64,000 nt of DNA from Diphasiastrum complanatum (Eukaryota > Streptophyta > Lycopodiopsida > Lycopodiales > Lycopodiaceae): assembly GCA_029204225.1 (NCBI GenBank), contig CM055107.1, positions 26,097,482 through 26,161,481 on the forward strand, written 5' to 3'. A program made the translations under genes and the position numbers. The notes under the pieces were generated by a model. It was given only the letters and a program-made list of their open reading frames with translations. It searched no databases and was not told where the DNA came from. Position 1 is the first letter of the stretch. Every line of letters begins with the position of its first letter. Below are positions 1 through 64,000 of this stretch, in pieces.

Positions 1-519
1 GTCGAGTTGGTCAAACAACTCGTCTGCCCGAGGCATAGGATATTTATTCTTAATTGTGACTTTATTGAGGGCTCTGTAATCTACGCAAAGACGCATAGAT
101 CCCTCTTTCTTTTTCACCAATAGGACTGGTGAGGCCCATGGTGAACTACTGGTCTGAATTTGGCCTTTCCCAAGATAATCTGTTAACTGCCTAGTTATTT
201 CTTCATCCTCTGTTCGGCTGACCCGATACGGAGGTTTAGAAACAGGTGCTGTACCTGGTACTAGGTTTATTACATGATCTACCTCTCTGCTAGGTGGTAA
301 ACCATGTGGCAAATCTTCAAGAAAAACATCTTTAAATTTAGACAATAAAGTTTCTAATTTACTGATTTTCTACTGAATAGAACTGGAAATAGAAACTTCA
401 GGAATAAACTGAAAGTCACATAAGAATACCTGATGGTCTTCATCTCCGATTAGCTGACAGAGCTCTGAACTGCAGACCATAGGACTGTTGGGAACATCAT
501 GCTCCCCATGCAACTGGAT
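1..519 (-). pseudogene. Ty3/gypsy reverse transcriptase, N-terminal fragment
   Basis: In the same frame as the protease, after stops near 520 and 373, the minus strand encodes the classical start of gypsy RT: a V-x-H-x-I-x-L-x-P-G-x-x-P segment ([19 protein letters not shown]), then [20 protein letters not shown] and [16 protein letters not shown], ending in the helix before the first catalytic Asp. The fragment runs off the window at position 1, so the YxDD catalytic box is not visible. This settles the element as Ty3/gypsy. Confidence 0.88.
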
Positions 520-522
520 CTC

Positions 523-1506
523 TCAGCCTTTATGCTGAAAGCTGAGGGTGTTCTCCTGATAGTTTCTGTGGAGGGAAGGTCCTAAACTGTAGAGCCAATC
601 TCTCCCGAGAACAATATCTGTGCGATCCAGGTGCATTATCTGAAAGTTTATTTCATCTCGGTACCCCTGAATACCAAGATTCAAATTACTTACCATAGTT
701 TCCCATATTTTTTTATCTTCACCCTTAGCTAATGAAACTATGTACCTATGCTGACTAGGTACTTCTGGTAGTTTAAGCTTTTTAACCAGGGTGTAGTTGA
801 TGAAATTATGGGTTGCCCCATCATCAACCATAACTCTTACTGACTGGTTACCAACTTTCCCATGCATACGTACTAGGTCATGCGGCCCAAAGCTGAAGGG
901 TCTCGCTAGCATTGCAGAGGTCAGTTGGCAACAGTGTTCATGATCTTCATGATACACTTTGATCTTGGAAGCTGCCGAGTCACTGGGGAAACATACAGTC
1001 TGAACAAGATGAACTTGTTTCTTATCTTTCTTATCTTTTTTAGTGAAAGGTCCCTTGGGACACTGTCTGACTGTGTGTCCCTTGCCCATACACACAAAGC
1101 ACAAACGTTCTTGTTTGGCTTTCTCAAAATCATCTGGTTTTAAGGGCTGTATGAGTGAAGGGCGTTTCTGAGGAGCTTCACTTTTAAATTTATCTTGATT
1201 CTTTCTTTTTAAAAATTTCTTTTTAAATTGAAAGTCTTTCTGAGAAGGCTGCTCAGAAAATGGTTGTTGTCTCGCCCTCTTCCTACCCACTGAATCATCA
1301 TAGATTTGAGCATATCTGAGAGCTTGCTCAAGGGTAGTAGGCGAGTTTCTCTGGACCTCTACTTTATATTCATCTTTGAGGCCACGGACAAATCCCCTGA
1401 TTTTCTGATAATCATCCATATTTTTAATCTTTAAAATTGCTTCTCGATACTGCAGATATATTGGATGAGGGACTTGTCCATTACTGTTCTTTCCCAAGCT
1501 TCCCAA
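523..1506 (-). pseudogene. Ty3/gypsy gag C-terminus, CCHC zinc knuckle and aspartic protease
   Basis: Continues gag after the frameshift. A zinc knuckle CFVCMGKGHTVRQC fits CX2CX4HX4C and would bind element RNA; a basic K/R stretch follows. The protease domain follows with VDDGATHNFI where the retropepsin active site normally reads D-S/T-G-A, so the residue after the catalytic Asp is Asp here. The conserved LGRDWL motif of the protease C-terminal part is present near the end. The frame stops at 520-522 (TGA) but the same frame continues into the linker and RT, so the stop is a later mutation. The ATG at 1506 is internal and not a true start. Confidence 0.85.
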
Positions 1507-2033
1507 GCTCTATCAAGTTCATTTTCTGGTAGAAATTCTCTTAGGAAAACTTCTTCAAAAGCTTTCCATGACTGGGGAGTCTGCCCAGTCTCTTGGAGAT
1601 TTAACCACCACTTGTAGGCCATAGGCCCTAAGGAAAGACTGACCTCAATAGCTTGCAAATGGTCAGGGGTCTGTTTAAGAGCATGAATGTTCTTCCATTT
1701 GCTGAGGAAGGTTTGTAGAATATCTGCATTTTTATCCTTCTCTTCCCCATTAAAAGTAGGAGGCTTTAAATCTTTAAAAACACTGCGGTGAGACCGTAAA
1801 GTCTCACCCGAAACTGATGGAAGTGGAGAAGGGGATAACTGAGAAGTGGAGGGAAGGCTTCCTTTCGCGGAACTCAAAATCAAGCTTTTGAGTTCAGCGA
1901 ACGAGTCGTCCACACTGGACTTGAAATTGGCTAATGCCAACTTCAGTTCATCCACTTCTGTTACCAACTGGAGAAACTGCTCCTTGGTAACCAGTTCGTT
2001 GAGTTCTTCGGCGAACTGTTCTTGTTCTTCCAT
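1431..2033 (-). pseudogene. Ty3/gypsy gag, N-terminal part
   Basis: Reading frame of 200 residues starting at the ATG at 2033. The first ~55 residues are rich in E, L and K with heptad-like spacing and probably form a coiled coil. Residues ~95-190 match the retrotransposon gag (capsid) domain, with its run of Trp residues (motifs such as KWWLNLQE, SWKAFEEVF). The capsid would package the element RNA in the cytoplasm. The frame ends early: the gag continuation (IYLQYREAILKIKNM) lies in another frame in the overlapping ORF at 523-1506, so a frameshift has occurred here. Assignment to gag is secure; exact coordinates of the capsid domain are approximate. Confidence 0.85.
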
Positions 2034-2929
2034 GTGACACGTGTCATGTTTGATCGGTCAACCCTGACATGTGTCACTCATTCATTGGACCAAGTGTCTC
2101 AGTGAGCATATGTCACATGTCATGTAGACTAGTCAACTCCTACTTTTTAGGAGGTCAGTCCAGCCACTCCACATAGATGACCCAATACCCCATACCAAAG
2201 CTAAGCATGACTCTTTGAGGTCCAATGCCAACTAATTACACTTTATTTACTATTTACTTACAATGGTCACCACAGGCCGGTGGCTTAGCCATTTTAGTAA
2301 TTACAATAATCACAAAATGTGCATCTGTCTAAGAAAACTGCAAATAATCGAGACAGGGAGTAAAGGCTCTAGCATCCCTTTCCCCTCAAAAACAAGACAT
2401 TGTCTGCGATGACAAAACTAGGGTACTGTGCACGCAAACCGTGCGTGGGCTCCCAGGTAGCGCATTTGCAAAGGGTCTTCCATGCCAAGCAACTAAGTAT
2501 ATCAAAGATCAAGTGGTTACAAAGACGTTTCTCCCGCCTATCAAATATCCTTGTTAGCTCATGGATCCCCTCTACATGCTCTCAAATAGAGTCACAACCA
2601 ACTCACCTCCGTACATCGGAGTTGTCGAGAACTACTGGCCTAATCAAGCCTCCTACGATAACCAACATCCCTTACTACTAACAATCGCACTTGGCTCTCA
2701 CTAGCACCATGATTGCTTGTCTTAAGTTTTTTCAACTAGCTCAAGCATTTTACCCATTGAATAAGAAATCAGTTGTACTAGGCACTTTGAGGAATTCCCA
2801 CCGTAACAAGACTAGTAGGCCTAAAACCATATTGGGCCACCAAAAGTCACTTAGGATCATCTCATAGGTCCAATCTAGACAAGATGACTAGCACCAGTAC
2901 TATCATGACATCAATGCAAAATCTCCCTA
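2034..2929. other. Non-coding stretch, probable retroelement leader/LTR remains
   Basis: No supported gene. On the minus strand it would be the leader and LTR of the gypsy element at 1-2033, but I found no clear primer-binding site or TG...CA boundary. Direct short repeats related to TGACACGTGTCA occur at 2036-2120. A segment around 2575-2690 recurs near 51.35 kb (see separate entry). Confidence 0.4.
2575..2690 (+). repeat. Dispersed repeat, copy 1 (partner near 51,345)
   Basis: A segment with the landmarks AGAGTC..ACTCAC, CATCGGAGTTGT, CCTACGATAACC and CCCTTACTACT is matched in the same order and orientation at about 51,340-51,430. Similarity is diverged, by eye roughly three quarters of positions with small indels. 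It is probably LTR-derived, but the element family is not identified. Confidence 0.55.
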
Positions 2930-3700
2930 CACAGCCCTTTACTAACTGGAATGGAGAGTTTGCCATTTCCTTTAACTATACCATCTGCCATGGTATACTT
3001 TAGGCAAGTGTGAGCAAAGAGATTAGAGTTCTCCTTCTGAGACTCTATTTGGCCAAGATTTACCTCTCTCACAACTTTCTTATGATAAACAATGAGTATC
3101 CTCTTGCTGAATCTGTCTGATCTTAGCAATTAGGTCAATCTCTGAGATAATGCATCAGCCACATAATTTTCGACAGCTTTCTTGTACCGAATTTCCATGT
3201 GAAATTCTTGCATCAGTCCAGCCCACCTGGCTAATTGCAGAAATACATAAAAATGTCGTGGTCGGTATATACAAACCCACACCACACAAATAATGTCTCC
3301 ATACTTTCAAAGCATGGACAATGGCATAGAATTCTTCTGAGTAGGGTCGATCTTCTCGCTCTCAAAGGCCACTGGCGTACCCTCTTGCATCATTGTTGTC
3401 CCAACGACAATATCACTCTCATCCATTACTATGAAAAATGGTTTCTAAGGGTCTACTATCTTTAATGTGACAAAGTCAGCCACAGCTTTTTTTAAAACAT
3501 CGAAACTTCGCTACCGACGAACATCTGTCCACTTATTATTCTATAGCATATCAATCAAAGGTACAGCCATTTGTGAACAACCCTTCACACCTTGCAATAA
3601 AACCCAAGGAATTCAAGAGAGCCTCTCAGTACCGTCAAGTTTGTAGGTACAGGCCACAGAAGGAGAACAACTCTCCTTGGACTTGGTTTTATGCCTTTAG
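2930..3700 (-). pseudogene. Degenerate Ty3/gypsy RNase H and following linker
   Basis: The minus strand, with stops and frameshifts, still shows the gypsy RNase H region: EREDRPYSEEFYAIVHALK followed by WRHYL (the conserved ALxxWRHYL helix), then further down YKKAVENYVADALSQR, matching the NxVADALSR motif that ends RNase H. It lies upstream (to the right) of the gag at 2033 in the same orientation, so it cannot be part of that element; it is a second, older gypsy copy. Not functional. Confidence 0.75.
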
Positions 3701-4509
3701 CTAACACGATAAAACTTACATACGCTATCTTTTATTATCATTAGAAAACAAGATGTTATCCCTTAGGGTCGCAAAACAGTTCTCAGGTGAGTTACATGAG
3801 AGCATTCTTTCATGTGTCCGTGATCAAATTTTCAAGATCTAGGAAAAAGGTCATGATCATTGTTCACATCCCTCCTTTTGATGTTTGAGAGCAGCCATCC
3901 CAATGTTGGAGGAAACAATTAGCCTAGAATCTTTGTTAGAGGAGCTCGGTTTTGATCATGGGAATAAAATGTATTGTTTGGACATTTATCATTGTCTCAC
4001 AGCCTAACACAACTTTGATATTGCAATAACTAGTTGTTGGATTCTTCACAACCTTAGCATATTTGTCCACTGATCATTATGCCATTCCAATGCCTCAATT
4101 CATGTTGCTAGGTTCGTGATGCTTAAACCCTATGAGCTGATGTGAGAGGAATCTATTGTAAGAAATGAACACAGTCGGAGATCTCTGAGTGTGGAGCACT
4201 AATCTTCTCCAGGACTGCGTAGAGAGTGTTATCATTACTATTTGTGAGGTCTGTTAAGTGGAGAGGAGAGTGTTCTTGAGGAAGAGTGCCCTTGACAAAT
4301 CACTTGGTCTGTGAAGCATATATTTGAAGCATCCATCTCAATGTGTTAGATTTATTATGGAGAGTGAGGGATAAAGGCACACCAAAAAGCACCTGTAGAG
4401 GAACTGAAGGGAAGGTTAATAAGCCTTTTTCCTTCATTCATATTATAGGTACGCTTTGTGTTGCGAAGGACTCTTTGGTGTGTGTAGAAGGAAATAGGGT
4501 GAATTGGAC
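3701..4509. other. No recognised gene
   Basis: AT-rich sequence. A faint plus-strand similarity to a transposase C-terminal segment at 3880-4140 was judged too weak to call. No RNA gene or clear repeat seen. Confidence 0.4.
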
Positions 4510-5150
4510 ATCATCCGGATGGGAAGGGAAGGAAGACGGGATCTCATCCACATCTCGAAGGCCTCGTCAGTAGCATCCTGGGCCTGCTTGGGTGGCGGAG
4601 AATCCATGAGAAAATCGTAAACTGGGGGCGTGCGAGCAACAGGACGTGGTGGTGGAACCGCAGTGGCAACTGACGGACGTGATGGGACAGGATCCACCGG
4701 AATGGGTGCAGATGGGGGTGCGTGTGGCGGAACTGTCTGAGGGGGATGAGGGGCAATGGGACGGGATGAGGATGGACTCCCTCTCCTCGTGCGTGCCAGC
4801 CAAGCAGGCAGCAACTCTGGGTCAGCCACATAAGGAGCAGTGCAAAACAGGAGAACGCCCTCCGAAATGGTGTTATCCCCCGCCACGAGCCACGGCCCGT
4901 AGGTGTCCAGTAGTCGCTACCTGTCGGGGACAGACATGCTGCCACAAGGGGCAGCATTTAAGGTGGCACCATTTTTGGCGCGTGCACCAAGCAGGTGACC
5001 TTTAAGTGAGTGAGGGACGCAGCAAATTCGACGAGACAGTATCGGCAACCTACGATCTTGTGACCGGTCTTGTGGGACTTGTTGGCAACCCGCTTGACAA
5101 TGTCTACCTCGTCCACAGACCAGAAAGGTCGGATTGCACCATTGCGAAGG
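4510..5150 (-). mobile_element. Truncated hAT element copy, 5' part of transposase
   Basis: Matches the 5' part of the hAT element at 46,250-46,900 almost line for line. Reading leftwards from 5127 it encodes the BED-like zinc finger start (MVQSDLSGLW; later the CRYC pair in a shifted frame), an A/P-rich segment and the YDFLMDSPP motif. The DUF659 and C-terminal parts are absent, since similarity ends near 4510. Frameshifts inside the zinc-finger region and a stop show that it is dead. It lies directly 5' of the alpha/beta-hydrolase exons, probably in an upstream intron of that gene. Confidence 0.85.
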
Positions 5151-5660
5151 AGAAAACTAGGGCAGAAATGCAGCTAAAGCTAAAGCTGGTAGAATGGATT
5201 GCTGGAAAAAAAACAGCAGGGTTCACTGTTGGAGAGACGCTGAAAATGGGCGAAGGCAGGGCAAAGCAATCAGATGCAAGGCAAGGCGTTGCGTGGGCGA
5301 AGGGTGACGCAAGGAATCGAAGGCAGACTTGTTTTTTGTGATAACTTGTTGGATTCTCTTCAATTAGCATCACTTAAGATGCCAAAGATTCCAAGAGTAA
5401 AGTCAATAATTCTCTTCACACACTTTATACTAGGAATATTTGCACATCCAAATTAAATGCAATCGGTAAAAAGCATAACCCAAGAACTCTTTGAGTCTTT
5501 TGCTAAATAACATAAGGATTATGACCTAGTTAAATATTGATAGCTAGAAAGTGCTTGTTTTTTTTAATGCTTGTATATAGAGCTCATATGTTGAATATCT
5601 ATAACTACATAAATCCTCAGCTTAGAAGCTTCTCAACTGCCTGTGTGATTGTGTTTCCAG
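5151..5660 (+). other. Putative intron sequence upstream of the hydrolase exons
   Basis: 5151-5340 probably belongs to the leader of the truncated hAT copy. 5341-5660 is AT-rich and ends in a pyrimidine-rich GTGTTTCCAG acceptor at 5651-5660, directly before the first recognisable hydrolase exon. No exon coding the nucleophile-elbow serine of the hydrolase is seen. Confidence 0.5.
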
Positions 5661-6560
5661 AAGCTCTCGACACAGTTATTCGAGGTCTGGTGCTACTAAA
5701 CTGTGCCGGTGGCATGAACAATAAGGCAGTTACAGATGACTGGCGGTTGATATTAGCAACCCCTATACTGTGGATTGTAGACTTCCTTTTGAAGCAGCGG
5801 AATGTTGCATCTTACCTATTCAATCAGTTAAAGTCAAAGTTAAGCACTTTCTAGTTGCAACCGTTCATATAAACATAATATGAACCTACAAGGTTTCAAT
5901 TGCAGCAAACTAAAGACTGTTTGGGAAGTGTTCTTGAACCTAGTCTATTTGAATTGGCACGTGTGAGCATCCTATGAAGATGTCTTTAGGTTCATATTTG
6001 CTCATGGTGCATTGACTAAACAATTGTCTATGTATAAGCAGAGAGAATCTGAAGGCTGTCTTGCAATCTGTTTACGCCAACAAAGATGCAGTCGATGACG
6101 AACTTGTAGAGGTCCCTATTCTAATCTCTTCAAATTACTGGAGCCTGAAGTGCATATCTACCAAAAAAAATGATGCATAATGTTTAAAAATTCGTATGCA
6201 GATAAGTTAATGGCAACCCATAACAGCAGTTCTGTTTCTCAGATCATTATGAGGCCTGCAGAGGATTATGGAGCTCTGGATGCTTTTGTTTCTATTGTAA
6301 CAGGCCCACCAGGACCAACTCCTATGTCATTGATGACCAGCATCAGGAACCCTGTTCTCATATTGTGGGGTGACAATGACCCTTTTACTCCAATAGATGG
6401 ACCGGTTGGAAAGTACTTTTGTGCACTTCCGTCATCTTCATCAAATGTATCGCTTCACTTGCTACCAAATGTAGGGCATTGCCCTCATGATGAGCAACCA
6501 GAATTAGTCAATGAAAAGATTTTAGCATGGATTGCAACTCTTCCCTACAGTATTAGGTGA
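5661..6560 (+). CDS. Alpha/beta-hydrolase, last three exons (chlorophyll dephytylase-like)
   Basis: Three exons join in frame: 5661-5838, 6042-6111 and 6243-6560 (stop TGA at 6558-6560), with GT donors at 5839 and 6112 and AG acceptors at 5659, 6040 and 6241. The product reads RGLVLLNCAGGMNNKA in exon 1, an ENLKAVLQSVYANK helix in exon 2, and WGDNDPFTPIDGPVGKYF plus VGHCPHDEQPE in exon 3, giving the acid Asp and the catalytic His of the fold. The sequence resembles chloroplast hydrolases of the CLD1/pheophytinase group, which remove phytol from chlorophyll; the exact paralogue is inferred from memory of the family. The transit peptide, oxyanion-hole and nucleophile Ser exons are not found in the 5.6 kb to the left, which is filled with transposons. 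Either the 5' exons lie beyond a large intron or this is a truncated copy. No stop or frameshift in the exons seen. Confidence 0.8.
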
Positions 6561-6812
6561 TACTGAATCATAGCCTTATTGAATTAGAGAATGGATGGTG
6601 TGCTTGGGATCAGTCAATTCTGTTTTGGTTGTAATAGGCTATAACTTGGCTACAATATGCGGTCAAAGCACCAACGTATCAGGCAAAGGTGTATATATTT
6701 CATATTTATCCATGGTCAATATTGGCCGTCAAGTATCATGCGAGCTTAAATTCAATTCTTGAACATACGGAAGTATATTGTCTTGTTCCACCCAGTGCCC
6801 CAGCTCTTTAAA
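6561..6812 (+). other. 3' flank of hydrolase gene, probable 3' UTR
   Basis: AT-rich sequence after the stop codon, with no other ORF. It ends where the 1.07-kb tandem duplication begins. No unambiguous polyadenylation signal could be chosen. Confidence 0.4.
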
Positions 6813-7850
6813 GAAAAACCTGTTTTTCATGTAGCATGATTTTCAACTTGAGGAAACCATGGAGTTTTCTGAAACATGTTCAATATATACACTAGAAGAG
6901 ATGATTGAATGATTTAAAATTTTCAATTTTTAGTAAAAAAGGTATTTGAAGTTAATCACAACGATGATTGCATCCAGTATGGTAATACTTCATGCTGTTT
7001 AAGATGTAACCAGTTGTGATCATTGTCTTGCTAGTTATTTATTCTGTATAGCCTTGAAGTTGCATCTCGTAAATAGCTCTGTTTTTATCATGCTTACCCT
7101 AGGCCCTGTATTCCTTGGACCTTTTAAGTTTTCACAACACTGAACCATAGACAAATCATGTTCTGGAATTTCAGGTTGTTTCCGGAGTGGAACAGTTTGT
7201 TTGTTTGTTTGCTTGTTTGTTTTTGTTGCTTTTCTATGTAAACTATCTTAGGTATCTTAGGGGGAAAGACATCCTATAAAGTTAACAAAAAAAAACAATG
7301 ATACTTATTAGGTGCTAGGAATACTAAATTACATGCTGTTGCATTGGACCCAAGTTCGCTTTGCTACACTTTTAGATCACGCAAAGCATTGAATAACATT
7401 GAACGACCCTTCTATATCTACGCTCTATAGTTTTGGGATCAGTATCCATGCACATGGAAGACATTCTAACAGATCTTGAAGTCCTATTGGGAATTCTTCT
7501 ACCGTACCTTGTTGCACATCATGCAAGGTACTATGCTCCTTAATACATACGAGCAATTACTAAAGAAACCTTAATCCAAATTCCAAAGTAACAAAACTTG
7601 ATCTTCATGGGGTTTAACTTCCTCTTGGTAGCACTCCTTCCTCAACACTCTAGATTTTTAACATGCAAGCTTTAACCTTGATATCTCTGACAACGAATAA
7701 CGAGGAGTCACTACATTGACATAGATGTGTTCAGCATAATAGAATTCCCTAGATTTTGAAACATCTTATTGCTCCCAATTTACATGTTTGTTAATGGTTC
7801 CACCGGCTGTAAATAAAAAAATTAGGGCTTTTTTTTTGTTTTCCTTTTTT
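6813..7850 (+). repeat. 1.07-kb tandem duplication, copy 1
   Basis: Non-coding. Repeats at 7886-8924 with an offset of about 1073 bp. By eye only about ten substitutions and a few small indels separate the copies (for example GTTTTTATC/GTATTTATC, CACATGG/CACGTGG, CTACATTG/CTACCTTG), so identity is near 99%. It starts at GAAAAACCT and ends at a T/G-rich tract. Confidence 0.95.
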
Positions 7851-7875
7851 GTTTGTTTGTTTGTTTGTTTGTTTT
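7851..7875 (+). repeat. (TTTG)n microsatellite at duplication junction
   Basis: Six or so GTTT units. A related GTTTGTTTGCTTG run is also found inside each duplicated copy (about 7197 and 8270). Confidence 0.85.
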
Positions 7876-7911
7876 CATGCTACATGAAAAACCTATTTTT
7901 CATGTAGCATG
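7876..7911. repeat. Perfect 16-bp inverted repeat (hairpin) at duplication junction
   Basis: CATGCTACATGAAAAA at 7876-7891, a 4-base loop CCTA, then TTTTTCATGTAGCATG at 7896-7911. Copy 1 at 6813 has only the right half plus part of the left, so the full palindrome was created or preserved only at the junction. Confidence 0.95.
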
Positions 7912-8924
7912 ATTTTCAACTTGAGGAAACCATGGAGTTTTCTGAAACATGTTCAATATATACACTAGAAGAGATGATTGAATGATTTAAAATTTTCAAT
8001 TTTTAGTAAAAAAGGTATTTGAAGTTAATCACAACGATGATTGCATCCAGTATGGTAATACTTCATGCTGTTTAAGATGTAACCAGTTGTGATCATTGTC
8101 TTGCTAGTTATTTATTCTGTATAGCCTTGAAGTTGCATCTCGTAAATAGCTCTGTATTTATCATGCTTACCCTAGGCCCTGTATTCCTTGGACCTTTAAG
8201 TTTTCACAACACTGAACCATAGACAAATCATGTTCTGGAATTTCAGGTTGTTTCCGGAGTGGAACAGTTTGTTTGTTTGCTTGCTTGTTTGTTTTTGTTG
8301 CTTTTCTATGTAAACTATCTGAGGTATCTTAGGGGGAAAGACATCCTATAAAGTTAACAAAAAAAAACAATGATACTTATTAGGTGCTAGGAATACTAAA
8401 TTACATGCTGTTGCATTGGACCCAAGTTCGCTTTGCTACACTTTTAGATCACGCAAAGCATTGAATAACATTGAACGACCCTTCTATATCTACGCTCTAT
8501 AGTTATGGGATCAGTATCCATGCACGTGGAAGACATTCTAACAGATCTTGAAGTCCTATTGGGAATTCTTCTACCGTACCTTGTTGCACATCATGCAAGG
8601 TACTATGCTCCTTAATACATACGAGCAATTACTAAAGAAACCTTAATCCAAATTCCAAAGTAACAAAACTTGATCTTCATGGGGTTTAACTTCCTCTTGG
8701 TAGCACTCCTTCCTCAACACTCTAGATTTTTAACATGCAAGCCTTAACCTTGATATCTCTGACAACGAATAACGAGGAGTCACTACCTTGACATAGATGT
8801 GTTCAGCATAATAGAATTCCCTAGATTTTGAAACATCTTATTGCTCCCAATTTACATGTTTGTTAATGGTTCCACCGGCTGTAAATAAAAAAATTAGGGC
8901 TTTTTTTTTGTTTTCCTTTTTTTT
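7886..8924 (+). repeat. 1.07-kb tandem duplication, copy 2
   Basis: Second copy of 6813-7850, same orientation. The two are separated by a (TTTG)n run and half of a perfect palindrome. The near identity means the duplication is recent relative to the decayed transposons nearby. Confidence 0.95.
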
Positions 8925-9109
8925 TTCCTTTTTTGGTTCCAACAATTCAGCACACTCTAACCTTGGAACATTTTTTTAATGCAACATACCATTGAACATT
9001 ATAATACACTTACTATTTATACTATGACTATTCTGATCGTGGATTGAGTCTCATCTTCTTTTTTCATAGAGTTTAATAGAGACTCATGCAAACTGACAGA
9101 TACAAATAG
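8925..9109. other. No recognised gene
   Basis: AT-rich spacer between the tandem duplication and the short-LTR element; nothing supported. Confidence 0.4.
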
Positions 9110-9255
9110 TGTTGACAGATCTCCTGTTCTAAAGGATCTGTTAACTGGTTATTCTACTTCTTGTTTACAGATCTGCCTGTTACTAGGCTTCTTGGGCACT
9201 TCTTGTATGTTTATCTTGTTTAAAGCCCAAACCAGGCAGAGAGGGATTGATATCA
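9110..9255 (-). repeat. Short LTR (3' LTR in minus orientation)
   Basis: Direct repeat of 11261-11410; shared landmarks are GTTGACAGATC, TCTTGTTTACAGATCTG, CTTCTTGTATGTTTATC and AGGCAGAGAGGGA. Confidence 0.7.
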
Positions 9256-11260
9256 ATGTAGTATATGTCTTGCCTATCATAGGACAATCTAGAGACGTCT
9301 CTCTTGAACCTTATCACATGCATTCAAAACCAAACATCCATGCGTTCAACCAAGAAATCAGCATGTAGATCCGTTGAAATAACCATGATTCTACTTCTAC
9401 TTTGCTGCAAAACGAACTGAATCAAGTCCTAAACTAAATAATCTACATGCATTACTCTACAAACAAGAAAACAAGAACCACTCTAGCAACATTTTGAAAA
9501 TGCAAAAATCAAGAAACACACATTTCTTGAATCTTGGATTTCAAGAACATCAAGAAATGAAATGCAAATGGATTTGCAAGACTTACACCACAAACCAACT
9601 CATGATGAATTACCACAATGCTTAATCCTATATTAATCTACAAAAGCAAGAAAGGTAGTCCTCTCTAGATCCACAACCACACACAAAGGAGATAGAGGGG
9701 CAAGATCATTAATGCATCACTCAAAAAACAAGAATGATCAAGGAGCTCAAGAATGCATCAAACTCATAGAAGATATTCTCATTTCAACATGGAGTAAATA
9801 CATTTACAAAAAGCTTCTCTTCTACAAAGGGTTCAAATAAGCAAGAGAGCTCATTAGGTAGCATCCTAGTGGCATTTTCACATTACACAAATTACAAGTG
9901 GAATTATCTTCTCCACTAGAGGTTACCATCAAAAGGAGGCTCACTCTACTTTTTTAAAAGAGGTCTACTTGCATTTATTACATTTGCCTAGAAATATTAG
10001 TTCCCACATGGTCATTCCATCTTTCAGGATTCACCATGAGGCTTACACAGTTTTTACTTGCCATTTTTAACTACTACTTCTTGGCTCTCATACTCGGCTC
10101 TCAGTCTTCGTTCAACCCTTCCTCCTCGGTATAAGGTGAGAGGTGCTCTTGGGTAGCTCTGGTCGAGTATCTTGGGGATTCGTCAAAATCAGACAACATC
10201 ATCCCACCCCTAATGTGTTGCAGGACTCACTGCAACCCATATTGAATGATATTGCTTCGCATTGGCATCTTCGATTGTCACTTGGAAAAGCATAGATCCT
10301 CGTTCGCTTGTATAAAACCAAGTGTTTATTGCTACCGGTTCTTACCACAATTTCGCCAATTTTCGCAATTTAATTAAAACATCCTATTGTCACAAATAGT
10401 TGACATCTTCAAAATTGGAGAGCTCCTAGTAGCTTGACAACCTTGCATGCCTCAGTGCTTTTCTCGTGTCTCTTTTTTTTCTTTTTTGTCACTTGTTTCT
10501 GCCATGGATAGTTTCACTTCTAGCTTTTTGACAGATTCTAACTTTTGGGAGGTCTGTATCTTCCATTCTGGTTCTAGGTGTTTCCTCAGTTCTTCTCTCA
10601 GTTGAAATTTCAGTCTTGTCGATGCTCTTTCTTTGACGAGAAGAGGAGAATCTTCGATCGGTAGGTTGTACAAACCTTGGGTTATCAGTCTTCAAGGGAA
10701 TGAACTTATCGACAAATTAGTGGTAGGAACATATTTGGATGGATGGGTTGGTGACGATAGGAAATCATGATGAAGGGCTTGGTGGAAGGATGAAAGAACT
10801 GATAGTTCTACAGTTGCAGCCTTGGACCCTTGCAATGTCAAGCTTTGACCACCACTTGCTAGTTGAGGAGCTCACTTTGTCTTGCAGGCTCACTGTTGTC
10901 TTTGTCTTTTCCTTTTTTGCAGCTCCTTCCTGTGATCCATTACTTTTGGATCACTTTAGATTTCATAGGAGAGGATTCGACTATCATTCCTCCAGAGAGT
11001 TTCTTTTGATCAAGATCGATCTGACTCATCTGTGGCTTAAGTTTTGTCCTTTCCTCCTCATCTTCTTGGATCTTTCTCTTTATTTTTTGTAGCTTTTTCG
11101 TTTGCTTTCTTAGATCTTCTTTTGTGGCTGTCCAACCAATGTAGGTGGTAGTTGATCTCTGCAAGACATTTGCAACGATCTATTAGGTGCTTCGGTAAGA
11201 CTATCAAGGTCTGAAAACTGGAGATTAATGTGTGGAGTTCAAGCAGTAACGTGTGCCAAA

Positions 11261-11410
11261 TGTTGACAGATCCCCTGCTCTAGAGAGTCTATTAACTAAT
11301 TATTCTGCTTCTTGTTTACAGATCTGTCTGTTACCAAGCTTCTTGGACACTTCTTGTATGTTTATCTTTCTTGTTTAAATCCCAAATCAGGCAGAGAGGG
11401 ACTGATATCC
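11261..11410 (-). repeat. Short LTR (5' LTR in minus orientation)
   Basis: Partner of 9110-9255, with substitutions and a 4-bp insertion (CTTT duplication near 11368). The sequence just inside it on the minus strand begins TTTGGCACACGTTACT; whether this is a primer site is unclear. Confidence 0.7.
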
Positions 11411-12011
11411 TTAGCTTGTCCCTCAACTTCTTCGATCCTGAGCACAAACATTTCCACATTTGATCTAGACATCCTTTGAACCTAAGATAGATTTCTAGCT
11501 TTCTAAGAAGCTTCTAATCTCAGCCCAGACCTAGTTCAAACTTGGATGATGGTGTAATAGATCCACTAGAAAATCCTACCAAATCACTCCTTCACAAAAT
11601 TGATTCTAGCACTATTTTGCTTGATATTTCACACACACATAAGATCTCAACAAATCAGCCTTAAAGATCTGATCTAATGCTTCAAAATGAATTGTTTCAA
11701 TACTCAAATCTCTATTTGATTATTAGCATCTAATGGATTGAATCTAGATCTAGACAATGCACCAAAAATCATGAATTTTGGACTAGTATGCACATTTTTT
11801 GGACCAAAAAAACACTATAAGAAGATGTTTTGAAGGTTACTATACGGTTTCACACGTGTGGAAAGTACCCTTGCAGCCCACAAACCGATCTTGACCAAAA
11901 ATGTTGAAGGTACCACTCTCTTTGAATTCACTCACTCAAGTGAAATTCAAAAACAACACATTGTCAATGATTTTCACAATATTTATTAATCATAAGATCA
12001 CTCTTATACTG
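11411..12011 (-). other. Leader-like sequence of a minus-strand LTR element
   Basis: Lies just inside the primer-binding site at 12012-12024. It has no open frame of note and contains the palindrome CACACGTGTG near 11854. Probably the leader of an element whose body is lost. Confidence 0.4.
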
Positions 12012-12024
12012 AGCTCTGATACCA
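12012..12024 (-). promoter_or_regulatory. Primer-binding site (tRNA-Met type)
   Basis: Minus-strand TGGTATCAGAGCT directly follows ...AAATTCACA. The first 12 bases are the standard plant LTR element primer site complementary to the tRNA-Met 3' end. Confidence 0.8.
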
Positions 12025-12800
12025 TGTGAATTTTATGATAAAAAATAAAATTATGATTGTACAAAACAATCATTAAGAGTTATGATTGCCAAATCCAAAG
12101 ATCTATCAAGTTCTATGTGTTAGATCTTGATCTAGATACATTACACTATGATTTTAGCAAGAGCAATGGATCAAATGATTAAAACTATTAAGAGAGGCCT
12201 CACACGTGTGGAAGATAATACCAATACGGAATGTAAACTGACAGTGAAGTACTTTTAATACAAATGCATTCCAATCATAAAAACTCAAGACAAATGTGAG
12301 AATTACAAGCAAATGCTAGAGATTGCCAATGTCTCATCAACTTATCATTGATTTGGTTAATCCCTTTATAGATCAAGTACTTCCACGAGCTAAGTAATGT
12401 CCAGAAAGTCTTCACATGTGTGAAGAGTGCCTAGTCATTCAGATCTACCAATGGGAGCCATATATGCTCATCTTCCAAAGTTGACTTATCACACTAGCTA
12501 GGAGCCAGAAACTAGACTCCACAAAAATAGGGATATTCCCTATAAAATAGCATCTAATGGAATCTCTCTATCTTATCATCTACAATCTTATCCACATGTG
12601 TGAATAGCATCTTGACATGTGGGAGCATCTACTCATTCACATGGAAGTGCAATCTAGTTACAAAAAGTTTGACCAGAATGACTTTTTTCTAAATTTTACT
12701 CAAAGATCAATTTCACGGTTGTGTAGATCCACCTAAAATCAATCTAACTTTCTAAAATAAATTTATGTAAGTGACATTTTTAATAGATAACATGTCAACA
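12025..12800 (-). repeat. Probable LTR of a Copia-like element
   Basis: Its low-coordinate end (ACA on the minus strand) abuts a perfect primer site. The likely other end is TGTTGACATGTT on the minus strand at about 12800. It contains several CACATGTGTG/CACACGTGTG palindromes. The upper boundary is inferred, because no partner LTR was found. Confidence 0.45.
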
Positions 12801-13146
12801 TTTTCACACATGTGGAGACTCCCAAAATGTGAAGAATTTCAGATCATTTAAGATCCAAAATCATCTCTTGATCTTTGGTTAAGAAGCCAACACAATGTAC
12901 ACCATTTGCAATGTAGAAATTTAACATCTACTTAATGAAAGAGATTTAAACTCAACGCGATATTGATCAACATCAAATATATGAAAAAATGAAGTTGTTG
13001 TCCGTAAAATAATAGTACCCTTCTGTATTTCCCATGTGTGGCTCCAAAAATAGCAAAATATGAGCATTCTACACAAGATTGCAAGATATCATCAAGATAG
13101 TGCACGAATGGATAGATGAACCCAAGAGAACCCATGTATAAGCATG

Positions 13147-13150
<4 letters not shown>
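12801..13150 (-). repeat. Retroelement leader segment, related to 63,540-63,710
   Basis: Landmarks such as GTTGTTGTCC, CAAAAATAGCAA, CATTCTACACA, TAGTGCAC and AACCCAAGAGAACC are shared in order with 63,550-63,700. No coding. It ends in the GA microsatellite that received Copia-A. Confidence 0.55.

Positions 13151-13208
<58 letters not shown>
13151..13208 (+). repeat. (GA)n microsatellite, about 29 units
   Basis: Uninterrupted GA run touching the end of the Copia-A 3' LTR at 13209. The other flank of Copia-A (25,679 on) is also GA-rich, so the element probably inserted into this tract. Confidence 0.95.
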
Positions 13209-13210
<2 letters not shown>

Positions 13211-14288
13211 TCATAAAATCGCGTGTGTGTGAGCAACAGCGGAAGCTCGAGGATTGAGCATGGCATGTAAGAACGGAAACGCAACAGTTAGCAGCAGAAA
13301 TATTCAAGTAGAAGAATTCATACAAATTGCACAAATGAACGATGTAGTAGTGAGACAAAAATTGCACTCTGATTAATATCAACAGTGAGTACAATAGCTT
13401 GAAGTAATAACTTCAGTTTGTTGAGCGTGATAACGCTGGCTACAGATAACTCTGATTGAAAAGGAAATTCAATTAACACTTGCATAGCTTGATTTAGCTA
13501 GTATATATATTTACAAGTGTTGAGAGAAAGATATCTCATGCCTTAACTGCCATTTACTCTAGTTTTGCATTTGTACAAAAGTTGGTAACCGCCCTTAGGA
13601 TATTTGTTTCTCAAGCCTTTTTAGGGTTGATGATAAGTTGGCGACATCGGTCTGCCAATGTAGCAAAAATGCAAAATATCCGAAAAACCTGAAGGTGCCC
13701 GTTAGACTGAAAGTATACAAAATCTGAAGGTGCCCTTAGACTTAAGGTGTGTAAATCCTAAAGGTGCCCTTAGATTTAAGGTAGCGAAGAAGCCGAAAGT
13801 GCCTTATATTGAAGGCAACGAAGAAGGCAAAGGTGCCTTAGACTGAAGACAGCGAAGAAGGCGAAGGTGCCTTAGTTTTAAGACAGCGAACAAGACAAAT
13901 GTGCCTTAGTTTTAAGGCAGCGAAGAAGGTGAATGTGCCTTAGTTTTAAGACAGCGAAGAAGACAAAAAGTGCCTTAGATTAGAGGCTAAACCCTAAACC
14001 GAAAAAGACGAAGGTGCCTTAAAATGGTTTTAAGACATTCTGGATATTTGTCGCATTTTTTGCAAAAAGGCGAAAAAGACGAAGGTGGTCTATAAATGGT
14101 TTCTAAGTCATTCTAACCAGTGTGTCACATTTTTCATGAAGGCACAAAAAAGGGTGAAGAAGGCAAAAAAAACAAAGGTGTCTTAAATCGTTTAAGGCAT
14201 AAAGAAAACACTTAAACAGAAAAAATGTAAAGGTTCGAAATCATGTTGTACTTAACGATTTCTAAGACTGAGCATAAGAAATCTAACA
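13209..14288 (-). repeat. Copia-A 3' LTR
   Basis: About 1080 bp, well over 90% similar by eye to 24613-25678. Contains a degenerate minisatellite (13.70-13.99 kb). Confidence 0.92.
13700..13985 (-). repeat. Minisatellite inside the Copia-A LTR
   Basis: Roughly 35-38-bp units with the core GAAGGTGCCTTAG and GCGAAGAAGGC repeat about eight times. The matching LTR has the same structure at about 25,078-25,350, so the array predates insertion. Confidence 0.8.
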
Positions 14289-14299
14289 CTCCCCCTTAT
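14289..14299 (-). promoter_or_regulatory. Copia-A polypurine tract
   Basis: Minus strand ATAAGGGGGAG immediately before the 3' LTR start TGTTAG; this is the plus-strand DNA priming site of the element. Confidence 0.8.
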
Positions 14300-14990
14300 T
14301 GAGGATCTGGAAAAACTTTGATCTTTAGATTTATCATATCGTTAAATCTGAGATGTTGCTCCTTTGATAGAGCCTTTGTGAAGTAATTTGCTGCCATGTC
14401 TGCAAAAAACCAGTTCTACTTCCTTGTTGTGCACTTTCTCTCTAAGGTAATGATACATGATTTCTATATGTTCGCTTCGAGAGTGAAATCTCGGATTGAG
14501 AGATGGTGCTATTGTACTTTGGTTGTCACAATAGATTGTTGTAGGAAGCGTTTGTGCAAGATTCAGGTCTACAAGCTTAGCCAGATTGCCTCTTTGGTTG
14601 CATTGGTGACAGCTATGTATTCGCATTCTGTTGATGATAATACAACTGAGGTCTGCTGCTTCCAGCTGTTCCATGAGATTGGGCCTTGGTTGTGTAAAAA
14701 TGCAAATCCAAAAGTTGATTTTCTGGTGTCGACATCTCCTGCCCAATCTGCATATGTGTAGGCTTTGAGGATATTGGCAGTGTGGCTGCCTCTGTAGCAG
14801 ATGTTGAGAGTTTTCGTTTGCTTGGATATACTTCATGACTTCTGTTAGTGTCTTCTAATGAGTTAAGCTTGGATTTGACAGAAACTAGCTGAGTGTACTG
14901 ATCGAATATGCAAGGTCTGGTCGCGTGCAGATCATTGCATACATAAGTGAGCTGATGATGGATTAAAACAAATAGCACTTCATCTCCTCC
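14300..14990 (-). pseudogene. Copia-A RNase H
   Basis: Degenerate RNase H domain of Ty1/copia: YADWAGDVDTRKST near 14,740, SSTECEYIAVTNATKEAIW near 14,600 and, after a frameshift, LNPRFHSRSEHIEI near 14,480. Several stops and frame changes. It would degrade element RNA during reverse transcription, and it directly precedes the polypurine tract as expected. Confidence 0.85.
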
Positions 14991-16050
14991 TTTTTTGCCT
15001 CGGTTTGAGGAGACTGTTCCTTTGATAGCTTTAGTCCAGGGTCGAGTGAAAAGTGATTTGGTTTGCAGTTGGCCATTCTATACTTTTCCAGCACATTGTT
15101 GAGATATCGTTGCTGACTGATAAAGATCAGTCTAATTGGTCAATCTCGTTGAATTTGGATTCCGAGACAATAGTGGACTGGACCCATGTCAGTCATCTTG
15201 TATTCCTGGGCCAGCATGCATTTTTTATCCTTCATCAGATTTAGATTATTACTGAATAAGAGTGTATCATCTATGTAGAGAGTGATGGTGATGAAGTAAT
15301 CTGATACAGACTTGAAATAGACATTCGAGTCTGTCGAGTTTGGAATGAAACCATTCTCTATCAGAAATGCGTTGATCTTATGGAACCGGGCCCTAGGTGA
15401 CTATTTCAGCCCGTAGAGCGCCTTGTGGATTTTGCATACAAGATGATGTTGCTTGTCGTTGAGTTCGTATCCCTCTAGCTGCGTCATGTAGATCTCCTCT
15501 TCGATGGTTCCATTGAGGAAGGCGGTCTGGACATCCATCTAGTGGACTTCAAGGTCTGTCGTGGCTGCAAAGGAGGGGAGTACGCGGATCAACGCATGTT
15601 TGACGACTGGATTGAAGGTCTATGAATAATCCAGGGTTGAAATCTGAGAAAAGCCTTTGGTGACTAGCCTAGCCTTCTAACAATTTAGCCTTCCTTCAGC
15701 GTTGTACTTTGCCTTGAATATCCATTTGCATGGAATCGATTTTCGATCTTTTGGTAGCTTAGTGAGTGTCCATGTTTGATTCTCCATAAGAGAATCAAAT
15801 TCGGTGTCCATCGTTGCTTTCCACTGGTCAATATCAATAGTAGACATTGCCTCAAAAATGGTGGTTGGTTCATGCACAAAAAAGCAGTAGGCCGGATCAT
15901 CCATAAATCTGGATGGAGGCTGTTCTGGACTGTTCGACCTTCTGGATTGAACTTCGGTCCTCTGATGTGGATTGACACATTGTCTGAGTCATCGTCGTTA
16001 TTCAACAGTTGAATCTCTGAAGCAGAATTGACTGGTTGCTCGATCCGAGG
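14991..16050 (-). pseudogene. Copia-A reverse transcriptase
   Basis: RVT_2-type RT in pieces: MDDPAYCFFVHEPTTIFEAM linker, then W..AM..E...L..N.TW.L (TMDTEFDSLMENQTWTLTKL), CKWIFKAKYNAEG, MDVQTAFLNG, then the catalytic box as ITLYIDDTLLFSN near 15,270, with YIDD where Copia-B has YVDD. About seven in-frame stops make it inactive. The region between integrase and RT is shortened compared with Copia-B. Confidence 0.88.
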
Positions 16051-16187
16051 CATAGGCCATCATGCTCTTGGCACTTTCGATGAGTGTCCGGTTCTTCCGC
16101 TCAGCTACACCATTGGATTGAGGTGAGTAGCTAGTTGTGTATTGTTGAAGTATCTCGGTGGCCTTGCAGAACTCCTTGAATTCCGTG
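16051..16187 (-). pseudogene. Copia-A integrase, distal fragment
   Basis: Minus strand gives EFKEFCKATEILQQYTTSYS then QSNGVAERKNRTLIESAKSM, the last part of the integrase core, with the catalytic Glu in NGVAERKNR. It is separated from its proximal part (22,744 on) by Copia-B. The integrase C-terminal region after this point is missing. Confidence 0.88.
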
Positions 16188-17379
<1,192 letters not shown>

Positions 17380-17390
17380 CTCCCCCTTAA
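17380..17390 (-). promoter_or_regulatory. Copia-B polypurine tract
   Basis: Minus strand TTAAGGGGGAG ends at the LTR start TGTTGG; it overlaps the stop codon region of RNase H. Confidence 0.8.
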
Positions 17391-17923
17391 TCTGAATCCT
17401 TGAATGCCTTGACCTTCAAACTTAGTTCTATACAGAATCTTCTGTGTGACTCCAAACTTAATGCTTTAGTAAAAACGTCTGCTATTATATCTTGCGTTCT
17501 ACAGTATTGCAATCTGACCTCTTCGTTGAGAACTTTGCTTCTGACGAAATGATACTTCAGTTTAATGTGCTTACTCTTGGAATGAAATCTAGGGTTGGCT
17601 GATAAAGCGAGGGCACTTTGATTATCACAAAATAATATCGTCGGAACATATTGATTCAGACTGATATTTGAGAATAAGTTTCTCAACCAAATTGCTTCTT
17701 TTGTAGCTTGAGAGGCTACGATATACTCTGATTCAGTGGAAGATAGAGCTATCGAAGATTGCTTGCGACTGTTCCAGGAAACTAAACCATTGTTGAGGAA
17801 GAATGTAAATCCAGAAGTAGATTTATGAGTGTCTACATCTCCTGCCCAACTTGCATCTGTGTAACCACTGAGTAAATTGAGTTTGTCGTTGCCGACTATT
17901 CCATAAGAAATGCAAAAGTCCAT
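17387..17923 (-). pseudogene. Copia-B RNase H
   Basis: 178-residue open frame with the full set of copia RNase H marks: GYTDASWAGDVDTHKSTSG, SSTESEYIVASQATKEAIW, CDNQSALALSANPRFH and HIKLKYHFVR, then the C-terminal ADVFTKAL. The frame itself is intact but is cut off from the RT by a stop near 17,924, so it is part of a dead polyprotein. Confidence 0.9.
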
Positions 17924-19087
17924 AGTAGCTCAAAGATATCTCATGACTCTGATAAGAGGATTCCAATGTGTTATACTAGAGTTAGTCATATACTGATTGA
18001 GAGAGTTGACAACAAAAGCTATGTCTGGACTGGTACAGATCATGGCGTACATAAGATATCCTATAATAGAATAGTAAGGATACTCACACATCTGCTGCTT
18101 CTCTTCAATTGTTTGGGGACACTGATCCTTTGACAATTTGAGTCATGGTTCCATTGATGAGAGAGCTAACTTGCAATTCATCAGATTATATCTGACTAAC
18201 ATGTTGTAGATGTACTTCTGTTGTGTAATGTAAACCAACTTCTGTTTTCTGTCTTTGTGGATTTGTATACCAAGGCAGAAATGAGTTTCGCCTAGATTGG
18301 TCATGTCAAATTCGAAAGATAGCATTATCTTGGCTTCTTTTATCAAATTGGTACTATTGCTGAATAGCAATGTATCATCCACGTATAAAGTGATAATGAT
18401 AAAAGACTGTTGCACTGCTTTGAAGTAAACGTTTGAATTTGAAGAGCTAGGTGTATAGCCGTGATCAATGAGAAAAGTATTAATCCTTTGAAACCATACT
18501 CGAGCGGATTGCTTCAAACCATAAAGTGCCTTATGGAGTTTACACACATGATTGTGTTTACCCTCGATAATATAACCTTCGGGTTTTACCATGTAGATGT
18601 CTTTTTCGATAACTCCATTGAGATATATTGTTAGTACATCCATTTTATGTATTTCCAAATCTGCTGCAGCGGCAAATGATAGCAAGAGTCGAATAGAAGA
18701 ATGCTTGACTACTGGACTAAAAGTCTTAGTGTAATCAACGTTGTATACTTGAGAAAATCCTCTGGCTACAAGTCATGTCTTTCTTATGTTCATGCTTCCA
18801 TCTACATTGTACTTGACTTTGAGAATCCATTTGCAATCAACTACATTTCTGCTGACAAGTAGTTCGACAATTGTCCACGTCTGGTTCTTGATAAGAGATG
18901 AATACTCTTTATCCATAGTTTCTTTCCAGAGATCTGAATCAGACTGACTAAGTGCCTCTTGGACAGACGTCGGTTCCTAAACAAGATATGTTGCAGACTC
19001 GTCAATATACTGGTTAGGCGGTCTACTAGTCCTTGAAGATCTCCTAGGTAATACAGGAAGTTGATTATTTTCATCATACTATAGTTG
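17924..19087 (-). pseudogene. Copia-B reverse transcriptase
   Basis: Spread over frames at 17930-18136, 18143-18685 and 18690-19087. Motifs in order: NQTWTIVEL, CKWILKVKYNVDGSMN, VARGFSQ, MDVLTIYLNGVIEKDIYMV, CKLHKALYGLKQSARVWF, ITLYVDDTLLFSNSTN (catalytic YVDD near 18,370), LGIQIHKDRKQ, and the thumb MYAMICTSPDIAF. Only a handful of stops interrupt it. The family copies element RNA into DNA inside virus-like particles. Confidence 0.9.
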
Positions 19088-20191
19088 CTAATCTGCAACA
19101 TCATCATCTTCTGATTTGCCATTGATTTGTTGTTCATCAAGAGTAGAGGAGCTTGGAGCTTCAGTAGGAATAGTCAACTGAGGAACTGGAAAGTTTAAAA
19201 CATCAAGAGAATCTGATAGGTCGGCTACATGGGAACTGCCCTTTCCTTTGAGGTCTTGAAACTGATTTTCGATGAAGATGACATCCCGACTAGTGAATAT
19301 CTTCAACTCAATGGGATCGAACAACTTATAGGCATGATCTGAAGTAGTGTAGCTGATGAAAACACACTTGATACTTTGAAAGTCGAGATTCTTCCTGAGA
19401 TCACGAGGAATCTGCGCAAAAGCAGTTCATCCAAAAACTAGTAAGTTTGATAAAGAAGGTTTGGTAACTGTCCAAACTTTGAATGGTGTTTTGTCTGAGA
19501 GGCCTTTAGTAGAACATATGTTCTGAATATAGGTTGATGTTGAAACAGCTTTATTCCAGAAGCACTTTAGAAGTGTCGCATGTGATAACATGCACTTTGT
19601 CGATTCAACTAAGGTTCTATTCTTTCTCTCAACAAGACCATTTGACTGAGACAAATAGGAAGTGATGTATTGTTGCTCAATGTCGTTGTTAAGGCAATAA
19701 TCCTTGAATTCATTGGAGATGTATTCTTCCCCATTATCTGACCTCAGTGCTTTAATTCGTTTGTCAGTTTGATTCTCAGCATGCTCTTTGAATTGTCTGA
19801 ATTTGATGAAAGCCTTTGATTTCTGTTTAATGAAATAAACAATTGTCCTTCTAGAGTCAATAAAGATAATAAAATACTTTGCATCTAGCAATGAGGGAAT
19901 TTGCATAGGTCCACATATATCTGTATGAACAACATCTAACAGATCTTTTGCTGCATGCATATGGTTTGATCTAAAAGGAATCCTAGCATGCTTTCCAAAG
20001 ATGCAGCTATGATAAACAAGGAGATCGACCTTACTAGAAGGATAGTTGAGATCAAGAACCATGGATTGTCTGGACATCTTTGAAACAGATGCATGATTCA
20101 AGTGTCCTAAGCGATGATGCCATAACAATGCTTTATTGACTAGAACAGAGGCTTTCAAGACTTGACTAGACTCAGAATAGCAATGTGCCAA
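19088..20191 (-). pseudogene. Copia-B integrase and linker
   Basis: The zinc-binding start WHHRLGHLNHAS has both His; of the paired Cys only the second is clear (YHSCIFGKHA), so the first Cys seems lost. Catalytic residues: Asp in DVVHTDICGPM, Asp in IKALRSDNGEEYISNEF, Glu in NGLVERKNRTLVE, which is the DDE triad. The open frame runs 20191 to 19427, then a stop, then the linker 19324-19088 with the conserved KCVFISY segment between. Would insert element DNA in the nucleus if intact. Confidence 0.9.
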
Positions 20192-20620
20192 TCTATATAA
20201 ATAACTCTACCTCTTGCTAAGTGCAAGGATCTTATTACTCCTATCAACTATTTTGCATTGATTAGATTTGAATTATACTTTATGACCTAAATCTGTAATT
20301 CTACTTATTGATAACAGATTTGTAGAGAATTTAGGAACATATAAGACCTTTGATAGTAATTTGAACTGATCATGCTGGAATCGCAATCTTATATTACCTT
20401 CACCTTTAATAGTGTGAGTACTATTGTCACCAAGATGAACAAATTTCTTCGTGTTGTAAGGAGTGTCGGAGTTGAAGATCTCACGTAGATTGGTCATAAA
20501 TTTTGTTGAGTTGCTCCAGAATCCAGAAACCATGAATCGTCTAAAAATGTGATTTGATCTTTGACCATAAATGCACCTTTGTCCACTTCGACCTGGAGAA
20601 ATGATGAAACTGCGTTTGCT
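20192..20620 (-). pseudogene. Copia-B protease and pre-integrase region
   Basis: Aspartic protease active site WFLDSGATQ near 20,530, then VHLGDNSTHTIKGEGNI and VLYVPKFSTNLLSISRITD, the standard copia protease C-terminal half. A frameshift lies just after the active site, and two stops lie near 20,270 and 20,215. Confidence 0.88.
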
Positions 20621-21422
20621 TGTTGATCAGGTTGCTTGGCTACGTTCTTTGCTTGGAGAATTCGGCAATCATTTATTTCATGGTTATTGCGCTTGCAATA
20701 CCTGTAAAACATCTTCTTCTTCGATTGTGAAGTCAATGGTTGTTCTTGACCTTGAGTCTGTTTCTGATTCATTGCAGCCTTCTTGGAGCTTTTTTGCTTT
20801 TGTCGCTTAGAGCCTTTGTTGACATATAGACCCTGAGAGGAGGAAGTAAATGGAGTGTCTTGACTTCTTCAATTATCTCCTTGCAGCAACATAGTGATAA
20901 CTCTAGTAAGACTTAAACATGAGTGTGTTGATATGATCATAACCCAATTCTCATATGTAGAAGACAAGCTTGAAAGCAATGTCATAATTGTGTCTTGATC
21001 ATCTATGACTGATCCAACAGCGGCCATCTGTTGCAAGAGATTTTTAAACTGGTTAATGTGACTCTAAAGTGAATCACCAACAAACATTTTGAGTGTGAAG
21101 AATTTCTTTCGTAGATGTAACTTAGTAGTTACGTCTCTCACGTCATATAGTGAGTTCAAATTGTCCCAAACGTCTCTTGACATTTTAGCTTCAACTATGT
21201 GTCCAATATATGTATATGATATATTGAGGATAATAAGCGCCAAAGTTTTACCATCCTTCAATTTCCACTTTGAGTCATCGTCTTCAGATTTTACTTCGGT
21301 ACCTGTAACAACATCCCATAATTTGCTGGCGATTGGCAGGTCTTCATCTTAAATTTCCACAAATGATAGTTGGATCCATTTAGATTGTCTACGATAAGAC
21401 TAGCTTTACTTTGAGAATCCAT
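20621..21422 (-). pseudogene. Copia-B gag (UBN2 type) with zinc knuckle
   Basis: Starts at ATG 21422 with MDSQSKASLIVDNLNGSNYH, then LWKFKMK, KDGKTLALIILNIS, VWDNLNSLYDVRD and LHLRKKFFTLKM, all marks of the copia gag UBN2 domain. A knuckle-like CKRNNHEINDC remnant lies near 20,685, where the first Cys of CX2C appears changed to Tyr-Arg-Tyr context. Frameshift at about 21,330 and stops near 21,060 and 20,870. Confidence 0.85.
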
Positions 21423-21613
21423 CTGGAACTTAGTCTGTCGATTGTATCGATGACGCTAAGATGTGGTAATGCCAATAATAGGAAAACAATTTTTTGATAC
21501 TGAAAGGTTGAAAGAACTGAAAAGCATAATATCAATTTGATATCGCAAAAGATATCAAGTAATAGAGTTGTCGCTTTGATATAATGTTGGAATTAATAAA
21601 GTAGTAGTAAAAT

Positions 21614-21626
21614 CACTCTGATAACA
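21614..21626 (-). promoter_or_regulatory. Copia-B primer-binding site (mutated)
   Basis: TGTTATCAGAGTG directly after the LTR end; one base differs from the usual TGGTATCAGAG. Confidence 0.75.
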
Positions 21627-22743
21627 TGTCGAAAAGTGGTGTGCAGAAGATAGGTCTATCTCAAAAAGAAACGAATGAAAATAATTTGTGCATCTAGAAA
21701 GAAAACTTTTTGTGCATGGCGGAATAAACTATCTTCGTCTTTCCAATGCATGACTACACCTCTCAATTCAAACAAGACAATAGTGATAGAAATTACGTTT
21801 GAACTTATAGTAACTAACTTTGAAATTGCCAGTACTACAGTGATTACGTAGCCAAACAATTAAGCATAAAAAATTATCAGACAAATAATCAGTCACGAAT
21901 TGTTCGCGAATTAGTCGCCAAGAAATACAGAAACTCGTACATTCTGACAAAAACTGAACGCAATGAAGAATAATATTGATTCAGTATGAAAACATGACAG
22001 AAGTAAATGAGTACAATAAGTTGCAGATCGAAGCCACGTACTTTATGCTATCTCAGAGCGGCTAAAATGAAAGTCTGAATTAAGCACAATGCTAATAAGC
22101 AATAGCACAATAGCAATCTCAAAAACAACTCTAAGAAGTGAGCTAGAATGCTCAAGAGTGTTCAAGCTTGCATGCTTGAGAGAGAGAGCTAACTATTCAA
22201 AATGCTTCTGATAATCTGATAATCTCACAATTTCAGATGATGAAACTGTATGAATATGAACAACTATTTATACTAAGAAATTAGGTCGTCAATTGTGATC
22301 GCCAGTTGGCTGGTGATCAGTTGGCATCCATATGGTCCTTGTCATTGATTGTTGATAAGCGGTGAAATTGGCCTTAAATGTTCAGTCTGCATAAATGAAC
22401 CAAAACTGTAGCTCTACAGAAATGAACTAAAACAGCCACAGGCGACACTATCGTGTTTTTTGTGAAAAATGTGAAAAAGAAGAAAGTGCCCTTAAATCTC
22501 ATTCAGGATTGTCCCACACTTTGCAAGAGTCATTTCCTTAACATTTGAGGTTCTTCTGAAAAGCAAAAACTGTGACAATGTGTTTTTACACGAGAAATCT
22601 GTCAGACAAAAAATATGACACTGTCATAAACTCCGTGTGATTCTAGACTGTGTAAAGACACTAGAAAATCCGCAAAACTGGATAAAATAATGGATGAAGA
22701 TTAAAATCGATTAGTCGATTGGTAGAAGGAGAATAATCCAACA
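21627..22743 (-). repeat. Copia-B 5' LTR
   Basis: About 1117 bp, partner of 16188-17379. It carries the short ancestral form of the GA tract. Confidence 0.92.
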
Positions 22744-23890
22744 ATGTGGAGATGTACTCTCCCCTTCCATCTATGTGTAGGGCCTTGATCTTCCTCTGGG
22801 TCTAGTTTTCTGCAGACGCCTTGAACTGCTTGAAGAACTTGAATGCTTCGGATTTGTTCTTCATATAATAGGTTGCAGTCCTTCAAGAGAAGTCATCGAT
22901 GAGAAAATAGAGAGCTCCCCCTGTGGAAGCGGTCTGCATCGGGCCACATATGTTGCTGTGTACAAGGTCAAGCAAGCCCTTGGATGTATGAACTGAGTTT
23001 GAACTGAAGGGACTCCTAGCATGCTTGTTGATAATACAGCTTTCGCATGGAGAAGTTGGCTTGCTAACTAATGACAGATCTTGTACTAGAATCTGAACTG
23101 ACATTTGTCGAATACTATTGTAGTTAAGATGGCCAAGACTGAAATGCCACAACATATCAGCTGATTCAGAAGTGGCTATGTGAAGAGCTTGACTGTTAGA
23201 AGAATAGTAATGGCTGAGTTTGTAAAGATAGTCGCTTCTTCTTCTGTAGGCTAGCACCTTCCGGGATTTGTCAAGAATTGTGCAGCCATCCATATCAAAT
23301 TCGACCCTCCGACCTGAATTGGTGATTCTACTAACTGAGAGCAAATTCTTGGTCAGATTTGGAACATGGAGAACGTTGGACAACAACTTGACCTCACCTC
23401 TTTTGAATTCAACTCTGACTGTTCCTTCACCTCCGATTTATGTGATGAGTTGTTTCCAAGTTGCATAACTCGAGAGTGGGTGAATGACTTATAGTCCTTG
23501 AACCAATTGCGATGGTGAGTCATGTGTTGAGTTGCTCCGGAATCTAGGTACCAGGAATCGATATACTGTTGTTCTCCTTCTGGTCATGAAAGTTGCTTCA
23601 TCTTGTTCTTCTTGTTGCTGATTTGAGTGACTAGTCGTAGCACTATGTGTTTGTTATTGGAACTGCTTCTTCTTTTCATTGTTGTACTTCAAGGTTCAAT
23701 AGTCCTTGATCTCATGGCCAGCCCTCTTACAGTATCTGCAGACAAATTCTGCGCTAGTTGGAATGATGAAGAGCTTGACTGTTATTTGGTCCAGACCGCA
23801 TGTTGCTCTTCTTGTCAGTAGAGCTTGACTTTGTAGATCTCTTGGATCTAAACTTTTGATTTTTTGAATATAGAGCTTGAGGATCCGATC
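22744..23890 (-). pseudogene. Copia-A protease and proximal integrase
   Basis: Protease active site WYLDSGATQHMT near 23,545; VLHVPNLTKNLLSVSRITN near 23,370; zinc domain LWHFSLGHLNYNS then CESCIINKHARSPF near 23,040; first catalytic Asp context LLDLVHSNICGPM, where the usual D reads N (HSNI for HTDI); second Asp in IKALHIDGRGEYIS, just before the Copia-B junction. Several stops. Confidence 0.87.
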
Positions 23891-24469
23891 ATGAGCCTAA
23901 GGAGGATGCTGATCTTCTAATCTCCTCTTGTAGGAGCAGCGAGATTACTCTTGATAGAGTGAGGTGCTCCTTGGTAGAAATTGCCATTACCCAAATTTCA
24001 TATTCTTCAGGTAGACTCGATAATAGAGTCATGAGTGCATCAAAATCTTCTATGACTGAGCCAGTTGTAGTCATCTACTTCATAAGAAGGTGTTGAAGTG
24101 GCTTGAAACACTATCTACTTCAGACATTCTGAGGGTGAAGAATTTCTTCCTCAGATGAAACTTAGATGTAACGTCTCTAATGTCGTAGAGAGTTGCTAGG
24201 ATGTCCCATGCATCCTTAGTGGTCTGAGCAGCACGTATGTGGCTGATCTGAGTATCCTTGATGTTGAGGGTGATCATGGCAAATGCTTTGCCATCTCTTA
24301 GTCTCCACTTGGTGATGACGGCTACATCACCTTCTAGTTTGAGCTCTGTGCCATCAACGATGTCTCATAGTTCTTTGGCTAGAAGTATAACCTTCATCTT
24401 GAATTTCCAAAAATGGTAGTTATCTCCATCGAGTTTGTCAATGAGAGATGAACTAGATGATGGATCCAT
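23889..24469 (-). pseudogene. Copia-A gag (UBN2 type)
   Basis: ATG at 24469 opens MDPSSSSSLIDKLDGDNYHF and WKFKMKVILLAKEL followed by a stop; the same frame goes on with WRLRDGKAFAMITLNIK, DAWDILATLYDIRDVTSKF and LRKKFFTLRM. After a frameshift near 24,080 comes ALMTLLSSLPEEYE. A zinc-knuckle remnant CRYCKRAGHEIKDY follows at about 23,730 and lacks the last Cys. Confidence 0.86.
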
Positions 24470-24600
24470 TCTGGTTGGACTAGATCGTTGGTAGAAACAA
24501 CGATTGTCTGAATATTGTTGGCGGCGCGTTTGCTAGAAAGTCGTCTTGATAGAAACAAGACTGATAATCCATAGTAGAAATACAGATTACTGAAATGCCT

Positions 24601-24612
24601 ATTCTGATACCA
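24601..24612 (-). promoter_or_regulatory. Copia-A primer-binding site
   Basis: TGGTATCAGAAT on the minus strand directly after the LTR end GACA; close to the tRNA-Met site. Confidence 0.82.
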
Positions 24613-25678
24613 TGTCATAAAATCGCATGTGAGTGAGCGACAATGGAAGCTCAAGGATTGAGCGTGGCGTGTAGGAACAGAAACGCAACAGTTAGCAGCA
24701 GAAATATTCAAGTAGAAGAATTCATACATATTGCACAAATGAACGATGTAGTAGTGAGACAAAAATTGCACTCTGATTAGTATCAATAGTGAGTACAATA
24801 GCTTGAAGTAATAACTTCAACTGGCTGAGCATGATAATGTTGGCTACAGATAACTCTGGGAAATTCAATTAACACTTACATAGCTTGATTCAGCCAGTAT
24901 ATATATTTACAAGTGTTGAAAAAAAAATATCTCATGCCTTAACTGCCATTTACTCCAGTTTTGCATCTATACAAAAGTTGGTAACTGCCCTTAGGAATTT
25001 GTTTCTCAAGACTTTTTAAGATTGATGATAAGTTGGCAACGTCAGTCTGCCAATGTAGCAAAAATGCAAAAAACCCGAAGGTGCCCGTTAGACTGAAGGT
25101 GTGCAAATCCTGAAGGTGTCCTTAGACTTAAGGTGTGTAAATCCTGAAGGCGCCCTTAGATTTAAGACAACAAAGAAGCCGAAAAAGGAGAAAAAGCTGA
25201 AAGTGCCTTATACTGAAGGTAGCGAAAAAGGCAAAGGTGCCTTAGACTAAAGTCAACGAAGAAGACGAAGGTGCTTTAGTTTTAAGGCAGTGAAGAAGGC
25301 GAACGTGCCTTAGTTTTAAGACATCGAAAAAGGCGAAAAGTGCCTTACATTAGAGGCTAAGCCCTAAACTGAAAAAGACGAAGGTGCCTTAAATTGATTT
25401 CAAGGCATTCTGGGTGTTTTATCGCATTTTTTGCAAAAAGACGAAGGTGGTTCGGAAATGGTTTATAAGTCATTCTGGCTAGTGTGTCGCATTTTTCGTG
25501 AAGGCACGAAAAAGGGCGAAGAAGGCGGAAAAAGCAAAGGTGCCTTAAATCGTTTACGACATAAAGGAAAAACTTAAAGGGAAAAAAATGTGAAGGTCCA
25601 AAATCATGTTGTCGGCCTTCTGATTTCAAGATGCTCATTACTTAACGATTTTTAAGACTGAGCATAAGAAATCTAACA
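24613..25678 (-). repeat. Copia-A 5' LTR
   Basis: About 1066 bp; TG...CA ends; carries the same minisatellite as its partner. Confidence 0.92.
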
Positions 25679-27189
25679 GGAGGGAGAGGGAGAGAGATAC
25701 AAAACTGCACTTAGTTCCTCTTGACAAAGCAAGACTGAAATATTTTAAAGCCTTTATTCATAATCCAACAAGGTAAAGTATAGCTAAAAAGTAAAATACA
25801 GTGTTGTAAAACATAACTACTTTTAAGACGTCCAACTGATACCTGCCACCATTCCACAAAACAAAACTGCTCAAGTTAGTTTAGTGAGGAAGACAGGTGT
25901 CATATTCATGTCCAAAAGAAGTTATACTACTTAACAACTTTAAATAGCATTTTAAGTCTTAGTCCAATCTTCCTAGACAAACGATGTATAAGTGATAGGC
26001 CAAGCCATTATATCATCGTATCAAGGCAAGTGCCATATTAATCAGCTTACGGTCAATTAGTCTCTATCAGTTCATTTTAAACATAGAGAAGTATGAAGAT
26101 TTTAACCGTTTAAAGTTTTACTTAGCCAAAAGACCTAGTGTGGACACATGTGCAGGTATCAGAGCAAATCCATGTTATACTGACCTTAGTGACCCTGTGA
26201 GGTATGTCATGCACTACGTTCCATACTCCTGAGCATATCCATGCTTTTCAGTTGTATCTCACCAAGAGTCCAGAGTAGACGGGTTAAAGTTAAGTGCTTC
26301 CATGGTTGTTACATCCGAGTAACATACCAACCATGGTACTGGGACACTGTGTAGGATAGATATGATTAAAAAGAGTAAGAGATTGCCAATGTTTCTACTA
26401 GGTATTAGTGCAGATCCGTGCAATTCTAATCCTTACGTAAAAACCATGTATCTTACGCATATCCATGATGTCTAAGATCACATTGTTGGAGTCCTTACTG
26501 TGCATTTTTATGATAGGGTTTCATCTTATGGTGTGTTAATTTGATTTGTATATAGGTTCTAGTATTGTTCCCTTTTCCAAAAAAAGGAAATAAAAACACA
26601 ACTGTGTAGAAGAGTGCTATTTCTTAAGGATGTGCAGAACATACCATGCTTGCTGAAGCCATAAAGCGTTTACACTAGAAAGATATACCTGAATAGTTGC
26701 AGATGTGGCTTCTTGAGAGGATGCCATGGTTTTCTTTGCTTCGTGATGACTCTTTCTCTTTGCGTCAAAGAAAGCCACAGGATTTCTTTAGCAAGTTTTT
26801 GCTTGTAAAAAGTTGTAGAGAGGAGCATATCTAAGATGTATACGGAATGAGTGAGGTGACTTGCATTGTGTAGAATCAGTTTCCGTTGAAAGCATATTTT
26901 CGCTTTGTAGTATGGCAATGATTGGTTTGAGTAAGACCAAAGCACACAAAAAAGTATGTCGTAGTGAAGGAGGTCACTACATTATCACGTGCACCAGTAA
27001 TAGATTAGTCCCATATTATAAAAGCAACTTAAAGAACAACGATCTGCTACAAGAACATAAAGTCTGCTACAAGAACATAAAGTCGAATGAATATTTCAAG
27101 AAAGACTCATTAGAATTCCTCTACTTGTCTTTAGATAGTAACATGTATGAAAGTAGAAGAGCAACTGGCAGCTTTATAGTATTAAAGCT
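25679..27189. other. No recognised gene
   Basis: Begins with a GGAGGGAGAGGGAGAGAG tract (target site of Copia-A), then AT-rich sequence with no supported coding. A 20-bp unit around CTGCTACAAGAACATAAAGT is directly repeated at about 27,045-27,082. Confidence 0.45.
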
Positions 27190-27610
27190 ATTTGTCCATC
27201 GCTGGACTTCAAGCAAGAAATCCAACAATTTATTCAAGATGTTGTGAAAGGATGAGGCCATTGTCCATCACTGGGACAGTAGTAGTAAGGAGTTTCTTTT
27301 GGTGATGCAATCCGCCCGTCGCTAGGTTTTATGTATGAGATTCACTATATAAAGCAAGGGAAAGTAGGCTGTCCGCATCATTGGACAGATGTGCTTCATT
27401 ACCTAAGTTATTGTGGCCAGAAATCCGCGAGGGATAGAGCTATCCCTGCGTTGCATATCAGAGTTGAAAACGTGATGCAAGCGGACATATATGTAGCTAG
27501 TATGTCAGCGCTACAATCAGTGCATACTTTTAAAGAAACGTGGCCTCCATCGCTACCTCTTTAGGTAGGATATGCTTGCATTCTACTAAGTGGCATGTCC
27601 ATCGCAATAC
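27190..27610 (+). repeat. Loose array of CCATCGCTGGA-like motifs
   Basis: Variants of T/GCCATCGCTGGAC occur about every 50-70 bp (27,196; 27,268; 27,316; 27,377; 27,548; 27,598). Possibly a decayed minisatellite from an LTR; no coding function seen. Confidence 0.4.
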
Positions 27611-27949
27611 AAGAAACCTTTTTTTGCTTCCATATGATGAGTTAACATCATCAATAGCTTAACAGCTAGCAACGAATTCTCAATATGAAAGTAGAACACT
27701 GATAGTAAAAAGTAAGATGAAGAGAAGAGCATACTCGTCGATCCCTGAGCTGGTAAGGCGCGCTTTCAGTGTATCAAAGAAGGGAGAACTCTTCAAATTG
27801 TTGTGAAGAGAAAGCTTCGAAACAGTGTGTTCTTATAGTGTTATTCTTGTTGGATTTATCTCCTCTACTCTCTTAAATCCTATTTTAATCTGCCTCCATT
27901 CATGCTGCATTTTTACTCATATTGTCGCACAGTCTGCATATTTATATGT

Positions 27950-28110
27950 AAATAAAGACAGGCAAAAAACTCGACTGTCTGCATGAATACAAGTAAATTT
28001 CCACAGGCGAAAAAGGTGAAAAATGTGACACAGTGTTTTTACACATGATTTGTGACAGGCGAAAAAGACGACACTGCCTTACAAAATGCCGAAGGTGCCC
28101 TAGGAAAAGA
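27950..28110 (+). repeat. Relic of a Copia-B-like LTR segment
   Basis: GAAAAATGTGACACAGTGTTTTTACA and GGCGAAAAAG...GTGCCCT resemble the part of the Copia-B LTR near 17,195-17,270 and 22,560-22,620. No other part of the element is here. Confidence 0.5.
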
Positions 28111-28406
28111 GTAATATTCTTTTCGAGCTATTTTTGTTCCTCACACTCACACACCCTCTTTCTCCAACATTCTCAGAGGTTATCTGGAAGATATGAGTGG
28201 GAGAGGAAAAGTTATTTTTCCTCCAATTTAAGATTTAAATTTTTAATTTTTTTTTCTCAATGTGAGCCCCTTAGTCAAGAATTAAAAAACTTTTACATAT
28301 GTAAGTTTTCTTAAAAAAGGACCTTATTTATATGGACAGGCAGTACGTCCATCGTTGTCCACTTGTTAGGAAATGAAACAAGGCGAAATTGAACGAAGGA
28401 GCATCC

Positions 28407-28408
<2 letters not shown>

Positions 28409-28464
<56 letters not shown>

Positions 28465-28465
28465 A
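28409..28465 (+). repeat. (GA)n microsatellite
   Basis: About 28 GA units with one GAAA interruption near the end. Confidence 0.93.
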
Positions 28466-28467
28466 GA

Positions 28468-29960
28468 TTACTTTCTTTTACATGTCAAGATGTGACTAGA
28501 ATATGAAGAACCAAATAGAATGTAAATGAAATGATTCATCCATGTTTTAAACTTTGAACTCTCTGGAAAATTACAGCAACCAAACAATAAATGTGAGTGA
28601 TGACCACTTGCTTGCTTGTCTCTTCCAACTTTGTCCTTTCTTGATATGTCTCCACCATAAAACTTCATGAATGAGCCTTCATTGCCATCTTGCCACAATA
28701 TATCATCAACACTTGATGACTTGGCCATGAATGAGTGACATAATGAACTCCAATAGCTTCATTTTCATCAGCAAAACCAGCCAAGAATGCTAATACAACT
28801 TCAACATCAAAATGATGCAAACCAATGTAGCAAGTTTTACCATATCTTGACAATTTGCACACATCCACATGAAATTGCTCAAATATGAGATAGAAGAAGT
28901 AAATTAAACTTGAACAACACTTTCTTGCTGCTCCTTTAACCTTACTTGAGTCTTCATACACCTGCAAGAACATATCCAAAACATCTTTGCCAAATGACCC
29001 TCCTTTTCTTGACTAATTCCAAATTGCCACTTTCTCTTTTGTGTTGTTGAAGCCCTTTGAGATCAGCCTCTTGATCTTCCACTTGACCATCAAAGCTATT
29101 GACTAAGACCTCTTTTCCAGATCCATTAGTTGATTTAGTTGCTAAAAAATCATAAAAACATCCATCCACTTGCATAGTATCATCTACACAAGAAGATTCT
29201 CCAAAACATGTGAGTAAAGCAAAGAGAGTCACTTCCACTTGCTTACCTTTTTCTTGAACATCAGAGATATGAATATCTTCAAACTTGAACCTCTGAAAAT
29301 ACTCTCTTAAACATATGATCTAGATCCAACAAGATCTCATCAATGCTTGATCTTGGATCTCCCCAAGAACCAATCTTCCATTGCTCTTTCTCTCATAAGA
29401 CTCCCTCTTAATGATTGCATCATAAGCAGTAGAAACCTCAAAAACATTAGAAGCCATGAAAAAAATGATTAGTACCTTCAACATAAGGATGATTGAAGTA
29501 CTCTCTTTTTTCAAACAAGAACTTCTACTCAATGTTTTAGATAATGACTCATATGATAATGATTCTTCCTCACTGTCATTCACAATGACATCATTCAAAG
29601 TACATCCTACTTTGAACTCTTCACATACTTCTCTTCTTCTTGACTTGTGACTATCTCCCTCACCAAGTCTCATGATAGAACCATTTGATCTATTCTCTTT
29701 ATGAAGAAATGTGACACCAATTGCTGCAAAAATGACTTTCTTGGACTCATCAAAAAAACTGTAGAACAACCACCTCCTTCATGCATGCACTTAGCAACAT
29801 CTTTTTCCATATGATCAAAGAAACATCTTAGCAACAACCTTTTTCAAAGAAGAACCTTCACCACCTCCATTGATGAAGGTAGCTCTTTCCTTAACTTTTT
29901 CATGCTTGCATGCCATGATGTCCAAAACTACCAAGTATGGGCCTCAATTGGCACCTTTGA
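28468..29960 (-). pseudogene. Decayed reading frame of unknown family
   Basis: Minus-strand frames at 29769-29320, 29238-28954, 28979-28665 and 28728-28468 run on from each other with frame changes, which suggests one broken coding region of about 1.5 kb. Possible start MACKHEKVKERATFINGGGE near 29,916. No motif I recognise: no zinc knuckle, RT, integrase or transposase signature. It could be a retroelement gag or a host pseudogene. The low stop density over the region is the only support. Confidence 0.35.
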
Positions 29961-30050
29961 CATTACATAGCTCAAACATGAAGGTAGATAAGTAAAGTAA
30001 GTTTGAACCACATATGTATTGTTCATTTCCCTCAATGTCAACATGATTTG

Positions 30051-30242
30051 TCAATGTGACAAGAGAGGTGCTACATTGTTGAATTCAACCATTGCACTAA
30101 TGCTGGTAAAGGACAAATCACTTGGTAGTTTTGATTCCAGAAACTTCTTGCTCACAATTAACTTCCCTTCAGCAAAACAAAATTTTAAGGGAGGAACTAT
30201 GGTGCCATCAAAAGAAATTAGGGCTTCCATTTTGTCTACCAA
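30051..30242 (-). other. Short unidentified frame
   Basis: 63 residues (MVDKMEALISFDGTIVPPLK...), possibly the upstream part of the broken frame at 28.5-29.96 kb. No family recognised. Confidence 0.25.
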
Positions 30243-30429
30243 AACAGAACATTTTATTATGTCATTTAGGCTTGGGGGGAACTTAAATTGAGGTAAGTGG
30301 TTGAGACATCATTGTAATACAACTAATTTCTACAATATAGTAAAAAAACAATTACAATCTATAAAAGGATCATATAAAATAATAACAATGATGAAAGATT
30401 TGATGAATAACTTTCTCTTCAAAATTTGT

Positions 30430-30990
30430 GTCAATAATATATAGAATGCAAAAAAGAGAACACTCTCAATGGTGCACAAATTGATAGGAGATCACGTGTC
30501 AGCGTATTGTAGAAACAAGTAGATGAGCTCCAGCTTCTGCAATGCTGAGAAACAAGTTTTTTGGGTTCAGGGTGAAAATGGCGAGTCCAAGCAATACAAT
30601 AAACATCAATGAAATTTCGATATAAAAAAATCATATGCACATTTGCAAACCAATATTGGATTCCTTTTTGAAATCCTAGTAACAAGAAATAGAATCTATG
30701 AGGCTTATGAAATAGAGAAAACTTGAAACAAAAGCACACTGCCCCCTTTTGATTTTTGTCTAAATCCCCTGACATTTAGAGTTTGGGATACTAGATCTAC
30801 GCTTCGCTCAGTTGATTGGGTTTTTGATCCAAAGATTATTTGTTTTTTGTTCATTCCCACATCGTAGATCAATATTGGATTTTTGTTTGAAATTTTAGTT
30901 ACAAGAAGAAAAGTGTATGCAAGAGAGAAAGGTTGAAACATGTTCAAACTTCTCCCATTTTTTTGATACTTCCTTCTCCAATACATCATG
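30430..30990 (-). repeat. Imperfect direct duplication, about 250-bp period
   Basis: CCAATATTGGATTCCTTTTTG with the 100 bases after it near 30,650-30,760 resembles CAATATTGGATTTTTGTTTG and what follows near 30,870-30,960. Non-coding. Confidence 0.5.
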
Positions 30991-31778
30991 GAAAGATTTT
31001 ATTGATATTACTTTATCCATGATTCTCTTAACTCTACTTCACACGCAAAGTCACTCGCACTATATATATTGATGGGAAAATCGCTTTACTTAAAAAAAAA
31101 TTCTTGGTATTTAATTATTTTAGGCTGACTAATAACCTGTGAATTCAAAAATCCAAACAATTTTGGGATGCTATTCAACAGCCTATTCAGTTGCGATACA
31201 CAACTTAGAAAACAATAAGTTCAGGTGATTAAATGACACCCATAGCTTCCACATATTATATAACCACCAATATACGAAATATATAGAGTTATAGATGCAA
31301 ATGGCCATGAACCAAAAGATCAGATCAAAAATCAAAACTTCATTTATTCGAGTCTACTTGATAGCAATGATCGAATCCTTATGAACAAATAAATTCAAAT
31401 TTATGTTCGACAAACTGACATAGATGAAGGGATGCTTGAAGACAAATTCACGTAGCACAAACATCATGAAAAAAAATACCTTCCACAAACAGTCTTGATC
31501 TGCCACCACTATATCCAAGATTACTCAGCTCTTTGCCAACACTCACGAAGTTCCTCTCTCGTGGTTCTACTATGGTTCAACAACAATCATTGAGTTTTTG
31601 ATTGAAACTTACAATATTATAAAAAATAGTAGCACATCCAGACGTGCATTGCTCCCAATGGATGACTGGATCATTCCAACGGGTGGCTATCCCTAGTACA
31701 TTGAGCCCTTGCTCCAACGGACCCTATAAAAAATATTGGGGATGACCAATGCCCTTTTAAAAAATCGGGGGTGACCGA
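30991..31778. other. No recognised gene
   Basis: AT-rich; nothing supported. Confidence 0.4.
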
Positions 31779-32345
31779 TGTTGACTTTCACACGTGTGGA
31801 TTGTCCACTACATGTACTTGTGATCTCCTAAGGTGTGTAGATGCACCAAGATCAAGACTAGATTGAGATTCAAGATCTATCTTTGATTCTATGGCAAAAA
31901 CACACTACTACATGCATTCAATCACTTCCAACTCTCACTCACACGTGTGGGAAGTGTTCCAAAAGTATTCTAAGTAAAAACAAGCTGCTCTCCTCGGGTA
32001 GAGAGAGAAAAACCATCAAGAGCTCTCGGGTAGAGAGAGAAAGCTAGAAATTCAATGACACTCAAAATCCACTCAATCTCAAAATCAATTAGATCCAAAA
32101 GGAGGAGTACAATGATACTAATAGATTCATGAGCTACCACTATGCTTAACTATGATTGGATCACACTTTGCCACCTCTTAATCCTATTGGACCATTGATC
32201 CATGCACCTCTAAATTCTATTGGACTATATTCAAGCACACCTCAATTTTCTATTGGACCTCACAAGGTTCCACCTCTAAATCCTATTGGACCTCTTAAGC
32301 TTCATCAAACAAAAGCATGACACTTGTCTACATTCTAATTGGCAC
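31779..32345 (+). repeat. LTR-like repeat, inverted partner at 57,715-58,230
   Basis: Starts TGTTGACTTTCACACGTGTG and contains several copies of CCTATTGGACC. The reverse complement of most of the segment is found at 57,715-58,230, including CTCCTAAGGTGTGT, CTACTACATGCATT and the PCR-like run of ATTGGACC units. Probably an LTR or leader of a Copia family. Confidence 0.65.
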
Positions 32346-32777
32346 AAGTTTGGCTCTATTTTGGCTCAATAGTGACATTACAAGTGGAAATGGATAATTT
32401 GCCATCTATGCCAAATTTGACCCTATCAACATCCTACACCTAAATGCTTGACTATGAAATTCTATGAGACCCCTATATCAAACATTTTGATTTACTTTAC
32501 AATTCTCCACACGTGGGAACATCCTCCACACATGTGAGATTCACTTACAAACTTCTATCATTAAAAAATACCAAGCTAGATTTTTGCCAATTTCTCACAA
32601 CTGATGCCCTCGACTGGAAGTTATGCTTCCTGTGAATATGTGGAAGCACAAGAGAAAAATTCCACTGATGACTTTTTTTTTTTATCTCCCAAGGCTCTAG
32701 GCCCCGTCCACATGCCACATGCCCACGCACATGCTCTGGTCTACCTCATGATGTGGTTACAGCCAAAGATGTCTTCC

Positions 32778-32780
<3 letters not shown>
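32346..32780. other. No recognised gene
   Basis: AT-rich with CACACGTGGG and CACACATGTGAG palindromic motifs near 32,508-32,535, as in nearby LTRs. Confidence 0.4.

Positions 32781-32817
<37 letters not shown>
32781..32817 (+). repeat. (CT)n microsatellite
   Basis: About 18 CT units followed by CGCTCGCTCGCT. Confidence 0.93.
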
Positions 32818-32820
<3 letters not shown>

Positions 32821-32910
32821 CGCTCGCTCTTGGTATTCGCTTATTGGCACAGGAACATGTTTGGCCCCTTACCAACATGTAGTTGACACTCTCGGTCACG
32901 TGGGGGGGCC

Positions 32911-33090
32911 GCTGGCGTCGGGACCACTTTTATAGCAAGCATGACTTCCTTGCGGGCCCTTGGCCGCGTGGCTCCCGTTCGGTACCGGGCCCCGGGACGG
33001 GCATCTCACGGGACCACCTTTTACAACGGACACCAGTTCCTCACGGGCCTGTGGCCATGTGGGTCCCAGCTTTTCTCGGGCCCAAAACCA
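32911..33090 (+). repeat. GC-rich tandem repeat, about 90-bp unit x2
   Basis: GGGACCAC(C)TTTTA ... TTCCT..CGGGCC..TGGCC..GTGG recurs with an offset of 90 bp (GGGACCA at 32,920 and 33,010). GC content far above surroundings. No ORF worth calling. Confidence 0.6.
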
Positions 33091-33567
33091 ATTTTTGGAC
33101 GAGCACGACTTTTTGTGTGCATGACGCGCAGGCCTGTCACACCCCCACATGTGCTTGAGGGTGTATGTGATTTTTGAGTATATATGGAAGCATAATCACT
33201 TCTTTCAAAATATTATGGGAGAAATTATGCGTGCCACCTGGCAAGCAAGCAAGGAGGAGGCTAGAAATGCCCGAGCAGGGCGACGGGTGGCAACAGTGGG
33301 GACACGCGTTGCGCATTGAACCACGTTGCGGCCAAACCCCAAAAAACAAAAATTTGGACTCTAGTTCTTCTCTCCTTGCCATCAAGATTTCTATGTCCTG
33401 ATTTATACCCTGATTGTATCTCATTAAAATTTGTTTTTTTTAGAAGTTTATTGAGAAAGATTGTTCTCTTGGGTTCAACGTCATTTTAACTGATTTTGAA
33501 ATGCCTTTCAAAAACGTTTTAGGGCAAACGTGGAACAATAAAAAATTTCAAAACTCATTTTTTTCAC
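33091..33567. other. No recognised gene
   Basis: Mixed composition, nothing supported. Confidence 0.4.
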
Positions 33568-33610
33568 AAGAGCGCGCGCACACACACACACACTCTCTCT
33601 CTCTTCTCGC
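33568..33610 (+). repeat. Compound (GC)(CA)(CT) microsatellite
   Basis: GCGCGCG then CACACA then CTCTCT. Such pyrimidine-rich tracts often lie in plant 5' leaders. Confidence 0.9.
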
Positions 33611-34030
33611 TCTCAATGTTTATCCTCTCCGTCCTCCGTGCACGCTTTCTCTAGCTCGCCCATCTATCTAAATCTGTGTCTCTCATCTGTTGTGTACTCC
33701 ATCCTGCTTTGCAAAAAAGAATTGGAAAGCTGTAAACCTGATATTGATTGTGTTAGCAAAGCTTTTTGTTGGTTGAGATTATGGATCCAGAGGACACAAT
33801 GCAATTTCAGAATGTCTGGTGTTGCTCGAATGTCTAGTATTGCTCAGAAGGTAACATTTTCTTGAAGACTGTTTGCTTCTCTTTGTGCCCTGATTTTTTC
33901 AAGCACGCACCAAAGCTGAGAAAAAAAATTGAGTTGGACGACATGCTTGCCCCGTCTTTTTGTCTCTAGGAAAGCATTGATACTGGTTGAAGTGGATTCG
34001 TTTCAGATTATGCAGAATGTAGAGTCTTAA
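33611..34030 (+). other. Possible 5' end of an unidentified transcript
   Basis: Pyrimidine-rich start, then a short frame (ATGTCTGGTGTTGCTCGAAT...) that ends in AAG/GTAACA at 33,850, a plausible splice donor. A second exon-like segment near 34,481 follows a CTCTCCAG acceptor. No protein family is recognisable, so this is only a candidate. Confidence 0.2.
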
Positions 34031-34380
34031 GGGGCTGCCCCACTACAAGTTAGCACTTTTCAGTTAGTGCTGCCTCACTTAAAGTTAACTCACACAAGTT
34101 AGCTCACGGATTCAATTAGCACTAACTTGGACTAGACCACTTTGTGCTCCTCACTAACTCATGCGAAACAGGTTCCTTAAGCTAATTTGTGATCCAGCTA
34201 GTGCTGAATCCAAGTGCCACAGTCCAGTGTTCTGGCACCTTTGCCTCCTTGTGCTGCACCTCTCTTCTCCTCCATAGCTGCTCTTAGTTAATAGTAAGTG
34301 GGGCAGCCAAAATACCAGTTAGTTAACGATTACAAGTTAGCACGAACATAATTGGCAATCAGCTAACTTGTTAGTGGGGC
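34031..34380. mobile_element. MITE, probably PIF/Harbinger (Tourist) type
   Basis: 350 bp without coding. Ends are inverted: left GGGGCTGCCCCACTACAAGT, right (reverse complement) GCCCCACTAACAAGTTAGC. Flanked by TAA on both sides (34028-34030 and 34381-34383), the 3-bp target duplication typical of PIF/Harbinger. Internal inverted GTTAGC/GCTAAC motifs recur. Confidence 0.65.
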
Positions 34381-34383
34381 TAA

Positions 34384-35506
34384 GTTGCTTAACTGTATTG
34401 ATTTTTCCTTGTGTGGGAAAGCATTTATACTTCTTGTAGTGGTCAGTTTTCGTATTATTGTAGCAGGCATGATCTCTCCAGGTGTGCTATATGGCATCAG
34501 CCGGAGCACCCAACATTGGAGGCTGGCCCGATTTAGCACAGAGAAGAATGTATGAAGACATATTTTTTGTGATATTGCCAAAAGTTTGTGTAGCAAAGAG
34601 CAATGTACTGTTGCAACTTTTTTTAGTAATAGTTTTAAAATTTTGTGAAACCGAGGATATGCTAAAATTGTAGTAGTTGTTCTTTTATATTAGGTCATGT
34701 TAGGTATATGCTGAATTCATGCTTGTTTTTTCATGAAAAGGAGTTTCAAGTTACTGTTTGCTAACTTTGTGGTCAAATTATGCTGGTTTTTTGTAACAGG
34801 TAGGCTAGTGCTGAATTAGGGTAAGGGTTATTATATTAGGGTTTGGGCTTATTGTGCCCTCGCGTCGGAGCTTTCAAATCGTTTCTGCTCCGATACAGCG
34901 TTATCTCTATTTTAGGTACATAGGTTACTGGTTAGCCTCCAGCAATGTGGGATTGGAGTTTTGAAATTAGTTTTTGTCCGTGGAATCCTTTACGACTTAC
35001 CTACTACTAGCTATTCTAATTTTGTTGCTGAGTTTGCTAGTTTCAGGTTTGAGATTTAAATGCTCTGTGTTGATCAAAGCTTTGCCCTTTTCTGGCCAAT
35101 GCTCCGTGTGAATTTGTGCTTTTGCTTTGTTTTAAGGTAAGGTTAGGGTTCAAGGGGATCCAAGAACAGCCAGAGGAAGGTATGAAGTGATGGAGAGAGG
35201 GGGCCTCATGTGGCACAAATGGCATGTGAGAACTCTTGGGCATGGCCCAATCTATGCTCTCTAAATGAACTCAGTATGTGAAGCTTTTGCATCTTGCCAC
35301 ATGTCACTGGTGAAAGTTTGCACTTAATCCCATAAGCAAAGCTGAGGTCTTGCAGATTGTGAATACGTATGTGAATTTTGCATTTACCTTCAAAAACGTG
35401 CGGAGTGAGAAGGCTCTGCTGTAAATCACCTTATGGACCTCGTGAAGCAACTATTCTGGTTGTACATACTCTAAATCATACACTCTTCATGATTGGTGCA
35501 TCAGGC
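34384..35506. other. No recognised gene
   Basis: AT-rich, with several AGGGTTTGG/TTAGGGTAAGGG stretches near 34,820-34,850 that are too short and irregular to be telomeric repeats. Confidence 0.4.
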
Positions 35507-36014
35507 ATACATTCAAGTACACATTTTGGACCAATGAAATTGAATGACCGTTTGCCATATGGTAAACATTCATTGGGCCGGGGCCTAAAATGTTCACGTG
35601 CCAACTGGTGCCCCTTAAGTGCCAGCAGAGAGGGGTCTTTCTACAATGCTTATGTTACCATGAAGTCGATCAGGGCCAAGGTTTCTCTAATTGGCCATAT
35701 GAGGGCAAGTGCTGACCGTGACAGCTTAATCCAGCTATTGTGAGAATTGTGGCTGTCGCTGCCAAATGCTTGTTTAGAGGTGAGGGTAAAGGCAGGTGAC
35801 GATCAGGTGATCGATCAGATTTCGATAAGCTTTGCATTAGCTTGAAGCCAATCAATGAGCTGGCTTGGTGATTTATGAGTTGGATTTCGCATCAATGCCA
35901 ATGTGATCAATTGAGCATGGTTATACCTGCACTGAATCGTGCCATTTCATGAGACTTATCACCAGCGAATAGGGCAGAAAGTAAACTAGCATTGCACAAT
36001 GAGATAGGAAAGAC
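35507..36014 (+). repeat. 508-bp tandem duplication, copy 1
   Basis: Starts at CATACATTCAAGTAC and ends at GAGATAGGAAAGA; repeated at 36015-36516 with about 90-95% identity by eye. Confidence 0.92.
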
Positions 36015-36516
36015 ATACATTCAAGTACACATTTTGGACCAATGAAATTGAATGAATGTTTGCCATATGGTGAACGTTCATTGGACTGGGGCCTAAAATG
36101 TTCACGTGCCAACTGGTGCCCCTTAAGTGCCAGCAGAGAGGGGTCTTTCGACAATGCTTATGTTACCATGAAGTCGATCAGGGTGAAGGTTTCTCTAATT
36201 GGCCATATGAGGGCAAGTGCCGACCGTGACAGCTTAATCCAGCTATTGTGAGAGTTGTGGCTGTTGCTGCCAAACGCTCGTTTAGAGGGGAGGGTAATAG
36301 GTGATGATCAGGTGATCAATCAGATTTGGATAAGCTCGTTTGCATTTGCTTGAAGCCAATCAAGGAGCTGGCTTGGTGAGTTGGGTTTTGCATCAATGCC
36401 AATATGATCAATTGAGCATGGTTATACCTGCACTGAATTGTGCCATTTCATGAGACTTATCACCAACGAATAGGGCAGAAAGTAAACTAGCATTGCACAA
36501 TGAGATAGGAAAGACA
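36015..36516 (+). repeat. 508-bp tandem duplication, copy 2
   Basis: Second unit. More substitutions separate these copies than the 1.07-kb duplication at 6.8 kb, so this one is older. Confidence 0.92.
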
Positions 36517-37274
36517 GCAGTAGTGATGGGCCATAGTGACATTGTTGTTGAATTCAAGCTTACTTTAAATCTTATGAAAATCTAACGGCAAGTGTCTCTT
36601 TGAAGCATCAAATGCAGTAGTTGGACGAGAAGAAGTATGAGATCAATGATACACTTCTACTTGAAATTGTGGTTGCTTTATGGTCTTTACATGCAATGCA
36701 TTGATGGTAGCTTTGAGCCACCAAATGGACAAGCTTAAAGGTTTTCTTGTTTTGAAATTTCCTTTGATTGTGATAAATGACAAAGTGGATGAAGCAGCGA
36801 TTTAAAGTAACACAAAAGAGCTCAATCCCTTAAGTTGATACTCTTGATTTTTGACTGTAGATGAGATCGTGTGTGTTGTTATTAGATTGAAAGGGAAATG
36901 TTTTTGACATCTTGATGTCTAGGTTTGATACGTTTTACTCCAACAAATGGACGAGCCACTTTTGGGCGCTTGATGTTCCAAGATAAACCTTTTCCTTCAC
37001 GTTGGAAAGTTGGAAATTTTAGTGCTCCATGGGCTGATATCTGCTCCTCCTATATTGAGAGTGAGAAGAATCGGCAACAAACAAACACCAAACCTTCTTC
37101 ACGCTTGATAGAGGACTGTCCGCACTCAATTGCACTCAAGAAAGCTGCAGCTATGTAGGAATATTGACCTAATAGTATGCGTGTCCTTAAATGATTCTTT
37201 GTTGGAGAAGTGAGTTGACCATTGTGTGTAGGGGATTACTACCTACATGTGGAAACAAAATTTGGTATAAACAT
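36517..37274. other. No recognised gene
   Basis: One 77-residue plus frame at 36925-37158 without recognisable family; nothing else. Confidence 0.35.
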
Positions 37275-37365
37275 ATCAGAGTTGCAGCAGATCGCGATCC
37301 CGCTGCAAAAACGTTCCGGATCACGCGATTCGGAACGTCAGCGATCCGCGACCCGGATTGTGTAT
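37275..37365 (+). repeat. GC-rich double hairpin, resembles hAT terminus at 47.4 kb
   Basis: GCAGC...GCTGC and CGTTCCG...CGGAACG form two adjacent stem-loops. The start AGTTGCAGCAGATCGCGAT resembles AGTTGCAGCGAATCGCGAT, the inverted outer end of the hAT element at 47,407-47,431. May be a transposon terminus or MITE fragment. Confidence 0.45.
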
Positions 37366-37375
37366 TTCTATATCT

Positions 37376-37376
37376 A

Positions 37377-37408
<32 letters not shown>
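37376..37408 (+). repeat. (TA)n microsatellite
   Basis: TATCTATC then about 14 TA units. Confidence 0.93.
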
Positions 37409-37412
<4 letters not shown>

Positions 37413-37625
37413 TTGTGGAAAAAAGACTGATGGCCAATTTTTTTTTTCTATAGTTTAATACTAACTAAGCCTAATTGGATGGTGGACATGATGGAATGAT
37501 AACAATTCAAGGTTGGAGTTGAAACGACTATAAAGTCTTAAACAAAGCCCCTTTAGCATTTTGTTGTTGCTTTGGGGATTCCTGTGCAACATTACCAGGC
37601 TCCTGGCCTTGGTGAAGGAATCTTG

Positions 37626-38048
37626 TGTTAGGAATTAATGTTTATTTTCTAACCCTTAATGGTAGCTTGGTCATGCCTGTGTGCTATTATAGAGGCCATT
37701 TATATTTATAGTAAGTTGTTTTGTATATGTCATGCATGTAGGTGGGTGTACTACTACTAGAATAGGACTTGGTTTTAGTACATAGAAATACATCTTGGGT
37801 CTTTACCCAAAATACGTAGTAGTAATAGCAACTAGCTTTTTACCTTAGCTATTGCTTTTGCTTTTAGCTAGACTAGAAAATCTATATAAGAGAGGCTGGC
37901 GCCCAACTACAATTATTCCATTTTGTATAGAGCTTTGTTCACTCTTGCATAATCTAAGCTCTCTTCATCTCTTATGCTGGTCTTGTTGTGTGTGAGTGCT
38001 AATACAATTAGTCAACTCCATCTAGAATTTGTGGGTCATATTCTGACA
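37626..38048 (+). repeat. Copia-C 5' LTR
   Basis: 423 bp, TGTTAGGAATTAATG ... TTCTGACA. A TATA-like CTATATAAGAGAGG at 37,881 is a plausible promoter. Confidence 0.85.
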
Positions 38049-38060
38049 TGGTATCAGAGC
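38049..38060 (+). promoter_or_regulatory. Copia-C primer-binding site
   Basis: TGGTATCAGAGC directly after the LTR; perfect tRNA-Met type site. Confidence 0.92.
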
Positions 38061-38557
38061 AGGCTTTTTGAGAGAGAGAGATTGTTTGCAGGGTTGCAAG
38101 AAGTCTGGAGGAGCTGATCTCTGCAGATCAGATAGTTGAGCTGAGTTGGAATCAGATCTGAATTTCTGCTATAGATCGTTGACTGCCTGTTGGATCGCTG
38201 CCTACTGATTACGGAAATTAAATTTTTGTCTGTTGTTCGTTGGACTGCTGTTCCTGAGCTGTTTTTGGAGGAGCTGTGCTGGATATTACTGTTGGAGATC
38301 GCAGATTCAGGTGTTGGAGATAGTTTGCTGCCTGAAACTGTTGGAATCTGTTGGCTAACTGCAGAATCAGACCTGGATCGCTGAAGCACAGGTCTGAGAT
38401 AATTGCCTACTGCTGGAACGCTACAAATTGGTTCACTGTAAAAAGAGCTGGATTGGAGCAGAATCATATCATTGAGTTGCAAGACAGATCGCTAAAGTTT
38501 GGCAAGATATTGATTGGTGGAAAATCAAGCTGCTAAGATTTCCTAAAGATCAGTACA

Positions 38558-39111
38558 ATGGCAGGATTGAACGATGCTATGTTGCCAAAGTCTAGCAAGC
38601 TAGATGGAATGAACTCCAACATATGGAAGTTCAAGATGCAAAATATTCTCCAGGATTGAGAATATTGGGAGATCGTCACAAGTGTCGAAATACCTCCTAC
38701 TACTGATAGGGACTTGCTGGAGTATCAGAGACGAAGGAGAAAAGCTCATCATATCATGAACTTGTCAGTTAGAGATATGATCATACCTCACATCAGAGAT
38801 GTTGCTGGACCCAAGGAGCTTGGAATATATTGAAGAATTTGTACGAGACTATGAATCAATCACAAATTTTGTTCTTGAATAATAAGTTACACACATTGAA
38901 GATGGGTGCAGGTGAATCAGTAACGGACTACTTTAATTGGGTAAAAGATCTGAGAGGGCAACTTATTGTAGTTGGACAAAGGGTTCCAGATACAATGTTG
39001 GTATCCGTTATGCTTAATAGTCTACCTTTGGCATATCAGAACTTTGTGATGATGTTGTCGTTACGGGAGATGAGGCCTTCTTTCGATGAGTTGAATGCTA
39101 TATTGCTATAG
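38558..39111 (+). pseudogene. Copia-C gag
   Basis: ATG at 38558 begins MAGLNDAMLPKSSKLDGMN then WKFKMQNILQD, followed by a stop, then in the same frame RDMIIPHIRDV; after a frameshift near 38,830 comes LYETMNQSQILFLNNKLHTL, LRGQLIVVGQ and a LLxSLP-type motif (LNSLPLAYQNF). A zinc knuckle is not seen; the gag C-terminus is fused by deletion to the protease near 39,100. Confidence 0.85.
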
Positions 39112-39721
39112 GAGGAAACACTTCTTGAAGGAAGAGGAGTGCCGGTTTATTGATTCAGGAGCCTCGAAGCATATGACACCTAGGCGAGGGTGGTTGTCTA
39201 GTCTTAAAAAACTAGATGATGGATCAAAGGTGAAGTTGGGAGACAACTACACATACGATATAAAGGGAGTTGGAGAAGTACAGGTTCCACTACCTTCAGG
39301 GAAGATTGGAGACATAAAGGACATGATTTATGTACCAGGAATCAAGAACTTACTCTCAATATCAATGGTGGTGCAAGAAGAGTGGTGTCTCATCAAGTGG
39401 AAGGACAATGAAATAGTATCTAAGGGCATACTTGCAGGAAGGTTGTACAAACTTTAGGTGGTGGGTCATCATGCAAGTGTTGCGGATATTGGATCAGTGA
39501 GTAAGTTATGGCACAAGAGGTTTGGACATCTGAATTACAAAAGTCTACAAGACTTGAGGGAATATAACATGGTTACAGGTTTACCTCAAGTTGTTTCTGA
39601 TCACAATGTTTGTGAAGGCTGTGTCTTAGGGAAACATCATATGAGAAATTTCCGTCTAGTACACCATACCACCATACCTTACCCTCGACCCTTGCCTACC
39701 TATATCCTGAGGCATAGATAA
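39112..39721 (+). pseudogene. Copia-C protease and integrase zinc domain
   Basis: CRFIDSGASKHMTPRRGW holds the protease catalytic Asp, followed by VKLGDNYTYDIKGVGEVQV and MIYVPGIKNLLSISMVVQ. After a stop at 39,457 the frame continues with LWHKRFGHLNYKSLQDL and CEGCVLGKHHMRN, the HHCC domain of integrase. Coding homology stops near 39,660. Confidence 0.88.
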
Positions 39722-40020
39722 TCGTCCTAACCCAACCACCAGTGGAAGAGCTCTTCATTCTCCAGGAGAGAATGAATGACAAGCTCATGGAGATCCACCT
39801 CTATATACATAGTCTAGGTGGGGTCATCTCCGACCATAGGAGTCTCGCATGACCAATGACACGCGTCAATTGTGCACATTGACGCGGGTCCATAACAAAG
39901 GGTCACCTCGCACCAATAGGACATTGACCAGACCAACGTTCTATTTCATAAATGAGACCATCACCTCAGGTAACCTGTTGCGTGCCCTTATAGGTACATA
40001 ATAGTAAGAAAGTCATCATA
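39722..40020. other. Foreign segment replacing the integrase core
   Basis: About 300 bp with no similarity to Copia coding, where the DDE core (about 250 residues) should be. Contains GACACGCGTCAATTGTGCAC and a near palindrome around GACGCG. No terminal repeats recognised. Confidence 0.5.
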
Positions 40021-41278
40021 AGTAGGGATGTGATCTCTTATAAGGATGAATCTCATGAAGATATAGAGATACCTTATGATAGGAAGGAAGATAGAGGAAT
40101 TCCTATCTTGTGTGACGAGTCATCACAGGAGTTTGAATCAACACATGTATCGCCTACACCAATCCAAGTACCTAGAGTGACCTTGGTTGAGAAAGGAAAG
40201 AGGAAGGAGAGATCAAGTATATGGGATACTTATTCACCTCCTAGTTCACAACTTCATTGGGAAGGAAGCATCCTACATTAGATACTAGAAGATTGCCTAG
40301 ATGGTCCTATGAAACTATCAAGGATAGTGTCATGATGGATCAGGGAGAGTTCAGTACATAGGGGACTAGGAGATCGACTAGGCTTGAAAAGCAACATGAA
40401 GCTAGAAGATTAGTATATCATGATGGGGATGTACACTTTGCATATATGGCCACAATATCGGAAACCAAGGATCCATCTACTTTTAGGGAGGCTGAAAAAG
40501 AGGACATTTCAAGGAAAGCTATGGATGAGGAGTACGACGCAATAATGAAGAACATGACTTAGAGACTTGTTCAATTACCTACAAGTAAAAAGGCCATTGG
40601 ATGCAAGTGGGTCTATAGAACTAAGTACAAATTGGACGGTTCTATAGATAAACGTAAGGCAAGATTGGTGGCAAAAGGTTATGCTCAACAAGAAGGGATT
40701 GACTATGAAGAAACTTTTGCACCAATTGGTAAGTCAACTACTATGAGAACATTTTTATCACTGGTAGCTCAGTTTGGATGGGATATTCAACAAATGGATG
40801 TGAAGAGTGCATTCTTGAATGGATTTCTAAAGCAGAAAGTCTACATGGAGCAGCCAGAGGGATACATACTAGCAGGACATGAAGACAAGGTTTGCAAGTT
40901 GGACAAGGTACTATATGGACTTAAGCAAGCACTCAAGGCGTGGTACACCAGGATTGACACAAACTTTGAGGAGCTCGGCTTTCAGAGGAGTAGAGAAGAG
41001 CCTACACTTCATATTTTGATCAAGGATGGCCATAATGTGATTGTAGTGATGTATGTGGATGACCTTGTTATCACAGGATCAGATCATGGTGTGATTCAGG
41101 ATATCAAGAAAGATCTCTCATCAGAGTTTGACATGAATGATCTTGGTTCACTACAATATTTTCTTGGGATTGAGGTATGGAGAGTAGCACAGGGGTTATT
41201 TATTTCTCAATCTGAGTATGCTCATGAACATCTTGAAAAGTTCAATATGCCAAAGTGCAAGCCTATTTCTACGCCATA
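40021..41278 (+). pseudogene. Copia-C linker and reverse transcriptase
   Basis: Linker up to 40,440; then FREAEKEDISRKAMDEEYDA, AIGCKWVYRTKYKLDGSID, ARLVAKGYAQQEGIDYEETF, MDVKSAFLNGFLKQKVYMEQ, CKLDKVLYGLKQALKAWY and the catalytic VMYVDDLVITGS near 41,055. The ORF from 40632 to 41283 is open; a stop at 40,560 cuts it from the linker. The RT thumb is interrupted at 41,283 by the TRIM array. Confidence 0.9.
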
Positions 41279-41283
41279 TGATA
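41279..41283 (+). other. Left target-site duplication of TRIM array
   Basis: TGATA, identical to 42188-42192 on the other side. Five bases is the standard duplication for LTR elements. Confidence 0.92.
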
Positions 41284-41427
41284 TGTTAGAAATCCATAAA
41301 TCATAATATAGATGGATAGACTAGGATTTGAACCCAGGACCTCCCTCATACCGGATGGGATGCTCTACCACTGAGCTATCCGCCCTGTTTGATAGTTCTC
41401 TCTAGAGTGTGGATTGATATTCCAACA
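41284..41427 (-). repeat. TRIM LTR 1
   Basis: 144 bp. Shares the AATCCATAAA variant with LTR 4. It has GGATAGA where the others have GGACAGA. Confidence 0.93.
41313..41385 (-). tRNA. tRNA-like module in LTR 1
   Basis: Reads GGGCGGATAGCTCAGTGG from 41385 leftwards, with A box TAGCTCAGTGG and B box GGTTCAAATCC. The acceptor 3' strand here is TCTATCC, giving one weaker pair than in the other copies. Probably not a working tRNA gene; the anticodon arm is imperfect. Confidence 0.7.
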
Positions 41428-41533
41428 CCCCCCCCGGCTGGGGTCCTAGCTGCCACCTGCCCCACAACTTGGGCCACCTAACCATGGCTTTGACACCATG
41501 AACTGTTAGGTCTAACTACTGGCTCTGATACCA
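41428..41533 (-). other. TRIM internal domain 1 (106 bp) with PPT and PBS
   Basis: Minus strand: primer site TGGTATCAGAGCC at 41521-41533, then non-coding sequence with a GGTGTCAAAGCCATGG segment, ending in a polypurine run GGGGGGGG at 41428-41435. Confidence 0.92.
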
Positions 41534-41677
41534 TGTTAGAAATTCGTAAATCATAATATGGATGGACAGACTAGGATTTGAACCTAGGACCTCCCTCATA
41601 TCGGATGGGATGCTCTACCACTGAGCTATCCGCCCTGTTTGATAGTTCTCTCTAGAGTGTGGATTGATATTCCAACA
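41534..41677 (-). repeat. TRIM LTR 2
   Basis: 144 bp; almost identical to LTR 3 (AATTCGTAAA variant). Confidence 0.93.
41563..41635 (-). tRNA. tRNA-like module in LTR 2
   Basis: 73 nt; acceptor GGGCGGA pairs with TCTGTCC over seven positions if G-U is allowed. D stem GCTC/GAGC. B box GGTTCAAATCC. Details in the LTR 4 entry. Confidence 0.75.
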
Positions 41678-41783
41678 CCCCCCCCGGCTGGGGTCCTAGC
41701 TGCCACCTGCCCCACAACTTGGGCCACCTAACCATGGCTTTGACACCATGAACTGTTAGGTCTAACTACTGGCTCTGATACCA
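41678..41783 (-). other. TRIM internal domain 2 (106 bp)
   Basis: Essentially identical to internal domain 1, with the primer site at 41771-41783 and G-run at 41678-41685. Confidence 0.92.
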
Positions 41784-41927
41784 TGTTAGAAATTCGTAAA
41801 TCATAATATGGATGGACAGACTAGGATTCGAACCTAGGACCTCCCTCATATCGGATGGGATGCTCTACCACTGAGCTATCCGCCCTGTTTGATAGTTCTC
41901 TCTAGAGTGTGGATTGATATTCCAACA
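41784..41927 (-). repeat. TRIM LTR 3
   Basis: 144 bp; differs from LTR 2 at a single B-box base by eye. Confidence 0.93.
41813..41885 (-). tRNA. tRNA-like module in LTR 3
   Basis: As in LTR 4, with the canonical B box GGTTCGAATCC. Confidence 0.78.
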
Positions 41928-42043
41928 CCCCCCCTCAAGCCACACTTGGTTGGGGTCCTAGCTGCCACCTGCCCCACAACTTGGGCCACCTAACCATGGC
42001 TTTGACACCATGAACTGTTAGGTCTAACTTGGCTCTGATACCA
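41928..42043 (-). other. TRIM internal domain 3 (116 bp)
   Basis: Longer form, with extra TCAAGCCACACTTG next to the polypurine tract. It lacks the ACTACT variant seen before the primer site in domains 1 and 2. Primer site at 42031-42043. Confidence 0.92.
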
Positions 42044-42187
42044 TGTTAATAATCCATAAATCATAATATGGATGGACAGACTAGGATTCGAACCCAGGAC
42101 CTCCCTCATACCGGATGGGATGCTCTACCACTGAGCTATCCGCCCTGTTTGATAGTTCTCTCTAGAGTGTGGATTGATATTCCAACA
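42044..42187 (-). repeat. TRIM LTR 4 (outer 5' LTR on the minus strand)
   Basis: 144 bp; ends TTATTAACA next to the primer site. Its outer end TGTTGG abuts the TGATA duplication. Confidence 0.93.
42073..42145 (-). tRNA. tRNA-like module in LTR 4
   Basis: Best example. Minus strand from 42145: acceptor GGGCGGA, TA, D stem GCTC, loop AGTGGTA, stem GAGC, A, a degenerate anticodon arm (TCCC ... GGGA with an inner A-A mismatch), variable bases, T arm CTGGG-TTCGAAT-CCTAG, acceptor TCTGTCC, then A. The A and B boxes match the Pol III consensus. No clear TTTT terminator follows within the LTR. A processed tRNA is unlikely; a Pol III promoter or tRNA-mimic role is inferred. Confidence 0.8.
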
Positions 42188-42192
42188 TGATA
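42188..42192 (+). other. Right target-site duplication of TRIM array
   Basis: TGATA, matching 41279-41283 exactly. Confidence 0.92.
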
Positions 42193-42674
42193 GTGGATGT
42201 AAGCTTACTAAAGCTTAGGAGGATTATGATGTAGATGAGGCGCTACATAGGAAGCTTAATCTCTGTAACTACAACGAGACCAGATATCGCTTATGCTGTT
42301 AGTATGGTTAGTCAGTTTATGGCTAAGCCTAAGTAGGTTCATTGGAGAGATGCTAAGTGATGAGGTTTGGTATTCTCTATGAGAGACAAGATGATTTGCA
42401 GTTATAGGGATATGTGGATGCTGATTGGGCCAGAGATGCGAAAGATCGAAGATCTACTACAGGTTATGTTTTCCGTCTTGGTAAAGGTGGTATTTCTTGG
42501 AGTTCAAAGAAGCAGCATACTATTGCATTATCATCTATAGAGGTAGAGTACCGGGCTACTACGAGTGCGGCAAGTGAAGCAATATGCTTACGAAAACTTA
42601 GCCACTATACAAGTATCATTGTATACCTTGTTTGGCGAACTGCATCTTCGAGGGTAAGAGGCTGGTTGCTCTGA
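42193..42674 (+). pseudogene. Copia-C thumb and RNase H
   Basis: After the TRIM array the Copia frame resumes: TTRPDIAYAVSMVSQFMAKP, then, after stops and a frameshift, [39 protein letters not shown] and [10 protein letters not shown]. RNase H of copia type, broken near the end. Confidence 0.88.
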
Positions 42675-42680
42675 ACCTCA

Positions 42681-44117
42681 AGATGGAAATCCTTAGGTAA
42701 ACAAAGATAAGAGGCAATTCATCAAAGTAGGATCTATTGTAGTAGCAAAACGAGAATATACCTCTTGGAAGTCCTGCAAGTATGCATGAAGGGGCCAGCT
42801 CCCCATATGAAGTGAGTACTTTTGGCCTCTCCATGGAATAAGAGGCCTTACTCATTATTATGCTATTGGAGATCTCATTGCCTTACCTAAGGACATGGTG
42901 ATATCCTTATAATTGGGTAAGGGCATAACATTCTTCCTCCTTAAACTAGTTTTGTCCATAGAACAAGAAGGAAAGGAAATATCATCGAACAACAAGAATC
43001 ACCAATTATTTTTAAGAATCATTGCCTTTGCACACTATCCTCTAGTAATAGGCAAGTGTACAATTTATGATTCGGCGATCGAAAAACGTAGAATTTGAAT
43101 CATATTTGTCAATCGTAATTTCGTGGATGCTCAAGTCACACATAAATATCAGAGAACATTGGAAGGTACGTTATAACATTCAACTCAAGGAAATGCAATA
43201 TTAATCTAAAGTCTCTTTCCTTAGGGAAGTTCTAAACTTCAAGAATTTTCCGTAACTTGGATTCTTATCAAGAAATATGAGTTATCTTAATTATGTATTC
43301 CATCTAGCAGGCAAAGGCAAAAAGCATATTTAAATAGATTTAGCATTAACTCCCTTTAACCATAAAAATTTAATTTGTTTCAGCCTAGAGTTAATGATGC
43401 TGAATTTTGACATATATTCAATTGTTACTCTTCGTATTGTTAGACATTGACATCCGATAGCAGGACCAGTAGGTATCAAACAAAAACACCACACTAGGGC
43501 AACGTTTCGCTGAAACGCATTTCATTCAATGAAACTCCATTTCATACGGATTGTTCGAAACGGATTTTAAAATTAGACCAAAATAAAAAGAAACACTCCT
43601 AATGTGTGTGTGAAAGTTTGGCATATAAAACTTTAGTTAGAACTCAGTAGGGAACAATAGAATTATGAATACCTTTTGTGCATGTGCATTGTGTGATGTA
43701 TCTCAATGTCTTATTGAGTCCTCAGTCATCTAAGTGTTCATTGTATAGAGTATAGAGCTATAATTACTTTCTAGACACTTAAAAAACAATAGTTGGTTCT
43801 TCTTTAACATAAGGTTACCAATAAAACCAAGCAAAAAAAACATCTCTAAAAATGTTTCATCGTTTCTTTTCCAACAGCAAAAAAAGAAACCCTAAAAACT
43901 TATAACTGATCAAGGACACGTCACTCACTTTCCTATGTCTTTTGTCTTTTCAAAGGCTTTTTTTGTTTCCTCTACCTAAGATAAACGTGAGATCATCATC
44001 CATAACTCATCCCACTTTGATCTGGCGAACACAACCCGAATGGGCTCATCCTCATCCTGCTCATCCCCCGACACTGGCTCATCTGCCTCGTACAATGGAG
44101 GCTCTCTGTGCACAAGC

Positions 44118-44122
<5 letters not shown>
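42681..44122. other. No recognised gene; possible transposon end near 43,490
   Basis: No 3' LTR of Copia-C here. At 43,490-43,570 a TAGGGCAACGTTTCGCTGAA block with GTTTCNNTGAAAC palindromes looks like a transposon terminus, but no partner end was found. Confidence 0.35.

Positions 44123-44155
<33 letters not shown>
44123..44155 (+). repeat. (CT)n microsatellite
   Basis: About 16 CT units; a second short CT run follows at about 44,171-44,183. Confidence 0.93.
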
Positions 44156-44158
<3 letters not shown>

Positions 44159-44289
44159 TCGACAAGCTCCCTCTCTCTCTCTCTGCCATCAGCTGTGTGC
44201 CCAAGTCATCTGCAGGCATGGGATGTGTGCTATCCGTAGGCAAGTCAACCTGGCACTCCAAATCAGATATCTTCGTCTGCAAGGTTTAA

Positions 44290-46892
44290 AATTTGCATGT
44301 CAGAGAGACAACTTGATCAGGAAATGAAACCAATGTACCAGCCGTCAACCAACATGCTATGAGAGAATAGCTTATCACTTGCAGTGCGCTCGTAATGGTC
44401 GGAAGTCTCCTAGCGAGACGTGCATTGGTGCTACAGAACACCAACCGCTCCAACTGACTCACTGACAACCGTGCAATGAAATGCTTCAGCACATGTGCAC
44501 GGGTGGAACGTCAATGAAACACAGCAATGGAGGATGAAATGAGATGCATACCTGAGGAAGGACCCGCAGTGCAAGACGCTGTATGGAGGGATAGGTGCTA
44601 TCGAACATGGTCCACTAGGTAATGGGAAGCTACCTCCTCTCTGGATCCTGAGCAGCCGGGTGGCCGAACGTGCCCATGCCGAAACGAAATGCAGCTAGCT
44701 CCTCCGTGAGCCTGATAGGATCCAAGCCAATGTGTGGACCCACCCTGTGAATGTACTCAAGCCAATCCGCCTCGAGCTCCCCGTCTGCGATTTGTGTCGA
44801 AGAGAGGAAGAGGGGATGCAGTATGTGTGCAACGCTGTGGATACTCCTGTGGAAGTAGTTCCATCTCGTCTCCCAGATGAACTTCAGCTCGGTCAGCCTG
44901 CAGGTGAGAGGGGCATGTGGTTTAATGCATTACGAAAAAACGTAACATCGACAGAAAAACAAACTAGCAACTACTGAAAAGATAAAGACCAATTACATTA
45001 CTATACTGCTTACCTCTCTGGCTGCAAGATGGGCAGCTGCAGGAACTGTCCAATCCGGTCCATGAGCTCATACACCAGTCCAAGTGTCGACCCCTCATTG
45101 TTAGCCATGTGGAGCACAATGTAGAGTGGTCGAAGGAGTCCTGACAATGTCTGTGCATCCCTCCAGAGCTGGTCTCCCCTCACCGTGGAAGAAAAGTGCT
45201 CCCCATCCTCAGTGTGCTGAAACGTACTGGCACGCAAAGATCACTGGCAACCATCTGTAGAAGCTGCGCCCTACACCTGATCAAACGGTCGATGACCACC
45301 AAGTCGAATGCAAAGCGTGTGGGGGCTGGCTTACGGAGGTCCAAATGGCTGAACACCCGAAATATGGCAAGAACACGCCTCTTCTTGGTGACAAAAGTCA
45401 CCAGGAAGAGGGCCTCACGGATGATGGCTCTAACCCAGGGAAGTGCACCTATGTCCCCCATCAGAAGGTCTATGTCGTGCGCTGCACAGGGGGTATGAAC
45501 GATGTGAGGGAACTCGGCCTCTAGCATTACACCCATTTGAATGCAGTTGGTGGCATTGTCTGTCACCACCGTGACGACATGTTGTGGGCCTATGGACAGG
45601 ATGGAAGACCTGATGACATCAAACATGAACTCTGCAGGTATGGCCCTCCCCCCCCTGTTGCAATCCACGGCCCTCAAAAACTGTGTGCCCATGCAGCTAG
45701 AGACCAAGATGTTGAGGATCGGCTTCGTCCTGACATCAGTCCAGCCATCGGACATGATGCTGCAACCGTAAGTGGCCCAGTGGCGACGTAGAAGCTCCAT
45801 CTCTCTAGACAAGGACTCGACCCTATCCCTCAACATGTGTTTACGGACAAACTCTGAACTAGGGACTCTCCAGCTAGGGCTGACAGACTGTGCAAGGCAG
45901 AAGGCCCTTCTGAAGGGCTCAGAGTCGGTGATGGCAAATGGAAGGTTCAGCTCATAAATCAGACTGGCCATGGCCTGTGTGGCCTCTCTGTCCATGTGCG
46001 GCTGATGCGCGCCGCGAATGCTCTGCTGCCTAAGAACTCCTAGATGGGCGATGCCCTCCAGCATGGTGCACCAAACGTGACGGGAATGGATGATGACGCG
46101 ACAGGCTGGGCACTAGTGGATGCATCAGCTGTAGACGTGGAATGGGGAGAGTGGGATGCATTGGCAGGGATGGGTGCAGCAACATAAGTGGGGTGCACTG
46201 GTGGAGGGGGGACATTTGGCATGGGATACGAAAACTGCTGGCTAGGGAGGTCATCCAGATGGGAAGGGAGGGAGGAAGGGATCTCCTCAACATTCTGGAA
46301 GGCCTCGTCACTGGCATCCTGGGCCTGCTCCTGCACGGGTGGCGGAGAGTCCATGAGAAAGTCGTAAACTGGGGGAGTGCGAGCAACAGTAGGTGGTGGT
46401 GGAACCGCAGTGGCAACTGGCGGACGCGATGGGACGGGATCCACCGGAATGGGTGCAGATGGGGATGCGTGTGGCGGAACTGTTTAAGGGGGATGAGAGA
46501 CAAAGGGACTGGACGAGGATGCACTCCCTCTCCTCGTGCGTGCCAGCCAAGCAGGCAGCAACTCGGGGTCAACCACGTAAGGTGCGGTGCAAAACCAAAG
46601 AACACCCTCCGAAATGGTGTTCTCCCCCGCCACAAGACGTGGCGCGTAGGTGTCCAGAAGTTGCTGCCTGACGGGAACGGACATGCTGCCGCAGGGGGCA
46701 GCATTCAGTGTGCCACCATTTTTGGCGCGTGCACCGAGTAGGTGGCCTTAGGCGAGTGAGGGTGGCACTGAACTCGACCAGGCAATATCGACAACGCACG
46801 ATCTTTGCACCGGACTTGTTGGACTTGTCAGGAACCTGTCTGACAATGTCCACCTCGTCCCACAGATCGGCAAGGTTGGAATGCACCATTTC
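44290..46892 (-). pseudogene. hAT transposase (BED zinc finger, DUF659, hAT dimerisation)
   Basis: From ATG 46892: LWDEVDIV then a C-x2-C pair (RCRYCLVEF) of a BED-like finger. A frameshift follows, then GHLLGARAKNGGTLNAAPCG in a shifted frame. Next is a long Pro/Ser-rich part. DUF659 lies at 46064-45180: FAITDSEPFRRAF, YGCSIMSDGWTDVRTKPILN, TVVTDNATNCIQMG and HTPCAAHDIDLLMGD. Then RPLYIVLHMANNEG, and after an apparent intron AFRFGMGTFGHPAA, WWTMFDSTYPSIQRLALRVL and a decayed dimerisation end SQLERLVFCSTN (normally ERNWS). These parts would bind element ends and cut and rejoin DNA in the nucleus. At least three frameshifts make it inactive. Confidence 0.85.
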
Positions 46893-47170
46893 TATAGAGG
46901 GAACTGGGGAAAAAAGGCAGAGATGATCGTGAGTGCGATAGGAGGCGGAAGGCTGGAAAATCCACAACAATGGCCGAAGTAGCAGTAGCAGTAGCAGGGG
47001 CAGAAGCGATCTGTGCAATGCGAAGACGGTCTGATGGTGAGGAGGGCGCGGGCAGCAGGGAGGGCGCAGACAACAGGAAGAGGGCGCGAACAGCAGCGCG
47101 ATGGGCAAGGAGAGAGATGAAGCGAGGGGGGGGGGAAATTAGGGCAAAAAAAATATATAAATATTAAAAA

Positions 47171-47260
47171 TATTAAATATTGTGGTACCGCGGATCAGTA
47201 TGGATCCGCGGATCAGTATGGATCCGCGGATCAGTATGGATCCGCGGATCCTGGTACCGC
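47171..47260. repeat. 18-bp palindromic tandem array in hAT leader
   Basis: GGATCCGCGGATCAGTAT repeats about three times, bounded by GGTACCGC on both sides. Each unit contains the palindrome GATCCGCGGATC. The position between transposase leader and terminus suggests a subterminal transposase-binding array. Confidence 0.85.
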
Positions 47261-47283
47261 TGGATCTATGATAAGAAGTTAAT

Positions 47284-47431
47284 CTGATCCTGCGATTCTT
47301 GAATTGTGATTCGCAAATCGTTCTGAAAAAACAGCCAAAATTTAATTATTTATTTTATTTCGCGATTCATTGGGGCGAATTGCGATTCGCAAATTGCTGT
47401 TCCCTGCGAATCGCGATTCGCTGCAACTATG
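47284..47431. repeat. GCGATTCG-rich transposon terminus
   Basis: GCGATTC, GATTCGC, GCGAATTGCGATTCGC and GAATCGCGATTCGC occur within 130 bp in both orientations; the outer end is CTGCAACTATG. Confidence 0.6.
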
Positions 47432-47570
47432 ATATATGTATAAGTTTAAAGAAGAAAATTTAAATTCGTTTTGGAATGAGCATTCCGATACGCTGCCCCC
47501 GCCCCCCCGCGGCACGCATTCCGAATGCATCTATGATTCAAACATTTACATTGAATCTTTATCTTCAATG

Positions 47571-47572
<2 letters not shown>

Positions 47573-47653
<81 letters not shown>
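47573..47653 (+). repeat. (GA)n microsatellite
   Basis: About 40 uninterrupted GA units. Confidence 0.95.
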
Positions 47654-47655
<2 letters not shown>

Positions 47656-47659
47656 GTTA

Positions 47660-49003
47660 ATAATAACATTGTTGTTACCTTTAGGGTGCATGTGGTTTTG
47701 AAGATTCATCAAGTACTTTTTTGATTACTTATTTTCAAAATGGTTAGATAGACAATGTAATTGATGTATGATGTCAAAGGTATGGTCTCAAAGGCCCTTA
47801 TGAGGTCATAAGTGGAACAACACACCTTCTTATCCCTGTATTTGGACTCTTCAACGGTGCCACTCATCATGTATTTTTGGGTAGTTGAGAATCCGGTTCA
47901 AAATTCAATACCTCGCTAGTAAGACCATCTACCTTTTCCCCATATTGCCAAGTGTTGCCTTAAGCATAATCTCACGTTAGTTAGCCAAAACATGGCTAGT
48001 ATAGATTTGAGGAAAGGTGGAAGATTGTAGATCATTTTGAAAGGTGTTGTTGTTGTATCCATCCAAGACAAACTATCAATAGGATATTTTTCAAATTATA
48101 ACTAATGATGAAAGTTGGTGACTTAAAGACAAACACATTTCTATAACTATAATCGATTGGCTGCTTTAGTTTGAAGCCTAGTTGACTTGTCAATCACAAC
48201 ATGTTTGCCTTAAAGAGTAAGCGAAGCACATGCAAGTAAAATCATGTAACCAATACATGCACTCCTTGCCTCTTTGTGACTCCTTGCATTTAGTGGTGTT
48301 TATTTAACTATAGAATTTTGGATCTCTTGCATCCCCACCACTATAGATCACTCCCTTGAGCTAATGATTGAAAAGTTCAAAATCAAAAGCAGGGAATGAC
48401 ATGTTGCTTCACTTTGAAGGTGCTTATCACCATGAGAGAGAACACTGCTTCAAATTTGAGTAAGAAAGCATACATCTAGTTCTCCCTTTTTGGAAGTATC
48501 TTTGTCCGTGAAGGTAGAGCCTTTCTTTTTTCCTCGTCTTTTGCAATCTTACTAGATAGACAATAAGTATCGACTTGCATGCAAACGTGATGTGAGAGCA
48601 ATTTTCTCTATGGGTAGTGTGAAGTCATATGCATGGGTTATTTCATTTATCTAATTTTAAAGTAGCCATTCTATGACGTTGCATTATTATAGTTTATGAT
48701 CTAGTTAATCAATACTCTCTTTCCTTTTCCTTTTCAATTTTTTTTGCATCAAAGCAGAATCTTGTTTTCTTTACAAATGTCCTTTGTTTTGTTATGTATT
48801 ATATACTTTGGTTCATACTTTTTCCATTCATTGAATGGAAACCTTCAAAACATTGTCAAAATGCAATATATTAGCTGTCAATTAAGGTTGTAACATGTTT
48901 AATTGAAGTTCAAGGGAGCTTTTTTAATTCAAACTTGCACATTTTACTCGGTGAATGAAATGACATTGATTCATATATGTGAAGGTTGACTTGCACATTT
49001 CAA
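47660..49003. other. No recognised gene
   Basis: AT-rich; no coding, repeat partner or RNA gene seen. Confidence 0.4.
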
Positions 49004-49004
49004 A

Positions 49005-49200
49005 ATGGACATATTGAATGGGGATGTTTCTGCTAGTGCAATCGATGGGAAAGCTTTGCAACGAAAGAGGAAAAGGAAAGTAAGACCATCATTGAAAGTG
49101 GCTCGTTATGATGTGGAGTCATCTGTCTTGGGCTGTAAAGGAGCACAAGAGTCAAGTACGATTGACTCAAATGATTGCTCTAGGTTGAAAGGATTGAAAA
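49005..49200 (+). CDS. Possible first exon of RRP7 or of an unknown gene
   Basis: ATG followed by 65 codons rich in K and R (KALQRKRKRKVRPSLKVARY), ending exactly at a consensus donor GTAAGT at 49201. A basic, lysine-rich start followed 3.2 kb later by the RRP7 C-terminal exons would fit plant RRP7, but no middle exon (RRM region) is seen between them, and I do not recognise the sequence itself. Confidence 0.3.
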
Positions 49201-51339
49201 GTAAGTACTTTTTGAAGGATCATGGACTTGTTATAGCAGTTATGATCAAAACCTTCAAGTAGAGATCAGAGATGATAATCAGAGAGATAAAGACAGCATC
49301 GTTGATGAAAGCAGGCAAATGGTGTGGTGAATGATGATATTGATTGTTCTAACCCTAACATTAGTCTCTATTTTATTCCATTATGAGGTTTTCTAACTAT
49401 GCTAAACCTGCATTTTACTATTAATAGCAAACGAGTTTCACAACTCTGAATATTTAGTCGTTTTGAAAACCTCATTTGTTTTTTTCTAGAACATTTGGAC
49501 GGAAGCCTTGTGCGGGGGTTTAATTTGATTCTCCTTCAATTGGCTGCTCTAATTTTGGGTCCTGATACTGTTAGCAGTCTATTGCTGAACCCACCAGTCA
49601 CCTCTCTACCATCTCTTTTCAATACAACTACACTAGAAAATCTTAAAGCTCTCTAACTACAACAAAGCGTTTGCTCTCCATGTCATCTCTTTCAATGACA
49701 ACTCTCAAAGATGATAACACCTCTAACTACACCTATTGCTTGGCTGATCATTCTCAGCTTATGGCTTTCATTAGATAACGATTTTCTATTTCTTTGCAAC
49801 GAGCTCAGGCCTTGTCAATCTTACAAGGGGCGACGATCGCTGGGTCGGCCTCTTCTCACCTCCCTTTACTAGCTGACTCCCCATTGGTCCACTTATCTGA
49901 TTTGCTGCAGTCATTCCACTGGCAATAACATAGTTTTATCTTCTTGCTAATGGTAGGATCCTGTTGTGTTGTAGTACATAGTTTTTCCTTCTTGCTAATA
50001 TTAGGATCCTGTTGTGATCTTAGTTGTATTACATGCTTCACTCTTGTTTTCTTCAAACTTTCCCTCGGGTACTTCTTATATTTCTTTGTCATCAATGTTC
50101 TCATAAGTGTTCTATGAATAAATGGAACCCGTTGTTTCTTCTCCCTTACATATGCCGCCATAGAAAACTCTCAAGATGTCGATGCCACCACCGCTCCTAC
50201 AGAACCGGTTAGTCATTCCCACCCCTCCACAAATCCGTATCGCAGGTGAAACACATTGGCTAACCCCCCCCGATCTGACTGCATGGGTTGGAGGAGGCAC
50301 GAGGAGCCAACTGTGGGTTGCTGTGAGCTAGTGGAGTACAGGCTATGCTAATACCCCCTAACACTTTTCTTAAGGCACGAACACAGGAGTGGGAGGGCGC
50401 CACTTATTACGCGTAACGTAGGCCAGTGGCCTTCCTCCTGCACAGGTACTGGAGGCAGTGGCCTCTTCCCATACAGGACCAGCGGGCCTCCTAGCAGGGA
50501 AGAAGAAGAAAAAAGAGAAGATAATGATTACATCTAAAGGGAAAAATCTGTCCTTTGCAGTGGACTGGTTGCCAGGGTGACGTGCAGGAGAAACCCCCCC
50601 ACCCCGGGACTTCACCTTCTTTTTAAACTTTTTCTTTATCTGTAGATGATGAAATGTATACAATTTTCAAGTCATGACTACAAATCTTTTGCAAAGTGTG
50701 AGTCTAAACTTAACTTTTCAACAGATGTATGTTTTACAATCTTCAAAATCTTAGTTTGTAATTATTACGTTACAACCTTTCTGAACTTAGGCAAGTTTTA
50801 AAGCTTAAGCTTGCAAACTCAACGTTTAGCAAAGCTTAACAAGGCTTAAAGCTTATCTTTAAGCTTAAAAACTTAGCTTCGATAAGTGTTTTGAGTATCA
50901 CACTATTTTTTTATTCTATTTCCTATAATTGCAAACAATCTTTGCAGGAAAAAGGCAATAAATCAGACTCTACAGCACCCTGTTAAATTTTTTTGCCAGG
51001 CTGTTTTTTCTGCCAGTCTACCGGCTTAGATGCCATAAAATGACTGTTTAAAGCCATCAAAACATAGATTAAGCATTGCAAATAAGGGGCCCAAACTAGA
51101 ATTTTGCAGCTGGTTCATTTACACTTTTCAAAAGCATCAGCTATGATATTCAAGCATACTAACAGAATTTCATCAACCACCACTTAAGCAGTAAAGCATT
51201 TGTTGTGAAGAAAAGTTAGGAACATGTGCACAGGAAAACCGGTGGCTTTCATACCAGCTGTTAGGATTCTACTTGGCCAATCTCTGTAAGGTGACTGCAC
51301 AACATCAAGTGACTAACGCTTTGTAACGGCCCATCCATA

Positions 51340-51430
51340 GAGTCGGAATTGACTCACTTCTGTGCACCGGAGTTGTTGACACCTGATAAAGCCGCTTACG
51401 ATGATGGTGTCCCATACTACTCATAAGCTT
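51340..51430 (+). repeat. Dispersed repeat, copy 2 (partner near 2,575)
   Basis: AGAGTCGGAATTGACTCACT, GCACCGGAGTTGTTGACACC and GCTTACGATGATGG, then CCCATACTACT, match 2,585-2,680 in order. Confidence 0.55.
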
Positions 51431-51958
51431 TGCCAATGCAAGGTTCAGTACCATCCACAAGCCTCAACATGCACATATATGGAGAGGCAATAGTAAGCAC
51501 ATGTGATCAAGAGACAGGGTTGCACAACCTTTACCTAGCAATAAAACAACGAAGTAGTGATTGCTTTGAATGTATGTACAATGTACATACTTGAAAGTAC
51601 ATACTTAATCTATCAATCTTTGTTAAAGACATTGACATGAGGCCTTGAGTTTACTGACTTGACCTTGCAAGACTTGCCATTTATAACCCTGATGTGAGTC
51701 CAGACCTCTAAGATTTTCAGAATTCTTAAGAACAATTGGTCTGCCAGCTTCCCATAAGTTCTCCTTCATCCTGCCTTATAATAATTCATTTTATTCAACA
51801 CTGTTTCTTACAGTGATAACCACAAAACCAGTTCTTAGGGTGATTCATTGCATCCAGCGTGGTCCTTATCTTATGTTCATCCATCACAATCCTCATCTTT
51901 TGATGATTCACCACACTTGACACAATTTGAAGATGATTGAGTCCTCTTTTGAAGAAGC

Positions 51959-51960
<2 letters not shown>

Positions 51961-52044
<84 letters not shown>
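51961..52044 (+). repeat. (GA)n microsatellite
   Basis: 42 GA units. Confidence 0.95.
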
Positions 52045-52047
<3 letters not shown>

Positions 52048-52438
52048 CACATAAAATGTCTTAACTGCAAAATGATCGATTATCCCAAGTAGAAATCCTA
52101 TCTCTCGCTTTAGCTTTAGCATACACTAATTTATCGTGTTCTGCTGTACCCTACCAGTGCCAAACTTCTGAACACTCAATTGAATGTAGATGAGGCTCAT
52201 AGCAAGCACTTTCATTACTTTTGAAACCCTCATCCATTACCCTTTTTTTATAATTTTCCCACATATAGAGTTTCATTTTGAATCTATGTATCTCGTAGAA
52301 CTGCTCTGATCGCATCATTATAACAGCTCAAGCTAATTGGGTTTGTATTACTATTCATGAAGGATTGTCTCTTATTTATCTAGGAATATTCTATTTTTTA
52401 CAAATGCACTGAGATCTTTGATTTTTGTTGTGGAGCAG

Positions 52439-53263
52439 AATGGATTTGGGAGTACCGTGCTAAGCGTCCTGGTATTCCTGTGTTGCAAAAGCAAGTAGAC
52501 ACTTTCATTGCAGAGTATGAAGTTCATGAGGAGCAGGTACTAATTTTTATCATATCATGATGGATAGACATGTTATGTTTGGTAAGGTGTTTAAGGTCCT
52601 GTTCTTCTTCATGATCTGTGTGGGTTGACAGTTTAGTGTCTTATCTAATGCCCACTTTTCAGGCTAAAAAAGAAAGGGAGGCAGCTGCAGCAAATGATGA
52701 AGGTTGGACGTTAGTAGTGAATAAAGGTGGCAGAAAGAAGGTTACTGATTCAGAGAGCGGCATCAAAGTGGGTGCAGTAGCTATTTCTAAGGCTGAGAAA
52801 CAGAACGAGAAGAAAAAGAGCAATGAGCAGGCGACTTTGAACTTTTATAGATTCCAAAGGCGTGAAGGGCGTCGAAATGGTATATATGCTCTCTTATAAT
52901 CACGGCTTCAATGTGCTGTAGCTTTTAACAGAATACTGTTCTTTGTATTCTCGTTTTCAGATCTATGGCAAGTAACAATGCAATTTTTATTCTGCTGGTA
53001 TCTTTTTCTATATATATTTGCTCTCTTATAGTCACAACTTCAACGTGCTGTAGCCTTAACAGCATACTGTTCTTTGTATTCTGGTTTTCAGATCTATGGC
53101 AAGTACCAATGTAATTTTTATTCTGCTGGTATCTTTTTCTGATGAGCTTAACTCTATATTTGTGCTTTTGTTGGCAGAGGTCCTTGAGTTGCAGAAGAGA
53201 TTTGAAGAAGACAAGAAGCGGATAGCAAAAATGAAAGCAGCCCGTAAGTTCCGTCCATTCTAA
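52439..53263 (+). CDS. RRP7: Ribosomal RNA-processing protein 7, last three exons
   Basis: Exons 52439-52536, 52663-52879 and 53178-53263 join in frame (AG acceptors at 52437, 52661, 53176; GT donors at 52537 and 52880; stop TAA 53261-53263). The product reads WIWEYRAKRPGIPVLQKQVD, then DEGWTLVVNKGGRKKVTDSE, LNFYRFQRREGRRN and EVLELQKRFEEDKKRIAKMK, ending AARKFRPF. This is the conserved C-terminal RRP7 domain, with its helical FYRFQ.RE..R..EV..L...FE.DK segment and RKFRP end. RRP7 acts in the nucleolus in early small-subunit (18S) processing. The exons are clean, but the N-terminal and RRM exons were not found, so the gene is either split by very long introns or truncated. Confidence 0.9.
52884..53145 (+). 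repeat. 132-bp tandem duplication inside the last RRP7 intron
   Basis: CTCTTATA.TCAC..CTTCAA.GTGCTGTAG to CTGCTGGTATCTTTTTCT occurs twice with offset 132 bp (52,891 and 53,023). It does not touch the splice sites. Confidence 0.9.
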
Positions 53264-53287
53264 CTTGTTTTAACAATGTGATTTGAC

Positions 53288-53373
53288 AAAAGTTCTTGAG
53301 TTAGATTAAAGATTGGAAGACAAGAAGAGAATAGTAGAAACAAAACCTGCTCATAAGTTTTGTCATTTCCAAC
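53288..53373 (+). pseudogene. Decayed second copy of the RRP7 last exon
   Basis: About 25 bases after the RRP7 stop, AGTTCTTGAGTTAGATTAAAG, GAAGACAAGAAGAG and CATAAGTTTTGTC line up with the exon at 53178-53260 (GGTCCTTGAGTTGCAGAAGAG, GAAGACAAGAAGCG, CGTAAGTTCCGTC). It carries stops and a deletion, so it is a dead tandem copy. Confidence 0.8.
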
Positions 53374-56300
53374 ACGTTTGGATGTGGTGACCTTGAAGTC
53401 TCTCATCAGGGAAGGCACATTGTGTGTCTATGATTTGTAGCTCCTTATTCCACTTGAGCTTATCCATGTTATTGTAGGTCACTTGAGTATAGCAGCTACC
53501 CAGTTGTTGAAAAAGTCATGGTGTTATCTTTCATTGTGCTTTTGACATTGCCTGATTATGGAAAACTGTTGATGGTAAAAGGCCAAATTCTGAAAACCAT
53601 GGGCCTACAATGTTTGTTGCAAGCAGCCTGTAGTTCTTTTGCTTGAAAAATTTGTAATGCCGATTAACCATCGCAGGAGCCAACCTCAAAATAATTACAA
53701 ATAAACTTACAGTTTCATTAGAATGGTATGATTAATACCAAAGGTGTTGGCACTATCACTCGTTGTAGATTAGAATGAATTTTGAACGGAAAGATATTGA
53801 TGAAATGTTGACCATGATAATGTTACAGACAAACAAGAGTAATGTACATAGAATTTAATGGATTGTGAATTATCATCTAAATGTGTGTCAAATCATCTCT
53901 ATGTGGAAAAGACTAAAAAAGAAGGTGAGCAAGAAAAATCACATGCAGCTAGCATGTGAAGTACCGCAGATGGAAGTGTCAGCCAGTATAAGTACAAGCA
54001 TCTTGTATTGAGAAAAAAAGATTTTTGATATTGAAATTTTTGTTTGATGATTGAAGTAAACATTGCACCAATTTCATTCATCCTCCCACATAGTTTCTCT
54101 GTGGATATGCCCTTAGTCCACAGCTGTTGGAAGGGACCTAGATGCTGAAACCAGGCAACCAATGCGTTTGATTTTCATCTATTCTTGCAGTATTATGATT
54201 GTTATGGAACCTGTAAAAGTTTCAAAGCCAAAAATAGTTCATAGGTGGTCAGGCTATGATGTGACATGGCAGGAAAATTGCGGGTAAATTCTTTCTGAGT
54301 GTCAATGTGACAGCTAGTAGTGTTTATTTCGATGTGGGTTGGATCATGTTTTTGCTGATGATATGAAGTTCGAGACTCAAAAACATTTCTCTAGTTCATT
54401 TAGTTCTATTGCTGTAAGTTTCTTCTACACCAGAAATTTCGAGCAAAAATCTTTAATACTAATCATTATCATGCATTGATTGCAAATTCAATTCAATTGT
54501 TTAATTGATTGTTAGCCTTCCAACATTTGATCCACTGATAAACATGCAATTTTGAATTGAAACTGGTGTGTCACATGTTTCTTTGCCCATTACACAAGTC
54601 ATTTGTTCAGATTCATGTACGGGTTGCGACTTTGGAGTTACTTATGGGAGTCATTTTATGCAGAAAAAATCTCTTCAAGTGCAGGGTCTATATTCTGTTT
54701 GATTTATTTTAGATATTCAATGTCAATGTATATAGCCTTTACCACTTCCTTGCCATTGTTATGCTCATCATTATGAATTGAAGGTTCTAGTAGATCAACA
54801 AGGTTCACCATTACATTTCGCAAACACACAATCAGATGAGTCTGAGCTGACGTTGGTTCCTATGCTTCATAAGCTTCTCAATTCAGGGGAGCAGTGAAAA
54901 ATGTATCAGACTATTAATTTAAGAATTTAGATTTGGGAAAGGCAATTGTTGATTTCATAAATTTAATAGATACATATAAAATTTTGGACTATTTACGCCA
55001 CCACGAGCATCACAATTTGCAAGCAGCAAAAGTTTGTTGCTATTTCTATCATGCTTGTTGAAAGAAATGACATTTAATCATAGCATTTACTTTCATTGAT
55101 CCAATTCGGTTTACAGTCTTAACTCGTTAAATTTTGACAAGAATGTGGTAGGAAGCATTTACCAAGCCAAGTCCAAACTTTTCTCAAGTTTGTTTTCAAC
55201 CCTCACAGAGATTGAACAGTTTTTGAAAGGACTCCTAGCAATTGACATTGTCCCTCCTGCTCAACAATTGAGGGTCGAGGGAGAAAGCAAGGTTGCAACT
55301 TCTGTAGAGGCTTGAGACCAGGCAGTGGAAGTGCTCAATGTATGAAATAACCTGGGAAAAAATTCTAGTGGTCTAATTCCCCAATCAGAGAAATTCTAGC
55401 TATTTGTTGTCTTTAGATTACAACTTAGTGAATTCAAAGAATGCATATTATACACGACATTTACTGGATCAACACTGAACATACAATTATGTAGCAGCTA
55501 TAGTTTACTGAGCACTATTTAATTCTCATTCAGTACAAAAAAATGTACACCAGCCAATCAACTCTTTTGAATTGAAGTAAGATCTTTGATGCTTTCTTAA
55601 TACATTCATTAAAGTACAAAATTTCTTTTCTAAATTAACAGGTACAAAATTATCCCAACAAGCACCATATGAGACTTACAATAATGGATAACTAGAAGCA
55701 ATGTTAGGCAGGAGAATTGAAGGGAATTGTTGGCATGGAAACAAAGTGAATGTGAAAAAAGCACCATAATAGACCTAGAAGCAAGTTTCAAACTTTGAAA
55801 ATAATCTATATGAAGGGCTATGTTCATGTCTATTGGTTTTAGATTTTTCTTATGGATCAATCATGTAAACCTTGACTCTATACCATAAAAGATGTCACAT
55901 AGAAAAAGACTAGTTCGCTGAAAATAAATCACATGTAAATTAATTTTTTTTTAATTCCAGATAAATTTGTTTAACCTCAACATTACATTGTGTTCTAAGT
56001 TGATGCACAATATAAGTGTAGGATTGGAGATTGGAACTTAACCTAGTTGTGTTAAGGTTTTACACTCATCTAGTGCCTAAATTGTATCATATCTAGATTA
56101 GACCAATATATGAGTAAATAAACATTCGTATCAAGTCCTTTTCTAAGCATCAAAGAACCAAGTGATTCAAAAGTAGGAAAAGTAGGTCATTACACCTTGG
56201 ACATTACACTTTTCACTTGTACAACATAAACATATAAAAATCTAGAACTTCCATTAGATAATGCTAAGTGTAAACATTTCAATTAGATGATGATTAACAA

Positions 56301-57714
56301 CAAAATAGTCTTCACACGAACGTTTCACATTTATTACGATTAGTTATGTGTCATTCGACAACACCATACCTTTTGAATATATGCACAATCTATATATAAA
56401 TTGATAGATTAATAATTATTGCATCTGGTTAATCTAGAAAACATCAATTTTTCGAATTGAAAAGTTACAAATTTTTTGAAGGAGATACACCTTCAAAGGC
56501 TTGCATTGTGTTCCACATGGTTGCTAATTTTATTTTTTCCAATACAAGTAGATTAGTTTTGGGAAATTAACTAGCATATGAGATCAAGATTGGAAAGCAT
56601 TAGGTAGGTGCTTTGAGTAACTTAGAAACATTAATGTGAAAAGCCTAGAAAAATTCTATAATGAAATTGACAATGATATTAAGATCAACCTAAATTACTA
56701 ATTTCAATATTGATTAGTGTCATTCAAAGCAAATGTCAAATGCTTTTGGTATGAGAGCCATTGATCATCATGTTTAAGATAAAATCCTTTTAAGTATGTT
56801 TTGGTTGGTTTGAACTTCATGGATGTGTGCTTGGAAAGCTTATTTTTCTTGGTGGGATTGTTGTAAAATAATTTGCTTTTTGTTTCCGTGAAATTCGACA
56901 TCGTTTAAATAAGAAACGAGACTTGTATGCTAGTTAAGGAATTGAATTTTTAACAATTTTTTTCTTTCTTTTGGTAGCCGATTTCTATTTTTAGAATCTA
57001 GCAAAGCTGTAGATGTGTTTTACTAGTCAATGTTTGCGCACAGAATTGTGAGCAACAATATCAAAAATTACTCCGATTTGATTGTTTGGCTGATTTTAGA
57101 AAGCCTTAATACAAAAATAAATAAAATTTTTCACAAGCTTTTGGGCTGAATTTTCTTTTTTCATGGGTATGAGTATGAGTATGATCTCCTACACGGTTGC
57201 AGGCTCTAGCATACAAGATAATAGAAATTGACATCACCCTAGCATAAGCAGTTGCAACCTTGCCTACGTAGTCAAGGTTGTGAATAGTGGGAGGGGTAGG
57301 GTAGTATATTGACCTCCTCCCTTTGCATTATGAATGGGTCGTGAAGGAGGTGGGGGTGTTTCCCTCTTCTTTTAATACTTAAGCTCAACAGCTTATAAAA
57401 TTTAAAAGTTTAAGGTTAATGCTTAAATTTTTTTCTCTGAAGTTAAAACTTAACTTGAAATAACTTATTTTGCTAAGTCCAAAACAAATTTGCAAGCAAA
57501 AGCTTAATAGAAACGTAAAAAAGGTGACCTTTCAGTGAGGAAGGAGAAGGAGGTCATGCCTAAGCGGGTAAGCACACTTCACATAAACAAATAATTCTAT
57601 GTAGATGGGGATTCTAAGGGAGGAAGATCCTCCTCCCATCACCATCTTGACCATGTTATACACGCGACTTGTACTATGGTTCAGTGATAGTCATAGGGGT
57701 GCAATGTAGGCCTA
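53374..57714. other. Long AT-rich stretch without recognised genes
   Basis: 4.3 kb with only short frames. I found no domain, RNA gene or repeat partner that I could support. It may hold old, unrecognisable transposons. Confidence 0.45.
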
Positions 57715-58230
57715 GGAGGTCAAGCTAAATGGATAGTAGACAAGTGTAATGCTTTTGTTTGATGAAGTTCAAGTGGTCCAATAAGATTTAGAGGTGGAAC
57801 CATGAATGGTCCAATAGAATCAAGAGGTGAATGGATCAATGGTCCAATAGGATTAAGAGGTGGCAAAAGTGTGGTCCAATTATGTTTGAGCATTGTGTTA
57901 GCTCGTGGATCTATAGTATCATTGCACTTCTCACTTTGATTAATGCAATTTGGAGATCTAGTGGAATTTGAGTCTAAGTGCTTTTCTAGCATTCTCTCTC
58001 TACCCGAGAGCTATTGGTAGGAGAGGAGCTGAATTTTACTTAGTTTTATTTTGGAACACTTCCCATATGTGTGTATGTACTTTGGAAGTGAGTTAATGCA
58101 TGTAGTAGTGTGTTTTTGCCATTGAGAGTAAGATAGATCTTGAATCTCAATCTAATCTTGATCATTGTGCATCCACACACCTTAGGAGATCACAATCACA
58201 TGTAGTGGACACTCCACACATGTGAAATTC
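57715..58230 (-). repeat. LTR-like repeat, inverted partner of 31,779-32,345
   Basis: Reverse complement of the segment at 31.8-32.3 kb, with matching CACACATGTG end, GGAGATCACAATCACATGT, TGCATGTAGTAGTG and GGTCCAATAG units. It lies directly left of Copia-D coding. Confidence 0.65.
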
Positions 58231-58261
58231 ACACTTTTCTCAACTCACACCTTATGTAGGA

Positions 58262-58870
58262 CCTATAAAGTCCATTTTTACAGCAAATGATCATGAATGT
58301 AAAGTTGAAGGTGTGGGATCCATTCCCTTATGCTTAGGATCTTCCAAGAACACTAGGATAGATGGTGTTCTCTTCATTCCTAGCATCACTAAGAATTTGC
58401 TTAGTGTTGGTCAACTTTTAGATCATGGTTTCATTGTGGAGTTCTCTACTAATATATGCAACATCAAGAAGAATGGGAAGATCATAGCAAGAGGAAGAAG
58501 GTTTGGCATATTGTTTAAGCTTGATGCTTTTGTTGATCCTAACCAATTTGTGATAGTAGCCAAGGAGAACAAGATGACCACAAACGATTTGTGGCACAAG
58601 AGGCTTAGTCACATCAACACCAAGTCTATGGAAGTCATTTGCAAGGAGGAGCTTGCTCTAAGCCTTCCAATATCCATGGAAAATGAGGAAATGGTTTGTG
58701 AAGCATGTGCTTTGGCTAAAGCACATAGGTTGCCTTTCTCTAACACTATCACTAAGACTACTCACCCTCTTAAGTTGATTCATTTGGATGTACATTTTGC
58801 TAGCACAAAAAATTATGTTCTTATTGTAATGAGTGATTGTGTACTCACTACATACATCAAGAACTTGTAA
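58262..58870 (+). pseudogene. Copia-D protease C-terminus and integrase zinc domain
   Basis: Open frame VEGVGSIPLCLGSSKNTRID, VLFIPSITKNLLSVGQLL, LWHKRLSHINTKSMEVI, CEACALAKAHRLPF and LKLIHLDVHF, with the copia HHCC integrase domain (H, H, C, C all present) and the first DDE Asp (HLDV). The catalytic protease part is missing on the left, and the integrase stops 40 residues after the first Asp. Internal deletion leads straight to the 3' LTR. Confidence 0.85.
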
Positions 58871-58930
58871 ATTATGTTGTTTTTATGAATGTAATTATTA
58901 TTGATCCAGGATAGTCTCATCAAGCTAAAT

Positions 58931-58942
58931 TGTGAGGAGGAG
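58931..58942 (+). promoter_or_regulatory. Copia-D polypurine tract
   Basis: TGTGAGGAGGAG just before TGTTGAAATTTC. Confidence 0.7.
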
Positions 58943-60215
58943 TGTTGAAATTTCACAATTCAAGCTTGACCAATTTTGGTCACATGCATTGTAATTGGCA
59001 AGATGGTCATGTGAATAGATGCCACATGTGCCAAATAGCATAGGATGTTTTCCCAAGACTTCATTCCTCATATTACATTGTGATAACATCTTTGAAATGA
59101 GGCCAAAGTGTGCTTAGATAAGCTAGAGAAATTCTAGGAGCTAAAACTAGCATGTTTTACATTGTTTTTGGATCTTGAGATCTTGACCCCATATTAGGGT
59201 GGATCCAATGACCTATTAGGTTATATGTTAGGGTTAGGTTATGATACATACAGAGATGCCCTTTCAGATCCAAGCTTGAAATGTATAAATGCATGATGGG
59301 ATCTCCATCCAAATTTGAAGAAAAATCGAGTTTTTCCACTTCTATCAACATCGTCTTTTGGTGGCGAGTTATAGCTATTGGATGTGAGTGATTTTATGCA
59401 TTAATTACTTGATTTGGAAGGTACTGAAGTTGTTTACAGGTCTTAGAAGCTTTCTGCACTTTACTTTAGTGTATTTGATCAAATCTATGTGCCTATTGTG
59501 GAGTTAAGGATTGATTGGGATTGAATTTTCTATAAAATTTTGTCAGTAGGTAGGTGACCTAGGGGTGAGATTGTTATATGCGTAGAAACTATAGTAGGGC
59601 TTGCATAGTCTGATCCACCTAGCCAATGCACTCTCCTCTTATAGAAAATGCCCCTCCTAGCTCAATGTGAGACTGACTGCATGCATGGTGACACATAAAT
59701 GTGAAAAATATGCAAATAATAGCTTGGTGAATTCTCACTTTCATGTACATATGCAAATATCACAGCATGTTCCCATGTGTGAATAGTAGGCTTAGTTGCA
59801 CTAGTTCATTCATGTCATAAGATAGCTTGTTTCAAGAAGCAATGGGAAAGGAGATAAAAGCTAGTTAAGTAGTGGCATGCCAAGTGTCATCATGAGGTTG
59901 GACCTCACCTTCCTCATTACTTGTACAAATTAAGTGTATGATTAGACATAGATAATCAGGAATAGATTATGTGAAATTAGAGCTAATCTTAGATTAGAGC
60001 TCACTTGATATGGATTTGGATCTCATTTGTACATACTTGAAATCAAGATTGATGGTAATATTGGCAAATTGCTCTTGCAAGTAGAATAATTGCTTTGATG
60101 AATGTAAGATTAGTTTGATTGTGGTTTAAAGGCAATTGCCAAATTAGATGCAAAACAACTAGATTTGATCAATGACTAGAGATCCAAATTAGGTCCATAA
60201 CTTTTGATTTTAACA
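58943..60215 (+). repeat. Copia-D LTR with PPT on the left and PBS on the right
   Basis: 1273 bp, TGTTGAAATTTCACA ... GATTTTAACA. A TATA-like TGTATAAATG lies near 59,281. It follows a polypurine tract and precedes a primer site, so it is both a 3' LTR (left) and a 5' LTR (right). Confidence 0.75.
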
Positions 60216-60228
60216 TGGTATTGGAGCC
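60216..60228 (+). promoter_or_regulatory. Primer-binding site after the Copia-D LTR
   Basis: TGGTATTGGAGCC, a two-base variant of TGGTATCAGAGCC. Confidence 0.7.
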
Positions 60229-60939
60229 ATGATCTAGGCATTCACTAAGTTCTATCCCAAACTAGCAATTCATAGACTCGATTGCATCTCAAGCTTAGTA
60301 ATTTGATTCTAATCATCTCAAGTAGGTTCCTTTCATTGTGTGTGATGCTCAGAAACTGATAATGATCCAAAAAGTCTTGAGAATACAGCTCTAGAATCAA
60401 GAGATTAAAAAGGACTTTCACATGCATGTCATTCCAAGGTAAGGGAAACATCATTCTTGTTGTATTTGATATGATGTTTAGACCATGGTAGGGCACCCAA
60501 CCTATGTCATTTAAGTTCAGATCAATCCAATCTCAATTTACTTTGTGTAAAAGCCAAAGTGTGTTTGATTTCTTAAGTGTAGTCAATAGAATGAAATATT
60601 GTGAAGTAGTTTAGCTTCAAATCTCTTTAGATCTCATGGAAAGTGATTTAGGCCCAAGTGAGTCTAAAAGTAGTGTTTGGAACTGAGAAAAGTGATTTGT
60701 AGCTCAAGCTTGAGTGCTTCAATTTTAATGAATTGAACAAGGACAAATTTTCAAGCAATTTGACATTGGTGAGGAGAGTGAACCAAACAATGATCAAGAC
60801 CTTAGTGGATCTTGACAAAACCTTGTGTACATCACACTAAGACTGAAAACACATTTAAAATCACCTCAGATCGCTCTGTGGTGGAATAGTTTGCTTCAAC
60901 ATCACTAAGTTGTCGGCTCGCAAATCTAATAGGAAAGTC
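60229..60939. other. Leader-like, non-coding
   Basis: Follows the primer site; no gag ORF seen. Confidence 0.4.
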
Positions 60940-62063
60940 TTTCTTATATTTTCTTGATTGCGTTAACATTCATCCAATAACATATTTGATGCATCAGTTT
61001 GCACATGGAATTCTATTGTCCAATTAGGCACTCGTAATATCAGTGTAGAAATCAAGGCTTTCTTAAATTTTTCAAATGACTCAAGGCCTCAATTGTCTAA
61101 ATTGGAACAATAGTCAGCATGTATATAGGCCGAGATTTGCGAAGAACATTAATAAAGATTTGATAGTAGTGTGCATGACTCATAAGAATATAAACTCCCC
61201 TAATAGTGCTTGGAGGGGGGTAAATCCATGATAATTTTCATCTTAGAAAAATTTGTAGCAATGTCGTGTCTCGAAATAACATGGCCTAGACTAATCTTGT
61301 GAGTAACCCAAATCTGACAATTTTCTAAATTCAAGAAGATTTGGTACTTCCGACATCATTCAAGAAACTTTTTCAAAATGTTTCAGATGTTTTGTCTCCA
61401 ACCCATGGACTCCAAGATTATCTAGATAGATTTCAATGAATTCTTGTAAATAATCCTTGAAAGCAAACTACATCACTCGTTGAAAAGTATTTGGTGCATT
61501 ACATAGCCCAAATGGCATAACTCTATAAGCATAGGTCTCCCATTATGTTGCAAAGGCAGTTTTATGCTAATCAGTAGGTGCAATGTTGACCTGGTTATCC
61601 ACAAAATCCATCCAAAAAACGATAAGCTTCTGCACCAACAAGGTCATCCAAAATGCTTTCTGTAAAAGACAATGGAAAATGATCCTTTCATGTAACTTTG
61701 TTTAAGATTCACACAAATTTGCATCTTGCCATTCTTCTTTGGTATGATAATGATTGGTGAAACCCATTCAGTATTTATCTCGTAAATAAAATCAGCTTCC
61801 AATAATCTCTGCAACTCCTTCTTAATAAGATCTATAAAGTTTGGATTACATCGATAAAATCTGCTGACTTTTGGAACTGGATCAAAAACCAATGGAATAG
61901 TATGCTCAACACTGAGGTAGGAATACCCTTCAGATATTTGTAAGACCACGTAAAACAATCCTAACTTTTTCAAAGCATCAAATTGATTTGTTGAAAGTTG
62001 TGCTCCAACTTGTACTATCTTCTCATCTTCACCTGGTTCAACTAGATTAATAGGTTCCATCAT
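60940..62063 (-). pseudogene. Ty3/gypsy reverse transcriptase relic
   Basis: Minus-strand ORF 62063-61644 gives VSRFYRCNPNFIDLIKKELQ, LLEADFIYEINTEWVSPI and IIIPKKNGKMQICVN, the N-terminal RT of gypsy. Further left, with stops, are WETYAYRVMPFGLCNAPNTF, QRVM and FIEIYLDNLGVHG, where the catalytic Y-x-D-D reads YLDN. Weak RNase H remains lie near 61,000. Dead; its style resembles the Tat/Athila branch, but this is a guess. Confidence 0.85.
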
Positions 62064-62329
62064 AGACTTCTTGCATTTCTAGCACTTCGTCCTCCGATGC
62101 TCGATAACCACATCATCCAAAATATAGCTTTTGTGGGCTAGAGCGCCACTTGGTTGCTATGGTTCTAGAGAAAATGAGATTCCTCTTGCGATACCAATGG
62201 ATTTACTTGATCCTTTGCATGAATCTCATCAAAGGACTGATATCAATATTCAATTGCATCGCTGTAAAGAGCCATTTAAGATGACAAAACCAGAGTTTTC
62301 ATAAATTGAGTTGATTGTGAGTATCCTTT

Positions 62330-62800
62330 CTATGTATATTACGTTGGGAGATTTATTACAGTTGACACCTCATGCTAAGGAAGTATTATCTGAGCAATTG
62401 CCCAACATTGAGAGCAAGAACCAATAGGAACCACTATATTGTGTGCGATCTGAAGAATCAAATGAAGCACTCAATGTAGAGGCCGCCTAGGAGGGTGAAC
62501 AATAGAATATCACCTTGCCAATTCAACATAAGCATTTTGATTGAGAGGCAGTTGTGATACCTGGAGGGTATGGAGTCAATCTAATTTCTACCAAACTATG
62601 CACCAAGTGGAGTCTTACAAAGTTGAAGCCTACAACTTTTGTAATGAAGTTGGCAGATCAGTCTACTGTTAGACCTAAGGGCATGGTGGAAGACATACCA
62701 ATCAATATTGTTGGTTTCCAATTTGTCATTACTTTTGTAGTAATGGACTTGCTAGAAGCACCATCAATCTACCTTCCTTGGCTCTCCTTCCTTCATGTAT
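62330..62800 (+). pseudogene. Ty3/gypsy protease relic, opposite orientation
   Basis: Plus-strand frame 62554-62802 reads VNLISTKLCTKW, TTFVMKLADQSTVRPKGMVE and INIVGFQFVITFVVMDL, the C-terminal half of a gypsy retropepsin (LADRS...GxxED...FVVLD). The DSGA part is not found. It sits next to a gypsy RT on the other strand, so two relics lie head to head. Confidence 0.75.
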
Positions 62801-63565
62801 AAATGGACTTCGATGATATTTGCCCTTTTGGCAAGCTTCACGGAAGTCGGTGTCTGGTTTGGATATCTTCAGACCTATCACAATGTCTTTTCTACTCATC
62901 TCGTAGAGGCTTCTCATGTTCAGATGATACATTCTTCTGTGCCAGAGTTGATCTTCATTTTTTGATGCATTCAATATGCTATCAGAACTGCTGATAATCT
63001 TGGCTTGATACAGGTTACCTTCTCTGAATCCTATAGTCAACAGCCTATTTGAACTTTGTTTGATCATCTGGCATGTATTGCCATCAAATAGGACTCGAAT
63101 TTCGAGATCTACCATCTTCGAGACTGATAGCAGGTCTCTTCCTAGTGAGGGTATATAGAGTGCCCATGGCAACTCAACTTGTCCTAACATTGTTTGCAGT
63201 TGTAGAGTCCCGATGCCTTTCACATCGTGTTTGCTCCCGTCACCTAGAATCACTGCTTTGTTGTTGTTGAGTTCCCTGTAGTTGATCAGTATTTTCTTGT
63301 TGCAGGTTATGTGTGAGGTTGCTCCTGAGTCGATGACTACATCATAGTCTTGCTTTGTGTAGCTTGTTGAAGCCTCATCGAATATTGTGAAGGCTGTGAA
63401 GGATTTCAGATCATTATGATCCAATCCACTTGAAAGATCTTTGGTTAGAAAGAGAAGTGCACTACCAATTGTAGAAAAATCAGCATCTACACATAAAATG
63501 AGATGCAAACTCAAATAGAACTTGATCAAACTTGAATGAAATAATAAAGTACTGTTGTTGTCCAT
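62795..63565 (-). pseudogene. Copia protease and integrase zinc domain (fifth Copia copy)
   Basis: Minus-strand open frame: VVIDSGATSHITCNKKI with the protease Asp, VILGDGSKHDVKGIGTLQL, ALYIPSLGRDLLSVSKMV, then LWHRRMYHLNMRSLYEM and a zinc-domain end FREACQKGKYHRSPF, where the first Cys of CxxC is replaced by Arg. Homology ends at about 62,800, where the gypsy relic begins. The first ~30 residues of the frame are leader sequence, not protein. Confidence 0.85.
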
Positions 63566-63720
63566 ACAAAACTAGCAAGCTATTGTCATTCACATGTGTG
63601 AAAACAAAAATAGCAATTATGAATCATTCTACACACAGAATTGCATGCAATCACAAGTATAGTGCACCAATGGATAGTAGAACCCAAGAGAACCATGAAA
63701 TGAGATAGAGAAGAGATAAG
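63540..63720 (-). repeat. Retroelement leader segment, related to 12,960-13,150
   Basis: Shared landmarks GTTGTTGTCC, ACAAAAATAGCAA, CATTCTACACA, ATAGTGCAC and AACCCAAGAGAACC. After these, this copy has AGATAGAGAAGAG where the other has a long GA tract, a hint at how the GA run arose. Confidence 0.55.
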
Positions 63721-64000
63721 ATTACTCTCTCCATGAGTTACATCCTTTTAGAACAGGTCCAAACCCTATTTGGCCACCTGGCTTTCCTCCAAAAATGCTA
63801 ACCCTACTATTTTTGGGTCTAGATTCAAAGTACCCAATATTCAAATTTGAATCTACTCAAACTCACCTTCTAACTTTCCCACACTTTCAAAAAGTGTTTA
63901 TTCAAATGACATTTAGACTAATGAACTTTGAAAAGTCAATCTCTAAGTCTAAAAACAAAGTTGGCCTCAATATGCCAAATATGAAAATATAGCAAGTATG
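63721..64000. other. No recognised gene
   Basis: AT-rich, runs off the window. Confidence 0.35.

Follow-up and report, generated by a model that had tools for sequence, protein, structure and literature searches.

The window, by which we mean the whole 64-kb stretch of DNA analyzed here, contains a 904-bp tandem TRIM array in which each of four LTRs carries a tRNA-like module. The array belongs to a high-copy family in the host genome, and we file the element as a Helenus family. The whole explanation that we favor, with moderate confidence, is a Helenus-type TRIM with a putative Pol III promoter module, which would use Copia enzymes in trans and whose arrays would arise by unequal exchange.

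Architecture of the array and its tRNA-like module

The array occupies positions 41284..42187 of the window on the minus strand and has the order LTR-int-LTR-int-LTR-int-LTR. All of its parts lie on the same strand and are described here in the sense direction. The LTRs, designated a (42044..42187), b (41784..41927), c (41534..41677) and d (41284..41427) from first to last, are each 144 bp long and have TGTT...AACA ends, which are of the TG...CA type. LTRs b and c differ at 1 of 144 positions, and LTRs a and d differ at 5 of 144. Internal region 1 (41928..42043) is 116 bp long; internal regions 2 (41678..41783) and 3 (41428..41533) are 106 bp long and identical to each other. Every internal region starts at once with the primer-binding site (PBS) TGGTATCAGAGC, assigned to initiator Met tRNA from the 3' ends of the host tRNA-iMet, and ends with 7 to 8 Gs. 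The first PBS abuts LTR a (42032..42043), and the further copies are at 41772-41783 and 41522-41533. A polypurine tract (PPT), GGGGGGG, abuts LTR b (41928..41934), and G8 tracts precede LTR c (41678-41685) and LTR d (41428-41435). In the 106-bp form of the internal region (41428-41533 and 41678-41783), the PBS is followed by GTAG, and the region is shortened ahead of the G tract.

A perfect 5-bp target-site duplication (TSD), TGATA (TATCA on the sense strand), is present as one pair around the entire array, at 41279..41283 on the left and 42188..42192 on the right. The span that had been given to the element in an earlier note made from the sequence alone, 41313..42145, is bounded by the outermost tRNA-like parts; the complete element covers 41284-42187, with the TSDs in addition. 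The only ORFs of at least 40 aa that touch the array are one 40-aa frame and a Ty1-copia reverse transcriptase ORF (40632..41306, plus strand; RVT_2, E 9e-67), which the array interrupts and which, as called mechanically, continues into the array from 41284. Two-LTR copies of the family measure about 404 bp, are TRIM-sized and encode no protein. The TRIM identity proposed in that note is upheld by the TG...CA ends, the PBS, the PPT, the 5-bp duplications and the lack of protein.

The tRNA-like module is 73 nt long and corresponds to LTR positions 43-115 in all four LTRs of the array. ARAGORN and the Rfam model RF00005 both called the module of LTR a (42073..42145; 49.8 bits), LTR b (41813..41885; 53.1 bits), LTR c (41563..41635; 53.1 bits) and LTR d (41313..41385; 45.3 bits), so that the covariance-model check suggested for these LTRs came out in favor of a tRNA in every case. 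The RF00005 scores compare with a cut-off of 29 bits and correspond to window-wide E values of 1.9e-6 to 1.4e-8, and these four modules are the only ARAGORN tRNA calls in the 64-kb window. When the array was scanned with Rfam at E values up to 0.01, RF00005 was the only family listed, and 5S rRNA was absent.

Further inspection of the modules qualified two earlier statements about them. They had been described as the same 73-nt sequence in four 144-bp LTRs; a module is indeed found in every LTR, but the sequences differ by 1 to 4 bases. Boxes A and B likewise had been ascribed to every LTR. Box A, TAGCTCAGTGG (42128..42138 in LTR a), is exact in all four modules, but box B (42084..42094 in LTR a) reads exactly GGTTCGAATCC in two of the four and GGTTCAAATCC in the other two. 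When the modules of LTRs a and b were folded, complete acceptor, D and T stems and an irregular anticodon arm were obtained, as the earlier reading of visible stems with a poor anticodon arm had anticipated. The fold energies of these two modules were not better than those of shuffled sequences (z scores of -0.55 and -1.34); the evidence for the module therefore comes from the tRNA model and from the boxes rather than from folding energy. Among 20 host tRNA genes chosen from 63 matches listed, the best match to the module was tRNA-Thr(TGT) with an identity of 0.73, followed by Arg with 0.70, which gives a lead only to the parent tRNA. The 3' end of the module is not complementary to the PBS of the element, and the same is reported for Helenus (Kojima 2024, PMC10886601).

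Copies across the genome

In order to place the array in its family, we searched the 1.74-Gb genome with short patterns. When the initial 21 nt of the LTR served as the probe and up to 2 mismatches were allowed, 1838 LTR starts were obtained, compared with 0 for the reversed control. An exact LTR start was followed by an exact box A after 20-45 nt at 931 sites (control, 0) and by the PBS at 449 sites (control, 0) when the gap, with the module inside it, was set to 109-138 nt. At a gap of 30-60 nt, the spacing of a module-free LTR (an LTR missing precisely the module would have a gap of 50), there were 0 sites; the count applies to that range, and one deleted copy described below, with a gap of 61 nt, falls just outside it. 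Internal regions numbered 925 with up to 2 mismatches, about half of the LTR-start count, which suggests, as far as counts from different probes can be compared, that solo LTRs do not predominate. Twelve internal-region sites without an exact LTR start among the matches listed were fetched, and all 12 had at least a partial family LTR; 3 of the 12 fall within the stretch covered by the LTR-start listing.

Individual copies were examined in a sample of 98 loci (L001-L098). Eight came from a DNA search, 30 from the start of the LTR-start list and 49 from regions covering the remainder of the 100 LTR-start matches listed; the last 11 were picked by hand from the LTR-to-PBS list, odd variants included. 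The sample thus described leans toward copies with an intact LTR start. It yielded 104 chains, of which 80 were kept (unique 40-nt flanks, with 60 nt or more between the chain and the ends of its locus) and 24 were dropped. Both outer ends were present in 48 of the 80 chains: 41 were two-LTR copies, another 5 were longer arrays, and in the other 2 copies one LTR is split by the loss of most of the module. Exact 5-bp duplications flanked 30 of these 48 insertions and were absent from 18, and at least 4 of the 5 bases matched in 41; when the pairing of ends was shuffled, exact duplications numbered 0.68 on average and 4 at most. With TG...CA ends, PBS, PPT and 5-bp duplications, the copy check outlined beforehand confirmed the family in this genome.

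ARAGORN called a tRNA in 105 of the 125 full-length LTRs of the sample, always in the sense orientation and in 88 cases exactly at LTR positions 43-115; 20 LTRs gave no call. Both boxes, with at most 1 mismatch each, were present in 111 of the 125, and the remaining 14 lacked one or both at that threshold. Together with the count of 449 sites against 0 in the spacing searches, the tRNA calls bear out the proposal that the module belongs to the LTR of the family. The isotype was Thr(ggt) in 85 of the 125 sampled LTRs, from which we infer that the output of tRNA gene finders for this genome will probably include false tRNA-Thr genes by the hundreds. In rust fungi, tRNA-like LTRs have been reported as false tRNA genes (Kojima 2024, PMC10886601).

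The two LTRs of an element differed by 0.041 on average (range, 0.007-0.090) in the 33 two-LTR elements whose LTRs were both close to 144 bp in length. The LTR difference between elements was 0.044, and the similarity of the two values indicates star-like copies, as after one burst. A test for extra constraint on the boxes, which has little power, gave no signal: the ratio of shared to discordant changes was 1:33 within the boxes, compared with 10:163 outside them (Fisher p 0.70).

Several sampled copies depart from the standard form. The module is mostly deleted in the 3' LTR of L049 and in the middle LTR of L028, both otherwise normal copies; the L028 copy with the deleted module, in which the LTR-PBS gap is 61 nt, is also present in L029 and L030. 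At L063, L072, L074 and L085, the match to the LTR start breaks off after 25-66 nt, and we read these as truncated copies. In a subvariant at L006:1217-1830, 3 of the 5 LTRs of one array are without about 16 bp near the 3' end, and the occurrence of this form in three LTRs suggests unit duplication inside arrays.

We also noted that a second, near-identical copy of the window array (L001) and its 1.5-kb flanks is located 7.6 Mb away (L002; G000:C16, 26.14 Mb and 33.72 Mb), with 5 of 3833 bases differing. Some other sampled copies look paired as well; they have the same element structure and lie 0.2-0.6 Mb apart in opposite orientation, as at C1 82.23/82.83 Mb and C1 38.31/38.47 Mb. Such pairs could stem from segmental duplication in the recent past or, alternatively, from assembly artefacts that involve haplotypes.

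Relationship to Helenus and to other small elements

The earlier note knew of no described family of this kind. That statement does not hold, because TRIMs with tRNA-derived LTRs have been described under the name Helenus (Kojima 2024, PMC10886601). The structural features that define Helenus were all found here: a tRNA-derived sequence with boxes A and B in both LTRs, a PBS after the 5' LTR and a PPT before the 3' LTR, the 5-bp TSD of the fungal and plant families (exact in 30 of 48 insertions) and a TRIM-sized element without protein. Since every structural criterion that we tested gave this result, the element is filed as a Helenus family. Among the families presented by Kojima (PMC10886601), Helenus-1_SMo of Selaginella moellendorffii is the only one from a plant. 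Set beside our element by description only, it likewise is a TRIM with a tRNA-derived module containing boxes A and B in each LTR, a PBS and a PPT, and the lengths of its LTR and internal region (120 and 85, compared with 144 and 116 here) are of the same order. Five-base-pair duplications are reported in both fungal and plant Helenus families, and tandem arrays are also reported for zebrafish LTR-11_DR (PMC10886601). A difference lies in the PBS: it is of the iMet type here, a type that Kojima reports for some fungal families only (PMC10886601). The element apparently represents an undescribed plant Helenus family: a survey confined to papers, mostly open-access ones, revealed no other description of tRNA modules in plant LTRs. 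Within that literature, Helenus retrotransposons turned up in the Kojima paper and in one meeting report.

The family also can be regarded as a tRNA counterpart of Cassandra with its 5S module, as had been suggested from the sequence, given that the module lies in the family LTR and is a tRNA by Rfam. Both have a small RNA gene module with a Pol III promoter, putative in our element, in the LTR, and both form tandem arrays that share LTRs; the PBS TGGTATCAGAGC falls within the search pattern used for Cassandra (PMC7215508). Cassandra, however, carries 5S rRNA, whereas the module here scores as tRNA and not as 5S, and the element is therefore not Cassandra. The plant TRIMs of Gao et al. 2016 (PMC4717578) resemble it in having two LTRs around a short noncoding internal region and in the frequency of arrays. 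In the main text of that paper, with which the comparison was made at the level of wording, the terms "tRNA" and "polymerase III" occur 0 times.

Like tRNA-derived SINEs, the element contains a tRNA-like part with boxes A and B, a presumed Pol III promoter. Unlike them, it has LTRs, a PBS, a PPT and 5-bp duplications around the module, and so presumably is mobilized by LTR-element machinery. Classification as a SINE, which has no LTRs and moves by target-primed reverse transcription, was rejected on the same features. A chimera of SINE and TRIM, raised in the earlier note, would be a possible origin. A search for an exact B box at other spacings from the PBS gave 5 and 11 sites, all of which by eye belong to this family with indels. 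No second tRNA-LTR family with the same PBS was seen at these spacings, in a search that covered exact B boxes paired with this PBS.

Proposed mechanism and alternative readings

Most likely, judging from its sequence, the module is a putative Pol III promoter for the genomic RNA. Boxes A and B would form an internal (type 2) promoter, with RNA starting near LTR position 40, close to a CAA triplet. This triplet is found at -6 to -4 in 63 of 66 LTRs (33 elements), and CAA is reported within 10 nt upstream of 36-45% of angiosperm tRNA genes (PMC11700998). After the remainder of the 5' LTR, the transcript would cover the internal region and extend into the 3' LTR; its end would lie at a T run, mostly in flanking DNA. 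On the sense strand of the window array there is no T4 terminator, and a Pol III transcript of it would consequently end in the flanking DNA. The absence is not significant, since 3560 of 5000 shuffles of the LTR-plus-internal unit likewise lacked T4. Among the sampled two-LTR chains, T4 was present in 9 of 49. In the first strand transfer, the repeated tRNA-like part would then take the role of the R region. Kojima (PMC10886601) expects Pol III transcription of Helenus, in that account without experimental validation, and names Cassandra as the only validated Pol III TRIM.

Reverse transcription would be primed at the PBS by initiator Met tRNA. Nine host sites match the tRNA-iMet pattern with an identical 71 letters and the 3' end TGGCTCTGAT, the reverse complement of which, ATCAGAGCCA, is contained in the PBS TGGTATCAGAGCCA; the other PBS letters are those expected from the last tRNA base and the CCA end. 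Copia reverse transcriptase and integrase would act in trans. Dependence on Copia has been proposed for fungal Helenus (Kojima 2024, PMC10886601), and the iMet PBS and 5-bp duplications agree with this notion, so that a Copia element probably supplies the enzymes. The Copia element interrupted by the array has the same PBS type (38049-38060), and its LTR end is unlike that of the TRIM family. Comparison of 35001-38060 with 42188-47000 revealed no second LTR. With the interrupted Copia examined as candidate, no autonomous partner with a matching internal region was found.

A conventional TRIM would be transcribed by Pol II, and its module would be the relic of an old tRNA or SINE insertion into an ancestral LTR, a passenger of the master copy that has no role. 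We consider this unlikely, though it merits serious attention: the copies are star-like, and recent common descent alone could explain why the module is conserved. A neutral passenger, however, need not keep both boxes, and the acceptor, D and T arms are still readable together with both of them. In addition, fungal and animal Helenus keep the same boxes, and Kojima takes Helenus to have several origins (PMC10886601).

The tandem arrays would, in the mechanism that we prefer, result mainly from later unequal exchange at one insertion site. A multi-LTR RNA or template switching could instead have produced the array before or during integration; the single TGATA duplication around the whole array fits such an origin, as does the report that Cassandra arrays are transcribed through their inner LTRs (PMC7215508). 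We regard this origin, too, as unlikely but far from negligible. Among loci L001-L133, the 106-bp internal form occurs only in L001, which is the window, and in its duplicate, L002. This restriction, the 1/144 difference between LTRs b and c and the identity of internal regions 2 and 3 point to duplication at the site.

The module could also act as an RNA, in packaging, in end formation by RNase P/Z or in priming, and not as a promoter. It scores as tRNA, and its fold has the acceptor, D and T stems; nevertheless, we consider the proposal improbable, with the 3' end of the module not complementary to the PBS and the fold energy at the level of shuffles. Were the mimicry strong, the 3' LTR would be predicted to undergo efficient tRNA processing, which would cut the genomic RNA. 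The ARAGORN and Rfam calls would also be accounted for by host tRNA genes of the usual kind or by the late insertion of a SINE into only a few copies, the outcome named in advance as fatal to the proposal, but we give this hardly any credence and reject the tRNA gene (a fixed position in a high-copy LTR, shared by 88 of 125 LTRs, an irregular anticodon arm and an identity of at most 0.73 to the 20 sampled host genes) and, as a general explanation, the late SINE or tRNA insertion (the spacing result, the LTR sample and the presence of at least a partial family LTR at all 12 internal sites).

With its putative promoter, the family is a good system for testing an LTR retrotransposon on a tRNA-type Pol III promoter. 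If it is undescribed, Helenus gains a second plant with it, at high copy number and in tandem arrays. The host genome, which has 23 large scaffolds, contains 37 matches to the chlorophyll a/b-binding family. For one LHCII protein (L134), the best PDB match is the multi-domain chain 9vfj_2, followed by three single-domain chains from moss, spruce and spinach with similar scores (8htu, 8c29 and 3jcu; 506.6, 502.9 and 501.2 bits). Another protein (L136) is Lhcb2-like; its nearest chains, in part flowering-plant Lhcb2, score 464.6-451.7 bits and the moss chain 441.9, so that taken alone it does not argue against a flowering plant. We take the host to be a land plant, perhaps outside the flowering plants and possibly a lycophyte, with Diphasiastrum complanatum (n = 23) as a tentative candidate. 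Should this be right, Helenus would have lycophytes as both of its plant hosts. A lycophyte host and kinship to Helenus-1_SMo would allow a broader conjecture, which we hold to be doubtful, that tRNA-driven LTR elements go back hundreds of millions of years as an old lineage of lycophytes, a Pol III counterpart to Cassandra that the remaining vascular plants either never possessed or have lost.

Two features of the window lie outside the array. A segment of about 610 bp is duplicated at 6813-7422 and 7886-8494, with 99% identity and about 1.07 kb between the copies. An ORF on the minus strand at 45183-46064 encodes a DUF659 domain (E 1.8e-39), which we take to be of the kind usual in hAT-like transposons.
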